A stretch of 53,676 nucleotides of DNA from the NCBI GenBank assembly GCA_963170165.1, contig CAUJGQ010000112.1, positions 1-53,676 on the forward strand. The letters run 5' to 3'. Source of the stretch: Chloroflexota bacterium (GTDB lineage: Bacteria > Chloroflexota > Dehalococcoidia > CAUJGQ01). Positions 1 through 53,676 of this stretch are shown here, piece after piece. The notes below the pieces were generated by a model that was given only the letters and a program-made list of their open reading frames with translations, was not told the origin of the DNA and searched no databases. A program made the translations under genes and the position numbers. Position 1 is the stretch's first letter. The number at the start of each line of letters is the position of its first letter.

Positions 1-140
1 CCTAAGACCCAGCGGCTGGCCCAAACGATGCCCGGCGGCGGGCGTCCGGCGGGCGAGACCCTAATCGCCGCCTACGCACGTAGCAGATCCTGGGCGGACT
101 CTTTCTGGACGGGGAGTTCGATTCTCCCCCGTCTCCACCA
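1..140 (+). ncRNA. ssrA: tmRNA (SsrA), 3' part only
   Basis: The last part of this stretch has the tRNA-like 3' half of tmRNA: a GGAC segment, a T-arm with loop GTTCGAT between G-rich and C-rich strands (about 108-130), an acceptor strand ending CTCC, and an encoded ACCA at 137-140. A conserved-looking element with ACGCACGTAG precedes it at about 74-83. The 5' acceptor strand and the tag-peptide reading frame normally lie 200-300 bases upstream and are outside the window. tmRNA rescues stalled ribosomes with SmpB. The call rests on the 3' end alone, but that end is characteristic and is followed directly by a strong terminator stem. Confidence 0.8.
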
Positions 141-143
141 CGA

Positions 144-192
144 GCGATGGCGCCACGGTCACCACGGCCGGGCGCCATCGCCGCATTTCCCT
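144..192 (+). terminator. terminator of the tmRNA gene
   Basis: A perfect 11-bp stem pairs GCGATGGCGCC (144-154) with GGCGCCATCGC (171-181) around a 16-nt loop and is followed by a pyrimidine-rich, T-containing tail (182-192). It lies four bases after the tmRNA CCA end, so it most likely terminates ssrA. Confidence 0.7.
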
Positions 193-254
193 TTCAGCCT
201 CCCCGGCGCATCTTCTACCATGGGGTCGCGGCGCACCCGCCGGCGGAGGCAACG

Positions 255-767
255 ATGGACCTGACCACGTACATCCGTGATGTGCCGGACTTCCCGATTC
301 CCGGCGTGCTGTTTCGCGATATCACACCGCTGCTCAACAGCCCGGAAGCATTTGGCCACACGATCCATGAGTTCACCCGGGCCTGCCGTGATGACGGCGT
401 CAGCGCCGTGGTTGGCATCGAGTCGCGCGGCTTCCTGTTCGGCGCGCCGCTGGCGCACACCCTTGGTATCCCGTTTGTGCCCGTGCGCAAGCCCGGCAAG
501 CTGCCCGCTGCCCGGATGTCCATCGAGTACTCGCTGGAGTACGGCACCAACCGGCTGGATATCCATCAGGACGCCCTCACTGCCGGACAGAAGGTCGTGA
601 TCGTCGATGACCTGCTCGCTACCGGGGGCACGGCCCGTGCCGCTGCGAAGCTGGTGGAGATGATCGGTGGCGTGGTGCACTCCTTCCTGTTTGTGATCGA
701 GCTTGAGGCGCTGGGGGGCCGCAAACAACTGGAAGGCTACAACATCAACGTCTTGCTCACCTACTAA
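255..767 (+). CDS. apt: adenine phosphoribosyltransferase
   Basis: A 170-residue type I phosphoribosyltransferase that converts adenine and PRPP to AMP in the cytoplasm. The N-terminal signature [16 protein letters not shown] is typical of Apt, the ESRGF motif follows at about residue 56, and the PRPP-binding loop [14 protein letters not shown] lies at about residues 115-128. Length is normal for the family. The ATG at 255 has a GGAGG five bases upstream (245-249); in-frame upstream codons would run into the tmRNA terminator. It sits just before the SAM-cycle operon, whose MtnP releases adenine, so Apt probably closes that loop. It is not under the SAM riboswitch, which lies downstream. Confidence 0.95.
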
Positions 768-773
768 TCCGCC

Positions 774-802
774 TTGACACCCTGCACCGATCCCCCTACG
801 AT
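774..802 (+). promoter_or_regulatory. sigma-70-type promoter of the SAM-cycle operon
   Basis: A consensus -35 box TTGACA (774-779) is separated by exactly 17 bases from TACGAT (797-802). The predicted transcription start near 809 lies about 20 bases before the riboswitch aptamer, so the spacing fits a riboswitch leader. Confidence 0.8.
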
Positions 803-828
803 CCGATAGAACAAAAGAATACGGGCAG

Positions 829-952
829 ACTCTTATCCAGAGTGGCGGAGGGACAGGCCCTACGAAGCCCGGCAACCGGCCGTAGACGCCCCAGGGCGGC
901 GCGGAAGCGGTGCCAATTCCGACCCCGGCTCGCCCCGGGGGAAGATGAGAGT
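829..952 (+). promoter_or_regulatory. SAM-I (S-box) riboswitch
   Basis: The closing P1 helix is ACTCTTATC (829-837) with GATGAGAGT (944-952). Between them are the S-box core elements: GAGGGACAGGCCC (848-860), GAAGCCCGGCAACCGGC (864-880), and GGTGCCAATTCC (909-920). These match the known SAM-I consensus. Bound SAM is expected to favour the terminator just downstream and switch off mtnA through metK. SAM-I riboswitches normally turn genes off when SAM is abundant; the effect here is inferred. Confidence 0.95.
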
Positions 953-961
953 GGACATTCG

Positions 962-993
962 ACGCTTCCTGCCCCACGCGGAAGCGTTTTTTT
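962..993 (+). terminator. riboswitch-controlled intrinsic terminator
   Basis: A perfect 8-bp stem, ACGCTTCC (962-969) with GGAAGCGT (980-987), has a 10-nt loop and is followed by seven T's (987-993). It lies ten bases past the riboswitch P1 helix and 20 bases before mtnA, so it is the expression platform. It is one of few hairpins in the window with a true U-tract. Confidence 0.92.
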
Positions 994-1012
994 GTGCCCG
1001 TATGAGGTTGCG

Positions 1013-2092
1013 ATGACCGGCCCATCTCCGGCCGCCCGCTCCACCGGCATCGAACCCATCGCCTGGGCAGGAAATCACCTGCGCCTGCTCGACCAGACGC
1101 GCCTGCCGCTGGCCGAGATCTGGATCGACCTGCATGACCACCGCGAGGTAGCCGCAGCCATCCGCGATATGCGCGTACGGGGCGCCCCGGCCATTGGCGT
1201 CGCCGCCGCCTACGGTGTCGTGCTCGCCGCCCAGCAGATCAGCGGCCGGCCGTTTCCCGAATTCCGGGCCGAACTAGAACAGGCGATTTTGCTGCTGGGC
1301 CGCACCCGGCCCACGGCCGTCAATCTCTTCTGGGCGCTGGAGCGGATGCGCACGTCGATGGCCGCCGCGCGCACACCGGACGAGGCGCGGGCGCGGCTGC
1401 TGGCCGAGGCGCTCAGCATCCACACCCAGGACATCGAGGCGAACCGGCGGATGGGCCGCCACGGCCAGGTGCTTATCCCGGACGGCGCTACCGTCCTCAC
1501 CCACTGCAACGCCGGGGCACTGGCAACGGCCGGCTACGGCACCGCCCTCGGCGTGATCCGCGCGGCGCGCGAGGCCGGCAAACACATCGCCGTAGTGGCT
1601 GATGAGACCCGGCCGCTGCTGCAGGGCGCGCGTCTGACTGCCTGGGAACTGGCGCGCGACGGTATCCCCACGACGCTCATCGCAGACACGATGGCCGGCA
1701 GCTTTATGCAGCGCGGTGCCGTCACCTGCTGCATCGTGGGGGCAGACCGCATCGCCGCCAATGGTGACGTCGCCAACAAGATCGGCACCTATCAGGTCGC
1801 CGTGCTGGCCAAAGAGCACAGCATCCCGTTCTACGTCGCCGCGCCGATCAGCACGCTCGACCTGAGCCTCAGCGACGGGAGCCTGATCCCAATCGAGGAA
1901 CGGAGCGCCGGCGAAGTGACGCGGTTTGCCGGCGTGCAGACGGCGCCTGAGGGCGTGAGCATCGCCAATCCGGCCTTTGATATCACACCGGCGCGCTATG
2001 TCACCGCCATCATCACCGAGCGGGGCGTCGCGCGGCCGCCCTATACCAGCAGTCTCCAGGCACTCGCCGCCGGGATGGAGCACCAGCGATGA
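1013..2092 (+). CDS. mtnA: S-methyl-5-thioribose-1-phosphate isomerase
   Basis: A 359-residue eIF2B-like isomerase of methionine salvage, converting 5-methylthioribose-1-phosphate to the ribulose phosphate. Catalytic-region motifs are [10 protein letters not shown], with the expected catalytic Cys at about residue 165, and [18 protein letters not shown], with the catalytic Asp at about 245. RGAPAIG near residue 60 is also typical. The ATG at 1013 is chosen because GAGG lies six bases upstream; the frame stays open further upstream but would include the riboswitch and terminator. It is the first gene of the SAM-riboswitch operon and its stop overlaps the mtnP start (ATGA). The later salvage genes (mtnB, C, D or W, X) are not in this window. 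Confidence 0.96.
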
Positions 2093-2979
2093 TCAGTCCC
2101 CGTGCCGCCCTGGCCGTCATCGGCGGTTCCGGCTTCTACCAGATGGAAGGCATCACGGAGGTCGAGGAACTGCGCGTCACCACGCCGTTCGGCGACCCAT
2201 CCGACGTGATTGTGATCGGCACCCTAGAGGGGACGCGCACCGCCTTCCTGCCGCGCCACGGCCGCGGTCACCGGCTGCTGCCCGCCGAGGTGCCGGCGCG
2301 CGCCAACATCTGGGCGCTCAAGTCGCTCGGCATCGGGCACATCATTTCCATTAGTGCCGTCGGCTCGCTACGCGAGGAGCTGGCCCCCGGTCATCTGGTG
2401 TTGCCCGACCAGTTGATTGACCGCACCTGGGGCCGGCCCAGCACGTTCTTCGGACGGGGGTTAGTGGCGCACGTCGGTTTTGCCGAGCCGTTTTGTCCCG
2501 CGCTGCGCGCCGCTGCCGCCGGCTGCGCCCGCGAGGCCGGGGCTACTACCCACTTCGGCGGCACGTACGTCGTGATGGAGGGTCCTGCATTCTCCAGCCG
2601 CGCCGAAAGCGTGCTGCATCGCTCGTGGGGCGCCGACCTGATCGGCATGACCGCGTTGCCGGAAGCCAAGCTCGCCCGCGAGGCCGAGATCTGCTACGCC
2701 ACCGTCGCCTGCGTCACCGACTATGACTGCTGGCACGAGAACGAGGCGCATGTGACGGTGGAGATGGTGATCGCGAATCTGCAGCGCAATGTCGAGACTT
2801 CCAAGCAGCTCGTACGGTTGCTGGCAGGGCGGCTGCCCGCGCGTGACTGCGCCTGTGCCGGCGCACTGGGCTCGGCGATCATGACTGACCCCGCGCTGGT
2901 ACCCATCCCGGTGATTGAAGACCTGGCCCCGATTGTCGGTCGCTACCTGAGCCCGCGACAGGAGATCGCCCGCGGCTGA
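2089..2979 (+). CDS. mtnP: S-methyl-5'-thioadenosine phosphorylase
   Basis: A 296-residue purine-nucleoside-phosphorylase-family enzyme that splits methylthioadenosine, a by-product of polyamine and homoserine-lactone-type reactions, into adenine and methylthioribose-1-phosphate. Family features are IGGSGFY at the N-terminus, FLPRHGRGH at about residue 54, the phosphate-site motif SAVGSL at about 88, and [11 protein letters not shown] at about 166 followed by [15 protein letters not shown]. Translation is coupled to mtnA by a 4-base overlap. Its product adenine is the substrate of Apt encoded at 255-767, and its sugar phosphate feeds MtnA. A few archaeal-type members also accept inosine or adenosine; the sequence alone does not exclude that. 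Confidence 0.95.
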
Positions 2980-3041
2980 GCAGCAGCAAGATTGACGGCA
3001 GGCGGCAGACGTGCCGCGACCGGGCCGTCTTGGAGCAGTTC

Positions 3042-3968
3042 ATGGCACAACCAATTCTGGTCGTTGGCAGTGTCGCCTTTGATGACCTGGAAACCCCATT
3101 TGGCAAGGCGGCGCGCGTCTTGGGCGGATCGGCTTCGTACTTCGCCGCCGCCGCCAGCCTGTACGCCCCGATCCGGCTGGTCGCGGTCGTTGGTAACGAC
3201 TTCCCGATGGCGCAGTATGATTTCCTCCGCGCCCGGGGGGTGGACCTGCGCGGCCTGCAGGTTGCGGATGGCGAGACGTTTAGCTGGGGTGGTCGCTACG
3301 ACTACGACCTCAACCGCACAGAGACGCTGTTCACCAACCTGGGCGTGTTTGCGGACTTCCATCCTTCGCTACCGGAGGACTACACCGAAAGCCCGTTTGT
3401 GTTCTGCGCCAACATCCATCCTGCCCTCCAACGTGAGGTGATCGGCAAGGTCCGTGGCCGCCGGCTGACCATGCTGGATAGCATGAACCTCTGGATTAAC
3501 ACCGCCCGCAAGGATTTAGTGGAAGCGATTCAACTGGTTGACCTGGTCAGTATCAACGAGGCCGAAGTGCGGATGTTTGCCGCCACGAGTTCCGTAGTGA
3601 CAGGGGCGCAGCGCATCCTGGCGGCGGGGCCCAAGGGCATCCTGGTGAAAAAGGGCGAGTACGGCGCGGTGATGTTCACCGGCGACGAGTACTTTGTAGC
3701 GCCCGCCTATCCGCTGGAGGAGGTCAAAGACCCCACCGGCGCGGGCGACAGCTTCGCCGGTGGTTTCATGGGCTTCCTCGCGCAGTACGAAGGGACGATC
3801 ACGCCGGCGGTGCTGCACAAGGCAGTGATCCACGGCAGCGCCGTTGCCAGCTTCACCGTGGAGCAGTTCGGCTTGGAGCGGCTCAAGCATCTGACGCGCG
3901 CCGATGTGGAACGGCGCTACCAGGAATTCATTCGCTTCACCCACTTTGAGACGGAACATATCGAGTAA
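3042..3968 (+). CDS. PfkB-family sugar/nucleoside kinase, candidate adenosine kinase
   Basis: A 308-residue ribokinase-fold kinase. The N-terminal glycine-rich substrate region contains GGSASYFAAAA (about residues 28-38), the middle contains INEAE (NxxE metal motif) at about 173, and the C-terminal anion-hole/base motif is DPTGAGDSFAGGF at about 231-243, with the catalytic Asp in GAGD. ATG at 3042 has GGAG at 3032-3035; a TTG four codons earlier is the alternative. The family phosphorylates sugars, nucleosides or vitamins and its substrate cannot be read from the sequence. Here it sits between mtnP and ahcY, which yields adenosine, so adenosine or a methylthioribose derivative is a reasonable inferred substrate. 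Confidence 0.85.
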   Translation: MAQPILVVGSVAFDDLETPFGKAARVLGGSASYFAAAASLYAPIRLVAVVGNDFPMAQYDFLRARGVDLRGLQVADGETFSWGGRYDYDLNRTETLFTNLGVFADFHPSLPEDYTESPFVFCANIHPALQREVIGKVRGRRLTMLDSMNLWINTARKDLVEAIQLVDLVSINEAEVRMFAATSSVVTGAQRILAAGPKGILVKKGEYGAVMFTGDEYFVAPAYPLEEVKDPTGAGDSFAGGFMGFLAQYEGTITPAVLHKAVIHGSAVASFTVEQFGLERLKHLTRADVERRYQEFIRFTHFETEHIE

Positions 3969-3987
3969 CAGAAAGGCGGGCGAGCGG

Positions 3988-4914
3988 GTGGCCGGCAGGG
4001 TAGACGCGGGCGGTGCGACGGCAACGCGGGTCGTGAGGTACCACATCCGCGAGCTCCATCATGCCGAGGAGATTCGCCCGCGGCTGGAGGAGCAGCGCGC
4101 CTATGCCGCCTACGCTATCGGCCAGCTTGGCCCGCGCCTGTTCAACCTGGTGCGCTGCTGGGAGGCGCAGGGTCCGGACGGCGATGCGCTGGCGCTTTTT
4201 TCTCGCGGGGGGCTGGGAGATGCGCTGTTCCTATCCGGTGAGCCCGGCGCGTTGGCGGCGCTGCTCACCATCCACCAGGGTCCGCGCACCAACTTCGCCA
4301 CCTGCCGCGAGGCACATCTCCCGGTCGTGGAGCGGTTTTACCGGGTGACCAGCGGCAAACCGATGTTGCGTATGGCAGTGGATGCCGCCGCCTTTTTGCC
4401 CGCGCCGGCACCCGACCTGCCAGCGGTGCACACCCGCCGGGTGACCGGCAGAGACGCACGGGAGGTCAACCGGCTGTACAACAGCGAGGGCCAGCCAACC
4501 TATTACAGCCAGGGCCATATTGACCAGGGCATGTACCACGGCGTGTTTGAGGGCCGGCGGCTGGTGGCGGTAGCGGGCACCCATGTCATCTCCCCAGAAG
4601 AGGGCGTGGCGGTGGTCGGCAATGTTTTCACCGACCCGGAGCGGCGGGGGCTCGGCTACGGCACCCTTGCGACCAGTGCCACCACCGCCGCGCTGCTGCG
4701 CCGCTGCCGCGACGTGGCGCTAACGGTGGATCCGCTCAACACGCCGGCCGTCCGTGCCTATGTGCGGCTGGGCTACCGTGAGGAATCCCGCCTGGTCGAG
4801 TCGCAGATCACGCGGCGCACCCTGTTCGGCTTCCGCCCGTTTCTGGCGGCGCGGTTGGCGAGCTGGCGCGGGCGAGGTAACGGCGACGATTGCGAAGTAG
4901 TGATCCGGCACTGA
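3988..4914 (+). CDS. GNAT-family N-acetyltransferase
   Basis: A 308-residue protein with a C-terminal GNAT domain. The acetyl-CoA pyrophosphate loop is PERRGLGYGTLAT at about residues 214-226, preceded by the beta-4 strand VVGNVFTD and followed by LNTPAVRAYVRLGY at about 251-264. The first 150 residues form a divergent region rich in Ala and Arg, perhaps a degenerate second GNAT repeat. GTG at 3988 is preferred because AAAGG lies about 11 bases upstream and because earlier starts run into pfkB. It lies inside the SAM-cycle operon between pfkB and ahcY. No member of the known SAM cycle is a GNAT enzyme, so its target is unknown. Confidence 0.8.
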   Translation: MAGRVDAGGATATRVVRYHIRELHHAEEIRPRLEEQRAYAAYAIGQLGPRLFNLVRCWEAQGPDGDALALFSRGGLGDALFLSGEPGALAALLTIHQGPRTNFATCREAHLPVVERFYRVTSGKPMLRMAVDAAAFLPAPAPDLPAVHTRRVTGRDAREVNRLYNSEGQPTYYSQGHIDQGMYHGVFEGRRLVAVAGTHVISPEEGVAVVGNVFTDPERRGLGYGTLATSATTAALLRRCRDVALTVDPLNTPAVRAYVRLGYREESRLVESQITRRTLFGFRPFLAARLASWRGRGNGDDCEVVIRH

Positions 4915-4932
4915 GCAGGCGCCGGTCTGTAA

Positions 4933-6222
<1,290 letters not shown>

Positions 6223-6294
6223 GGACAGACGCTCAGCTTGCAGCGCGCCGGCTGACCGCCGGCCGCTGATGACTGAATAAGGAGCGATGCCAGC

Positions 6295-7521
6295 GTGACC
6301 ACAACGTTTATGACCTCGCCGGCCCTCTTTCTCACCTCGGAGTCGGTGACCGAGGGACACCCGGACAAGATGTGCGACCAGATCTCCGATGCGATTCTCG
6401 ACGCGATCATCGCTCAGGATCCGTCGGCACACGTTGCCTGCGAGACCGCGGTCACCACCGGCCTCGTCGTGGTGATGGGCGAGATCACCACCAGCGCCTG
6501 GGTGGATGTGCCTCGGATCGTGCGCGAGACCATCGAGCAAATCGGCTATATCGACGCCGCCTACGGCTTTGACTTCCACACCTGCGGCGTCTCGGTCTCC
6601 ATCAAAGAGCAGAGCCAGGATATCGCCGAAGGTGTCGATCACTCCCTGGAGGCGCGCGAGCGCCACGGCGAGGTGGATGAGGCCGAGCTGCAGGGCGCGG
6701 GTGACCAGGGCATGATGATGGGTTTTGCCTGCAACGAAACTCCGGAGTACATGCCGCTCACCATCGCGCTGGCACACCGGCTGTGCCGGCGGCTGGCCGA
6801 GGTCCGTAAAGACGGCACGCTGCCCTGGCTACGCCCGGACGGCAAGAGCCAGGTGACGGTCGAGTACGCGCATGGCAAGCCCCAGCGCATCGATGCGGTC
6901 GTCATCTCCACCCAGCATGCCCCAGAGATGACCACGTCCGACATCCAAGACGCGCTGCTCACGCATGTCATCCGCCCCGTCGTTCCGGCAGAGCTGCTGG
7001 ACCGCAAGACGCACTACTACATCAACCCTTCCGGCCGGTTTGTCATCGGCGGTCCGATGGGTGATGCGGGGCTCACTGGTCGCAAGATCATCGTCGACAC
7101 CTACGGCGGCATCGGCCGTCACGGCGGCGGCGCCTTCTCCGGCAAGGACCCCTCAAAGGTGGACCGCTCCGCCGCCTACGCTGCCCGCTACGTCGCCAAG
7201 AATATCGTGGCGGCCGGTCTGGCCGAGCGTTGCGAAGTTCAGGTCAGCTACGCGATCGGCATGGCCAAACCCACCAGCCTCGCCGTCGAGACGTTCGGCA
7301 CCGGCCGTATCTCCGACGACGCCATCGTTGACCTGATCAACCGTCACTTCGACCTGCGCCCGCGGGCAATCATCAACACGCTCGAGCTGCTGCGGCCTAT
7401 CTACAAGCAGACCGCGGCATACGGCCACTTCGGCCGCACCGACATCGAACTGCCGTGGGAGCGGCTGGACAAGGTCGAGGCCCTACGCACCGACGCCGGC
7501 ATCCACGAGGCGGCGCACTAA
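6295..7521 (+). CDS. metK: S-adenosylmethionine synthetase
   Basis: A 408-residue methionine adenosyltransferase that makes SAM from methionine and ATP. Diagnostic motifs are [20 protein letters not shown] near the N-terminus, the hexapeptide GAGDQG followed by MMMGFA at about residues 139-150, and [16 protein letters not shown] at about 275. The GTG at 6295 has GGAG ten bases upstream; an in-frame ATG at 6310 is an alternative. An ATG at 6287 opens only a three-codon frame whose TGA overlaps the GTG. It is the last gene of the SAM operon and the one whose product is sensed by the leader riboswitch. Confidence 0.97.
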
Positions 7522-7523
7522 CG

Positions 7524-7559
7524 ATCGCGCCGCGGCACCGTGGCGGGGGACGGCGCGAT
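7524..7559 (+). terminator. stem-loop after metK, probable terminator
   Basis: ATCGCGCCG (7524-7532) pairs perfectly with CGGCGCGAT (7551-7559) around an 18-nt loop, starting three bases after the metK stop. No real T-run follows. Comparable U-less stem-loops recur at gene ends throughout this window. Confidence 0.5.
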
Positions 7560-7636
7560 TGCCGCTCCCCGTCTTGTCATTTCTCCCGTCATGGCGGCCG
7601 CGGTACGATGGTGCATCGACACGGGAGGTGATACGC

Positions 7637-9076
7637 ATGGCAGCGCGGACCGGGGCGGCGTATCTGGCGGGACTGCGCGATAGCCGTGAGGTGTGGCTCA
7701 ACGGCGTGCGGGTCACCGATGTCACGGCACACCCATCGCTGGCCGCTGCCGCCCGCTCCATCGCTGGCCTGTACGATCTCCAGCTCGAAGCCGGAGGCGT
7801 CTGCCTGGCGGCCGACCCCGTAACCGGCGAACTGGTCAACATCAGCCTGATTACCCCCCGCTCGCGCTTCGATCTGCATCGCCGCCATGTCGCGCTCGAA
7901 CGGCTGGCGCGCTACAGCGCCGGCCTGCTTGGCCGCAGTCCGGATTACGTCAACGTCACGCTGGCAGGCTTTGCCGGGCAGCGGCAGCTGTGGGCGGCCA
8001 ACGGCAACGAACAAGGCGCGGCGAACCTGGTCGCCTTCCACCGCGAGGTGCAAAGCCGGGACCTGGCCCTGACGCACGCCATTATTCACCCCGTCGTCGA
8101 TCGGGCCATGCCGGAGCACCTGGCCGGCGGCGGCGAGGTGGTGTTGCACAAGGCCGGCGAGACCGCGGACGGGATAATCGTGCGCGGCGCGCGGGCACTG
8201 GCCACGCTGGCGCCGTTTGCCGATGAGATGTTTGTCTATCCCGGCCAGCCGCTACCCAAAGACGCTACCTCCTATGCGCTTGCCTTCTCGATTCCGATGT
8301 CCACACCCGGGCTGCGCATCCTGTGCCGCGACAGCTTCGCCGCCGCCGGCAGCATCAGTGACCATCCCTTCTCCGGTCGCTTCGATGAGCAGGACGCGGT
8401 GGTGATTTTCGATGACGTGGTGGTGCCGCGCCACCGCGTGTTCCTCGATGGCGAGCCAGAGATCTACAACAAGGTGATGGCATCCGGCTGGGCGGCAAAC
8501 ATCATGCAGCAAACCAGCATCCGCGCCCAGGTGAAGCTCCAGTTCGCCTACGAGCTCGCGACGCGCATGGTGCAGGTGGTCAATGGTGGCAATCCCGCGA
8601 CGAATGAGATGCTGGGGGAGCTGTGGAGCTACCACGAGTTGACGCGGGCGGCCGTGGTTGCCGCCGAAGCTGAAGCGCGCGACTATGGTGACGGCGTGTG
8701 GTTCCCGGATGAGCGCCCCTTCCGTGCCCTGCGGCCGGCGCTGCCGAGGTGGTTCCCGCGCGTCAACGAGATTATCACGCTGCTGGGCTCACACAACCTG
8801 CTGGCCACGCCGCACAGCGCAGAGCTGGCCCATCCCGACCTGCGCCCGCTGATTGACCGTTACTACCAGGGCGCCGGGAACGTGAGCGCGGCGGAGCGCA
8901 TCCGCGTCTTCCGCGCGGCCTGGGACTTTTCCGGCACGGGCATGGCCGGACGCAATGAGCTGTACGAGCGCTTCTACCTGGCGTCCGCCGCACGCATGTA
9001 CCAGGTCGCCCACGCCAGCGCTCAGCGTGATGGCAATTGGGACCTGTTTGATTCGGTCATACCTCCTGCCAGCTAG
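7637..9076 (+). CDS. HpaB-family flavin-dependent hydroxylase (4-hydroxyphenylacetate 3-monooxygenase-like)
   Basis: A 479-residue protein of the HpaB/PvcC/4-hydroxybutyryl-CoA dehydratase fold. Recognisable regions are the N-terminal YLAGLRDSREVWLNGVRV, a mid-protein FAIS-type strand AFSIPMSTPGLRILCRDSF at about residue 218, DEQDAVVIFDDVVVPRHRVF at about 250, and HNLLATPHSAELAHPDLRP at about 387. Family members use FADH2 from a separate reductase to ortho-hydroxylate phenols; no reductase gene (hpaC) lies nearby. ATG at 7637 follows GGGAGGTG with six bases spacing. The exact substrate is not evident. It appears to be a single-gene unit with its own RBS after the metK stem-loop. Confidence 0.85.
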   Translation: MAARTGAAYLAGLRDSREVWLNGVRVTDVTAHPSLAAAARSIAGLYDLQLEAGGVCLAADPVTGELVNISLITPRSRFDLHRRHVALERLARYSAGLLGRSPDYVNVTLAGFAGQRQLWAANGNEQGAANLVAFHREVQSRDLALTHAIIHPVVDRAMPEHLAGGGEVVLHKAGETADGIIVRGARALATLAPFADEMFVYPGQPLPKDATSYALAFSIPMSTPGLRILCRDSFAAAGSISDHPFSGRFDEQDAVVIFDDVVVPRHRVFLDGEPEIYNKVMASGWAANIMQQTSIRAQVKLQFAYELATRMVQVVNGGNPATNEMLGELWSYHELTRAAVVAAEAEARDYGDGVWFPDERPFRALRPALPRWFPRVNEIITLLGSHNLLATPHSAELAHPDLRPLIDRYYQGAGNVSAAERIRVFRAAWDFSGTGMAGRNELYERFYLASAARMYQVAHASAQRDGNWDLFDSVIPPAS

Positions 9077-9158
9077 CACATCAGCGAATCCAACCGGCAT
9101 ACTCCGGCGTAGGGGATGAAGGGATGATCTCCCACCCGAATCTGCGGATGGTGGATGC

Positions 9159-10202
9159 ATGGCGCACATGAACGACATTCAGAAGTACTTCATCGAGGAG
9201 TTTATTGAGGATTTCCAGGCGCAGCGCATGGGTCGCCGGGAGCTGGTGCGGCGGGCGGTACTGACGATGGGCGGCGTGGCCACCGCTGCCGCGGCACTGC
9301 GCCAGAGCACCCGGGCGCTGGCGGCCGCGCCTGCCTACGTCTCCATCGCCGGCGCCCGCCCCGGCAACATGTCGGAGCCCGAACAGCAGCAGGGCCGCAC
9401 GGCCGGCACCCTCCCCCCGGCCGAGCGCACCACCGACCACGTTGTCAGCCCTGATGATCCCGCAATCAGCGCCGCGATGGTGAGCTTTCCCGGTCCGGTG
9501 GGGACGGTGCGCGGGTATCTGGCCCGGCCCGCCGCGGCGGGCAGCTATCCTGCGGTCGTCGTCATTCACGAGAACCGCGGTCTGTATGAGCCCAATATGG
9601 ACATTGCCCGCCGCTTCGCCAAGCTTGGCTTCGTGGCGCTGGCGGTGGACTTGCTGTCCCGCGCCGGCGGCACCGAGCAGTTCGCTTCGGACCCGCAGGC
9701 GGCCGGCGGCGCCCTGGGCCAGCTCGGCGGCGATGCTCCTGCAGCGGATGCCCTCGCGGCGGTGACCTATCTCAAGGCGCACCCGTCGGTGAACGGCAAC
9801 ATCGGCGCGACCGGCTACTGCTTCGGTGGGGGCGTGGTGTGGCGGATGGGTATGCGTGGCGGTGCGGACCTCAAAGCGATCGTGCCCCACTACGGTCCGC
9901 CGCCACCGGTGGACGAGGTGCCCAACCTCCGCGCCGCAGCACTGGGCGTGTACGCCGAACTGGACACCCGCATCAACAGCCAGTCCGAGAGCCTGGCGGA
10001 GGCGCTCCGCGCCGCCGGCAAGACCTGGGAATTCTGGACGGCGCCGGCTGCCAATCACGCCTTCTTCAACAACACCGGCCAGAGCTACAACCCTGAGGGC
10101 GCCCGCGAAGCCTGGCAGCGAACCATCGCCTGGTTTGACCGCTTCCTGGTCACCACCCCTCGCAGCCTGCCCGCCACCGGCGACGGCAGCCTCGAGGGAT
10201 AA
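9159..10202 (+). CDS. dienelactone hydrolase-family protein with Tat-like signal
   Basis: A 347-residue alpha/beta-hydrolase. The N-terminus carries MGRRELVRRAVLTMGG followed by an alanine-rich hydrophobic stretch ending near residue 53, which looks like a twin-arginine export signal, so the enzyme is probably exported. The DLH catalytic set is visible: IHENRG (the Glu that activates the nucleophile) at about 130, GYCFGGGVV with the nucleophilic Cys at about 221, an Asp in YAELDTRI at about 269, and NHAFFN with the His at about 301. Members hydrolyse dienelactone or other esters. ATG at 9159 or 9168 may start the protein. It is convergent with the ABC operon. Confidence 0.85.
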   Translation: MAHMNDIQKYFIEEFIEDFQAQRMGRRELVRRAVLTMGGVATAAAALRQSTRALAAAPAYVSIAGARPGNMSEPEQQQGRTAGTLPPAERTTDHVVSPDDPAISAAMVSFPGPVGTVRGYLARPAAAGSYPAVVVIHENRGLYEPNMDIARRFAKLGFVALAVDLLSRAGGTEQFASDPQAAGGALGQLGGDAPAADALAAVTYLKAHPSVNGNIGATGYCFGGGVVWRMGMRGGADLKAIVPHYGPPPPVDEVPNLRAAALGVYAELDTRINSQSESLAEALRAAGKTWEFWTAPAANHAFFNNTGQSYNPEGAREAWQRTIAWFDRFLVTTPRSLPATGDGSLEG

Positions 10203-10204
10203 CG

Positions 10205-10243
10205 GCTGACGGCGTCATACGTGAGCAGTGATGCGCCGTCAGC
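10205..10243. terminator. bidirectional stem-loop between convergent genes
   Basis: GCTGACGGCG (10205-10214) pairs perfectly with CGCCGTCAGC (10234-10243). It sits exactly in the gap between the dienelactone hydrolase gene (+) and the ABC ATPase gene (-), so it may terminate both. There is no T-tract on either side. Confidence 0.55.
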
Positions 10244-10257
10244 AGCCCCGCCACGCG

Positions 10258-11256
10258 CTACGCCGTCGAAGCCTCCCACGCCGCTTCACCCTCGTAGATC
10301 CGGCGGACGATGTCCTCAATCGCTGGCTCCTCAATCGTGAGGTCGAGCAGACGAGCGCGGGCGGCGACGGCAGCGACCAATGACGCGGCGGTGGCATCCG
10401 TGCGATGAAACCGAAGCCACTGCCGCGGCCCGTCCACCTTCACCACCCGTGCGCCGGGCACATCGATCGGCGGCCCTGGCTCTTCCAGATCGACGATCAG
10501 CGTGCGTTCGCCGCCGTAACGCTCCTTGATCGCCTGCACGTCACCGTCGTAGATCACGCGGCCATGGTCGATCACCAGCATCCGCGAGCACAGCCGCTCG
10601 ATATCGCCCATGTCGTGCGTGGTGAGCAGCACCGTCACGCCGCGGTCAACGTTGAGCTGGGCCAGGAACTCGCGGATCCGCGCCTTGGCCACCACATCCA
10701 GGCCGATGGTCGGCTCATCCAGATACAGAATCTCGGGGTCATGCAGCAGCGCCGCGGTAAGCTCGCCGCGCATCCGCTGGCCCAGTGACAGCTGGCGCAC
10801 TGGCGTCTGCAGAAAGCCGCCGAGGTCAAGCAGTTCCGTGAACTGGGCAACATTCGCCCGGTAGCGCTGCTCGGGAATGCGGTAGATGTGACGGAGCAGC
10901 GCGAACGAGTCCGCCAGCGGCAGATCCCACCACAGTTGCGAACGCTGGCCGAACACCACGCCGATCCGCCGGGCAACATCAATCCGGCGGCGCGAGGGGT
11001 CGAGGTCCATCACCTGCACCGTTCCACCGCTGGGCACGAGGATGCCCGTTAGCATCTTGATCGTGGTCGACTTCCCGGCGCCGTTGGGACCGATGTAACC
11101 CACCATCTCCCCGCGCTTGACGGCAAAGGAGATGCCGTCCACCGCCCGCACCTGCACCGTCTCCCGCGCGAGCCGCCCGATCAGGCCGCGCGCCCCCTCC
11201 CGCCGCCGGCTGACCGCAAAGGTCTTCTCCAGGTCCTGGACCGTGATGATGGCCAT
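10258..11256 (-). CDS. ABC-2 type exporter, ATP-binding protein
   Basis: A 332-residue cytoplasmic ATPase. Walker A is GPNGAGKST at about residue 57, the signature is LSLGQRMRGEL at about 158 (LSLGQ rather than LSGGQ), Walker B is ILYLDEPTIGLD at about 179, and the H-loop is TTHDMGD at about 211. The ATG at 11256 is chosen because GAGGAG precedes it by about seven bases; a longer frame reaches 11337 but overlaps the permease. It lies 25 bases after the permease gene. This arrangement resembles the DUF990-type exporters found in many Gram-positives and Chloroflexota; the cargo is unknown. Confidence 0.92.
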   Translation of the reverse strand: MAIITVQDLEKTFAVSRRREGARGLIGRLARETVQVRAVDGISFAVKRGEMVGYIGPNGAGKSTTIKMLTGILVPSGGTVQVMDLDPSRRRIDVARRIGVVFGQRSQLWWDLPLADSFALLRHIYRIPEQRYRANVAQFTELLDLGGFLQTPVRQLSLGQRMRGELTAALLHDPEILYLDEPTIGLDVVAKARIREFLAQLNVDRGVTVLLTTHDMGDIERLCSRMLVIDHGRVIYDGDVQAIKERYGGERTLIVDLEEPGPPIDVPGARVVKVDGPRQWLRFHRTDATAASLVAAVAARARLLDLTIEEPAIEDIVRRIYEGEAAWEASTA

Positions 11257-11281
11257 GCTCTGCTCCTCGGTGCGGTGCCCG

Positions 11282-12085
11282 TTACGAGCCAGTGCTGCGG
11301 TAGTGACGAACGCCGAAGTTCCACAGACGCCAGGCAACTATGGCAGCGATCACCGCTACTAGTGGAGAGGCGAACCGGAGCGCGTCCGGCACGCCAAGCG
11401 GGTTGGGCTTATCCAAGATGTACAGGGCCGGCAGGTAGTTGACGAAGGCCAGTGGAATGATGAACGCCAGCAACCGCCGCAGCCAGGCGCCGTAAATCTG
11501 AATCGGGTAGGTAGTGAACATGTTGCCGCCGTAGGTGAAGGCGTTGATCGCCTCGCGCCCGCGCGTGATCCAGAAGATGATCGTGTGCCCTGCCACCCAC
11601 ACCGAGGCGAAGATCAGCGCGCCGGAGAATGGCATCTGCGCCAGCAGCAGCACCCGCCCGGTGTTCCAATCGATGTCCACCCGCCACAGTGCCAGCCCGA
11701 AGATGATCAGTCCCTGCAATACGGCGCCCAGCTGGCGCATGCCAAAGTCCAGCGTCACCACCTGAAACAGCGCGCCTAACGGCCGCACCATGATCATGTC
11801 GAACTGGCCGGCCTGGACCTGGTCGCCCAGTCCGTCCAGGTGACCGATGAGCATATCAACCAGCTTGAAGATGACGTAGGACGTGCCGTACAGAAAGGCC
11901 ACCTCCTCCAGCGTCCAGCCAGCCAATGCCGGCAGATGGTAGAAGATGACGATGATCGCCAGAAAGTCGATGATCGTCAGAAAGAAGCTGCCGAGCACAT
12001 CAAGCAGGAACGACAGCCGGTATTGCAGCTGCGCGCGGATGCGGGCGCTGATCAGCCGCAGGTAGATAGCAGGCAGGTCAGCCAC
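11282..12085 (-). CDS. ABC-2 type exporter permease, DUF990-like, second subunit
   Basis: A 267-residue integral membrane protein with about six hydrophobic segments, for example LLDVLGSFFLTIIDFLAIIV near residue 27 and LIIFGLALWRV near 125. The sequence VQAGQFDMIMVRPL at about 90-103 is typical of the family, where the G-F-D...RP motif precedes the third helix. Its start overlaps the end of the upstream permease gene by eight bases, so the two are translated together and probably pair in the membrane with the ATPase at 10258-11256. Confidence 0.88.
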   Translation of the reverse strand: MADLPAIYLRLISARIRAQLQYRLSFLLDVLGSFFLTIIDFLAIIVIFYHLPALAGWTLEEVAFLYGTSYVIFKLVDMLIGHLDGLGDQVQAGQFDMIMVRPLGALFQVVTLDFGMRQLGAVLQGLIIFGLALWRVDIDWNTGRVLLLAQMPFSGALIFASVWVAGHTIIFWITRGREAINAFTYGGNMFTTYPIQIYGAWLRRLLAFIIPLAFVNYLPALYILDKPNPLGVPDALRFASPLVAVIAAIVAWRLWNFGVRHYRSTGS

Positions 12086-12869
12086 CTTGGATCACCACCT
12101 TTCGCCGTGCCGCCGCCAGCATCCACCGGCCGGCAGCCAGCAGCACCAGCGCCCAGCCGGCCTGGAACAGCAGTGCTCCGGCTGCTCCAGTACCGCTCTG
12201 CCGCTCAAGAAAGATATCCACCGGTACCTCGAACAGCGCAACGAACGGCAACAGCGACACCACCGCGCCGATCCCTTCCGGAAAGAAGGCCACCGGCACG
12301 GCGAAGCCGGACAGCGCAGTCCACAGCGCCGCCGCCAGCCGGCCCGGTCCACGGTAGTCCAGCAACCAGAAAGCGCTGAGGTTGACCATGAATCGCATCG
12401 CAAAGCTGACCGTGGCAGCCAGCGCAATGCTCACCAAAAATGCGACCCACACCAGCGGGCTAAGCGGCAGCCGCACGTCGAACACCAGCATCCCAACCAC
12501 GAACGGCGGGATGCCGCGGGCGACCGCGTGATACAGGGCGCGGCCAAGGTCCTGGGCCAGCCAGTAGGCCTGGTAGTCGAACGGCCGGTAGAAGTCGGTC
12601 ACCACATCACCACTGCGGATGGTGATCGCCACATCCCACCAGCCCCATAGGTAGGCGACCATGATCAGGCCCTGCGCCAGGAAGGTATACGTCAGCGCAT
12701 CGGCAACGTCATAGCCGCCCACCTCGGTCACGGCATCGAACAACGCCAGCATGACGTAAGCGCGCATGAACCCGAAGATAGTATTGGTGAAGATACCGGC
12801 CAGGGTGGCGGCACGATACGTGGTGTAGCGACGAAAGCCGCGCACCGCCACCTCCCAGTACAGGCGCAT
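12078..12869 (-). CDS. ABC-2 type exporter permease, DUF990-like, first subunit
   Basis: A 263-residue membrane protein with six predicted helices. It shares the family pattern RSGDVVTDFYRPFDYQ at about residues 84-99 with the partner permease and has long hydrophobic stretches near 113, 140 and 185. ATG at 12869 is preferred to the frame's earlier start because a GGAGGAGG sits just upstream. It is the first gene of the three-gene exporter operon. The 205 bases between it and the next plus-strand gene hold no recognisable gene. Confidence 0.87.
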   Translation of the reverse strand: MRLYWEVAVRGFRRYTTYRAATLAGIFTNTIFGFMRAYVMLALFDAVTEVGGYDVADALTYTFLAQGLIMVAYLWGWWDVAITIRSGDVVTDFYRPFDYQAYWLAQDLGRALYHAVARGIPPFVVGMLVFDVRLPLSPLVWVAFLVSIALAATVSFAMRFMVNLSAFWLLDYRGPGRLAAALWTALSGFAVPVAFFPEGIGAVVSLLPFVALFEVPVDIFLERQSGTGAAGALLFQAGWALVLLAAGRWMLAAARRKVVIQGG

Positions 12870-13074
12870 CGCCCCTCCTCCGGCGGGCCGCGCGGGCACG
12901 CCGAACGCCCGGACTCCCCAGAAACCAGGGGGCCGGGAACCCGCACGGGTGGCAGGCCAGGCCTCCCACGCCGCGCACCGCGACGATCATGCGCGCACGC
13001 ACGCGCGCCCGGCAACCCGGACGCACGGATGCGGAGTGTATCAGCCCGCCGCGATAGGCGGCAAGGAATGAGCG

Positions 13075-13821
13075 ATGGGCCGCGACTGGGAATCACAGTT
13101 GTACTTTCCGCACGTCGAGCTGACCGGCGTGCGGCTGACGGCGCTGCTGATGCGGCTTCGCGCCGGCGGGCTGGCCCCAACCGCTGCGACCCGCGATGGC
13201 ACGCGCTTCCCGGCCATGTCCGCCATCAGCACGGCGGACGGCCGTATCACCATCGCGGAGGTAGATATCGAGACGCTGTTGCGCACCAAGGCGCCGCCAT
13301 TGGGACCCGGCTACGGCGTCATCACCCTGCGCTGCGACGAACCCTGGGCCGGACCAGCCGGAGTAGAAGCCTTCCTTAGCTTCCCGCGCCCGGACCCCGT
13401 CAGCGGTCTGGACGCGGTGCTACTGACCATCTCGGGTGAAGCCTTCCACGATGCGCTTGGCCGCACCGCGCCGGCGGCGTTCGAGCGCAGTCGCGATTGG
13501 TTCGCTCTGCTGTCCGAGGAACTCGGCGCCATCTACGGCTGGGGTGACTGGGAGGACATCTCCTACGCCGTCGCGCCACCCACGCGGCCGCAGGCACTGG
13601 CAGGACAGGTGACACATCTCTTTCGGCTCAACTGCTTCGGCCCGGCGCTGGTGGAACGCCTGGGTGCCGGACCGCTGAGCATTGCAGGCGCACGGTGGCT
13701 CTGCACCGGCGCCGCCATCGTCTCGGCCGGCATGGTGTACGCTGAGCGGGGCACCGAAGAACGCCATGCCGTCGCCACCGCACTTGGCCTGCGCCCGGCC
13801 GCGGGCTTTCTCGGGCTATGA
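13075..13821 (+). CDS. hypothetical protein, 248 aa
   Basis: A soluble-looking protein that I do not recognise. It starts MGRDWESQLYFPHVELTG and has no signal peptide or clear membrane segment, although residues 212-226 (ARWLCTGAAIVSAGM) are hydrophobic. Trp and acidic residues are frequent around 149-168 (FALLSEELGAIYGWGDWED). Codon composition and third-position GC look like neighbouring real genes, and the frame is not mirrored by a better one on the other strand. The upstream spacer ends with GGCAAGG and a short gap to ATG. It is a single gene followed by the small membrane protein gene; function unknown. Confidence 0.65.
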   Translation: MGRDWESQLYFPHVELTGVRLTALLMRLRAGGLAPTAATRDGTRFPAMSAISTADGRITIAEVDIETLLRTKAPPLGPGYGVITLRCDEPWAGPAGVEAFLSFPRPDPVSGLDAVLLTISGEAFHDALGRTAPAAFERSRDWFALLSEELGAIYGWGDWEDISYAVAPPTRPQALAGQVTHLFRLNCFGPALVERLGAGPLSIAGARWLCTGAAIVSAGMVYAERGTEERHAVATALGLRPAAGFLGL

Positions 13822-13908
13822 CCCGGGACGCCGCTGGTAGCTGGTATGTAAGCCACGCGCTGCGTATAGTGAGGCGCAGGAACACGTGAGGCGCGGAGGG
13901 CCGGCAGG

Positions 13909-14109
13909 ATGGAGTTCATGGACCTGGCACAGTGGGTGCTGTTCAAGACCCCAACGATCAAGGGGGATGACGGCGCGTTCCTGATCGCCTTCGTGTTTTT
14001 GACTGTCGGTATCGGCGCGCTCGCCCTCTGGCTGCTGGCCTACATGATCACTGGTGGCACCGACATCTCAGGCGACCCCAGCTACGGCCGCCCCAAGCAC
14101 GATCAGTAG
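13909..14109 (+). CDS. small single-pass membrane protein, 66 aa
   Basis: A 66-residue protein with one long hydrophobic helix, residues about 24-46 (FLIAFVFLTVGIGALALWLLAY), between a short soluble N-terminus and a polar tail ending PKHDQ. I know no family for it. A TATAGT hexamer at 13865-13870 could be a -10 box. ATG at 13909 has GCAGG upstream; an ATG three codons later is the alternative. Downstream, AGCGCTGC (14108-14115) can pair with GCAGCGCT (14161-14168) followed by a short T-run, perhaps a terminator shared with the convergent thiD. Confidence 0.6.
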   Translation: MEFMDLAQWVLFKTPTIKGDDGAFLIAFVFLTVGIGALALWLLAYMITGGTDISGDPSYGRPKHDQ

Positions 14110-14181
14110 CGCTGCAAGCGGGGCGCTCGCCCGTCCGTACCACCTCAGCCATTGCCTGCGGCAGCGCTGTGTTTTATCGCC

Positions 14182-14988
14182 TCACCAGCCGCTCGAGACA
14201 TCGACCAGATGATTTGTCGGGCCGTGGCCGCCGCCTAACCCTGGCGCGGTCTCGATAGCGCGGCTGATGTACGCCTTGGCCTGCTGGATGGCCGCCAGCG
14301 GATCGCGCCCTTTCGCCAGACCAGCGGTAACGGCGGCGCTGAAGGTGCAGCCGGTGCCGTGCGTGTGAACGGTGGCGTGACGCGGTGCGCGCATCTCCGT
14401 GAACGACTGCCCGTCAAAGACAATGTCCACTGCCTCTGCCCCGCCGCCCAAGTGCCCGCCCTTCACCACTACCCAGCGTGCGCCCATCCGGTGCAGGTCG
14501 CGTGCCGCCAACCGCATCGCTTCCAGATTATCGACCCGCCGGCCGGTCAGCACCTCGGCCTCCGGCAGATTGGGCGTCACCACCAGTGCCACGGGCAACA
14601 GCGCCGTCCGGACTGCCATCTGTGCCTCTGGCGCGAGGAGCGCATCTCCGCTCTTGGCCAGCATCACCGGGTCTACCACCAGCCGGGAGATGCCGTGCTC
14701 ACGCACTTTCTCCGCTACCAGCCGGACGACAGCGGCGGTGCCGAGCATCCCCGTCTTGGCAGCATCGAGGCCGATGTCTGTCACCACGCTATCTATCTGC
14801 GCGGCGATCAACGTCTCTGTGGCCATCTCGAAGCGCTGCACACCCAGTGTGTTCTGGGCCGTGACGGCGGTGATGGCGCTCATGCCGTAGACACCAAAGG
14901 CGGTGAACGTCTTGAGATCCGCCTGGATGCCTGCCCCCCCGCTGTTGTCTGAGCCCGCGATTGTCAGCGCCCGGCCATCCGGCTGCAT
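14182..14988 (-). CDS. thiD: hydroxymethylpyrimidine/phosphomethylpyrimidine kinase
   Basis: A 268-residue ribokinase-fold enzyme that phosphorylates HMP and then HMP-phosphate for thiamine synthesis. The N-terminal motif LTIAGSDNSGGAGIQADLKTF and the C-terminal HGTGCTFSAAVTAGLAKG at about residues 213-230 are diagnostic. The start ATG overlaps the thiL stop by one base (TAATG), so it is translationally coupled. It is the last gene of the thiamine operon, convergent with the small membrane protein gene. Confidence 0.96.
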   Translation of the reverse strand: MQPDGRALTIAGSDNSGGAGIQADLKTFTAFGVYGMSAITAVTAQNTLGVQRFEMATETLIAAQIDSVVTDIGLDAAKTGMLGTAAVVRLVAEKVREHGISRLVVDPVMLAKSGDALLAPEAQMAVRTALLPVALVVTPNLPEAEVLTGRRVDNLEAMRLAARDLHRMGARWVVVKGGHLGGGAEAVDIVFDGQSFTEMRAPRHATVHTHGTGCTFSAAVTAGLAKGRDPLAAIQQAKAYISRAIETAPGLGGGHGPTNHLVDVSSGW

Positions 14989-16025
14989 TACGCCCGCTCC
15001 CCATCTGTGCGGAAGTGATCCCATCCCGCCGCTGTCATGGGCTGCGCCACCCCATCGACCGTGATTTGCCGGCCGGATTGCGGCAGGGTTATCCGGCCGA
15101 TGACCGTGACCGGCACGCCCGCCACCGCCGCCACCGCACTCCGCAACGGCTCCACCGCAGAGGGGGCGGCAGTGAACAGCAGTTCGTAATCCTCACCACC
15201 GGCCAGCGCCAGCCGCAGCGGGTCCACCCCCAGCCGGTCTGCCACCGCGCGAGTGCGGGCATCGATGGGCAGCAACGCCGCATCCACCTCCACCCCGACC
15301 CCGCTGCGCTCGCAGATATGCCCCAGGTCGCCGGCCAGTCCGTCACTCAGGTCGAGCATGGCCGTGGCCAGCCCGGATTGAGCGACGGCGATGCCCTCAA
15401 GCGCACGCGGCGCCGGCGTGAGCTGCGCGGTGACGCAGGCGGCAACGGCAGGGTCCGCGCGATCCAGGCCGGCATCGAGCGCGAACCGGCCAGCGCCGGC
15501 CCGTCCCAGCGTACCGGTCACCATCAGCACATCTCCGGGCTGCGCGCCGGACCGTAGCAGCACCCGGCCACGCTCGGCTTCGCCCAACAACGCCAGATCG
15601 ACCACGATAGTGGCGCTACCGGACAGGTTGCCACCCACCAGAGCGGCGCCGTACCGGCCCAGTTCCTCATTCAGACCGCGGTAGAACTCATCAACCCACG
15701 ACACCGCCAGGTCCGGTGGCAGCGCCAGCGACACCAGCGCCCAGCGCGGCATTCCCCCCATCGCGCCAATATCGCTGACGTTGATCGCGGCCGTGCGCCG
15801 GCCGATCTGGTACGGCGTGCTCCTACCGGTCAAGAAGTGGCGGCCCTCAACCTGGATATCAATGGTCGCCAGCAGCAGCCGCGGTCCGCCCGTATCCAAG
15901 ACGGCCGTGTCATCGCCAATGCCGGTGTCCACGCCGGCAGCACGGCCGGTCAGCCCGGCGATACGGTCGATCAGACCAAACTCGCCCAAGTCTCGGATGC
16001 GCGGGCCGCGCTCTGGCACTGCCAT
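14988..16025 (-). CDS. thiL: thiamine-monophosphate kinase
   Basis: A 345-residue enzyme that phosphorylates thiamine monophosphate to the active diphosphate. Motifs are GIGDDTAVL (metal/nucleotide site) at about residue 37, AAINVSDIGAMGG at about 78-90, GGNLSGSATIVVDLALLGE at about 124, MLDLSDGLAGDL at about 213, and GGEDYELLF at about 259. The start is coupled to the thiE stop (TGATG); a GTG one codon earlier is possible. Length is normal. Confidence 0.95.
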   Translation of the reverse strand: MAVPERGPRIRDLGEFGLIDRIAGLTGRAAGVDTGIGDDTAVLDTGGPRLLLATIDIQVEGRHFLTGRSTPYQIGRRTAAINVSDIGAMGGMPRWALVSLALPPDLAVSWVDEFYRGLNEELGRYGAALVGGNLSGSATIVVDLALLGEAERGRVLLRSGAQPGDVLMVTGTLGRAGAGRFALDAGLDRADPAVAACVTAQLTPAPRALEGIAVAQSGLATAMLDLSDGLAGDLGHICERSGVGVEVDAALLPIDARTRAVADRLGVDPLRLALAGGEDYELLFTAAPSAVEPLRSAVAAVAGVPVTVIGRITLPQSGRQITVDGVAQPMTAAGWDHFRTDGERA

Positions 16026-16678
16026 CACCGGCGCGCCCCGGCCACAACCGCCAGCAGTGCGCGCGCCGCTACGGCGATATCGGGGGCGGCAACGACACCG
16101 GTAATCACCGCCACCCCGTCGGCCCCGGCGGCGATCACGGGTGCGGCGTTCTCTACCTTGATCCCGCCGATGCCGACAATCGGCAGGCGCACAGCAGCGC
16201 GGATGGCACGCACGCGCTCCGGCCCCACCGGCGCGCCGGCATCGGCCTTGCTGCCGCGCGCTTCGTAGATGGCGCCGGTGCCCAGGTAGCCTGCGCCGTC
16301 GCGCTCGGCCGCAATCGCCTCCGCCACCGTCCCTGCCGACGCGCCGATCAGCCGTCCCGGCAACAGCCGCCGCGCAACCGCAACCGGCAGGTCGTCCGGT
16401 CCGAGATGCACACCGTCCGCATCAGCGGCCAGGGCAATATCAACCCGGTCGTTGATGATCAGCAGCGCGCCTGCATCGCGGCACAGCCGGCGCATCGTAA
16501 CCGCTGCCTCATACAGCCGCGCCGATGATGCGGTCTTATCGCGGAGCTGGATCACACCGGCGCCGCCCGCCAGCGCCGCCCGCGCCTGCTCCTCGTGCGT
16601 CCGCCCACCAGAGAGCAGCTCGTCGGTGATGACGTACAGGTCCCAACGCGGCCGGTACATTCCCTTATCCGTTGGCAT
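16025..16678 (-). CDS. thiE: thiamine-phosphate synthase
   Basis: A 217-residue TIM-barrel enzyme that joins HMP-pyrophosphate to the thiazole phosphate. Features are DLYVITDELLSGGRT at about residue 12, GVIQLRDKTAS at about 41, LIINDRVDIALAADADGVHLG at about 73, and LPIVGIGGI at about 167, which binds phosphate. ATG at 16678 follows GAGG with six bases spacing and is preferred to the TTG at 16690. This is the canonical ThiE of the operon; the second ThiE-like protein in the cluster lacks the QLRDK lysine and looks like TenI. Confidence 0.93.
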   Translation of the reverse strand: MPTDKGMYRPRWDLYVITDELLSGGRTHEEQARAALAGGAGVIQLRDKTASSARLYEAAVTMRRLCRDAGALLIINDRVDIALAADADGVHLGPDDLPVAVARRLLPGRLIGASAGTVAEAIAAERDGAGYLGTGAIYEARGSKADAGAPVGPERVRAIRAAVRLPIVGIGGIKVENAAPVIAAGADGVAVITGVVAAPDIAVAARALLAVVAGARR

Positions 16679-16734
16679 AACTCCCCTCAACGAAGCTGCT
16701 CAGCGCGACAACGGCTCTGCTGACCGGCGACTTG

Positions 16735-17850
16735 CTACCACGCCACGGCGAAACGGCCCGGGCTAAACGGCTCCAGCGGCAAGGGCGCCGCATTGCCGCC
16801 GGCCAGCGCTGCTATGATCCGGCCGGTTACGAGACACATGAGGATGCCGTTACGGAAGTGTCCGGCCGCCACGATCAGCCCGTCACACCCGGGGATAGCG
16901 CCAATCACGGGCAGGCCATCCACCGAGGCGGGCCGTAGCCCCGCACCGGCGCTGACGATCTCAGCGTCACGCAGCGCTGGGGCGGCCGCAATCGCCCCCG
17001 CCGTCAACTCCGCGATACCGCCGGCGGTCACTCGCGTGTCCCACCCTGCCTCCTCCTGTGTCGCGCCGATATAGGTTGTGCCATCGGCGCGCGGGACGAG
17101 ATACGAGTGACCGGCGAAGACAACGTGACGGACGGGCGGCGCCACGGTGCGGGCAATCAGCATCTGCCCCTTTACGGGGCGGACAGGAATGCGCAGCGAC
17201 AATGCCGCCGCCCAACCTGCGCTCCACGCCCCGGCTGCAAGCACGACCAAGTCGTAGCCGCGTCGTTCGCCGCCGGTAAACAGTCCACGCAGCCGGCCGC
17301 CTTCCATCCAGGGTTCCACAGCGGGAGCGAACGGATGGAGCGCAGCGCCACGGTGATAAGCCGCCGCCGCCAGCGCCGCGCTCAGCCGTACTGGATGCAC
17401 ATGCCCTTCGGCCGGGGACAGCAACCCGCCGTGACACGACGCCAAGCCCGGCTCCAGCGTGGCGACCTGCCTCGGCTCCAACCAGCGCAGATTGAGCCTG
17501 GCGTTGGCCTGCCAGCCGGCCGCTTCGTGGAGCGCCACCGCTGCCGCCCCATCGACGGCTACCCGGAGGACGCCACAACGGCGATACTCCGGGTCGAGGC
17601 CCGAGTCATCCTTCACCGCCTCGATGTCCTCCGCGAAAGCCCGCAGCCCCGCCAGCGCCAGGTCAACGAACGGTCCGGGAGTGACGGATTCGGCCAGCGG
17701 CGCGAGGATGCCGGCCGACGCCGCCGTTGCCTCGCCCCCCAGAGGCCCCCGGTCCCACAGATCAACGCGCAGTCCGGCGCGGGCCAGATACCACGCCGCC
17801 GCACAGCCGATGACGCCACCACCGACCACCGCAACGTCCGCTGAAGCCAT
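16735..17850 (-). CDS. thiO: glycine oxidase
   Basis: A 371-residue FAD-dependent D-amino-acid-oxidase-family protein. The dinucleotide motif VAVVGGGVIGCAAAWYLARAG occupies residues 5-25, GGEATAASAGILAPLAES follows at about 37, and the C-terminal region has GLRPASVDGLPVIGAIPG at about 315 and GHFRNGILM at about 343. In thiamine synthesis ThiO uses O2 to oxidise glycine to the imine that ThiG builds into the thiazole, replacing anaerobic ThiH. ATG at 17850 is chosen over an upstream in-frame start because GAGAGGG precedes it. It lies in the operon between the tenI-thiS fusion gene and thiE. Confidence 0.93.
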   Translation of the reverse strand: MASADVAVVGGGVIGCAAAWYLARAGLRVDLWDRGPLGGEATAASAGILAPLAESVTPGPFVDLALAGLRAFAEDIEAVKDDSGLDPEYRRCGVLRVAVDGAAAVALHEAAGWQANARLNLRWLEPRQVATLEPGLASCHGGLLSPAEGHVHPVRLSAALAAAAYHRGAALHPFAPAVEPWMEGGRLRGLFTGGERRGYDLVVLAAGAWSAGWAAALSLRIPVRPVKGQMLIARTVAPPVRHVVFAGHSYLVPRADGTTYIGATQEEAGWDTRVTAGGIAELTAGAIAAAPALRDAEIVSAGAGLRPASVDGLPVIGAIPGCDGLIVAAGHFRNGILMCLVTGRIIAALAGGNAAPLPLEPFSPGRFAVAW

Positions 17851-17901
17851 CGCCGTCACCCTCTCACACACTGCGGACCCGCCGGCCGTACATCGCGCGA
17901 A

Positions 17902-18105
17902 CTAGCCGCCGCCCACCATCCGCACGATCTCGAGTGTGTCGCCATCGCGCACCAGCGTACCGGCGTGCTCGTCCTGGCGCAGCACCGTGCCGTTGAGCGC
18001 CACGGCGATGCGCGGATGGCTGATGGCGAGTTGCGCAATCAGCGCGGGCAACGGCAGCGGCGCCGCCAGCGTGCACGTCTGGCCATTGACCGTCACCGTG
18101 ATCAT
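17902..18105 (-). CDS. thiS: possible separate ThiS from an internal start
   Basis: Inside the tenI-thiS frame, an ATG at 18105 opens exactly at the first residue of the ThiS domain (MITVTVNGQ) and gives a normal-length 67-residue ThiS. An AGGAG lies nine bases upstream of it, within the linker codons. Free ThiS could therefore be made alongside the fusion. The internal site is seen directly; its use is inferred. Confidence 0.5.
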   Translation of the reverse strand: MITVTVNGQTCTLAAPLPLPALIAQLAISHPRIAVALNGTVLRQDEHAGTLVRDGDTLEIVRMVGGG

Positions 18106-18726
18106 GCTCTGTTGCTCCTGTTGTGTCCGTGCGGTGTCTACCGCGGCGCGCAACCTCCGGGCCGCCGCTGCCGGGTTCTCCGGCGCCAGAATCGCGGAGA
18201 TCACGGCAACACCACATGCCCCCGCGGCCACCACCTTACCGGCGTTGTCCGCTGTCACCCCGCCAATGCCCAGCACCGGCAGCGTCGACACCCTGGTCAC
18301 CGCCCGTACCAGCGCCACACCGCCGGTCTGCCCGCCCGGATGCGAGCGTGATGGGTACAGTGTGCCCAGCACCAGCAGGTCCGCGCCGGCCCGCTCGGCG
18401 GCCTGCGCCGCCGTGGCCGAGTGGATCGCGCGGCTGACCAGCAATCCGGGCGGACACGCCTCGCCGGCCGCCCGTTCGCCGAAGTGCAGGCCATCCGCCC
18501 CAACCGCATGCGCCAGCGCCACATCACCGTTGATGAACAGCAATGCACGTCCGGCGGTAACGCGGCGCAGATCACGTGCGACGGGCAACCATTCCGTTGC
18601 AGGGAGGCCCGGCTCCCGCAGCTGGACCGCGTCCACACCGGCAGCCACACTGTCCGCGACCACTTCCGCCAGCCGCTCCAGCGGGCACAGCGTCCGGTCT
18701 GTGACCAGCATCAGCCGCGGCGCCAC
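17902..18726 (-). CDS. TenI-like thiazole tautomerase fused to ThiS sulfur carrier
   Basis: One uninterrupted 274-residue frame. Residues 1-200 are a ThiE/TenI barrel (LMLVTDRTLC, AVQLREPGLP, DGLHFGERAAG, VLGIGGVTADN). It lacks the ThiE lysine in QLRDK, as in TenI, which aromatises the thiazole made by ThiG. After a Gln-rich linker (RTQQEQQS), residues 208-274 form a complete ThiS: MITVTVNGQ, VALNGTVLRQDE, and the C-terminal VGGG with the diglycine that carries sulfur. The C-terminus is free, so the carrier could work within the fusion. It starts five bases after thiG. In Bacillus tenI and thiS are separate neighbours; here they share a frame. Confidence 0.88.
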   Translation of the reverse strand: MAPRLMLVTDRTLCPLERLAEVVADSVAAGVDAVQLREPGLPATEWLPVARDLRRVTAGRALLFINGDVALAHAVGADGLHFGERAAGEACPPGLLVSRAIHSATAAQAAERAGADLLVLGTLYPSRSHPGGQTGGVALVRAVTRVSTLPVLGIGGVTADNAGKVVAAGACGVAVISAILAPENPAAAARRLRAAVDTARTQQEQQSMITVTVNGQTCTLAAPLPLPALIAQLAISHPRIAVALNGTVLRQDEHAGTLVRDGDTLEIVRMVGGG

Positions 18727-18731
18727 GGTTA

Positions 18732-19508
18732 TCAGCGTGTCACCAGGCCCGCCACCGGGCTGGAGGCGGTTGCCGTCTCGTGCCGGGGCATCCGTCCCGC
18801 CATGCGGGCCAGCCGCCCCGCTTCCACACCCAGCCGCATCGCCCGGCCCATCGCTGCCGGGTCCTGGGCCTGGGCGACGGCGGTATTGATCAGGCAGGCA
18901 TCAGCGCCCGCTTCCATTGCCTGGGCTGCATCCGACGGCACGCCGAGACCGGCATCCACGACGACGGGCACCGTAGCCTGGGCGACGATCAGCCGGATCT
19001 CCTCCAGCGTCTGGATACCCTGGCCGGAGCCGATCGGCGAACCGAGCGGCATCACCGTGGCGCAGCCGATCTCCTGCAGACGCCGCGCCAGGATCGGATC
19101 GGCGCCGATGTAGGGCAACACGACAAAGCCCTCACTCACCAGCGTCTCGCAGGCACGCAGCGTGTCGATCGGATCCGGTAGCAGCGAGCCGGGATCGGGC
19201 TGGACCTCGACCTTGATCCACTCAGAGCCGGTCAACTCGCGGGCCAGATGAGCGGTGAATACTGCTTCCTCGGCCGTGCGCGCCCCGGCCGTGTTGGGCA
19301 AGATCTGATAGCGTGACCAGTCGATGAAGTCGAGCAAGGTCTTCTCGTTGGGGTTGTCCAGGTTCAGGCGGCGGATAGCGACCGTGATGATCTCACAGCC
19401 AGACGCTTCAATCGCCGCCGCTTGCTCCGCCATGGAGCGATACTTGCCGGTGCCAAGCATCAGCCGGGAGCTGAAGCGGCGGCCGCCGATCACCAACGCG
19501 TCATCCAT
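18732..19508 (-). CDS. thiG: thiazole synthase
   Basis: A 258-residue TIM-barrel enzyme that condenses DXP, the glycine imine and sulfur from ThiS thiocarboxylate into the thiazole. Motifs are [10 protein letters not shown] at about residue 16, [19 protein letters not shown] at about 46, [14 protein letters not shown] at about 69, WIKVEVQPD with the Schiff-base Lys at about 100, [12 protein letters not shown] at about 148, and [24 protein letters not shown] at about 174. ATG at 19508 follows GGAGGAGAGG. It is the first gene after the TPP riboswitch. Confidence 0.96.
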
Positions 19509-19534
19509 GGTCCTCTCCTCCCGGGGCGCACCAG

Positions 19535-19567
19535 AAATGCGGAACGCCGCCTCGAATACGGGCGGCG
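19535..19567 (-). terminator. probable expression-platform hairpin of the TPP riboswitch
   Basis: On the minus strand a perfect 7-bp stem (plus coordinates 561-567 with 545-551 of the 19-kb block) with a 9-nt loop lies between the aptamer and thiG and is followed by TTCCGCATTT. It could terminate transcription when TPP is bound. The T-tract is poor, so antitermination or RBS masking is also possible. Confidence 0.5.
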
Positions 19568-19585
19568 CGGGCGTAGCGACCGGTG

Positions 19586-19680
19586 ATCGTCCCTCCGCCG
19601 GCATTACCCGGTTCAGGTTCGACGGTCGGCGACGGCCCCTGGTCGCCCTCTCAGCCCGGCTCGCCCGAGCTCCCGTGTGC
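19586..19680 (-). promoter_or_regulatory. TPP (THI-box) riboswitch
   Basis: Read on the minus strand, the stretch holds the conserved THI-box pieces in order: GAGCCGGGCTGAGAGGG, then GAACCTGAACCGGGTAATGCC and GGCGGAGGGA. CTGAGA and ACCTGA...GGGTAATGCC...AGGGA are the thiamine-pyrophosphate-binding core. It precedes thiG by about 80 bases and should repress the whole thi operon when TPP is plentiful. Exact ends of the P1 helix are approximate. Confidence 0.93.
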
Positions 19681-19698
19681 CTCTGCGGTTGTACGCCA

Positions 19699-19727
19699 AC
19701 GCTAGCACTCACCGCCCAGGGTGTCTA
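19699..19727 (-). promoter_or_regulatory. possible promoter of the thiamine operon
   Basis: On the minus strand TAGACA (19727-19722) is separated by 17 bases from TAGCGT (19704-19699). The predicted start near 19692 lies about a dozen bases before the TPP aptamer. Both boxes deviate from consensus, but position and spacing fit. Confidence 0.5.
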
Positions 19728-19801
19728 CCACGGCTCCGGCTCGCTCTGGAACATGAGGCCGCGTATAACTGTGGGGCTCATCTGCCCCCTGGAGCACCGC
19801 T

Positions 19802-21079
19802 ATGCCTCGTTCACCGCGGGTCCCAACATTGCGCGAGCCCGCCCGCCGCGTACCGGTCATCGCCGAACCGGATGTGCTGGTCGTTGGTGGCGGCGCCGCC
19901 GGGCTGGCAGCGGCGGTGGCGGCGGCGCGTGATGGGGCGTCGACGATGCTCGTCGAGCGCTACGGCCACCTGGGCGGGCTGGCCACCGGCGGGCTGATTA
20001 TCCTGCTGCTGACACTGGACGACGGCGCCGGCCGCCAGGTCGTGGCTGGGCTGTGCCAGGAGTTGGTGGACCGCATGACAGCGCGCGGTGGGACGCACTA
20101 CCCGCCCCGCGGAGAGTGGGACAGCGACGACCCAGCACTCGTCGAGCGTGCCCGGCGCTGGGGATTGGTGTGGGGCTCCGGGCCGCACCGCGTCCGCTAC
20201 TCGGTCGCCTATGACCCCGAAGTCTTTAAGCTGGAAGCGGACGCGATGCTTACCGCAGCCGGTGTGCGGCCACGCTTTCACACCTGGGCCACAGCCTGCG
20301 TGGTGGAAGACGGCCGCATTACGGCCGTGCTGCTGGAGAGCAAGGCCGGGAGGCAGGCCGTCCGGCCACGGATGGTGATTGACGCCACCGGCGATGGCGA
20401 CCTATTCGCCCGGGCGGGCGAGCCATATGAACACGAGCAGGTTCATCCATGGCTGTGGTTTCGGATGGCCGGCGTCCACGAAGCCGAGAGCGCGCCTGGT
20501 CTGGGCCGCGCCTTCGTGCACACCCTGGGCGACGGCCACGTGCTGGTCACCTGGGGTGGCGAAGGGCGCATCGACCGCCGTATCGACGCGACCTCACCGG
20601 ACGACCTCACCCACGCTGAGATCGCCTGCCGCCGCGCGGCGCACGAGGCCGCCGAACGGCTACGGGCCACGGTCCCCGGTTTTGCGCATGCCTATGTCAC
20701 CGATACAGCCACGCAACTGGGCATCACCGAATCGCGGAGGCTCACCGGCCGGTACGTGCTCGGCCGCGACGATCTGGATCATCCCTTCCCGGACAGCATC
20801 GCGGTGACCGGCCATTGGACGAAGTATGCTTGTACCTATGCCATTCCGTACCGTTCGCTACTGCCATCGGGTATCAGCAACCTGCTGGTGGCGGGCCGCT
20901 GCATCTCCGTGGATCACCGCGTCCACCACGCCACCAAGGAGATCCCGGCCTGCATGGCCACCGGAGAAGCCGCCGGGACGGCCGCGGCGCTGGCGGTGCG
21001 GGGCAACGGTGCCGCTGCTGATGTGGATGTGCCGGCCCTGCGCGCGGCGCTTCGCCGCAGAGGAGCAATTGTCGACTGA
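19802..21079 (+). CDS. FAD-dependent oxidoreductase (FAD_oxidored family)
   Basis: A 425-residue flavoprotein. The FAD-binding Rossmann motif DVLVVGGGAAGLAAAVAAAR is at residues 24-43, LVERYGHLGGLATGGLI follows at about 51-67, a second flavin motif VIDATGDGDLFARAG is at about 190-204, and the C-terminal LLVAGRCISVDHRVHHATKEIPACMATGEAAG region lies at about 360-391. This pattern is typical of the PF12831 group, whose substrates are mostly unknown. GGAG precedes the ATG by seven bases, and a TATAAC at 19764-19769 may be its -10 box. It is divergent from the thi operon, which does not imply a thiamine role. Confidence 0.85.
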   Translation: MPRSPRVPTLREPARRVPVIAEPDVLVVGGGAAGLAAAVAAARDGASTMLVERYGHLGGLATGGLIILLLTLDDGAGRQVVAGLCQELVDRMTARGGTHYPPRGEWDSDDPALVERARRWGLVWGSGPHRVRYSVAYDPEVFKLEADAMLTAAGVRPRFHTWATACVVEDGRITAVLLESKAGRQAVRPRMVIDATGDGDLFARAGEPYEHEQVHPWLWFRMAGVHEAESAPGLGRAFVHTLGDGHVLVTWGGEGRIDRRIDATSPDDLTHAEIACRRAAHEAAERLRATVPGFAHAYVTDTATQLGITESRRLTGRYVLGRDDLDHPFPDSIAVTGHWTKYACTYAIPYRSLLPSGISNLLVAGRCISVDHRVHHATKEIPACMATGEAAGTAAALAVRGNGAAADVDVPALRAALRRRGAIVD

Positions 21080-21120
21080 ACCCCGCTGCCCTCAAGCGCC
21101 GGTTGCAGTACGCTCGCTGC

Positions 21121-21723
21121 GTGCTGATTGACCTGCATTGTCACACCCTGCCTCGCTCCACCTGTTCATCACTCACCATTACCAGCCTGGTAGAAGGGGC
21201 GCTGCGCGCCGGACTGGACGGCATCTGCCTGACCGAGCATGACCGGTTGTGGCCGGAGGACGAGGTGCGCGCCGTCAGCCGTGCCAGCGGGCTCACGGTA
21301 CTGCGGGGGATGGAGGTATCGACCGAGGCCGGGCACGTGCTGGTGTTCGGGCTCGATGACCCGCCGCCGGGAATGTTCTTCGCCCGCACCCTACGCGAAG
21401 CTGTGACCCGGGCAGGCGGGCTGATGGCGCTGGCGCATCCAGCCCGATCCGGAATGCCACGGGTTGACCGGGCGGCGCTGGCGCAACTGTTCGATACCGT
21501 CGAAGCGATAAACGGTAGCGACGGGCTGGAAGAGAATCGCGCCGCGGCCGCCTATCTGGGTGCGGTGGCGCTGCCGGGCATCGGCGGCTCAGACTGCCAC
21601 GCGCCGGCTGAGATCGGCCGCGCTGCCACCCGGCTGCCACGCGCCGTCGCCACCGAAGCCGAACTGGTAGCGGCGCTGCGCGAAGGCGGCCATCAGGCGG
21701 TGTGGCTGACAGCCAGCCCGTGA
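21121..21723 (+). CDS. PHP-domain metal-dependent phosphoesterase
   Basis: A 200-residue PHP (polymerase and histidinol phosphatase) domain protein. Metal-binding motifs are DLHCHT at the N-terminus, LTEHDRL at about residue 37, GMEVSTEAGHVLVFG at about 62, LAHPAR at about 103, and GGSDCHAPAEIG at about 156. Members hydrolyse phosphoesters such as nucleotides or histidinol phosphate; the substrate is not evident. GTG at 21121 places the family N-terminus correctly; TTG at 21103 is possible. No clear Shine-Dalgarno is present, so it may be translated with the FAD oxidoreductase mRNA 41 bases upstream. Confidence 0.87.
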   Translation: MLIDLHCHTLPRSTCSSLTITSLVEGALRAGLDGICLTEHDRLWPEDEVRAVSRASGLTVLRGMEVSTEAGHVLVFGLDDPPPGMFFARTLREAVTRAGGLMALAHPARSGMPRVDRAALAQLFDTVEAINGSDGLEENRAAAAYLGAVALPGIGGSDCHAPAEIGRAATRLPRAVATEAELVAALREGGHQAVWLTASP

Positions 21724-21795
21724 GCTTGCCTCTTGGGCCTGGCAGGGACAGAATGCCGGGACACGGGGTAGTATCCAGAACCAGGAGGCCACCCA

Positions 21796-22602
21796 ATGCG
21801 CGCGACGATCAACGGCGTCGAACTGCACTACGACCTGGAGGGCAGCGGCCCGACCATTGCGCTGACCCACGGTATCGGCAGCAGCGGCCGGGACTGGGCG
21901 CCGATTGTCCCCGCCCTGGCCGAAAAATACCAGGTGCTGACCTGGGATGTCCGCGGCTTTGGCCGCTCGGAGAAGAACCCGAACGCCGAGTACTCGCTCC
22001 GCCAGTTCGCCGCCGACCTCGCCGGGCTGCTGGATCACATCGGCGTGGCTAAGGCATACATCGGTGGCACGTCAATGGGTGGCACCATCACCCAACGCTT
22101 CATCCTGGATTACCCAGAGAAGACCACCGCCGCCATCATCATGAGCACCTCCAGCCAGGTGAATGAGCGCGCCCGCGATGGCTGGTTTGCCCAGGCCGAC
22201 GCCATCGAGCGCGATGGCATGGCGGCATGGGTCCAGCGCGGCCGCGCCCCCCATGTCACGGAGGAGTTTCTCGCCGCCAACCCAGATGTACGCGAGGCAG
22301 AGGAGCGCCGCATTCGCGAGAATGACCCGCACATCTACGCCAAGATCGCCCGCGCGGTGGCGGACTATCACTTCACGGAAGAGCTCAAGTCCGTGCGCAT
22401 GCCAGCGTTGGTCATGGTCGGCTCTGAGGACAAGCAGACCCCGCCGGGTGGCTCGGTGATCATCTCGCGCTGCATCCCCGGCGCACAATTGCACATCCTC
22501 GACGGGTTGGGACACACGCTTGCCCGGGAGGCGCCGGAGAAGGTGTTGGGACTGATCCTGCCCTTCCTGGCGGCGGTGGAGCAGGGGACGGCGGTGGCGT
22601 AG
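21796..22602 (+). CDS. alpha/beta-hydrolase
   Basis: A 268-residue alpha/beta-hydrolase of the 3-oxoadipate enol-lactonase/haloperoxidase-like type. The oxyanion region is LTHGIGSSGRDW at about residue 23, the nucleophile elbow is GGTSMGG with Ser at about 95, the acid lies near GSEDKQTPP at about 215, and the catalytic His is in GLGHTLARE at about 240. AGGAGG lies upstream of ATG 21796. Length is normal and no signal peptide is seen. The substrate cannot be assigned. A strong stem-loop separates it from the convergent hydrolase gene. Confidence 0.85.
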   Translation: MRATINGVELHYDLEGSGPTIALTHGIGSSGRDWAPIVPALAEKYQVLTWDVRGFGRSEKNPNAEYSLRQFAADLAGLLDHIGVAKAYIGGTSMGGTITQRFILDYPEKTTAAIIMSTSSQVNERARDGWFAQADAIERDGMAAWVQRGRAPHVTEEFLAANPDVREAEERRIRENDPHIYAKIARAVADYHFTEELKSVRMPALVMVGSEDKQTPPGGSVIISRCIPGAQLHILDGLGHTLAREAPEKVLGLILPFLAAVEQGTAVA

Positions 22603-22630
22603 CCGCGACACCGTCCTGGATCATGCTGGT

Positions 22631-22663
22631 GGGGGCCACGTTCAACCCGAACGCTGCCCCCTT
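22631..22663. terminator. bidirectional stem-loop between convergent genes
   Basis: An outer stem GGGGGC (22631-22636) with GCCCCC (22656-22661) encloses an inner perfect stem CGTTC (22639-22643) with GAACG (22649-22653). It sits midway between two convergent stop codons, which supports a two-way terminator. Confidence 0.6.
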
Positions 22664-22669
22664 GCACAT

Positions 22670-23587
22670 TTACCGCACCAGCAATTCCCGCGCATATCGG
22701 GCCAACTGCCGGGGAAGCCACGCCGCGCCGTCTTCCTCCGGCAGCACAGGCAGCGTCTCCAGTGTGTAGGTCTGGTTGGGCGGCCCGTCATTCAGTCGCG
22801 TCCAAGGGGAGCGGCCGGCGCCGCCGTACGCCGCGCCCGTGGCCGCGTTGATCAACGCCACAGCGTGATGCGCATCTGGCTGGACGTGGTCGCGTGCACT
22901 CTGCAGGCGCTGGTATGGCACTGCCACATCACGAAGGAAGGTCTCCGCCTCGCGTTCCGCCCAATACGCCGCATCATCGCAGGGGTGGGACAGCGGCGTG
23001 CCGCCACGGTGGCAGCCGGTACTCGCCCGGCTGTCCGGGCCTTCCCAGTCAATCAGGAAGCGCACGGGCAGATCCGGGTAGCGGGCTAGCGCACCGGAGG
23101 CCATGGTCACGCCATACGACAGCGAGATGATGCCAATCTGTTCGGGATCGACGGCCGGCTGTGTCGCCACCCAGCGCACCACAGCAGCCAGGCCATCTTG
23201 ATGGGCAAAGCCACCGGCATCCTCAGAACCTCCGCTCCGGCCGCGGCCGTCCGGGTCGAACGTCACTACCACAAATCCCGCCTGGGCAATGCGGGCGTCA
23301 ATCTGGCGGGCACGCAGGCTCTGGCTGCCCGCGCTCACTCCGCCGGGCACGAGCACCAATGCCGGCAGCCGGTCGCCACCCTGTACCGGCCGCGCGGTGG
23401 CGACCCACAGCGCCACGCCGGTGGTCGGGTTGGTCACCCGGCCTTCGGAGAGGGTTAACCCGCGCACCGCCTCGGGCGCTACGCCGCCTGGCGGGCGGGG
23501 CTGTGCTCCGGCAGCGCTCACGGACAGCAACAACGCACTGGTGGCCGTCAGTAAGGCCAGGATAGGAATCAATGGGCGAACATGCAT
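22670..23587 (-). CDS. secreted alpha/beta-hydrolase family protein
   Basis: A 305-residue protein with a Sec signal peptide (MHVRPLIPILALLTATSALL, then SAAGAQP with likely cleavage after AQ near residue 29). The mature part has LVLVPGGVSAGS at about 78, FDPDGRGRSGG at about 110 and the nucleophile elbow GIISLSYGVTMASG at about 152 (S-x-S-Y-G, Ser in SLSYG). DAHHAVALINAA near 237 may supply the His. It resembles dienelactone-hydrolase/S9-like exported hydrolases. Its role is unknown. Confidence 0.75.
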   Translation of the reverse strand: MHVRPLIPILALLTATSALLLSVSAAGAQPRPPGGVAPEAVRGLTLSEGRVTNPTTGVALWVATARPVQGGDRLPALVLVPGGVSAGSQSLRARQIDARIAQAGFVVVTFDPDGRGRSGGSEDAGGFAHQDGLAAVVRWVATQPAVDPEQIGIISLSYGVTMASGALARYPDLPVRFLIDWEGPDSRASTGCHRGGTPLSHPCDDAAYWAEREAETFLRDVAVPYQRLQSARDHVQPDAHHAVALINAATGAAYGGAGRSPWTRLNDGPPNQTYTLETLPVLPEEDGAAWLPRQLARYARELLVR

Positions 23588-23709
23588 GGCGGCACCTCGC
23601 TCGTACCGGTTGTAGTTGACACGTGCCGAGCCGGCGCAACGGTTCGCCTAACGCGGCGCCGGCCGTAAACTCGGCGTAAAGCCGCCGCAAGCGGCGCCGG
23701 AGGGAAGCG

Positions 23710-24192
23710 ATGGAGACACCGGAACAACGGATCGTGGCCGGCTATGCGGCGCGGGGGCTGACGCTGGCGCTGGCCGAGACGGACACCGGCGGCATGGCGG
23801 GCGGCTACATCACCAGCGTGCCGGGCAGTTCCAAGGTGTTCCCTGGCGCTGTCGTGGCCTACGCCAATCGCGCCAAGATGCGGTTGCTGGGTGTGCCAGA
23901 GGAACTGCTGCGCAGCCATGGCGCGGTGAGTGCGGAATGCGCCATCGCCATGGCCGCCGGGGCGCGCGCCGCGTTGGGGGCGGCCGTTGGCGTCGCTGCT
24001 ACCGGTATCGCCGGCCCGACGGGCGGCAATCCGGGCAAGCCGATCGGCACCGTGTTCGTTGCCATTGACCGTGACGGCGAGCAGCGAGCTGAGCGCCATA
24101 CCTTCAGCGGAGACCGCCAGGAGGTACGGGCGGCGTTCGCCGGCGCGATGCTCCGGCTTGCTGCCTCGGTACTGGATGCGCCTGCCGAGTAG
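23710..24192 (+). CDS. CinA C-terminal-domain protein (PncC-like), altered active-site motif
   Basis: A 160-residue stand-alone CinA-C domain, the family that includes nicotinamide-mononucleotide deamidase PncC. The conserved VPGSSKVFPGAVVAYANRAK at about residues 37-56, GVAATGIAGPTGG at about 95-107, and PIGTVFVAI at about 113 are intact. The usual ESCTGG active-site motif reads ETDTGG at about 23-28, so the catalytic Ser is Thr and the following Cys is Asp. Thr might still serve as nucleophile, or the protein may have lost deamidase activity. ATG 23710 has GGAGGGAAGCG upstream. Family assignment is firm; activity is doubtful. Confidence 0.8.
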   Translation: METPEQRIVAGYAARGLTLALAETDTGGMAGGYITSVPGSSKVFPGAVVAYANRAKMRLLGVPEELLRSHGAVSAECAIAMAAGARAALGAAVGVAATGIAGPTGGNPGKPIGTVFVAIDRDGEQRAERHTFSGDRQEVRAAFAGAMLRLAASVLDAPAE

Positions 24193-24194
24193 AT

Positions 24195-25013
24195 TCAGCC
24201 GGCGAAGCGCGGATACGAGCCAAACACGCGCAGCCAGCTTGCCTTGGCGCGCACCCGGTCGAGCACTGCGGCAACTGCCTCTTCCTGTCGGTGCCCTTCG
24301 AAGTCGACCAGGAAGATGTACACGCCCAGTTGGTCCTTCGACGGGCGCGACTCGATGCGCGTGAGATTGAGCCCGGCGTCGGCGAACTCGTTGAGAATGC
24401 GCACCAGCGTGCCCGGCCGGTCGTGCTGGGTCGTGAAGGCAATGGACGTCTTGTCCTGACCGCTGGGCTGTGCGTCCTGAGCGGCGAGAACAACGAAGCG
24501 GGTGACGTTGTTCTTGCGGTCGCCGATACCGCGGGCCAGCACCTCGGCGCCGTGCACGTCACCAGCGCGGGCTGAGGCGATGGCAGCAGCATCCGCGTGA
24601 CGGAAGATCTCCTGAACGGCGCCGGCCGTAGATAGCGATGCCTCCAGCCGGGCCCTGGGAAAGCACCGCTCCAGGAAGCCACGGCACTGGCCCAGCGCCT
24701 GCGGATGCGAGTAGATCACGCCTACATCTGCCGCCTGCATCCCCGGGCGCACCAGCAGACATTGCTCCACCGGCACGACCAGCTCGGCGCGGACGCGGAG
24801 GTCGGTTTCGTGGATGAGGATGTCCAGCGTCTCCGAAACGGAGCCCTCGACGCTGTTCTCGACGGGCAGCACGGCCACGTCCGCCATGCCGGAGCCAACC
24901 GCTGCCACCACACCGGCGTGAGAAGGCAGCGCAACGCGCTCGGCATCCGGTGCGTATTGGAGCGCCGCCATCTCGCCGAAGGTGCCGGCCGGACCGAGGA
25001 AGGCGATCTTCAT
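24195..25013 (-). CDS. pheA: prephenate dehydratase
   Basis: A 272-residue monofunctional enzyme that converts prephenate to phenylpyruvate for phenylalanine synthesis. The catalytic domain begins MKIAFLGPAGTFGEMAAL, has PVENSVEGSVSETLD at about residues 50-64, the catalytic NNVTRFVVL with the essential Thr at about 168, and a C-terminal ACT domain with RPGTLVRILNEFADAGLNLT and the Phe-binding ESRP at about 193-217. Feedback inhibition by Phe is expected from the ACT domain. It is the last gene of a usp-trkA-trkA-pheA operon, four bases after the trkA stop; the link with potassium genes is unusual. Confidence 0.95.
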   Translation of the reverse strand: MKIAFLGPAGTFGEMAALQYAPDAERVALPSHAGVVAAVGSGMADVAVLPVENSVEGSVSETLDILIHETDLRVRAELVVPVEQCLLVRPGMQAADVGVIYSHPQALGQCRGFLERCFPRARLEASLSTAGAVQEIFRHADAAAIASARAGDVHGAEVLARGIGDRKNNVTRFVVLAAQDAQPSGQDKTSIAFTTQHDRPGTLVRILNEFADAGLNLTRIESRPSKDQLGVYIFLVDFEGHRQEEAVAAVLDRVRAKASWLRVFGSYPRFAG

Positions 25014-25017
25014 CTGG

Positions 25018-25686
25018 TTACCGTTCGGTGAGCGCCCGCCGCAACTGTTCCTCGGCGTCTACGCGGCTGACGGCAATCACGACGTCTTCGGCGTGGACGC
25101 TGTAGCCGGCCGGCAGATGCGGGTTACCGTCGGCGTCGACAATCAGCGTGATCATCGCCCCCTGTGGCAGCAGCACGTCAGAGGCTTCCTTGCCGATGAT
25201 GCGCGAACCGGCGGGGATGCGCACCTCTACCATCTCAAGGCCTGCCCGTCCGCGCAGATGCAACAGCGGCACCAGCCGGTGGGTGGGTAGCTCCTGCTCG
25301 ATCTGGTTGAGGATAGCGCTAGTGGCGCTGACGGTGACGTCGATCCCGAGCTTGCGGAAGATCAGCTCGTTCTTGGGGTTGTTGATGCGGGCCATGGTCT
25401 TCGGCACACGGAACCGGGCCCGTGCCACCTGGCAGGCGACAAGGTTGTCCTCATCGTCGCCGGTAACGGCAATCAGCATGTCGGCACGGCCGGTGCCCGC
25501 TGCTTCCAGTGTCGCTGCCTCGCAGCCGTCTCCCTTGAGCACGACATCGCCCAGCTCCTCGGCGATGAACGTCGAGCGCGGGCTGTGCTCATCCTTCTCG
25601 ATGACGAGCACCTCATGGCCCTCGTCCAGCAGTTCCTTCGCCAGGTAGAACCCGACCTTGCCGCCGCCAACAACGATGATGTACAT
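25018..25686 (-). CDS. trkA: TrkA-like potassium-channel regulatory subunit (RCK_N + RCK_C)
   Basis: A 222-residue cytosolic regulator of Trk/Ktr potassium uptake. The RCK_N Rossmann domain starts MYIIVVGGGKVGFYLAKEL with the GxGxxG motif at 7-12, the acidic residue binding ribose in LVIEKDE at about 28, and VTGDDEDNLVACQVA at about 73-87. Residues about 140-222 form a TrkA-C domain (MVEVRIPAGSRIIGKEASD). No TrkH/KtrB membrane partner gene is in this window. It follows the RCK_N-only protein by 26 bases, and the two could form mixed rings. Confidence 0.93.
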   Translation of the reverse strand: MYIIVVGGGKVGFYLAKELLDEGHEVLVIEKDEHSPRSTFIAEELGDVVLKGDGCEAATLEAAGTGRADMLIAVTGDDEDNLVACQVARARFRVPKTMARINNPKNELIFRKLGIDVTVSATSAILNQIEQELPTHRLVPLLHLRGRAGLEMVEVRIPAGSRIIGKEASDVLLPQGAMITLIVDADGNPHLPAGYSVHAEDVVIAVSRVDAEEQLRRALTER

Positions 25687-25712
25687 GACGGAGCGGTGCG
25701 CGTTGCCGGTGG

Positions 25713-26126
25713 CTACTCGCCCGCTCTCCCCCCTTCAATGGCCTGAAGCAGCAGCTCAGCGCCGATCTTCGTCGGGCTGATCGTGCGCAGGCCAAGCATG
25801 TGGTACATCTCTTCCCGGATGGGGTCATAAATGCGGCTGACGACGCAGGGCACATTGAAAATGTGCTTGGCAATCTGCGCCGCCATGACGTTGCGGTTAT
25901 CGCCCTGGGTGCAGGCCACGAAGGCGTCAGCCGCCTCGATGCCGGCCCGGCGCAGCACGTCTTGATCGATACCGTTACCGATCAACTTGCGGCCGTGAAA
26001 GCTGGCAGGCAGCCGGCTGAAGGCACTCGGCCTGACATCGAGCACGGTCACCTCATGGCGTCCCTGCTCCAGCATGGTGGCCAGCTGCGCGCCCACGCGG
26101 CCGCAGCCCATTATCACCACTCGCAC
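25713..26126 (-). CDS. TrkA-N (RCK_N) domain protein lacking TrkA-C
   Basis: A 137-residue protein that is one Rossmann RCK_N domain: MRVVIMGCGRVGAQLATML (GxGxxG), VLDVRPSAF at about 28, GNGIDQDVLRRAGIEAADAFVACTQGDNRNVMAAQIAK at about 51-88, then SRIYDPIREEMY. It ends after TISPTKIGAELLLQAIEG without a TrkA-C domain. Such half-size subunits occur next to full-length TrkA in several Gram-positive and Chloroflexota genomes, where the pair is thought to form a hetero-oligomer. It lies between usp and trkA. Confidence 0.9.
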   Translation of the reverse strand: MRVVIMGCGRVGAQLATMLEQGRHEVTVLDVRPSAFSRLPASFHGRKLIGNGIDQDVLRRAGIEAADAFVACTQGDNRNVMAAQIAKHIFNVPCVVSRIYDPIREEMYHMLGLRTISPTKIGAELLLQAIEGGRAGE

Positions 26127-26147
26127 GCGGTCACCCTCCGCGCAGTG

Positions 26148-26615
26148 CTAGCCCTCGCCTGTGCGCGCGGGCATGCGGTACACCCACACCTGGCAGGGGG
26201 CGTGCTTGAGCACGTATTGTACGGTGCGGCTGAGCTGAAACTCGCCCAGGGGGCGCCGGTATTCGGTGCCGATCACGATCGCATCCATGCCCCGCTCCAC
26301 CGCCTCATCGACGATAGCGTGACCGGACTCGCGCGCCTGCAGCAATTCGCCCTCAATATGGAAGTCCATCTCCTCTGCCAGCCGCTCGCATTCTGCCAGA
26401 ATCTCTTCGCCGCGCTGCGCCTCGTCCGCCATTTCGGCATCCAGCGGCAAGGTCCGCTTCACCTCGATGACGTGCACCACCACCACCGAGCCCCGGGAGC
26501 GCTTGGCCACGTTGATCGCCTGTGCCAGTGCCTCAAACGAGGCGGGCGAACCATCGCTAGGGACGAGCAACTGGCGGACATCCAGCAGCGCACGCAGGTC
26601 GGCGAGTCGGGGCAT
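26148..26615 (-). CDS. universal stress protein (UspA domain)
   Basis: A 155-residue UspA-fold protein. Strand 1 is QLLVPSDGSPASFEALAQAI at about residues 15-34, followed by SVVVVHVIEV at about 43 and DAIVIGTEYRR at about 112. The usual ATP-binding G-x2-G-x9-G(S/T) pattern is replaced by GTEYRRPLGEFQLSRTV, so it may not bind ATP. ATG at 26615 is preferred; GTG at 26639 is possible. As first gene of the operon with trkA-type genes it may link ion homeostasis to stress, as Usp domains next to potassium transporters do elsewhere. Confidence 0.85.
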   Translation of the reverse strand: MPRLADLRALLDVRQLLVPSDGSPASFEALAQAINVAKRSRGSVVVVHVIEVKRTLPLDAEMADEAQRGEEILAECERLAEEMDFHIEGELLQARESGHAIVDEAVERGMDAIVIGTEYRRPLGEFQLSRTVQYVLKHAPCQVWVYRMPARTGEG

Positions 26616-26660
26616 AGCGGTGGCGGTCCTTCCCGGCACGGCGCTCCCGCCGGTTGCCTC

Positions 26661-26666
26661 ATTATA
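26661..26666 (-). promoter_or_regulatory. -10 element of the usp-trkA-trkA-pheA promoter
   Basis: On the minus strand a perfect TATAAT (plus 26666-26661) lies about 46 bases before the usp ATG, with no convincing TTGACA 16-18 bases upstream (GGTTCC is the nearest). The predicted start is near 26654. It overlaps the gap after the PEP-utilising gene, indicating that usp is separately transcribed. Confidence 0.55.
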
Positions 26667-26680
26667 GATACGGCCTTTTG

Positions 26681-28429
26681 CTAGGAACCAGACTCCTGGC
26701 CAACGGTGATAGCGCCGGTCATACCATCCACGGTCACCAACTGGCCGGTACGGATCCGGTGCGTGGCGCCCTTCACCGCCACCACGGCGGGAATACCAAA
26801 CTCGCGGGCGACCGTGGCGGCGTGAGACAGCATGCCTCCCGTCTCCACCACAACCGCTGCGGCGGGGATGAACAGCGGCGTCCAGGGCGCGTCGGTGAAC
26901 GGCGCCACCAGCACCTCACCCGGCTCCAGCTCGGTTTCCGTCGCGGCCTCCACCGACAGCACCACCCGCGCCCGCCCTGTTGCCAGCCCGGCGGAGACCG
27001 GCATCCCCATCAGCACGTTGCCTTCCTCTGCTTCCTCTGCCGCGATAGGCTCCGGTGTGACGGGCGTGATGAACACATCCGGCAGGGTGGTCTGCTCCAG
27101 CCGCTCCGCCTCGGCTTTGCGCCGGGCCACGGCCTCGCGGGCCGTGGTGGCAGCCAGCCGGTTGTCGAGTGCAGCGTTGACCTCGGACTCCACCAGCCAG
27201 AAGATGTCGTCCGCCTGCTCGATCAGCCCGCGCTCGGCGAACCGGCTGCCAAGCTCGCGCAACGGCCGTCGCAGCAGCCGGCACAGCCGCACCCAGTTGG
27301 CCTTAGTCGACTCGCGCATCCGCGTAAACCGCTGGGCGCCCGCCAGTAGCTCCAGGTACTCACGCCGCAAGGCACGCGGCATCGCCTCCATCACCTGCGC
27401 CTCGATGGCCTCGCGCTGCTGGGCACTGGCCTCCTCGAGGTCATACGGGTCGCGTTCGGCCGGAGCGTCCAGGTAGCTCTTGATCGTGCTGATGGCGAAC
27501 GCCGGCGCCTCCTCCCAGTCAGCGGCGGAGGGGTCCACCTCCCGCTGACCGCGGAAGCCATACTCATCCATGAAGGTGGCAAACTGTGTCGCCAGCGCTG
27601 CCCAATCCGCGTCTTCCGGCGCGGCTATCGCAGCGGCAATGGCACCGGGCTCCATCCGGCGCACCGTCGCTGCCAGGGCCGGGCGAGCGGCGATAGCCCG
27701 CGCCACATCCCAGGCGCCGCGGGCGGGACCTGCGCTCTCAACTCCCCGTAGGGCGCTGGTCAGCATGATCACCAGCGCCGGGTCACGCTGGTCGCCGAAG
27801 GCTCGCTCCAGCAGCTTGTTCAAGCGATCGGTGTGGTCGCCCGCCGCGCCGGAGACGCCGAGATGGCGCATGAACGGCATCTCCTGCGCCCGCCGCAGCC
27901 GCCCGACATGCCGCCATAACTGCCGGTCGCTCAGTACCGCCAGGTCGCGCCCGCGTTCGATGGTCCGCAGCGCCAGGGCACGGCGGCGATCCCCAGCGAC
28001 ATGTCGCGGCAACTGACCCCAGTAGCGGCGCACGGTGCGCCACACCTGCTGGGCGCGCGCGGCATCCGCACCGGCGGCGGCGGTGATGTCCTGCCCATCG
28101 GTGCTGGTGATGTACTGGTCCATCAATCCGGATGCGCCGGCGACCGTCCAGGTAGCGATCAGGGCATTGGCCCAGGCGAGGTTGAGGGCATAGCGCCCGG
28201 CGTAGACGGCCAGGAAATTGCCGGTGGGGGAGGGGTAGGAAGGCACCAGGTCGGGCACGTCCAGCGTCTCTGCCAGCGCGCGGGTCGCTGCTGCGTCCGC
28301 CTGCTGGTACATCGTCGCCACCAGCGGCCGCACGACACCCGGCACAACTTCGGACACGTTGCCGGTGGTCCAGAAGTTAAAGGTAGGGTTAGGCAGCGCG
28401 TCCCACTCGCAGACCCGTTCGGTCGACAT
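26681..28429 (-). CDS. PEP-utilising mobile-domain protein lacking the ATP-grasp domain
   Basis: A 582-residue protein that resembles the C-terminal two thirds of rifampin phosphotransferase and PEP synthase. The last part carries the phosphohistidine domain: GMPVSAGLATGRARVVLS at about residue 470, then GEVLVAPFTDAPWTPLF, and VVETGGMLSHAATVAREFGI with the swivelling His at about 541. Upstream there is an all-helical region of about 450 residues (FNFWTTGNVSEVVPGVVRPL at the start). No N-terminal PPDK ATP-binding domain is found in this gene or in its neighbours, so the source of the phosphoryl group is unclear. It may act with a separately encoded ATP-grasp protein. Confidence 0.8.
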   Translation of the reverse strand: MSTERVCEWDALPNPTFNFWTTGNVSEVVPGVVRPLVATMYQQADAAATRALAETLDVPDLVPSYPSPTGNFLAVYAGRYALNLAWANALIATWTVAGASGLMDQYITSTDGQDITAAAGADAARAQQVWRTVRRYWGQLPRHVAGDRRRALALRTIERGRDLAVLSDRQLWRHVGRLRRAQEMPFMRHLGVSGAAGDHTDRLNKLLERAFGDQRDPALVIMLTSALRGVESAGPARGAWDVARAIAARPALAATVRRMEPGAIAAAIAAPEDADWAALATQFATFMDEYGFRGQREVDPSAADWEEAPAFAISTIKSYLDAPAERDPYDLEEASAQQREAIEAQVMEAMPRALRREYLELLAGAQRFTRMRESTKANWVRLCRLLRRPLRELGSRFAERGLIEQADDIFWLVESEVNAALDNRLAATTAREAVARRKAEAERLEQTTLPDVFITPVTPEPIAAEEAEEGNVLMGMPVSAGLATGRARVVLSVEAATETELEPGEVLVAPFTDAPWTPLFIPAAAVVVETGGMLSHAATVAREFGIPAVVAVKGATHRIRTGQLVTVDGMTGAITVGQESGS

Positions 28430-28535
28430 CGCCGGCCCCCTCTCGCTCCCCCGTGTGTGCGAGGGAGTGTAGGGGGGACACGCCGGGGACGCAACTGCGG
28501 CGGCTGCCGGCCGGCAGCATACAGGCAGGACAGTG

Positions 28536-28865
28536 CTAGACGGCCGGACGCAAGGACGGAGCCGGCGGATCGTCTGTCACTTCCGGCGGCTGGCGCATTC
28601 CCCAGAACGGATAGCAGGGTAGTTCGCTGGATTGCGTCATGCGCCGCACCAGCACCTCGACCTGGCCGGAGGGCAGCCGGAGGCGATAGCAGCCCGGCAG
28701 GATGCGCAGGTCGCCGGTCAGCGGCACAAAGTAGCCGTACCAGGTTGGCTCGGCGATGCCGCGCAGCCACTCAATCGTGATCCGGCAGCGCACCGGCAGC
28801 AGCCCCTCGTGCAGCAGCAGCGCGCCGTCGGTGATCAGAGTCCGCTCGTCAACCAGGAGCGACAT
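28536..28865 (-). CDS. hypothetical protein, 109 aa
   Basis: A small soluble protein without recognised domain, starting MSLLVDERTLITDGALLLHE and rich in beta-strand-like alternation (VRCRITIEWLRGIAEPTWYGYFVPL). Trp and Tyr are frequent, and it ends in a Pro-rich tail. ATG at 28865 has GGAG eight bases upstream; the frame is open to 28919 but that start lacks a ribosome site. It precedes the PEP-utilising gene by about 100 bases and could share its transcript. Real-gene status is likely, function unknown. Confidence 0.5.
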   Translation of the reverse strand: MSLLVDERTLITDGALLLHEGLLPVRCRITIEWLRGIAEPTWYGYFVPLTGDLRILPGCYRLRLPSGQVEVLVRRMTQSSELPCYPFWGMRQPPEVTDDPPAPSLRPAV

Positions 28866-28994
28866 GACATGCACTCCGCTGCGCCATCCGGGCGAATGGA
28901 CGCACACGTTACTTAACACGATCTACGGGCGGGTTCAGAATTACTTGAGGGGCCGTTACAGACCTGTCACCGTCAGCTACGACCCAGTGGTCGG

Positions 28995-29201
28995 CTACAG
29001 CTTGAGCACCAGCAGCTCGCGACGCATGGCGGCGCCGGTGATCTCCACGCGGACATGGATCACCCGGACTTTGACGCGCTTCCCGCCGGCGTTGATGAAC
29101 AACTCATCGTTGCGCTCAAAGCGATAGGCGGTATCCAGCGTGGCCAGCAACCCGGCCTTCTGCGCTGAGAACGGGTCGGACTCGTAGATCTCCGTGTGCA
29201 T
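28995..29201 (-). CDS. small hypothetical protein, 68 aa
   Basis: A 68-residue protein (MHTEIYESDPFSAQKAGLLA...) with alternating charged and hydrophobic residues in KRVKVRVIHVRVEIT, which suggests a small beta-rich fold. AGGTGGGAG directly precedes the ATG. No family is recognised. It is followed, same strand, by the 109-residue unknown protein. Confidence is limited because of length. Confidence 0.45.
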   Translation of the reverse strand: MHTEIYESDPFSAQKAGLLATLDTAYRFERNDELFINAGGKRVKVRVIHVRVEITGAAMRRELLVLKL

Positions 29202-29376
29202 CTCCCACCTGCCTGCCGCGCTACGACGAGGCTAGGGGGCGGACCGGAGGCCGGTCAAGGTGCTGGTGGCCCGGCTATGCCGCGGCGCCGGTGCTGTGCT
29301 TGACAAGGCAGCGCCGTTCGCGCACGGTAAAAGCTGAAAGAGTGTAGGCGGATGATCCAATCAGGGAGGGACCGCC

Positions 29377-29802
29377 ATGTATGCGCGCACGGGCCGCGGC
29401 CGCAACACCACCGGTCTGCCGGTGACGGATCGCAGTGGCCGCACCATTGGCCGGATCGTCGGACGTGAGTATCAGAAGATCGTGGTTCGCGAGGACCAGA
29501 TGCTGCGCTCGCCGCCCGGCTTTGGCTTTGACGCCTGGGCGATGGAACAACTGGTGCTGCCACGGGTTGACTGGGTGACGGTCCAGTGCCGGTTCAACGA
29601 CCGCCACTACCGCATCAGCACGGCTGACTTCCGGCGCTACCATCTCGCCATCGACCGCGGCGCCGGGCTCCAGTACGTGCTGCCGCTCACCTACTGGCAG
29701 GAGACGAGCGGCGCCGCGCCTGCCCCCGCGACACCCGCAGCTACCGTTGCGCCGGCCGGCCGCCCGGCGCCTGCCCCGCCGGTTCAGGGGCGGCTGTTCT
29801 GA
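29377..29802 (+). CDS. hypothetical protein, 141 aa, with Ala/Pro-rich tail
   Basis: An unrecognised protein. Residues 1-108 look folded: GLPVTDRSGRTIGRIVGREYQKIVVRED resembles a PRC-barrel-like strand pattern, followed by a Tyr/Arg-rich section (CRFNDRHYRISTADFRRYHL). Residues about 110-141 are a low-complexity Ala/Pro linker ending in PPVQGRLF. GGGAGGG lies upstream of ATG 29377, so translation is well supported. A TTGACA at 29300-29305 lacks a good -10 at the right distance. It precedes a hydrolase gene by 35 bases. Confidence 0.6.
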   Translation: MYARTGRGRNTTGLPVTDRSGRTIGRIVGREYQKIVVREDQMLRSPPGFGFDAWAMEQLVLPRVDWVTVQCRFNDRHYRISTADFRRYHLAIDRGAGLQYVLPLTYWQETSGAAPAPATPAATVAPAGRPAPAPPVQGRLF

Positions 29803-29837
29803 TCTGGGTCTCCGGCACACCCAGGCCCGAGGGCCGC

Positions 29838-30518
29838 ATGACCGATCGATCGCCGCCGGTTGAGCCCGGGCCGCGTGCGGGGCCGCCGCTGGTGCTGCTC
29901 CACGGACTGGGCGGCTCGGCGGCAGACTGGACGGAGGTTGCCGGGGCCGCCGCGGCACGCGCCCCAGCGCTGGCGCTGAACCTACCCGGCCACGGCGGCA
30001 GAACGGCCCAGATCCGGCCGCTCACCATCGCGGATCTGACTGCAGATGTGGTCGAGCGGCTGGCGGAGCACCAGTTGGGCCGGGTACACCTGCTCGGCCA
30101 CTCGCTCGGTGGGGTCATCGCCCTCGACTTCGCGATCCAGTATCCAAAGCGCTGTGGCGCGCTGGTGCTGGTGGCTACCACCCCAGAGGCCGCCACCGTT
30201 GAGGAACGCGCGGCCTCAGCGCGGCTGGGGCCGGTTCTGGCCGCTGCCATCGCCCGCGCATGGGTGGAGCGGCCGGACAAGACGCCGGCCCTCGGGGCCA
30301 TCACGACCGCAACGCTGATCGTTGTGGGTGAGCAAGACCGGCCTGCGTTCCAGCGCGGCGCCGAGCTATTGCACGGCTGGATGCCCAACAGCCGCCTGGT
30401 GCGGATCGCCGGCGCTGGTCACCACCCGCAGCATGACCAGCCGGAGGCGTTCACCGCTACCCTGCTGGCATTCCTGCAGGAAGTTGATGGGCAATCGATA
30501 GATGATTGGCGGCGATAA
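29838..30518 (+). CDS. alpha/beta-hydrolase, compact lid
   Basis: A 226-residue alpha/beta-hydrolase. LVLLHGLGGSAADW at about residue 18 forms the oxyanion loop, LNLPGHGGRT at about 48, the nucleophile elbow is LLGHSLGGVIALD with Ser at about 92, the acid is in VVGEQDRPA at about 162, and the His is in GAGHHPQHDQPEAF at about 194. The lid region between strand 6 and the acid is short, suggesting an esterase-like or acyl-transferase role. The substrate is unknown. Confidence 0.82.
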   Translation: MTDRSPPVEPGPRAGPPLVLLHGLGGSAADWTEVAGAAAARAPALALNLPGHGGRTAQIRPLTIADLTADVVERLAEHQLGRVHLLGHSLGGVIALDFAIQYPKRCGALVLVATTPEAATVEERAASARLGPVLAAAIARAWVERPDKTPALGAITTATLIVVGEQDRPAFQRGAELLHGWMPNSRLVRIAGAGHHPQHDQPEAFTATLLAFLQEVDGQSIDDWRR

Positions 30519-30600
30519 CAGCCGCGCGATTCTGCGATAATGAGCGACAGGGCCCCGCCTGCCTGGCAGGTTGCACCACACCGAACGCGGAGGATGAGCG

Positions 30601-31581
30601 ATGACGACCACGGCGGCCATCCGGATTCCGGCGAATGTGCCTGAGGCGATGCGCGCCACCTACACGCGCAACATGCAACGACTGACCCACGGCACCGGCC
30701 GCATTATGCTCTTCGCCGGTGACCAGAAAGTCGAGCACCTCAACGAGGATTTCTATCCGTTCAAGGCAGGCGAGCAAATCGCAGCCGAAGACAACGACCC
30801 CCGCCACCTGTTCAATATTGCCCAGGCGGCCGGCAACTCTATCGGCTGCTTCGCCACCCAGTACGGCATGGTTTCCCTCTACGGACCGGACTACCCGGAA
30901 GTGCCCTACCTGGTGAAGGTCAACTCCAAGACCCACCTGGTCAATGTCTCCCAGGGCGACCCTGTCTCCACTGCATGGGTCACCGTTGAACAGATCGTGC
31001 GCCTGCGCGAGATGAGCGGGCTGAACGTCGTTGGTGTCGGGTATACCATTTATCTCGGCTCCGAGCACGAGAACGTCATGCTGGCTGAGGCCGGGCGGCT
31101 GGTGGCCGATGCCCACGCCGCCGGTCTACCCGTGGTGTTCTGGATCTACCCGCGCGGCAAGAGCCTGCTCAAGAAAGAGGGCGACAAGACGGTCAACCTC
31201 GAGAAGAGCCCGAAGGTGATCACCGGCGCAGCCGGCGTGGGCGCTACGCTCGGCGCCGACTTCGTCAAGGTCAACCCACCGGACGCCGTCGACGGTAAGA
31301 GCAGCGCCGAATGGCTGAAGGTCGCCACCGAGGCGGCCGGGCTCACCCGCGTGATCTGCGCCGGCGGCTCCTCCAAGGAAGGCGCGTCCTTCCTCAAGGA
31401 ATTGCAGGACCAGCTGGTCATCGGCGGCACCGCCGGCAACGCCACCGGCCGCAACATTCACCAGCGCCCGCTTGATGAGGCGGTGCGCTTCTGCCACGCC
31501 ATCGCCGCACTGACGTACGGTAGCCGCGATGTCGAGTACGCCACGCGCGTCTACCAGGGGCAGGAGAGCTTCGCCATCTAG
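30601..31581 (+). CDS. class I fructose-bisphosphate aldolase, DhnA/archaeal type
   Basis: A 326-residue Schiff-base aldolase of the DeoC/LacD/DhnA superfamily. IMLFAGDQKVEHLNEDF at about residues 36-52 includes the catalytic-site Asp, KSLLKKEGDK at about 183, and the TIM-barrel strand ADFVKVNPPDA with the Schiff-base Lys at about 222. VICAGGSSKEGA at about 251 and GTAGNATGRNIHQR at about 279 bind phosphate. Such enzymes cleave fructose-1,6-bisphosphate or related sugar phosphates. GGAGGATGAGCG precedes ATG. A stem-loop follows. Confidence 0.85.
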   Translation: MTTTAAIRIPANVPEAMRATYTRNMQRLTHGTGRIMLFAGDQKVEHLNEDFYPFKAGEQIAAEDNDPRHLFNIAQAAGNSIGCFATQYGMVSLYGPDYPEVPYLVKVNSKTHLVNVSQGDPVSTAWVTVEQIVRLREMSGLNVVGVGYTIYLGSEHENVMLAEAGRLVADAHAAGLPVVFWIYPRGKSLLKKEGDKTVNLEKSPKVITGAAGVGATLGADFVKVNPPDAVDGKSSAEWLKVATEAAGLTRVICAGGSSKEGASFLKELQDQLVIGGTAGNATGRNIHQRPLDEAVRFCHAIAALTYGSRDVEYATRVYQGQESFAI

Positions 31582-31602
31582 CGGGCCGCAGCTGGCCTGC
31601 CA

Positions 31603-31636
31603 GCAGCCGGGGGCGGGGGTACTCGTCCCCGGCTGC
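31603..31636 (+). terminator. stem-loop after the aldolase gene
   Basis: GCAGCCGGGG (31603-31612) pairs perfectly with CCCCGGCTGC (31627-31636) around a 14-nt loop, 21 bases past the aldolase stop. A U-tract is absent. Its 3' side ends 24 bases before the Eis-like gene, so partial read-through is likely. Confidence 0.45.
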
Positions 31637-31659
31637 GTATTGCCCGCAGGAGCGCCGCC

Positions 31660-32874
31660 ATGGAGTTCCGCCCCATTCGCCCGGACGAATTGGAGCCGTA
31701 CGCCGCCCTCGACGCCTACGCCTTCGGCTATGAGCTAACGCCTGCGGTGCTGGAGGATTACCGGGCAAAGATGGACCCGGATTGGACTGTGGCCGGCTAT
31801 GACAGCGCCGGCCGGATGGTAACCCACCTGGTGGCCTACCCCTGGGACATGATGGTCAACGGCCGGCCGGTAGCCAACGGCGCCATCGCCGATGTGGCCG
31901 CCTGGCCGGAGGACCGCCGCGGTGGGTACACGGGCGCGCTGCTGCGGACCACCCTGGGCGTCCTGCGTGACCGCGGCTTCGCGGTCTCCATGCTCGAGCC
32001 TACCTTCTACGGCTTGTACCAGCGCTTCGGCTGGGCGCAGGCGGCACAGACACACCGCGCCACCCTCCGCCCCGGGCAGATGCGCCTGCTCCCCAATCTC
32101 CCGGCCCCGCGCGGCCGGGCGGAGTCGCTGCCGGAGCCCGATATCGGCCTGCTTGCACCGCTCCACCGGGCAGCACTGGCCACAGAAAACGGGCCGCTGC
32201 TCCGCACCGACGGCTACTGGCGCTACTGGACCCTCAACCGCCGCGGCGGCGTGCCTTTTCGCACGGTGGTATGGCGTGAGCCATCTGGCAACCTGACCGG
32301 TTACGCCGTCCACCGGTATCCGGTGCGCGACGGCGCGATACACCATCCCGTGGACCAGGAGGTGCTGGTGAACGGCTTCGCCGCCTGTACCACCGACGCC
32401 TACCTGGGGCTGATGGGCTACCTCATGCGCCACGACCTGGCAGCGCGCGTGCGGCTAAAGGTTCCGCCCGACGACCCGCTGCCGGCGCTGCTCACCGACC
32501 CGCTGGCGGTCGAGCGCGAGACGTGGCCGGGCTTCATGCTGCGGTTAGTGAGTGTCCCTGACGCGCTGGAGGCACGCGGGTATGAGGCCCGCGCGCACGG
32601 ACAGGTCGTGCTGCGTGTTGTGGATCCCGATGCCCCCTGGAACGACGGCAGCTGGCGGCTGGAGGTGGCGGATGGCCGCGCCCGCGTGACCGCCACCAGC
32701 TCCCCCCCGGATGTGACGCTGCCTGCAAGCGTGCTGGCCGCGCTGTACACCGGCTACCTCTCTGCCCGGCGCGCGCAGTTCTGCGGGCTACTGGAGGCGG
32801 ACAAGGATGCGGCCGCGCGCGCGGACGCCATCATCGCGACGGCCCGGCCGCCGTGGAACCCGGACGGGTTCTAG
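31660..32874 (+). CDS. Eis-like GNAT acetyltransferase with SCP2-like C-terminal domain
   Basis: A 404-residue protein with two GNAT-like halves and a sterol-carrier-like tail, as in mycobacterial Eis. The acetyl-CoA-binding stretch is RRGGYTGALLRTTLGVLRDRG at about residues 87-107 and LEPTFYGLYQRFGWAQA at about 112. The C-terminal SCP2-like section includes VVLRVVDPDAPWNDGSWRLEV at about 311-331. Eis acetylates aminoglycosides and lysines in proteins, so drug modification or protein acetylation is possible. GGAG lies upstream of ATG 31660. Full length is normal for the family. Confidence 0.85.
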   Translation: MEFRPIRPDELEPYAALDAYAFGYELTPAVLEDYRAKMDPDWTVAGYDSAGRMVTHLVAYPWDMMVNGRPVANGAIADVAAWPEDRRGGYTGALLRTTLGVLRDRGFAVSMLEPTFYGLYQRFGWAQAAQTHRATLRPGQMRLLPNLPAPRGRAESLPEPDIGLLAPLHRAALATENGPLLRTDGYWRYWTLNRRGGVPFRTVVWREPSGNLTGYAVHRYPVRDGAIHHPVDQEVLVNGFAACTTDAYLGLMGYLMRHDLAARVRLKVPPDDPLPALLTDPLAVERETWPGFMLRLVSVPDALEARGYEARAHGQVVLRVVDPDAPWNDGSWRLEVADGRARVTATSSPPDVTLPASVLAALYTGYLSARRAQFCGLLEADKDAAARADAIIATARPPWNPDGF

Positions 32875-32899
32875 CCTGGCATGGTCGATGCGCGGGGGG

Positions 32900-33430
32900 T
32901 TAAGCATCGCGCCGCATGCCCGTGAACACAAAGCGAAAGCGGTCATCGTAGCGGGGGGCGCAGCGGCGGCAGGAGTAGCGGCGGCCGGCCCGCGTCCTGC
33001 GCCCGCGCTTCCACTCCAGACCGCAGACAGGGCAACGATAGACATACACCAGCCGTGGCGCGGGGAAAGACTCGGCGTAACGGCTGGCCCCCAGCGCAGA
33101 CGCGACGGCGAGAAAGGCGTCACCGTGCGGCGTTGCGGCGCCGCCGTGCAGGTAGCGGGTGACGTGATGTGCCAGTTCGTGGAGGACGATACCACGCGTC
33201 CCGGCAGGGCCGTGGGCAGCCAGGAAGTGGCCGGAGATGGCGATGTCTCCCGGTGGCCGGTAGACGCCGGCGCTGCGGGTCATCCGGTTGCTGATGCGCA
33301 GCGTCACCGTCGGGAGCAGCGGCGCCGCCGGCAGCCCGGCCACCCGCCCGCCGCGAAGCGCCGACAGCGTGGCTTCTGCCAGTCCCTGCAGCTGGCCCAG
33401 CACCTCCGGCTGATGTGCCGCCCGCGCCAT
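32900..33430 (-). CDS. SprT-like zinc metalloprotease-domain protein
   Basis: A 176-residue protein with the zinc-protease motif HELAHH at residues 84-89 and a C-terminal zinc ribbon with Cys at 133, 136 (CPVC) and 154, 157 (CRRC). This matches SprT-like proteins, some of which degrade DNA-protein crosslinks in eukaryotes; bacterial roles are poorly known. ATG at 33430 has GGGAGG seven bases upstream; the very long frame to 34186 is antisense to the threonine-synthase-like gene and is rejected. It is convergent with the Eis-like gene, 25 bases away, and divergent from the threonine-synthase-like gene. Confidence 0.82.
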   Translation of the reverse strand: MARAAHQPEVLGQLQGLAEATLSALRGGRVAGLPAAPLLPTVTLRISNRMTRSAGVYRPPGDIAISGHFLAAHGPAGTRGIVLHELAHHVTRYLHGGAATPHGDAFLAVASALGASRYAESFPAPRLVYVYRCPVCGLEWKRGRRTRAGRRYSCRRCAPRYDDRFRFVFTGMRRDA

Positions 33431-33508
33431 GCCGCCACCTCCCGGCCAAATACCGAAGCCCGGCCAGGATAGCCCCCTGCGGCCGGTCCTGACAACGGTG
33501 CCCCGAAC

Positions 33509-34669
33509 GTGCCGCCCGGCTATTATGGGCCGGTGGACGGAGCACTCTGCTGCAGTGCCTGTGGCGCCCTCCTGCCGGAGCGAGGCCATCCCGCCCTTTG
33601 CCGGATGTGCGGCGGTGTGCTGATCGTCGTGCACCCCGAAGCGCCGTTCGTGCCGGCCCGGTTGCCTGGGCTGTGGCGCTACGCCCCGCTGCTGCTTGCC
33701 GGCGAGCCCGTAACCCTGGGCGAGGGGATGACGCCGGTGGTAGCGCTGCCGCGCTGGGGAGCGAGCGCCGGCCTGCCGCACGTGTACGCGAAGCTGGAGT
33801 ACCTGATGCCGACCGGCTCTTTCAAGGATCGCGGGGCTGCGGTGATGGTGGCGCGGGCGCGTGACCTGGGCGCCGGACGGCTGGTGGAGGACTCCTCCGG
33901 CAACGCCGGCGCAGCGGTGGCTGCCTACGCGGCGCGCGCCGGGCTGCCCTGCACCATCTATGCCCCGGCAGACGCTCCAGCCGCCAAACTGGCGCAGATC
34001 GCCGCGGCCGGCGCCGAGCTGGTGCGCGTTCCTGGCCCGCGCGAGGCGGTGGCGGAAGCGGCACAGGCGGATACAGCCGGCGACGCCTACTATGCCGGAC
34101 ACAACACCAATCCCTACTTTGTGGATGGCACCCGCACCTTCGCCTTCGAAGTGGCGGAGCAGCACGATGGCGACCCACCCGAGCACATCATCATGCCGGT
34201 AGGCGGTGGCTCATTATACTTTGGCGCCTGGCTGGGCTTCCGTGAGTGGCTGGCCGCCGGGCGCATTGCGCGGATGCCGCGGCTGCACATCGCCCAGGCG
34301 AGCGGCTGCGCGCCGCTGGCCGCCGCCTTCGCCCAGGGAGCAGCCGGCGCGGTGGCCATCACCCGCTCGCCCACCATTGCCGGCGGCATCACCATCGAGC
34401 ACCCCGCCCGTGCGCGGCTGTTGCTGGCGGCGCTGCGCGAGACGGGCGGCAGCGCGGTGGCAGTGGACGACAACGCCACCATCACGGCGGCCCGCGCGCT
34501 GGCCCGGCTCGAGGGCCTGGCCTGCGAGCCTACCAGCGCCGTTGCCTTCGCGGCGCTCGGCAAGCTGGCGGCCGACGGCGTCATCCCGCCCGGCGAGCGC
34601 GTGCTCGTTGCCGTCACGGGCAGCCCGCTCAAGGACACCGAGGCGCTGGCGCTGCTGGCGAATGGCTGA
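33509..34669 (+). CDS. threonine synthase-like PLP enzyme
   Basis: A 386-residue fold-type II PLP enzyme. An N-terminal zinc ribbon (CSACGALLPERG, CRMCGG at about 15-35) precedes the catalytic domain. The PLP-binding Lys is in PTGSFKDRGAAVM at about residue 110, EDSSGNAGAAVAAYA at about 130, and MPVGGGSLYFGAWLGF (phosphate loop) at about 231. The C-terminal ends with VTGSPLKDTEALA. This matches threonine synthase class members that have a zinc-ribbon N-terminus, but diaminopropionate or other beta/gamma-elimination is possible. GTG at 33509 lacks a strong RBS, so the start is uncertain. Confidence 0.82.
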   Translation: MPPGYYGPVDGALCCSACGALLPERGHPALCRMCGGVLIVVHPEAPFVPARLPGLWRYAPLLLAGEPVTLGEGMTPVVALPRWGASAGLPHVYAKLEYLMPTGSFKDRGAAVMVARARDLGAGRLVEDSSGNAGAAVAAYAARAGLPCTIYAPADAPAAKLAQIAAAGAELVRVPGPREAVAEAAQADTAGDAYYAGHNTNPYFVDGTRTFAFEVAEQHDGDPPEHIIMPVGGGSLYFGAWLGFREWLAAGRIARMPRLHIAQASGCAPLAAAFAQGAAGAVAITRSPTIAGGITIEHPARARLLLAALRETGGSAVAVDDNATITAARALARLEGLACEPTSAVAFAALGKLAADGVIPPGERVLVAVTGSPLKDTEALALLANG

Positions 34670-34697
34670 ATCCGGCTTCTTCAAAGGACGGCTGACC

Positions 34698-35336
34698 ATG
34701 CCCGCGCTTTCCGTCACCTTTGCTTCCGGCGACCTCTCACTGGAGGGGATGCTGCATCTCCCCACCGGCGCCGGCCCCTTCCCCGCGGTGGCCGTCTGCC
34801 ATCCGCACCCGCGCTACGGTGGTGATATGCACAACAATGTGGTGTCAGCCGCCGTCAGCGGATTGACCGCGCGCGGGGTGGCGGCGCTGCGCTTCAACTT
34901 CCGTGGCGTAGGGCGTAGCGACGGCGATCACGGCGGTAGTGGCGAAGAGGCAGACGACGTGCGCGCGGCGCTGGCCTACCTCGCTTCACGACCGGAGGTA
35001 GACAGCGCGCGCGTGGGTCTGGCGGGGTATTCGTTTGGTGCGGGGATGGCGCTGCGCGTGGCGGCCACCGGCCAACCGAAGCTTACCGGTCTGGTACTGG
35101 TATCGCTGCCGCTGATGATGGCAGGCGATGCCGCTGCGACGCTGGCTCAGGTTCCCTGCCCGGTGCTGCTCGTGTCCGGCGACCAAGACCATATCTGCCC
35201 GCTGGAGGAACTGGAGGCCGCCGCCGAAGAGGCCGGCGCCCACGTGCGCGTCCAGCCGGTCGAGGAGACCGATCACTTCTGGTGGGGGCGCGACGCCGTA
35301 CTGGCCGGCGCCATCGGCGACTGCTTCGCCGCGTAA
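34698..35336 (+). CDS. alpha/beta-hydrolase, small dienelactone-type
   Basis: A 212-residue hydrolase of the family annotated as alpha/beta-fold (often YuxL/Bem46-like, KANL3-type). FPAVAVCHPHPRYGGDMHNNV at about residues 27-47 is the signature of this small subgroup, with nucleophile elbow GLAGYSFGAGMAL with Ser at about 113, acid in SGDQDHICPLEE at about 160, and His in VEETDHFWWGR at about 189. AAGGA nine bases upstream supports ATG 34698; the in-frame ATG at 34662 overlaps the upstream gene. The substrate is unknown. Confidence 0.8.
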   Translation: MPALSVTFASGDLSLEGMLHLPTGAGPFPAVAVCHPHPRYGGDMHNNVVSAAVSGLTARGVAALRFNFRGVGRSDGDHGGSGEEADDVRAALAYLASRPEVDSARVGLAGYSFGAGMALRVAATGQPKLTGLVLVSLPLMMAGDAAATLAQVPCPVLLVSGDQDHICPLEELEAAAEEAGAHVRVQPVEETDHFWWGRDAVLAGAIGDCFAA

Positions 35337-35399
35337 ACCGCGGGGCCACGCGCCGGGCGGCGCAGCCCGGAGGTCCCTGCACCCCAAGGAGGGATGTCA

Positions 35400-36227
35400 G
35401 TGAGTAACCAGCTCACCGCCGGCAACGTCACTATTCTGCCGGTTTCCGACACCGGCATCGGCGGCAGTCCTGCATATATGTTCCCGCAGGTCTCGGCAGA
35501 GCAGTGGGAGCCCTACCGCCACTGGATGAATGAGCGCGGGAACTTCCGCATGAACATCGGCACGTATGTCTTGCGCTCAGGCGGCCGGACGATGCTGGTG
35601 GACACCGGCTTGGGTGATAAGCCGCGCGCCGGCTATCCGCAGGGCGCCCTGCTCGCCAATCTTGCCGCCGCCGGAATCATGCCTGACGACGTCGATATCG
35701 TGCTCTGCACCCACCTCCATATTGACCACGTCGGCTGGAACACGGTGCGCAAGGGCGACGCCTGGGTGCCCGCCTTCCCTCGTGCCCGCTACATCATCGC
35801 CCGGACGGAGTGGGAGTACTGGACCGCGCCCGAGCGCGCGGCCACCATCGATTATGTGCAGGATTCCGTGCTGCCACTGGCGGACACGGGGCAACTGGAT
35901 CTGGTCGAGGAGACGCACCGCGTCACCAGTGAAATCACGCTGGTACCCGCGCCCGGACACACACCGGCGCATGTTTGCGTCGCCATCGTCTCCGGCGGTG
36001 AACGGGCCATGATCATCGGCGACATGGCCCATCACCCGGTGCAACTGACCGAGACGGAGTGGAGCGTCGCCTTTGACCTGGACCCGCGTCAGGCCGCCGT
36101 CACGCGCGCCGCGCTCGTCGAGCAGATGGAACGTGACGGTAGCCTCGTGCTCGGTGGCCATTTTCCGTTCCCTGGCCTTGGCCGCCTGGTGCGGCTGGGC
36201 GAGCGCCGGTCATGGCAGGCGCTGTGA
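35400..36227 (+). CDS. metallo-beta-lactamase-fold hydrolase, first of tandem pair
   Basis: A 275-residue MBL-fold hydrolase with the dinuclear zinc motif THLHIDHVGWN at about residue 105-115, PGHTPAHVC at about 185, GDMAHHPVQ at about 204 and GGHFPFPGLGRL near 250. The MBL quorum-quenching lactonases share this kind of architecture. The Shine-Dalgarno AAGGAGGG (35386-35393) abuts an ATG at 35394, so the GTG at 35400, with ideal spacing, is the likelier start. It is followed 70 bases later by a paralogue. Confidence 0.85.
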   Translation: MSNQLTAGNVTILPVSDTGIGGSPAYMFPQVSAEQWEPYRHWMNERGNFRMNIGTYVLRSGGRTMLVDTGLGDKPRAGYPQGALLANLAAAGIMPDDVDIVLCTHLHIDHVGWNTVRKGDAWVPAFPRARYIIARTEWEYWTAPERAATIDYVQDSVLPLADTGQLDLVEETHRVTSEITLVPAPGHTPAHVCVAIVSGGERAMIIGDMAHHPVQLTETEWSVAFDLDPRQAAVTRAALVEQMERDGSLVLGGHFPFPGLGRLVRLGERRSWQAL

Positions 36228-36297
36228 GCGCGGCGCGCCCCCGCTCCAGCACTGAACCCAGGACAGACACGACACCATGACGCAGTGGAGGTGCCCC

Positions 36298-37095
36298 ATG
36301 CCCGTTACCGTCACCGCCGGTTCTGCCACTATCATTGCCCTGTCTGACACGGAGCAGCCGTATGATGCCGCTGCGGTCTACCCGGAGGTGACCGCCGCAC
36401 AGTGGGAGCCGTACCGCGCGCTGCTCTCGGACGACGGCAAGGTGCTGCTCAACTTCGGCTGCTACGTCGTGCAGGCGGACGGCCGCACGGTGCTGATCGA
36501 CACCGGCTGGGGGCCGGGATTCAAAGGCCAGCTGCTGGAGGAACTACGCGCCGCCGGCGTCGATGCCGGCTCAATCGACACGGTGATGTTCACGCACCTG
36601 CACGGCGACCACATCGGCTGGAATCTAGATGAGGGCGGGCAGCCGCGCTTTCCCGGCGCCCGCTACCTGCTGCCCGAAGCCGACTGGCAGCATTACCGCG
36701 CTCAGCCGGAGCTGCCCGCGCTGTTTCGCAGCCAGTGCCTGCCGCTGGAGGCGCTGGGCGTACTGGAGCTGGTGTCTGGCGAGCGGCGGCTGTCACCGTC
36801 CCTCACCATCGTGCCAGCGCCAGGGCACACGCCGGGTCATATGGGCCTGGCTGCCGTCTCCGGCGGTGAGCGCGCGTTCATCCTCGGCGACGCCGCAATC
36901 TCCCCCGCCGACGCGATCGAGACGCAGTGGGCCAACCGGTTTGACTGGGACAGCACCATCGCCCGGCAGACACGCGAACGGTTGCTGGCCGATCTCGAGC
37001 AGGGTGGCGCCCTGATCGCCGCCTCGCACTTCCCCAGGCCCGGCCTGGGGCGCCTGACCAGCGTGGACGGCCGCCGCATGTGGCAGCCACTCTAG
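36298..37095 (+). CDS. metallo-beta-lactamase-fold hydrolase, second of tandem pair
   Basis: A 265-residue paralogue of the preceding gene, with THLHGDHIGWN at about residue 98-108, PGHTPGHMG at about 175, GDAAISPAD at about 194, and SHFPRPGLGRL near 242. The two share the N-terminal pattern YPEV/MFPQV...AQWEPYR and the same end motif, so they arose by tandem duplication. ATG at 36298 follows GGAGG with six bases spacing. Likely lactonase-like or other hydrolytic activity; the natural substrate is unknown. Confidence 0.85.
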   Translation: MPVTVTAGSATIIALSDTEQPYDAAAVYPEVTAAQWEPYRALLSDDGKVLLNFGCYVVQADGRTVLIDTGWGPGFKGQLLEELRAAGVDAGSIDTVMFTHLHGDHIGWNLDEGGQPRFPGARYLLPEADWQHYRAQPELPALFRSQCLPLEALGVLELVSGERRLSPSLTIVPAPGHTPGHMGLAAVSGGERAFILGDAAISPADAIETQWANRFDWDSTIARQTRERLLADLEQGGALIAASHFPRPGLGRLTSVDGRRMWQPL

Positions 37096-37372
37096 GGCCC
37101 AAGCCAGGCGGATCGCGCGGCTCAGGACCGCGACGTGACGGCAGCCCCGGCATGGCCGCTCTTCCCCTGGTGGGCCGCCGGGTGCTACGCTCGGTGCCGA
37201 GCATTCCACCAAGGGGGCCGCCGCCATGTCACGATTCCTCCTCAGGCCGGCCCTCGTCGCTGCTGCCTAGCCCGCGGGTCGCTGCCCCAACGCGGCCATG
37301 GTTCCGGCGCACCTCGAGCACTCCGGCTTTGCCAGTACCGGCCGTGGAAGCGTGATGCTTCCGTGAACAGGC

Positions 37373-38668
37373 GTGGGGGCTGCTGTGCTGCGAGCGTCCG
37401 GGCGGGTGCCCGCCTATCCGTTGTATCTGGCTCTGGCCTTCTGCCAGGCGCTGATCTTCACCATGTGCTTCACCGTCACCAGCCTGTACGCGGTGACGGA
37501 GGCCAACCTGACCCCGCTGCAACTGGTGCTGGTAGGCACGGCCCTGGAGGCGGGCTGCTTCCTGCTGGAGGTGCCCACCGGTGTGCTGGCCGATGTCTAC
37601 AGCCGGAGGCTGTCGGTCATCACTGGCATCGCCATCATCGGCGTGGGGTTCCTGATCTGGGGGGCAGCACCGCTGTTTGTCACCATCGTGCTGGCGCAAT
37701 TGGTGTGGGCGCTCGGCTACACCTTCACCAGCGGCGCAACCGAGGCCTGGGTCGTCGATGAGCTGGGAGAGGAGCGGTCGGCGGCGGTGTTCCTGCGCGC
37801 TGCCCAGGCGGGACAGCTCGGCTCGTTGCTCGGCATCCCGCTGGCGGTAGTGCTGGGCCTGGTGGCGCTCAATCTGCCGGTTCTGCTCGGAGGTGTGCTT
37901 TACCTTGTGCTCGCTGCCGTGCTGCTGTGGCTGATGCCCGAGCGCGGCTTCCGGCCCGCGCCCCGCGGCGAGCGCGAATCCTGGGCGGCGATGGCCGGCA
38001 CCCTGCGCGGCGGCCTGCGTGAGGTGCGGCGGCGGCCGGTGCTCGGCGTGATCCTCAGCATCGCTGCCATCGCCGGCGCCGCCTCGGAGGCGTTCGACCG
38101 GTTCCGGGATGCGCACTTCATCCGCGACATCGGCATGCCTGCTGCCGGTGGGTGGGAGCCGGTGGTGTGGTTCGGCATCATCAGCGGCACGGGGCTGGTA
38201 CTGAGCCTGGGCGTCATGGAGTACCTGCGCCGCCGCATGGATCTACGCCATCACCGCCACGCCGCCCGCGCGCTGCTGGTCATCGATACCGGTATCGCGG
38301 CGGCGGTGGTCACGTTCGCGCTGGCCGGCAGCTTCGCCGTGGCCTTGGCGGCCGTGCTGGCCGGCGGCGTCCTGCGCCGCGTGAACACGCCGCTGACGGC
38401 TGCCTGGATGAATCAGGGGCTGTCTCCCAGCGTGCGGGCCACCGTCGTTTCCATGCGCGGCCAGGCCGACGCACTCGGCCAGGTCACCGGCGGGCCGCTG
38501 TTCGGGCTGCTGGCCTCCGCCGCCTCGATGACCACCGCGCTCGCCGCGTCCGGCGCCGTGCTGCTCCTGACGCTACCGCTGTACGTAATGGCGCTGCGGA
38601 CACCGCAGGAGCGCTGGCGCCCTGAGGTCAGCGAGACAAGCGAAACAGCAGCCCTGCCACCACCGTAA
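37373..38668 (+). CDS. MFS transporter
   Basis: A 431-residue integral membrane protein with about 12 hydrophobic segments. The loop 2-3 MFS signature appears as PTGVLADVYSRRLSV at about residues 65-79, and the repeated half as GVLRRVNTPLTAAWMNQG near 330. A hydrophilic central loop with ERESWAAMAGTLRGGLREVRRRP near 205 is typical. GTG at 37373 gives MGAAVL; a GTG four codons later has a better GGGGG spacing. It belongs to the group of MFS efflux-like proteins without assigned substrate. The 277 bases before it contain no clear gene, only a 14-codon frame discussed in the findings. Confidence 0.87.
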   Translation: MGAAVLRASGRVPAYPLYLALAFCQALIFTMCFTVTSLYAVTEANLTPLQLVLVGTALEAGCFLLEVPTGVLADVYSRRLSVITGIAIIGVGFLIWGAAPLFVTIVLAQLVWALGYTFTSGATEAWVVDELGEERSAAVFLRAAQAGQLGSLLGIPLAVVLGLVALNLPVLLGGVLYLVLAAVLLWLMPERGFRPAPRGERESWAAMAGTLRGGLREVRRRPVLGVILSIAAIAGAASEAFDRFRDAHFIRDIGMPAAGGWEPVVWFGIISGTGLVLSLGVMEYLRRRMDLRHHRHAARALLVIDTGIAAAVVTFALAGSFAVALAAVLAGGVLRRVNTPLTAAWMNQGLSPSVRATVVSMRGQADALGQVTGGPLFGLLASAASMTTALAASGAVLLLTLPLYVMALRTPQERWRPEVSETSETAALPPP

Positions 38669-38724
38669 CCGTCCACCGCATAGGTGTCCGCGCCGGCTTT
38701 GCACCGGTCCGGCACATGGTGGCG

Positions 38725-39723
38725 TCAGCGGCGTGCCAGCTTGAGGACAGCCAGCCCCAGCAGTGTGGCTCCGGCCGCCACAGTTTGCCGTGGATGGAGC
38801 CGCGCTGATGTATAAAGGCTGAACCGCCGGCCGCCGTGGTCGTCGCGCACGTGGCCCATGCCGGGGATGGGCCGGCATAGGTTATTGGGAGCAGTGGCGC
38901 TCTTTGGCCGGTTGGTCTTCTGGCCCTCCACGGCGGTACGTGCCAGCCACCAATCGAGCAGCGGTCCGGCCGTGGCTTCCAGCGACGTAAACAGCTTGGC
39001 GCCACCACCGATGCACAGGTCGCGCACTCGGTGTTCGGCGGCATACAGGATGGCCTGTGCAGCGATTGCCGGATCGTAGACCGGCGTCATCGGCCTGGGC
39101 ATCACCCCCAGGTGCGTGACTGCCTGAGCAAACAGCGGCGTATTGAACGAAGAAGGTTTGATCAGCGTCACCTGGATCGCGCTGCCTTCGTGCCGCAGTT
39201 CCACCCGCAAGGCCTCGGTCAGCGCTTTCACCGCATGCTTGGAGGCACTGTAACCGCTCTGCAGTGGCACCGCCCGGTCTGATAGCGCCGAACCGATGCA
39301 GATCAGCGCCCCGTTTCCAGTCGCACGCAGGTGAGGGAGCGCCGCCTGACAGCCGTGGACCTGGCCGAGGAAGTTGACCTCCATGACCCGGCGGAACTCC
39401 TCCGGCGCCATCTGCTCGAACCGGCCGTAGGCGGACACACCGGCGCCGTTGATCCAGGTGTCAATGCCACCAAATGTGGCCACGGCGCGTTCCGCCACCG
39501 CATCCACTTCAGCCGCCACCGTCACATCGGCCGGCGCGGCCAGCGCCTGCCCGCCGTTGCGGCGGATCTCTGCCTCCAGCGCCGCCAGCGCGCCGCCGTC
39601 GCGCGCTGTCAGCACCACCCGCGCCCCACGGCCCGCCGCCTGCAAGGCCGTCTCCCTGCCGATGCCGCTGGATGCGCCGGTAATGACCATGACCTGCTTG
39701 GCCAGAGGCTTGAGACGCTGCAT
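38725..39723 (-). CDS. short-chain dehydrogenase with C-terminal membrane anchor
   Basis: A 332-residue SDR. The NAD(P)-binding motif VITGASSGIGRETALQAA is at about residues 13-30, NGAGVSAYG at about 92, and the catalytic YSASK at about 161-165, followed by PSSFNTPLF at about 192. Residues 250-332 form an extension absent from classical SDRs: LLDWWLARTAVEGQKTNRP and a last hydrophobic stretch, TVAAGATLLGLAVLKLARR, that may anchor the enzyme to the membrane. ATG at 39723 follows GGGGAGGG; the frame extends to 39846 without a good start. The substrate is unknown. Confidence 0.85.
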   Translation of the reverse strand: MQRLKPLAKQVMVITGASSGIGRETALQAAGRGARVVLTARDGGALAALEAEIRRNGGQALAAPADVTVAAEVDAVAERAVATFGGIDTWINGAGVSAYGRFEQMAPEEFRRVMEVNFLGQVHGCQAALPHLRATGNGALICIGSALSDRAVPLQSGYSASKHAVKALTEALRVELRHEGSAIQVTLIKPSSFNTPLFAQAVTHLGVMPRPMTPVYDPAIAAQAILYAAEHRVRDLCIGGGAKLFTSLEATAGPLLDWWLARTAVEGQKTNRPKSATAPNNLCRPIPGMGHVRDDHGGRRFSLYTSARLHPRQTVAAGATLLGLAVLKLARR

Positions 39724-39811
39724 GATCCGGCCCTCCCCATACCTCCATGCTGGCACCGGCACGGCGGGGGTACCGTAGCCCGGTCGGGGGAGGGCGAACC
39801 ACGGGCGCAGG

Positions 39812-41296
39812 TCAGGTGGCGGCGGAGGGTGTGTAGCGCAGGGCACGGCCGCTTCCGGCGCCGGTGTGACGGCCGTTCTCCAGCGCTACTGCGCCGTTCA
39901 CCACCACCAGGGCGATCCCTTCCGGTTCACGCTTGGGGTCGTCCCAGGTGGCGGTATCTGCCACCGTGGCCGGATCGAACAGCACCAGGTCGGCCCAGGC
40001 CCCTTCGGTAATCACGCCGCGACCGGCCAGGCCAAACACCCGCGCGGGCAGTGAAGTCATCCGCCGCACCGCTTCCTCCAGCGTCAGTACGCCGCGTTCG
40101 CGTACATAGCGGCCCAGTACGCGCGGGAAGGTGCCGAACAGGCGCGGGTGCGGCTTGCCCTCCAGCACGGGCAGTCCGTCGGAGCCGACCATCACCAGCG
40201 GGTGCCGGAGGTTGGTCTCGACATCGACCTCGTCCATCGTGAACTGGATGACGAGCGTTTCGCTGCCACGCCCTTCCAGGATGCGCTTTACCGCCTGGTC
40301 CACGGGCAGATCAAGCAGGTCCGCCACCTCGGTGACGCGCAGTCCATCCCACTCCGGGTGGCCAGGAACCGTCGCCAGCCGCAACGCCTGAGCGTACTCA
40401 CCGTCGATGCGGCCGATGCGGTAGAGCGCCTCCAGCCGTGTGCTGCCGGCGATGTAGGGGTACATGTCCAGCGTCACGGCCTGCGAGCCGGCGGCCTGAT
40501 CCACCCGCGCCAGCGAGGCTGCCACCCGCCCCCAGTTGGCTTTGCCGGTGGCCTTGTGATGGGAGATGTGGACGGCGCAGCCGGCTTCGCGGCCGATGCG
40601 GAGCGTCTCCTCGACGGCATCCAGCAGCTGATCGCCCTCGTTGCGCATGTGCGTGGCGTACACACCCTTGGCTGCCGCCACCGGGCGGCACAGGTCAATC
40701 AGTTCCTCGGTAGCGCACCAGCGGCCCGGCTCGTAAATCAGGCCGGTGGACAGGCCGCACGCTCCTTGCGCCATCGCCTCCTCGACCCAGCCGCGCATTC
40801 GGGCCTGCTCCTCGGCGGCCGGTGGTCGCTGCTCGTTGCCCATTGCGGCATAGCGCAGGGTGTTGTGCCCGGCCAGCATAATGGCGTTGACAGCAGGGCG
40901 GCGGCCGTCAACCGCCTCGAGGTAGCCTGCCAGGTCTGTCCAGGTGACGGGCGAGCCGCCAATGGCGAGGATGGCAGAGCCGGTCACCAGCCGCCCTGCC
41001 TCGCGGGTAGCTGGGGCCACGGAGAAGCCGCAGTTGCCGGCGACGACCGTCGTGCAGCCCTGCGCGAGCTTAAACTCCATCCCCGGGTATCGCAGCAGGG
41101 CGCCATCGTCGTGGGCGTGGGTATCGACAAATCCCGGAGCGAGTGTCAGGCCGGTAGCATCGATCTCGCGCGCACCGCCGTCCCGCGCTTCCCCAACCCG
41201 CACGATCCGGCCATCCTCGATAGCGACATCGGCCGTACGCGGCGGCGCGCCCGTGCCGTCGAGCACAGCGGCGTTGCGAATCACCAGGTCAAACAT
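39812..41296 (-). CDS. D-aminoacylase / N-acyl-D-amino-acid amidohydrolase
   Basis: A 494-residue amidohydrolase. It begins MFDLVIRNAAVLDGTGAP, with metal-binding GFVDTHAHDDGALLRYPG at about residues 55-72 and the D-aminoacylase-type TTVVAGNCGFSVAP at about 80-93. THMRNEGDQLLDAVEETL at about 218 supplies a metal-site His, and HISHHKATG follows at about 247. It removes acyl groups from N-acyl-D-amino acids. ATG at 41296 is chosen because AGGGGG precedes it; the longer frame is antisense to the neighbouring gene. It is divergent from a D-amino-acid lyase gene, suggesting a D-amino-acid catabolic module. Confidence 0.9.
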   Translation of the reverse strand: MFDLVIRNAAVLDGTGAPPRTADVAIEDGRIVRVGEARDGGAREIDATGLTLAPGFVDTHAHDDGALLRYPGMEFKLAQGCTTVVAGNCGFSVAPATREAGRLVTGSAILAIGGSPVTWTDLAGYLEAVDGRRPAVNAIMLAGHNTLRYAAMGNEQRPPAAEEQARMRGWVEEAMAQGACGLSTGLIYEPGRWCATEELIDLCRPVAAAKGVYATHMRNEGDQLLDAVEETLRIGREAGCAVHISHHKATGKANWGRVAASLARVDQAAGSQAVTLDMYPYIAGSTRLEALYRIGRIDGEYAQALRLATVPGHPEWDGLRVTEVADLLDLPVDQAVKRILEGRGSETLVIQFTMDEVDVETNLRHPLVMVGSDGLPVLEGKPHPRLFGTFPRVLGRYVRERGVLTLEEAVRRMTSLPARVFGLAGRGVITEGAWADLVLFDPATVADTATWDDPKREPEGIALVVVNGAVALENGRHTGAGSGRALRYTPSAAT

Positions 41297-41429
41297 TGGC
41301 CCGCCCCCTACGTTCGGCATCTCGGGGAGAACGATACCCGATCCGCGCATCACGCGGGCCGGTGTGCGGCGGTGGGGCCGCGGTCGTATGCTACGCAGGG
41401 CACGAGAGCACAACCGAAGCGGGTGAACG

Positions 41430-42491
41430 ATGCGCAGGCACGAGCTGGACACCCCGGCGCTGATCCTGGACCTGGACGTAGTTGAAGCGAACATCGCGGC
41501 GATGGCCGCCTTCTTTCGGGACCGCCCGCAGAAGCTGCGCCCCCACTTCAAAACGCCGAAGACGCCCGAGATCGCCCGCCGCCAGATGGAGGCCGGGGCA
41601 ATCGGCATCACCGCCGCCAAATTGGGCGAGGCCGAGGTGCTAGCGCGGGCGGGCATCGGTCCCGTGCTGATCGCCAACCAGCTGGTAGGCCGGCAGAAGA
41701 TCGACCGGCTGCTGGCGCTGCCGGAGCACGTCGAAATCATCGTAGCGGTGGAAAGCCTGCTGAACGTTGAAGAACTGGAGGCAGGGGCCAAGCGCACGGG
41801 CCGGCGGCCGCACGTGGTGATTGAGGTGGACACGGGGATGCACCGCTGCGGCACCGCCAACCCGGAGGATACCGCCGCCCTGGCGGAACGCATCGCCGCC
41901 GGGCCGCTGGTGTATCGCGGCATCATGGGCTACGAGGGCCATACCGTGCTATTGCCAGATCCCACGGACCGGCGGGAGAAGGCCACCGCCGCGCTGGAAC
42001 GGCTGTCCGCGCATGTGCGCGCCCTTCGCGCCGCCGGCTTCTCTCCTGAGATCGTCTCCGCTGGGGGTACCGGCACCTATGATATCGCCGGTAGCCAGCC
42101 GGACGTGACAGAAGTCCAGGCCGGCAGCTATGTGTTCATGGACGGCCGGTATCGTTCTGTTCGCCCTGACCTGGGCCAGCCGGCGCTGACCTTGCTCACC
42201 ACAGTGATCGCCCGCCACGGCGATTACGCGGTCATTGACGCCGGCATGAAGGCGCTATCCAACGATATGGGTCCGTCTGCGGGCGCCCGCCTACCGTTCA
42301 CCGTGGCCCGGCTGTCTGAAGAGCACGGCACCGTCCAGACCGGCGAGGCGGACCTGCAACCGGGGATGAAGGTCGAGGTACTACCGTCGCACAACGACAC
42401 CACGATCAACCTGCACAGCGAGTACTACGTCGTGCGCGGTGATGAGGTGGTGGACGTGTGGCCGGTTGAGGGAGCGCGGGCGTATCGCTAA
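41430..42491 (+). CDS. D-threonine aldolase / D-serine dehydratase-like PLP enzyme (DSD1 family)
   Basis: A 353-residue fold-type III PLP enzyme with an alanine-racemase-like N-terminal barrel. The PLP Lys is at about 41 in RPHFKTPKTPEIA, VVIEVDTGMHRCG at about 126-138, and GYEGHTVL at about 167. The C-terminal metal site reads PSHNDTTINLH: His-x-Asp, as in D-threonine aldolase, rather than the His-x-Cys of D-serine dehydratase. D-threonine aldolase splits D-threonine to glycine and acetaldehyde. The substrate remains an inference. It is divergent from the D-aminoacylase gene, 133 bases apart. Confidence 0.88.
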   Translation: MRRHELDTPALILDLDVVEANIAAMAAFFRDRPQKLRPHFKTPKTPEIARRQMEAGAIGITAAKLGEAEVLARAGIGPVLIANQLVGRQKIDRLLALPEHVEIIVAVESLLNVEELEAGAKRTGRRPHVVIEVDTGMHRCGTANPEDTAALAERIAAGPLVYRGIMGYEGHTVLLPDPTDRREKATAALERLSAHVRALRAAGFSPEIVSAGGTGTYDIAGSQPDVTEVQAGSYVFMDGRYRSVRPDLGQPALTLLTTVIARHGDYAVIDAGMKALSNDMGPSAGARLPFTVARLSEEHGTVQTGEADLQPGMKVEVLPSHNDTTINLHSEYYVVRGDEVVDVWPVEGARAYR

Positions 42492-42591
42492 CTCGGGAGC
42501 AGCGAGCCGGCAATGGGATGAGCGACACGGACCCGCCCGCGGCCGGCTACGCGGCGCCGCGATGGTTGATTGCTGCCTGCGGGCGATCTCT

Positions 42592-42819
42592 TCAGACCGG
42601 CTCAACCAGCACCAGCCGGTTGCTCCAGCGGTCGGGGTAGCACTGCACCAGGTGCAGCACACGCTCGACCCGGTAGCGCTTTGCGCCCTGAGGGCCGGCG
42701 AGACCGATCACATCGCCGTGGGTGAGCGGTGCGCCCCCCTCGATCCGCCCGAGCACGTCGCCGCTGAGGTCTTCGCTATTGATGACGAAGGTGGTCCAGG
42801 TAGCCGGCGGCTCGCTCAT
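42592..42819 (-). CDS. hypothetical protein, 75 aa
   Basis: A small protein, MSEPPATWTTFVINSEDLSG..., with a beta-rich pattern (GDVIGLAGPQGAKRYRVERVLHLVQ) and no recognised domain. The RBS is weak and the frame extends upstream to 43338 antisense to the oxidoreductase gene. Composition and position (between two convergent-ending genes) make a real gene plausible but unproven. Confidence 0.4.
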   Translation of the reverse strand: MSEPPATWTTFVINSEDLSGDVLGRIEGGAPLTHGDVIGLAGPQGAKRYRVERVLHLVQCYPDRWSNRLVLVEPV

Positions 42820-42931
42820 GGGATCGCCCCCGCGTGGTGTCCGGGCCGGCTGGGATGCGCCTGGCCCGCGCACCCCGTATTGTAGGCAAGGCGGGCGCGG
42901 CGTGTGAGGGCTGGCCCCTGGGGAGGGAGAG

Positions 42932-43978
42932 ATGGCAGACACAATTCGGATTGGCGTGGTAGGCGCTGGGGCAAACACCCGGCTACGCCACATCCCTGGC
43001 CTGCAGGCGATTGACGGCGTCGAGGTGGTCAGCGTCGTCAACCGCTCGCGCGAATCCTCTGAACGGGTGGCGCGCGAGTTCGGTATCCCCCGCATCCATG
43101 ACACCTGGCCCGAGCTGGTGGCCAGCCCGGACATTGACGCGGTGATGATCGGCACATGGCCGTACCTGCACTGCCCGATCACACTGGCAGCGCTGGAAGC
43201 CGGCAAGCATGTGCTTACCGAGGCGCGCATGGCGATGAGCGCCGCCGAGGCGCGCGAGATGCTGGCCGCGTCACGGCTGCACCCCGAGCTCGTGACCCAG
43301 GTCGTGCCCGCCCCCTTCACCTTTCCCGTCGATGCCACCGTGCTGCGCCTGTTGAACGAGGGCTACCTCGGCGACCTCCAGGCTGTAGACCTGCGCGCCT
43401 CCCAGGGCTGGCTTAACGCCGGTGGCCCGATGACCTGGCGCACCGACCGCGACCTGTCCGGCGCCAATATCATGATGCTCGGTATCTGGTACGAGACACT
43501 GATGCGCTGGCTAGGCCCCGCCACCGCCGTCACCGCCCGCACCCGTATCGCCGTCCCCTATCGCGCCGACCCCGAGACCGGCGGTCGCCGCGCCGTGCAG
43601 ATTCCGGATCATGTCGAAGTGCTGGCCGATATGCCCGGCGGCGCCATCGCCCGCATGCATATGAGCGCCGTCGCCGGCGGGCTCCCCGGACCGGAGGTGT
43701 GGCTGTTCGGCAGTGAGGGCACCCTGCGCTTCGAGATGGCCGGGGCCAGACTGAGCGGCGCGCGCAAGGCAGACAAGGAACTGGCTGCCATCGAGATTCC
43801 GGCGCACGAGCGCGGCGAGTGGCGGGTCGAAGCGGAGTTCATCGGCGCCATCCGCGGACAGGAGCGCGTTCGCCTGACTAGCTTCGAAGATGGCGTGCGC
43901 TACATGGAGTTCACCGACGCCGTCCACATCAGCGCCCGTGACGGCCGCACCGTGCCGCTGCCGTTCGGCGATTCGTAG
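42932..43978 (+). CDS. Gfo/Idh/MocA-family oxidoreductase
   Basis: A 348-residue NAD(P)-dependent dehydrogenase. The N-terminal Rossmann motif is RIGVVGAGANTRLRHIPG at about residues 5-22, NRSRESSERVAREFGI at about 38, and AGKHVLTEARMAMSAAEA near 91 with K in place of the usual EKP (here TEARM), an unusual active-site sequence. The C-terminal domain includes WRVEAEFIGAIRG near 303. Members oxidise or reduce sugars and inositols; this one cannot be assigned. GGGAGGGAGAG precedes ATG 42932. Confidence 0.88.
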   Translation: MADTIRIGVVGAGANTRLRHIPGLQAIDGVEVVSVVNRSRESSERVAREFGIPRIHDTWPELVASPDIDAVMIGTWPYLHCPITLAALEAGKHVLTEARMAMSAAEAREMLAASRLHPELVTQVVPAPFTFPVDATVLRLLNEGYLGDLQAVDLRASQGWLNAGGPMTWRTDRDLSGANIMMLGIWYETLMRWLGPATAVTARTRIAVPYRADPETGGRRAVQIPDHVEVLADMPGGAIARMHMSAVAGGLPGPEVWLFGSEGTLRFEMAGARLSGARKADKELAAIEIPAHERGEWRVEAEFIGAIRGQERVRLTSFEDGVRYMEFTDAVHISARDGRTVPLPFGDS

Positions 43979-43989
43979 GCCCGAGCAAT

Positions 43990-45159
43990 TCAGCGGGCGC
44001 GCTCGCGCTCCCCGCCCGCCGGCCCGCCTGTCTCCCCCGCCGCCAGCCGCACCAGCTCGCCGGCCGGCCGGCTCCAGCCGGTGATGCACACGTCAGCGCC
44101 AAGCTGCTCGACGGTGACCTGATGCAGGCGGCGGGCGTCTGCCATCGTCCAGGCGCCGCGACCGGCCACCGCCGCCGGGGCGGCCCCGCCGATGATCACG
44201 GGCGCGATCACGGCGTGTACCAGGTCCACCAGGCCGGCGTCAAACAGCCCGCCCAGGAGCGTGGCGCCCCCCTCGACCAGAACACTCATCACGCCGCGCC
44301 GCCCCAGCTCGGCCAGCAGCGCCGGCAGCGCCACCCCCGTGCCGGAGTCTGACGGGGGCAGCACCAGCACCTCGGCCCCGCCGGCCGTCACCGCCTCCCG
44401 CCACGCGGACGGCGATGCCGCCGTTGCTGCCAGCAGTGTCGCTGCCTCCGGTCCGAGCACCCGGGCCTCCGGCGGCGTTCGCCCGCGGCCGTCCACCACG
44501 ACGCGAAGCGGCTGCCGCCGGGCAGGTCCCGCAGCCGGCCGCGCCGTCAGCAGCGGGTCATCTGCCAGCACGGTACCCGAACCGGCCATGATCGCGTCCA
44601 GCGCCGCGCGCTCGTCGTGCACCCAGGCCCGCGCGGCCGAACCGCTCACCCAGCGGGCATCACCGCTGACCGCAGCTATCCGGCCATCGAGGCTGGCCGC
44701 GAACTTCACCACCACCAGCGGACGGCCAAGGGCGCGATGGACGATGAAATCCGCATGATGGCCGGCGGCCGCTTCGGCAAGCAGCCCTACCGAGACCGTA
44801 ATCCCGGCGGCGCGCAGCTCAGCCACACCACCGCCGCGCACCCGCTCGTCTGGATCGATGATGGCGCAGTGGACGGCGGCCACACCGGCATCAATCAGCG
44901 CGCGTGTGCACGGCCCGGTGCGTCCGGTGACGTTGCACGGCTCCAGGGTGACGTACGCCGTCGCGCCCCGCGCCCGTTGCCCGGCCTGGCGCAGCGCCAT
45001 CACCTCGGCGTGCGGCCCGCCCGGCGGCTGGGTGTGGCCGGCGCCGACAATCACGCCATCGTGCGCCAGCACCGCCCCCACCGCCGGATTGGGTGAAGTC
45101 CGGCCGCGGGCGAGCCGGGCCTGTGCCAGTGCGGCTGCCATCAGCTGAGCGCCGTCCAT
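43990..45159 (-). CDS. ribD: bifunctional pyrimidine deaminase/reductase of riboflavin synthesis
   Basis: A 389-residue two-domain enzyme acting at steps 2-3 of riboflavin synthesis. The N-terminal deaminase domain has the zinc site HAE at about residues 50-52 and PCNVTGRTGPC (Cys 75 and 84). The C-terminal reductase starts PLVVVKFAASLDGRIA near 147 and includes SGSGTVLADDPLLTAR and LVEGGATLLGGLFDAGLVD near 310. The C-terminal tail is enriched in Arg and Gly. ATG at 45159 is the only good in-frame start before the lepB promoter. No other rib genes are in the window. Confidence 0.93.
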   Translation of the reverse strand: MDGAQLMAAALAQARLARGRTSPNPAVGAVLAHDGVIVGAGHTQPPGGPHAEVMALRQAGQRARGATAYVTLEPCNVTGRTGPCTRALIDAGVAAVHCAIIDPDERVRGGGVAELRAAGITVSVGLLAEAAAGHHADFIVHRALGRPLVVVKFAASLDGRIAAVSGDARWVSGSAARAWVHDERAALDAIMAGSGTVLADDPLLTARPAAGPARRQPLRVVVDGRGRTPPEARVLGPEAATLLAATAASPSAWREAVTAGGAEVLVLPPSDSGTGVALPALLAELGRRGVMSVLVEGGATLLGGLFDAGLVDLVHAVIAPVIIGGAAPAAVAGRGAWTMADARRLHQVTVEQLGADVCITGWSRPAGELVRLAAGETGGPAGGERERAR

Positions 45160-45232
45160 ACGCCCATCGTACAGGGGTCGCGCGTCACCGGCCGGCCGCG
45201 CGGTCGGGCTCCATCTTCCTCCGGAGGGGCTG

Positions 45233-45241
45233 TGGTACACT
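45233..45241 (+). promoter_or_regulatory. extended -10 promoter abutting lepB
   Basis: TGG-TACACT (45233-45241) is an extended -10 element. The predicted start near 45248 lies only three bases before the lepB ATG, so the mRNA could be leaderless. No -35 box at 16-18 bases is convincing, which is acceptable for an extended -10. Confidence 0.5.
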
Positions 45242-45250
45242 GGCGGCACG

Positions 45251-46138
45251 ATGACCGAACGCGACACCGTGCCTGAGCTACCGCCGCAGGCCCGCAGCGA
45301 GTGGCGCACTCCCGCGAACGGAGCTCTGCCGCTGCCGGAGGCCACCGCGCCGGTCGACGACCACGCCCTGTCCGGCGAGCCGGAGCGCCCGCTGAGCCTG
45401 CGCCCGCGCGTGGCGGAGCCGGAGCCCGAGCCGCTGCCGGACCAGGGCTCTGCCGCCTATGTGAAGGCGTGGGACGCGGTGGCGCCGGTGGCCGGCCACG
45501 GGACGAAGGTACGGCATAGCCGGCTGCTGTTCGCCCGTGAGCTGGTCGAGACGGCCATTTTGGCGGTAGCGATCTTTCTGGCCGTGCGGGCGGTGGTCCA
45601 GAACTTCCGCGTGGAAGGACAGAGCATGGACCCCACGTACGCCACCGGGCAGTACGTGCTGGTGAACAAGCTGCTGTACCAGAAGCTCGACTTCGGCCCG
45701 TTTGGCGGAGAACGGCGGCTGTTCCACGCGCCGCGGCGGGGTGAGGTGATTGTCTTCCACCCGCCGTTGCCAGAGCTGCCCAACCAGGGTGGCGAACGCG
45801 ATTTCATCAAACGCGTGATCGGTATCCCCGGCGACCACGTCGTGATCAAGGACGGCAAGATCACCGTCAACGGCCAGGAGCTGCAGGAGCCGTACCTCAA
45901 GAACGCCGTGCAGACCTTCTGCGGCGGTCAGTACTGCGATGCGCAACTGCAGCAGAACCAGTACTTCGTGATGGGTGACAACCGCACCAACAGCTCCGAC
46001 TCCCGCCTGTGGGGCCCGGTGAGCGGTGAGAAGATCATCGGCAAGGCGTGGTTTGTCTACCTGCCATTCGATGACTTCGGCCCTGCCCCCAACGGCACTC
46101 CCATTCTCAGCCCCACCCGCGCCACCGCGCGCCCGTAG
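45251..46138 (+). CDS. lepB: signal peptidase I
   Basis: A 295-residue membrane-bound serine protease that cleaves Sec and Tat signal peptides on the outer face of the cytoplasmic membrane. A long Pro/Glu-rich cytoplasmic N-terminus (about 1-95) precedes one membrane segment (ETAILAVAIFLAVRAVVQNF, about 100-119). The catalytic Ser is S125 in EGQSMDPTY, the general base Lys is K187 in RDFIKRVIGIPGD, and GDNRTNSSDSR near 240 is box E. No Shine-Dalgarno precedes the ATG. The TAG stop (46136-46138) lies inside the first bases of tRNA-Lys. Confidence 0.94.
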   Translation: MTERDTVPELPPQARSEWRTPANGALPLPEATAPVDDHALSGEPERPLSLRPRVAEPEPEPLPDQGSAAYVKAWDAVAPVAGHGTKVRHSRLLFARELVETAILAVAIFLAVRAVVQNFRVEGQSMDPTYATGQYVLVNKLLYQKLDFGPFGGERRLFHAPRRGEVIVFHPPLPELPNQGGERDFIKRVIGIPGDHVVIKDGKITVNGQELQEPYLKNAVQTFCGGQYCDAQLQQNQYFVMGDNRTNSSDSRLWGPVSGEKIIGKAWFVYLPFDDFGPAPNGTPILSPTRATARP

Positions 46139-46200
46139 CTCAACGGTAGAGCAGTGGACTTTTAATCCATTGGTTGTAGGTTCGAATCCTACCGGGCGCA
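46129..46200 (+). tRNA. tRNA-Lys (anticodon UUU)
   Basis: A 72-base tRNA without encoded CCA. Acceptor stem GCGCCCG (46129-46135) with CGGGCGC (46193-46199); D-arm GCTC/GAGC (46138-46152); anticodon loop CTTTTAA with anticodon TTT at 46161-46163; T-arm GTAGG-TTCGAAT-CCTAC (46176-46192). The anticodon stem has one G-T pair. Its first ten bases overlap the end of lepB, so the tRNA must be cut from the lepB transcript or made from a separate internal promoter. Confidence 0.95.
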
Positions 46201-46215
46201 CCCGTTTTTGAATCT

Positions 46216-46242
46216 GAGAACCGCCCTGGTGGGGCGGTTCTC
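46216..46242 (+). terminator. stem-loop after tRNA-Lys
   Basis: GAGAACCGCCC (46216-46226) pairs perfectly with GGGCGGTTCTC (46232-46242), with a 5-nt loop. There is no U-tract. It probably ends the lepB-tRNA transcript. Confidence 0.6.
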
Positions 46243-46390
46243 GCCGTCTGTGGGGAGCTACTACAGCAACCCATACAGCAACCCGGGCGGATCGGGGCGC
46301 ACACCAACGCGCAAATCGGGGCGCTCAAGGGCACTTTTGAATCTACAGCGCACGCTCACGGACGCCCACGGACGGCCGGAATCTCAACTT

Positions 46391-46891
46391 TTAAATCGCG
46401 ATATTGCCGCCGGCAATCGGCTGGGTGTTGGGATTGGCGGCCAGCCAGACGGCCGGGGCGCCGGGGTCGCGCGCCAGCAGCTCCGTCAGCGCCGCCGGGG
46501 TGTGGAAGCCCGACAGTTCTCGGCTGCGGTAGCCCGCCCGGCGGGCATCCTCGAAGTACACCTGATGGCCGTTGGTGGCGTAGAGGAAGGGAGCGCCGCC
46601 GGTGGCATACGACACCAGCGGCTCTGCCACCCCGCGGCTGTAGCGTTCGGCCTGGGCGAGCACGGCTGCCGCCGCCACCACCTGGCGCTTGGCCTCGATG
46701 AAGGCGACCAGCCGGCCGCCAGCGAACAGCGCGTAGTCAGCGGGTCCGGTGGCGGTGGGGTACTCGGTGACGGCGCAGCGGTCGAGCGCGGCAGCAGGCA
46801 GCCGCTCCACCTCGCGCCAGGGGCGCACCGTCCAGCCGGCGGCAGCGAGCCGGGGGTCGATGCGCTCACGACGGGTACGGGCTTCATCCAT
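46391..46891 (-). pseudogene. type I restriction R-subunit N-terminal fragment (HsdR_N-like)
   Basis: A 166-residue frame with the beginning of a HsdR nuclease domain: MDEARTRRERIDPRLAAAGW at the N-terminus, the PD-(D/E)xK-like ADYALFAGGRLVAFIEAKR at about residues 51-69 and PFLYATNGHQVYFEDARRAG at about 101-120. It stops at GGNIAI shortly before where the DEAD-box helicase would begin. There are no HsdM or HsdS genes in the window. It could be a remnant of a lost restriction system, or a small stand-alone nuclease-domain protein. It lies 190 bases from tRNA-Lys, a typical integration site for mobile DNA. Confidence 0.6.
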
Positions 46892-47330
46892 CGCCCCCGT
46901 ACGATACCCCCTCAGACCGAACCGGGCCAACCGCCGGCTGCGGGCTCGTGTCCGGGCGGGCACATGCCTGTAGCGGCCAACGGGAATGGGGCAGACCGCC
47001 CGCTCCTGCGCGAAGTCGCCGGGTCCTCCTTCGCCGGTGCCGGGTCCAGCGCGCATACGCCTAGGCCGCCGGCCGGGAGCGGGGGGCGATATGGTAGGTG
47101 ATGCAGATGCCGGGGATGCCGGCCCGCGCCGTCCGGGCCCGCTGCGCGGGGGCACCCACCGGCATTATCGGGCGGGAATGTCCGGAGCGGCGGGCGCCGG
47201 ACCACGACCAGAGCATGGACGCACGTGCGTGCATTTGTCGCGGCTGCGATAGCCGGGGGGACGGCGGGGCGGGTAGCATGGTGGCTCACTGCCCGCCTGT
47301 GCAGGCCGGCCCGGCGGTAACGCGGCCACG
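46892..47330. other. intergenic region, no gene found
   Basis: The region holds several short frames on both strands, but none has a ribosome site with convincing codon use or a recognisable protein. I see no RNA gene, repeat array or clear promoter in it. GC is as high as in the flanking genes. Confidence 0.5.
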
Positions 47331-49229
47331 ATGAACGACGACATTCGCCTGGCGATTGACTGGCTGATGGCCCACCCGGTGGCGCTGATCGGGGTAGTGG
47401 CCGCCGTGTTTGTGGTCGTGACGGTTGTGCCGCTGCTGGCGCTGAGCCTGGTATTTCACGTAGCCGGACGCACGATCGCCGGTGGATTGCGCGGCGGTCC
47501 GTGGCTGCGGGGTGTGACCATCGTGGCGCTAGCTGCACTGCTGCTCGGGGGCCTGCACCTGTGGACAACCCGCACCAGCACGCCGCTGCTGATCTACAGC
47601 GAGGGGCCAGCTCCGCAATTCGTCGAAGGCGCCGTCTACGACCTCACCCTGGAGCCGGATGGGAGCCTGCTCGTCACCGAGGAATTCACGGTTACATTGG
47701 CACGTGACCTCCGCTCCCCCTTCCGGCCGCTGCGGCGCGATCAGCCCGCCACCGTGCTGGCGCTGAGCGACGACGACCGGCCCATCTCCGCACAGGCGTG
47801 GATCGGGCCCCAGTCCGGCATCCGCCTGGGTACGGGTGTCACTGGCGGGCGGCATCGCTACCGGCTGACCTACCGGCTGCCTGCCACCACGAAGCCGGCG
47901 ATGAAGCAGCCCGAGCGCATCTGCCCGCCGTTTTCCGCGTGCACATATCTGACCGACCAGCGGGAGCCGCTGCCTGTGCAACGCGTCTCCTGGCGGCCCC
48001 TGCCCTGGCCCGTGGCCGGCGAGATGGTCGTGCGCTGGCACTTCCCCCACCCGTACCAGCTGGAGACACTGGCGGCGCTCAATGCGCGCTTCACCTGGGC
48101 GGAGCCGGGCAGCCGGCAGGTCGATGATCGGACCGTCGAAGTGCGCCGGGTCTCTGCCGTGCCGGTGACGCCGCCGCCGTGGCTGGCCACCCTCGCGATC
48201 CCAGAGGGTATGACGGAGGCAGGCACACTGCGGCCGGACGCCGGAGCATCGTGGATGGTGGCCGTACTGCCGTTGCTTGCCCTTGCTGGCGCCGCCGCCG
48301 TCCGGCTGCGGATGGGCGGCGCCCCTGCTGGGCTGGCCACCCTCAAGGCCGAATACCAGCCACCAGACGGCTTACCGGCCACCGCGCTTGGCCGGCTGGT
48401 GCGCGCCCGCCGCCCGGCCCTGGTGGCAGCGGTCCTTGCCGCAGCGGCCAGCCAGGGCGTGATGCGGGTGGATGCGCTGCACCGGCCGCGCACGGGATTG
48501 CCGGACCAGCACGACGACGAGTTCACCGTCACCGGAAGCATCGAGACGCTCCCCGCTGCGGAGGCGTTGTTCCTGCGCCGGTTGCTCCACGGCCGGAGTG
48601 CCGTCCGGCTCTCACAACTGGAGGGACGGCTATACGAGGCGACGGAGCAACTCGAGACCGATGTGCAGCGCGCGCTGGTGGCCGGCGGATACTTCAACCG
48701 CCGCCGCGAGGTGCAACGGATGGCGGGCGTCGCGCTGGCTTTCGCGCTGGGGATCGGCGGTCCGTACGTGACGTTCTACCTGGTGAATCGCTTCCCGACG
48801 TTTCTGCCCGTGCGTCACGGCAGCCCTGCCGAGCGGCTGGGGTTCACCGAGCCGGTGCTTGCCGCCTGGGTGCTGGCTGCGCTGATCGTGCTGTTCGCCG
48901 CCCTGGCCGTCCCCACCATCACGCGCAAGGGCGCGATGACGCGCTCACGGGCGCGCGGCTTCGCGGAGTACCTGCGCACCGCCGAGCTCAGCCGCATCGA
49001 GCACGCGGCTGCGGAGGGGCACGCTCCACCGCTGCTGCCCTACGCGCTGGCGCTGGACGTCTCACGTGAGCTGACCGAGCGCTGGCAGGCACTTGCCGGG
49101 GCGCCGGACAACCGCCGCGGGCGCCGCCGAACACTCGGGCTGGGCGAGGCGGCGTTTGGCGACGACGGTATCCTGCGGCAGCCACTGCTGATGACGGCGG
49201 GTACTGTGCAGGGAGGAGAGCCAGGATGA
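47331..49229 (+). CDS. DUF2207 family membrane protein
   Basis: A 632-residue membrane protein. One or two helices near the N-terminus (VALIGVVAAVFVVVTVVPLL, about 17-36, and GVTIVALAALLLGGLHLW near 60), a large extracytoplasmic beta-rich domain (about 85-300) beginning with VEGAVYDLTLEPDGSLLVTEEFTV, a central helix at about 302-322, and further helices near 465 and 510. This architecture is that of DUF2207 proteins, which are typically found beside LemA, as here. Function is unknown. Its stop overlaps the lemA ATG by four bases, so translation is coupled. Confidence 0.85.
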   Translation: MNDDIRLAIDWLMAHPVALIGVVAAVFVVVTVVPLLALSLVFHVAGRTIAGGLRGGPWLRGVTIVALAALLLGGLHLWTTRTSTPLLIYSEGPAPQFVEGAVYDLTLEPDGSLLVTEEFTVTLARDLRSPFRPLRRDQPATVLALSDDDRPISAQAWIGPQSGIRLGTGVTGGRHRYRLTYRLPATTKPAMKQPERICPPFSACTYLTDQREPLPVQRVSWRPLPWPVAGEMVVRWHFPHPYQLETLAALNARFTWAEPGSRQVDDRTVEVRRVSAVPVTPPPWLATLAIPEGMTEAGTLRPDAGASWMVAVLPLLALAGAAAVRLRMGGAPAGLATLKAEYQPPDGLPATALGRLVRARRPALVAAVLAAAASQGVMRVDALHRPRTGLPDQHDDEFTVTGSIETLPAAEALFLRRLLHGRSAVRLSQLEGRLYEATEQLETDVQRALVAGGYFNRRREVQRMAGVALAFALGIGGPYVTFYLVNRFPTFLPVRHGSPAERLGFTEPVLAAWVLAALIVLFAALAVPTITRKGAMTRSRARGFAEYLRTAELSRIEHAAAEGHAPPLLPYALALDVSRELTERWQALAGAPDNRRGRRRTLGLGEAAFGDDGILRQPLLMTAGTVQGGEPG

Positions 49230-49786
49230 CTGCTCCGATCGTGGTTGGCGCGAGTGTCGCCTTGAGCCTGGTGCTGCTGCTCTGGTTTGCCCTGACCTAC
49301 AACCGGTTAGTGCGGTTACGCCATCGCGTCCGCGATGCGTGGGCCGACGTTGACGTCGTGCTCAAGCAGCGCTATGACCTGATCCCCAACCTGGTCACGA
49401 CCGTGAAGGGCTATGCCGCCCATGAGGCCGCCGTGCTCGATGCCGTCAGCCGGGCACGAGCGGCAGCGCTGGGCGCCACCACGCCGCTGGAGCGTACGCA
49501 GGCAGAGGGTGCGCTTGAACGGTCGCTGCGCTCGCTGTTTGCGGTGAGTGAGGCGTATCCCACACTCCAGGCGTCCGCCGGCTTCCAACAACTGATGACG
49601 GCCCTGGCGGAGACCGAATCGACGCTGCAAAGCGCCCGCCGCTACTACAACGGCACCGTCCGCGACTACAACACCGCCCGCGAGACGTTGCCCACCAACA
49701 TCATCGCCGGGGTCGCGGGCTTCCACGCCGAGTCGATGTTTGAGGCAGCCGTCCCGGAGCGCAGCGCACCACGGGTGGCCTTCTAG
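49226..49786 (+). CDS. lemA: LemA family protein
   Basis: A 186-residue protein with one N-terminal membrane anchor (VVGASVALSLVLLLWFALTYN) and a long helical domain. The LemA signature VRDAWADVDVVLKQRYDLIPNLV is at about residues 36-58, followed by the paired-helix pattern with LQASAGFQQLMTALAETE near 113 and IAGVAGFHAESMFEA near 157. LemA proteins are predicted to organise at the membrane with DUF2207 partners; the exact role is unknown. Start overlaps the DUF2207 stop. Confidence 0.93.
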   Translation: MTAPIVVGASVALSLVLLLWFALTYNRLVRLRHRVRDAWADVDVVLKQRYDLIPNLVTTVKGYAAHEAAVLDAVSRARAAALGATTPLERTQAEGALERSLRSLFAVSEAYPTLQASAGFQQLMTALAETESTLQSARRYYNGTVRDYNTARETLPTNIIAGVAGFHAESMFEAAVPERSAPRVAF

Positions 49787-49790
49787 CGGG

Positions 49791-49850
49791 TGGCGCACCG
49801 TGGCAAACTCTGCCAAGTGTGCGCCGGATAACAGCGATACGGGTGCGCCA
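49791..49850 (+). promoter_or_regulatory. alternative stem-loops upstream of the RiPP locus
   Basis: The segment TGGCGCACC (49791-49799) can pair with either GTGCGCC (49819-49825), enclosing an inner stem TGGCA/TGCCA (49801-49815), or with GGTGCGCCA (49842-49850), a perfect 9-bp match. The two are mutually exclusive. It begins five bases after the lemA stop, so it may simply terminate lemA, or act as an attenuator for the small ORF downstream. Confidence 0.45.
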
Positions 49851-49916
49851 CTGCTAGGCTGTGCAGCGCCGGGGACACACGCTCCCCGCCATTACGTCCA
49901 CCGCAGGAGGCACACC

Positions 49917-50045
49917 ATGCTCGGTGACCTGTCCAGCCACTTCTCTAGCGTGCCGATCTCAACGCTCAACGCCGCCACCCTGTACGCTGCCCGCACCCAG
50001 AGCACAGGCGCCCGTCTATCGCTGCCCGAGTGGCTGCGCCGGTAG
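49917..50045 (+). CDS. 42-residue peptide, possible accessory precursor
   Basis: A 42-residue frame (MLGDLSSHFSSVPISTLNAA..., ending SLPEWLRR) has a strong ribosome site GCAGGAGG (49903-49910) with six bases spacing to ATG. It has many Ser/Thr and no Cys. It is not homologous to the twin precursors downstream. Its position directly before the radical-SAM gene, in the same orientation, suggests a role in the RiPP locus (leader peptide, regulator or extra precursor), but nothing in the sequence proves this. Confidence 0.45.
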   Translation: MLGDLSSHFSSVPISTLNAATLYAARTQSTGARLSLPEWLRR

Positions 50046-50158
50046 CGCTGCCCGTGCCCGAGTACAGGCGGTGCACTGTCGCACCTACGACAGACGGCGC
50101 AAACGGCCGGGGTACACTCATCTTCGTATGCTTCGGCGCTGGATTGCGAGATCTCTGC

Positions 50159-50189
50159 TTGACAGCGTGCTAAGCACTTCGCGTATTAT
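50159..50189 (+). promoter_or_regulatory. promoter of the RiPP radical-SAM operon
   Basis: TTGACA (50159-50164) and TATTAT (50184-50189) are separated by 19 bases, longer than the ideal 17. The start of transcription would be near 50196 and the RBS GGGGAGG (50213-50219) begins about 17 bases later. A second possible -10, TACACT (50113-50118), lies upstream. The 19-base spacer may imply dependence on a regulator. Confidence 0.65.
50167..50177 (+). promoter_or_regulatory. candidate operator, palindrome in the promoter spacer
   Basis: GTGCTAAGCAC is an 11-base inverted repeat with a single central base. It lies exactly between -35 and -10. A dimeric regulator bound there would block or reorient RNA polymerase. 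No regulator gene lies in the visible part of the locus. Confidence 0.45.
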
Positions 50190-50224
50190 GGCGTGCCTCG
50201 TGTCCGCTCCCCGGGGAGGTAGCC

Positions 50225-52108
50225 GTGGCTGCTCCCGCGCCGCTGTCACCGCCGAGCAACGCCGGCGCGGATTTCCGCGTGGCGCTGGTGTGCCTGCCCT
50301 GGTACACCGCGGGACGGCCCTCCATCCAGATTGGGCTGGTGGGCGCCATCGCCCGGCAGGCCGGCTTTCCCACCGATCTGTATCACCTCAACCTCGACCT
50401 GGCGGCCCGTACCGGCCCTGCTATCTACGAGGCGCTGTGCAATCACCGCGGTCACCTGACCGGCGACTGGCTATTCTCGGTGGCCGCCTTCGGTGAGGAG
50501 GCGCACAGCGATGATGCCGCCTACTTCGCCGCGTTCGGTGAGGAGATCCGGGAAATCGGCGCGGCGATTGACGAACCGCCGGCCTACCTCTCCCGGCTGC
50601 GGCACGACATCTTGCCGCAGTTCATCGACGATTGCCTGGCGGCGGTGGACTGGGGGCGGTACCGGGTGGTGGGGTTCAGCTCCACCTTTCAGCAGAACGT
50701 CGCCTGTCTGGCGCTGGCCCGCCGGATCAAAGGCACGTACCCGGATACGGTGATCGTCTTTGGCGGCGCCAACATGGAAGACGAGATGGGTCCGGGCTAC
50801 GCCCGCGCCTTCACATTTGTCGATTATGTGCTGTCCGGCGAGGCGGACGAGAGTTTCCCGGCGCTGCTGCGCTGCCTGGCCGCCGGACAAGAGGCGCCGG
50901 AGATTCCCGGCCTTGCCCTGCGGACAGCCGGTGGTGTGCGCTCCTGCGGTCAAGCCCCACCCGTGCGCGATCTCGACGAGCTGCCCGTGCCGGATTACCG
51001 CGAGTACTTCGCCCGCCGCGACGCACAGGGGCTGCAAGCCGCCTATCCCCACCCGGTGCTGCCGTTCGAAAGCTCACGCGGTTGCTGGTGGGGCGCCAAG
51101 CACCACTGTAGCTTCTGCGGACTGAACGACCTGATCATGCCGTACCGCGCCAAGCGGCCCGAGCGCGTGCTGGCGGAGCTGACCGAGCTGGCCGCCCGCC
51201 ATGGCAGCACCTTCTTCGCCGCCTCAGACAACATCCTGGACATGAAGCACCTCCAGCAGGTGCTGCCACGCATCGCGGAAGCGCACGCCGATTTCCAGTT
51301 CTTCTACGAAGTGAAGGCAAACCTGACGCGCGAGCAGATTCGCACCCTGGCCCGCGGTGGGGTGCGCTGGATCCAGGCCGGTATCGAGAGCGTCAACACT
51401 AACCTGCTGCGCCTGATGAACAAGGGCTCCAGCATGCTGCAAAATGTGCTGCTGCTGAAGTGGGCGCGCTACTACGGCATCCACGTAAGCTGGAACATCC
51501 TCTGGGGCTTTCCCGGCGAGACAGAAGCTGACTATCAGGAGCAACTGGCGGTACTGCAGCTGATCCCGCATCTGGAACCGCCCAACCACGCCGGCCGCAT
51601 CCGCCTGGAGCGGTTCTCCCCCTACTTCACCGGCAGGGCGGCCGGTACGCCCGTAGAGGTCCGGCCCGACGCCTCGTACGCCTACGTCTATCCAGGGCAT
51701 GTGCCGCCGGCGCAGGTGGCCTACTTCTTCGAATACGCCATGGATGGCACCGTCCCGGACGAGTCGAACGCGGAGACGGTGGCGTGGGTGGCGGAGTGGG
51801 AGCGGCGCTGGTTCTCGGAGCGGCCGGACACGCTGTCCTATCGCAAGTCGCTCGACCGGCTGTTCATCGACGATCATCGCGGCGCGGCGCCGGGTCAGAC
51901 CTATACGCTCACCGGCCCCGCGGCGCCGCTGTATGAGTACTGCGGCGAAGCGCCGCGCACCGTGCCCGCCATCATCAGCCACCTCGACGGGACAGTCTCA
52001 GCGGAGACGGTCTCGCGGCTGCTACGCGAGCTGTCCGCGCGCGGTCTCATGCTGCAGGAGGGTGGCCGGCATCTCAGCCTGGCGCTGCCGGCTAATCCCG
52101 GCTGGTGA
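50225..52108 (+). CDS. RiPP-maturation radical-SAM enzyme (B12-binding-like N-terminus, CX7CX2C)
   Basis: A 627-residue enzyme resembling the RiPP-maturation radical-SAM family 1 (rSAM_ocin type). Residues about 17-200 look like a B12-binding Rossmann domain (VALVCLPWYTAGRPSIQIGL; VVGFSSTFQQN; VIVFGGANMEDEMGPG), without a visible DxHxxG. The [4Fe-4S] motif is C287-x7-C295-x2-C298, in SRGCWWGAKHHCSFCG, instead of CX3CX2C. GIESVNTNLLRLMNKGSS and WNILWGFPGETEADY follow in the barrel. Residues about 555-627 resemble a small winged-helix/PqqD-like leader-binding domain. GTG 50225 follows GGGGAGG. The enzyme probably modifies one or both precursors encoded just downstream; the reaction is unknown. 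Confidence 0.88.
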   Translation: MAAPAPLSPPSNAGADFRVALVCLPWYTAGRPSIQIGLVGAIARQAGFPTDLYHLNLDLAARTGPAIYEALCNHRGHLTGDWLFSVAAFGEEAHSDDAAYFAAFGEEIREIGAAIDEPPAYLSRLRHDILPQFIDDCLAAVDWGRYRVVGFSSTFQQNVACLALARRIKGTYPDTVIVFGGANMEDEMGPGYARAFTFVDYVLSGEADESFPALLRCLAAGQEAPEIPGLALRTAGGVRSCGQAPPVRDLDELPVPDYREYFARRDAQGLQAAYPHPVLPFESSRGCWWGAKHHCSFCGLNDLIMPYRAKRPERVLAELTELAARHGSTFFAASDNILDMKHLQQVLPRIAEAHADFQFFYEVKANLTREQIRTLARGGVRWIQAGIESVNTNLLRLMNKGSSMLQNVLLLKWARYYGIHVSWNILWGFPGETEADYQEQLAVLQLIPHLEPPNHAGRIRLERFSPYFTGRAAGTPVEVRPDASYAYVYPGHVPPAQVAYFFEYAMDGTVPDESNAETVAWVAEWERRWFSERPDTLSYRKSLDRLFIDDHRGAAPGQTYTLTGPAAPLYEYCGEAPRTVPAIISHLDGTVSAETVSRLLRELSARGLMLQEGGRHLSLALPANPGW

Positions 52109-52134
52109 TCAGCCAGGCGGCAACGTAGCGTCTC

Positions 52135-52198
52135 CGCCCCGCACGCTGGGGCGCGCAACCTGGTTCACGGCCACCGGCAGGCGGGACGGTTCCCCGCC
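52135..52198 (+). other. two intercistronic hairpins before precursor 1
   Basis: CGCCCC (52135-52140) pairs with GGGGCG (52148-52153), and GGCGGG (52180-52185) with CCCGCC (52193-52198). They lie between the enzyme stop and the precursor RBS and may stabilise a processed precursor mRNA. No internal promoter is obvious here. Confidence 0.4.
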
Positions 52199-52230
52199 GT
52201 TCACCAACAGCATCACAAGGAGGTATGTCT

Positions 52231-52524
52231 TTGGCATCGTTAGACGATCTGCCCAAGATCCTGGCAGAGAACCCACAGGCGCGCGAGGAGTTGATGTCGT
52301 TGCTCTCTGGCTTCTGCCAGCGCTACGGGGTCGAGCTGAACACTCAGGACGCCACGCAAGTGGACAACGACGAAGTGCGCGGGTACATCCTCGGCGCTCC
52401 GTCGCTGGGGAGCCAGCCCGCCCTTGGCCGCCAGCCAAACATCGGGGCACTGCGCCCGGGTGGTGGGGTCGCGCTCATTTACGACGTCACCGGCTCGGGC
52501 ACCAGCCGCACCTTCTGGATCTAG
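52231..52524 (+). CDS. RiPP precursor peptide 1
   Basis: A 97-residue precursor. The leader (about 1-60) is helical-looking and acidic: ASLDDLPKILAENPQAREEL, then LNTQDATQVDNDEVRGYILG. A variable, Pro/Gly-rich linker (61-77) separates it from a conserved end: GGVALIYD, V, TGSGT, S, RTFWI. The only Cys is in the leader (residue 29). The TTG at 52231 is chosen because AAGGAGGT (52217-52224) is six bases away; an ATG at 52225 abuts the ribosome site and would add MS. The paralogue has the same TTG and spacing. Core residues may be 80-97 if cut after the Gly-Gly. Confidence 0.85.
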   Translation: MASLDDLPKILAENPQAREELMSLLSGFCQRYGVELNTQDATQVDNDEVRGYILGAPSLGSQPALGRQPNIGALRPGGGVALIYDVTGSGTSRTFWI

Positions 52525-52531
52525 TTCGCGA

Positions 52532-52545
52532 CGGGTTGCGACCCG
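52532..52545 (+). other. tetraloop hairpin between the two precursor genes
   Basis: CGGGT (52532-52536) pairs with ACCCG (52541-52545) around a TGCG loop, eight bases past the first precursor stop and just before the second RBS (GGAGGT 52550-52555). It may tune the ratio of the two products or protect the upstream mRNA end. Confidence 0.4.
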
Positions 52546-52561
52546 CCACGGAGGTGCTCTC

Positions 52562-52855
52562 TTGGCCTCAATCGATGATCTGCCCAAGATCCTGGCAGAG
52601 AACCCGCAGGCGCGTGAGGACCTGATCACCTTGCTGACGGAGTTCTGCGCACGGCATGGGATCGAGCTGAACACCCAGGACGCCACGCAAGTGGACAACG
52701 AGGAGGTACGCGGGTACATCCTCGGCGCTCCGTCGTTGGGGGGCCTGCCCGCCCTTGGCAAGCCGCAGGCCCTGCCCGGCGCACGCCTGCCGGGCGGTGT
52801 CGCGCTGATCTACGACTCCACCGGCTCAGGTACCGGCCGGACTTTCTGGATCTAG
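52562..52855 (+). CDS. RiPP precursor peptide 2
   Basis: A 97-residue paralogue of the upstream precursor, same length without gaps: ASIDDLPKILAENPQARED leader, LNTQDATQVDNEEVRGYILGA, a different linker (GLPALGKPQALPGARLP), and the conserved end GGVALIYD, S, TGSGT, G, RTFWI. GGAGGT (52550-52555) lies six bases before the TTG at 52562, and no ATG or GTG near by is in frame, which confirms TTG as start of both genes. Core Ser/Thr, Tyr, Trp and Phe are the likely modification sites, since there is no Cys in the core. Confidence 0.85.
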   Translation: MASIDDLPKILAENPQAREDLITLLTEFCARHGIELNTQDATQVDNEEVRGYILGAPSLGGLPALGKPQALPGARLPGGVALIYDSTGSGTGRTFWI

Positions 52856-52859
52856 TTCA

Positions 52860-52889
52860 TCCCCCGCCGGTGGCCGTGCGGCCGGGGGA
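52860..52889 (+). terminator. attenuator-like hairpin between precursor 2 and the second radical-SAM gene
   Basis: TCCCCC (52860-52865) pairs with GGGGGA (52884-52889), and inside it GCCG/CGGC extend the stem with a one-base bulge. There is no T-run. A partial terminator after precursor genes is common in RiPP loci, as it keeps peptide mRNA in excess over the enzyme mRNA. Confidence 0.5.
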
Positions 52890-52901
52890 ACGAGTACGCC
52901 G

Positions 52902-53676
52902 ATGCCGTTCTTTCACCTCAACCTTCAGATCACACAGCAATGCCCGTTGGAGTGCGCGCATTGCTGCATCGAGTCCGGACCCTGGCGGACCGAGAGCATG
53001 GCGCTGCCTGATGCCGTGTCCTATGTCCGCCAGGCGCACGCGATCAACCCAGCCACCGTGCTCAGCTTCACCGGTGGGGAGCCGTTCGTTCGCTTTCCGC
53101 TGATGCGTGACATCGCCCGTGCGGCGGACGAGCTCGGCATGTGGCACACGACGATCACCAGCGCCGTCTGGTGCAAGTCGGTGGCCTTCGCCCGGGAGCG
53201 GCTGGCGGAGCTTCAGCGCTACGGGCTGCGCACCGTCAACCTCAGCTATGACTCGTTCCACGAGCCGTGGGTGACGCCTGAGCGCATGCAGCACTGCATC
53301 ACCGCCGCCGCGGACCTGGGGCTGCGCATTCACGTCGGCGGCGCCGTGGTTTCTGGGTCGAAAGGCGCGCGCGAGCTGTTGGGGAGCTGGCTGGACCGGT
53401 TCCCGCAGGTGGAGAGCGCAGATTGGGGCGTGGCTCCCAACGGCCGCGGCGCTCTGATTCCGGCCGAGCGGATCCTGTTTCAAGAGGCGCCACATCTGGA
53501 AGCCACCTGCCCGATGGCATCAGAGCTGTTGATCGAGCCGGACGGGACGGCGTATCCCTGCTGTACTACCGGTGGCGATTACGCCTTCCTGCGCCTGGGC
53601 AATGCCCGCCTCACCCCGCTGGCCGAGCTGCGCGCCCACGCCGAGCGCCAGTCCTGGTTTCGCATCATCGTCCGCG
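52902..53676 (+). CDS. second radical-SAM enzyme, SPASM-like C-terminal cysteines (partial, no stop in window)
   Basis: The visible 258 codons encode a canonical radical-SAM barrel: C14-x3-C18-x2-C21 in QCPLECAHCC, the SAM-binding FTGGEPFVRFP at about residue 54, and TVNLSYDSFHEPWVTPERM at about 113-131. Near 208-230 there are further Cys (ATCPM, and YPCCTTGGDY after LLIEPDGTA), which look like the beginning of a SPASM/twitch auxiliary cluster domain. The gene runs off the right edge. The RBS is weak (GGGGGAA), after a hairpin. It lies 46 bases after precursor 2, so it is very likely a second tailoring enzyme. Confidence 0.85.
   Translation, partial: MPFFHLNLQITQQCPLECAHCCIESGPWRTESMALPDAVSYVRQAHAINPATVLSFTGGEPFVRFPLMRDIARAADELGMWHTTITSAVWCKSVAFARERLAELQRYGLRTVNLSYDSFHEPWVTPERMQHCITAAADLGLRIHVGGAVVSGSKGARELLGSWLDRFPQVESADWGVAPNGRGALIPAERILFQEAPHLEATCPMASELLIEPDGTAYPCCTTGGDYAFLRLGNARLTPLAELRAHAERQSWFRIIVR

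Follow-up and report, generated by a model that had tools for sequence, protein, structure and literature searches.

A twin-precursor operon with four radical-SAM enzymes of two families, a probable RiPP locus in a Chloroflexota bacterium

Results

Twin small genes and four radical-SAM genes lie in one operon across two contigs

The window, that is, the whole stretch of DNA analyzed here (53,676 nt), is the entire contig C112 of a 4.41 Mb Chloroflexota assembly. Four genes occupy its last 3.5 kb, all on the + strand: a predicted B12-dependent radical-SAM C-methyltransferase (TIGR03975 copy 1, 50225–52108), precursor A (52231–52524), precursor B (52562–52855), and an EpeE/YydG-like SPASM radical-SAM enzyme (SPASM 1, 52902–53676). 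The intergenic gaps are 122, 37, and 46 nt, which bears out the tight, one-directional arrangement that an earlier note had described from the sequence. LemA and DUF2207 genes lie upstream. A putative promoter, TTGACA-N19-TATTAT (50159–50189, + strand), was read by eye ahead of the operon; our promoter scan used spacers of 16–18 nt and therefore did not list this site with its 19-nt spacer.

The last 75 bases of the window (53602–53676) are identical to the terminus of the 4725-bp contig C151 (positions 4725–4651 of L007), an exact overlap, and no other contig of the assembly matches them. The frame of SPASM 1 runs on across the join to give a 338-aa protein, of which the window encodes the first 258 residues, the rest lying on the complement of L007 and ending at 4409. 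The two contigs are joined here by assembly overlap and a through-running frame, rather than by read-through. Extending the locus rightwards, as the earlier note had advised, added the end of SPASM 1, a second SPASM gene (SPASM 2, about 4380–3361 of L007, complement), 60% identical to SPASM 1 over its length, and a second B12 radical-SAM gene (TIGR03975 copy 2, 3364–1484 of L007, complement; about 626–644 aa) that shares an ATGA overlap with SPASM 2. The operon therefore reads B12 radical-SAM, precursor A, precursor B, SPASM 1, SPASM 2, B12 radical-SAM 2, and what had been taken for a two-enzyme locus has four enzymes, two of the TIGR03975 family and two EpeE-like.

Downstream of copy 2 is a convergent nagA-type deacetylase gene. 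The peptidase, exporter, and regulator that had been expected, if present, past position 53676 did not turn up in the following 4.6 kb, which instead holds the convergent nagA gene and an aminotransferase-like fragment. No Peptidase_C39 exporter peptidase was found in the genome. Subtilases are present in the genome but unlinked to the locus, and we assigned none of them as leader protease.

The precursors conserve leader and core and vary in the linker

Both precursors begin with TTG codons 7 nt behind a Shine-Dalgarno sequence (AGGAGG/GGAGG). An in-frame ATG at 52225 stands one base from the Shine-Dalgarno sequence, too close to serve, hence we took the TTG starts, which give the two tandem 97-residue proteins already proposed. 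Precursor A ends in the core GGVALIYDVTGSGTSRTFWI and precursor B, which is 74% identical to A, in the core GGVALIYDSTGSGTGRTFWI. The shared core reads GGVALIYD[V/S]TGSGT[S/G]RTFWI; its GGVALIYD and RTFWI parts are identical in the two copies, and Y, F, and W are kept in both. The GG with which the core opens is a possible cleavage site, yet the genome lacks a C39 peptidase.

Between the two genes, 64 of 291 bases are different, more than half of these (34) at third positions, and their GC3 equals that of the neighboring genes. Identity is high in residues 1–60 (50/60) and 78–97 (18/20) and low in residues 61–77 (5/17). Between the copies, dN/dS is 0.094/0.54 (~0.17) for the leader and 0.072/0.79 (~0.09) for the core. 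Purifying selection acts on the leader and on the core, with the linker left free, a RiPP-like mode of evolution; a conserved leader and core, a variable linker, and adjoining tailoring genes are all found here, as in RiPP precursors.

The core had been described as free of Cys and as having few Ser and Thr in a lanthionine-like arrangement. It does lack Cys (the leader has one), and it contains several Thr and Ser residues. With no core Cys to act as thioether donor, the precursors do not qualify as sactipeptides or ranthipeptides. The precursors joined none of the known leader families, Nif11 and NHLP included: NCBIfam gave nothing at E 0.01 and Pfam nothing at 0.1, and a Pfam search relaxed to E 10 yielded just one match of chance level. 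No NHLP leader, the proteusin type, was among the matches.

Two divergent B12 radical-SAM enzymes are predicted C-methyltransferases

The B12-like enzyme with a CX7CX2C motif that the earlier note had recognized is indeed present. Copy 1 (627 aa) starts at a GTG behind GGGGAGG, carries the cluster motif CWWGAKHHCSFC, and scores 656.7 bits against TIGR03975; copy 2 scores 662 bits. Both scores are more than twice the curated cut-off of 281.85 bits. With the copy 1 score and the divergence pattern of the precursors, the genes are not a chance finding. For copy 1, the second best model is ApyD, another RiPP B12-type radical-SAM family, which TIGR03975 leads by >550 bits, and its 24.6 bits against PF02310 fall under that model's own cut-off. 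Modeled with AF2 (pLDDT 89.8), copy 1 comes nearest in structure to TsrM, OxsB, TokK, CysS, and MgmA, and the model and these structure matches indicate a B12-binding Rossmann domain together with a radical-SAM core. The predicted fold of copy 1 thus matches class B B12 radical-SAM methyltransferases.

A 38-member TIGR03975 tree places copy 1 with Sphingomonas and one other bacterium (100/96) and copy 2 in a different clade (98/71). Judged by this tree, the two enzymes belong to different subclades and are not recent duplicates, which suggests that they would have two different methylation duties. TIGR03975 relatives carry a C-methyltransferase annotation. One of them, 36% identical and from S. 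clavuligerus, adjoins a DUF5825 gene; a B12 radical-SAM/DUF5825 pair reportedly C-methylates clavusporins (PMC12257519), and the S. clavuligerus locus is presumably that pair. No DUF5825 partner was found for our locus, in a search in which the control genome likewise gave no match. We consider it probable that the B12 enzymes C-methylate the core peptide.

The C-terminal 95 residues of copy 1 (51821–52105, + strand) are modeled as a winged helix (AF2 pLDDT 93.5) that is probably an RRE-like, leader-binding domain. Its best VIA match is the TbiB1 lasso RRE-leader complex (Z 9.0, rmsd 2.1, 75 residues), although unrelated winged helices score within 1 Z unit of it. PqqD is the commonest Pfam match among relatives (4/17, best E 0.0025). 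An HMM of the domain found nothing useful in the PDB, and Foldseek returned generic winged helices only (E ≥ 0.02). With unrelated winged helices scoring so close, an RRE function of this domain is likely rather than certain.

The SPASM enzymes are nearest to EpeE

SPASM 1 has the cluster motif CPLECAHC (CX3CX2C), as the earlier note had read it; its cysteines include C14, C18, and C21 of the cluster and the CC pair C220/C221. The best epimerase-type model for the SPASM enzymes is YydG (TIGR04078), with 92.3 bits for SPASM 1 and 109.2 bits for SPASM 2, both of which miss the curated cut-off of 300 bits. It is nonetheless by far the best model for either enzyme, the next best reaching about 40 bits. 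Against EpeE structures, SPASM 1 matches 8ai1 with E 5e-12 and SPASM 2 aligns over its full length with E 3.8e-20. The earlier reading as a RiPP pathway of radical-SAM type is supported, and so are the TIGR03975 and SPASM assignments.

Cys223 of EpeE is the proposed H donor (PMC8326336), and by position it would fall in the CC pair of the SPASM enzymes, which retain the PCC motif. Replacing Cys223 is reported to block epimerization by EpeE. The CC pair is also retained in relatives from CRISPR and plasmid (non-RiPP) surroundings, and the motif is therefore not diagnostic of epimerases. SPASM 1 and Macrococcus YydG share a Glu at the position of EpeE Asp210, a residue altered in structure 8ai6 and numbered here by offset from the PDB chain; SPASM 2 has Gln there, and the relative from genome G286 described below has Ala. 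Separately, the SPASM scores reach only about one third of the YydG cut-off, an observation that counts against epimerization. Overall, we lean slightly toward the prediction that the SPASM pair epimerizes core residues.

Relatives occur beside other precursors

Precursor homologues were found neither in 400 genomes of the phylum (HMM) nor in 80 other TIGR03975 loci from GTDB (tblastn), nor in plasmids or viral contigs. None of these 80 loci has a clearly related SPASM enzyme beside TIGR03975; an apparent SPASM match adjoining TIGR03975 at locus L111 proved to be a different, remote radical-SAM protein. Strict back-translated patterns for the window-type SPASM gave 13 matches in GTDB contigs, of which 0 were confirmed; given that strictness, the negative outcome carries little weight. 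SPASM relatives in two genomes of the same class (G443 and G657) had no precursor seen alongside.

The closest SPASM relative found, 30–32% identical (161 bits), is from G286 (locus L135) in the same phylum. Its gene lies directly 3' of one for a 76-aa protein that scores 45.5 against the Os1348 NHLP RiPP model (cut-off 40); the SPASM gene itself is followed by a cNMP-binding gene that weakly matches bacteriocin transport. The Os1348-type precursor ahead of this relative supports the view that this group of SPASM enzymes acts on RiPPs.

Other TIGR03975 genes adjoin unrelated precursor types. In two Chloroflexi the neighboring precursor has a Nif11 leader (29.8 bits against Pfam Nif11 in the one tested); several actinobacteria, as well as the C29 locus (L008) of the same genome as the window, have an ITxxDI-type leader instead. 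The absence of homologous precursors beside homologous enzymes elsewhere had been named as a finding that would refute a RiPP pathway. For the present precursor that absence literally holds in the genomes searched, but it is a weak objection given these other precursors and the Os1348-type precursor of G286. Homology between the window and C29 precursors was considered and is not claimed: a two-sequence BLAST gave E 5e-4, but hhalign gave 2.5% probability and C29-based profiles gave HMM E 0.67–1.8, and separate low E-values for the window precursors are circular.

Discussion

The locus is very probably a RiPP biosynthetic operon. TIGR03975 hits often turn out to be false RiPP calls, and one study left them out as probably spurious (PMC9426513), a concern countered here by the presence of a twin precursor. 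It would be quite improbable for the small ORFs to encode a conserved small protein and for the radical-SAM enzymes to serve other metabolism. Many TIGR03975 loci, for example in Nitrospira, have no evident precursor, and here an exporter and a protease are absent and the precursors match no family model, all of which would suit such a reading; against it stand the leader-linker-core pattern of selection with its identical GGVALIYD and RTFWI, the position of the small genes between the enzymes, and the EpeE-like enzyme that adjoins a recognized RiPP precursor in G286.

If the operon is a RiPP operon, its enzymes might still act differently from what we propose. The SPASM pair might cross-link the core (e.g., aromatic C-C or C-X bonds via Y, F, or W) and introduce no D-residues. 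We regard this as unlikely, although it has real points in its favor: most peptide SPASM enzymes are cross-linkers, both cores keep Y, F, and W, the YydG scores lie under the cut-off, and the Asp210 position is lost in SPASM 2 and in G286. The cross-linker models, however, score far lower than YydG (PqqE about 40 and StsB about 32 vs 92–109 bits), a Cys-free core precludes a thioether, and the PCC motif is retained. More doubtful still is that the B12 enzymes perform a chemistry other than C-methylation, like the o-Tyr cross-linker PbsB. Cross-linking does occur among the B12 radical-SAM enzymes of RiPP clusters (PMC12257519), and ApyD is the second best model; TIGR03975 leads it by the wide margin given above, the relatives are annotated as C-methyltransferases and the clavusporin case is reported as such, and no MNIO, arginase, or partner gene was seen at the locus.

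We therefore return to C-methylation and epimerization. Gene content, gene order, family relations, and selection on the precursors are established by the sequence; from them we infer every reaction of the pathway, where on the core it acts, in what order the steps follow, and where the leader is cut. The precursors, with their shared leader and near-identical 18–20-residue cores, would be bound via the leader, probably by the winged-helix C-terminus of the B12 enzymes. These two enzymes would methylate unactivated core carbons at two kinds of position, with V, I, L, and T as candidates. The two EpeE-like enzymes would abstract the Cα hydrogen and return a hydrogen from a protein Cys of the CC pair, converting chosen L (V, I) residues to the D-form. 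A protease encoded outside the cluster would then remove the leader, perhaps by cutting at the GG in front of VALIYD or close to it. Taken as a whole, the account of a twin-precursor RiPP whose core carries D-residues as well as C-methyl groups at two kinds of position is one that we moderately favor.

Known systems share parts of this design. The TIGR03975 rSAM_ocin_1 (clavusporin-type) systems resemble it in the full-length family match, CX7CX2C, the class B B12 radical-SAM fold, and the C-terminal winged helix, but here there are two divergent copies per operon, another precursor leader, and no DUF5825 found (the control genome was also silent). As in the epipeptide loci yydFG/epeXE, the precursor lies upstream of the enzyme and the SPASM enzymes, nearest to EpeE over the whole length, have CX3CX2C and PCC; unlike there, the SPASM enzymes score below the family cut-off and come in two copies, and the precursor has 97 aa rather than the ~50 aa of YydF. 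The Macrococcus yydFG locus differs further in its peptidase/ABC genes, absent here. With the proteusins (polytheonamide, nostatin) the pathway would share epimerization and B12 C-methylation on one core, but the NHLP leader is absent here. The Os1348/NHLP-clan locus of G286 likewise has an EpeE-like radical-SAM gene directly downstream of the precursor; it differs in its known leader family, its single SPASM enzyme, and a genome without TIGR03975 over the cut-off. The C29 locus, too, combines TIGR03975 with two tandem ~100-aa precursors that have a similar mid-region [DE]VxGY motif, but it has two P450s in place of the SPASM enzymes, and another leader and core.

The best reading of the chemistry is that it would be polytheonamide-like and would come from EpeE-type rather than PoyD-type epimerases. 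The earlier note had placed the product outside the classes that it recognized: this stands for the precursor, which has no Pfam or NCBIfam match, and not for the enzymes, which point to C-methylation and probably epimerization. The kinds of enzyme are known, and their combination and the precursor appear undescribed in the genomes searched. Descriptions of EpeE-type epimerases come from small epipeptide clusters; B12 C-methyltransferases are known from the proteusins and from clavusporins. We tentatively suggest, as a possibility that falls short of an even chance, a RiPP class with an undescribed leader in which four radical-SAM enzymes of two families yield a D-residue-containing, multiply C-methylated peptide, the polytheonamide-like chemistry having been assembled independently out of EpeE-type epimerases and TIGR03975 methyltransferases.

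As a compact operon with two of each enzyme and one twin precursor, the locus would be a small, expressible system for combining D-residues with C-methylation. It would also test whether EpeE-type enzymes work beyond the epipeptides, and for what reason two divergent methyltransferases stay side by side.

Related loci and RNA elements

We noted a second RiPP-like locus in the genome of the window, on the minus strand of contig C29 (L008, 4783-10333). This locus encodes an enzyme of TIGR03975, the B12-dependent radical-SAM C-methyltransferase family (644 bits), two cytochrome P450s, and, in tandem, two precursors of ~100 aa each (8022-8327 and 7660-7962), the cores of which end in GVSIVVGVMF and GVSVVVGVGVMF. 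The mid-region of the C29 precursors, EDEAALLW..VQRAAAAGEPDVQGYYQGFGSQP, is the same in an orphan precursor-like ORF of 104 aa on contig C52 (L133, 7725-8039, minus strand), and no radical-SAM gene adjoins this ORF.

The closest relative found of the SPASM pair, the two EpeE/YydG-like enzymes of which the first starts at the right end of the window and the second lies on contig C151, is in G286, a genome of the same phylum. There, the gene order is an Os1348/NHLP-type RiPP precursor (76 aa, with abundant I, T, V, and F in its C-terminal part), then this EpeE-like radical-SAM enzyme, then a cNMP-binding protein (contig C222, 1922-4061, plus strand), after which the contig stops. Another relative (L031, 6977-8002; 30% identical) comes from an Allochromatium plasmid, where its neighbourhood is that of a type III-B CRISPR system.

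Nitrospira and Nitrospina widely carry TIGR03975 with no evident precursor, as at L073 and comparable loci of Nitrospira; in several such loci, the upstream gene resembles, by eye, a pterin carbinolamine dehydratase.

The window itself also carries a 5'-truncated tmRNA (1-140), a SAM riboswitch (830-951, 80.8 bits), and a tRNA (46129-46200).
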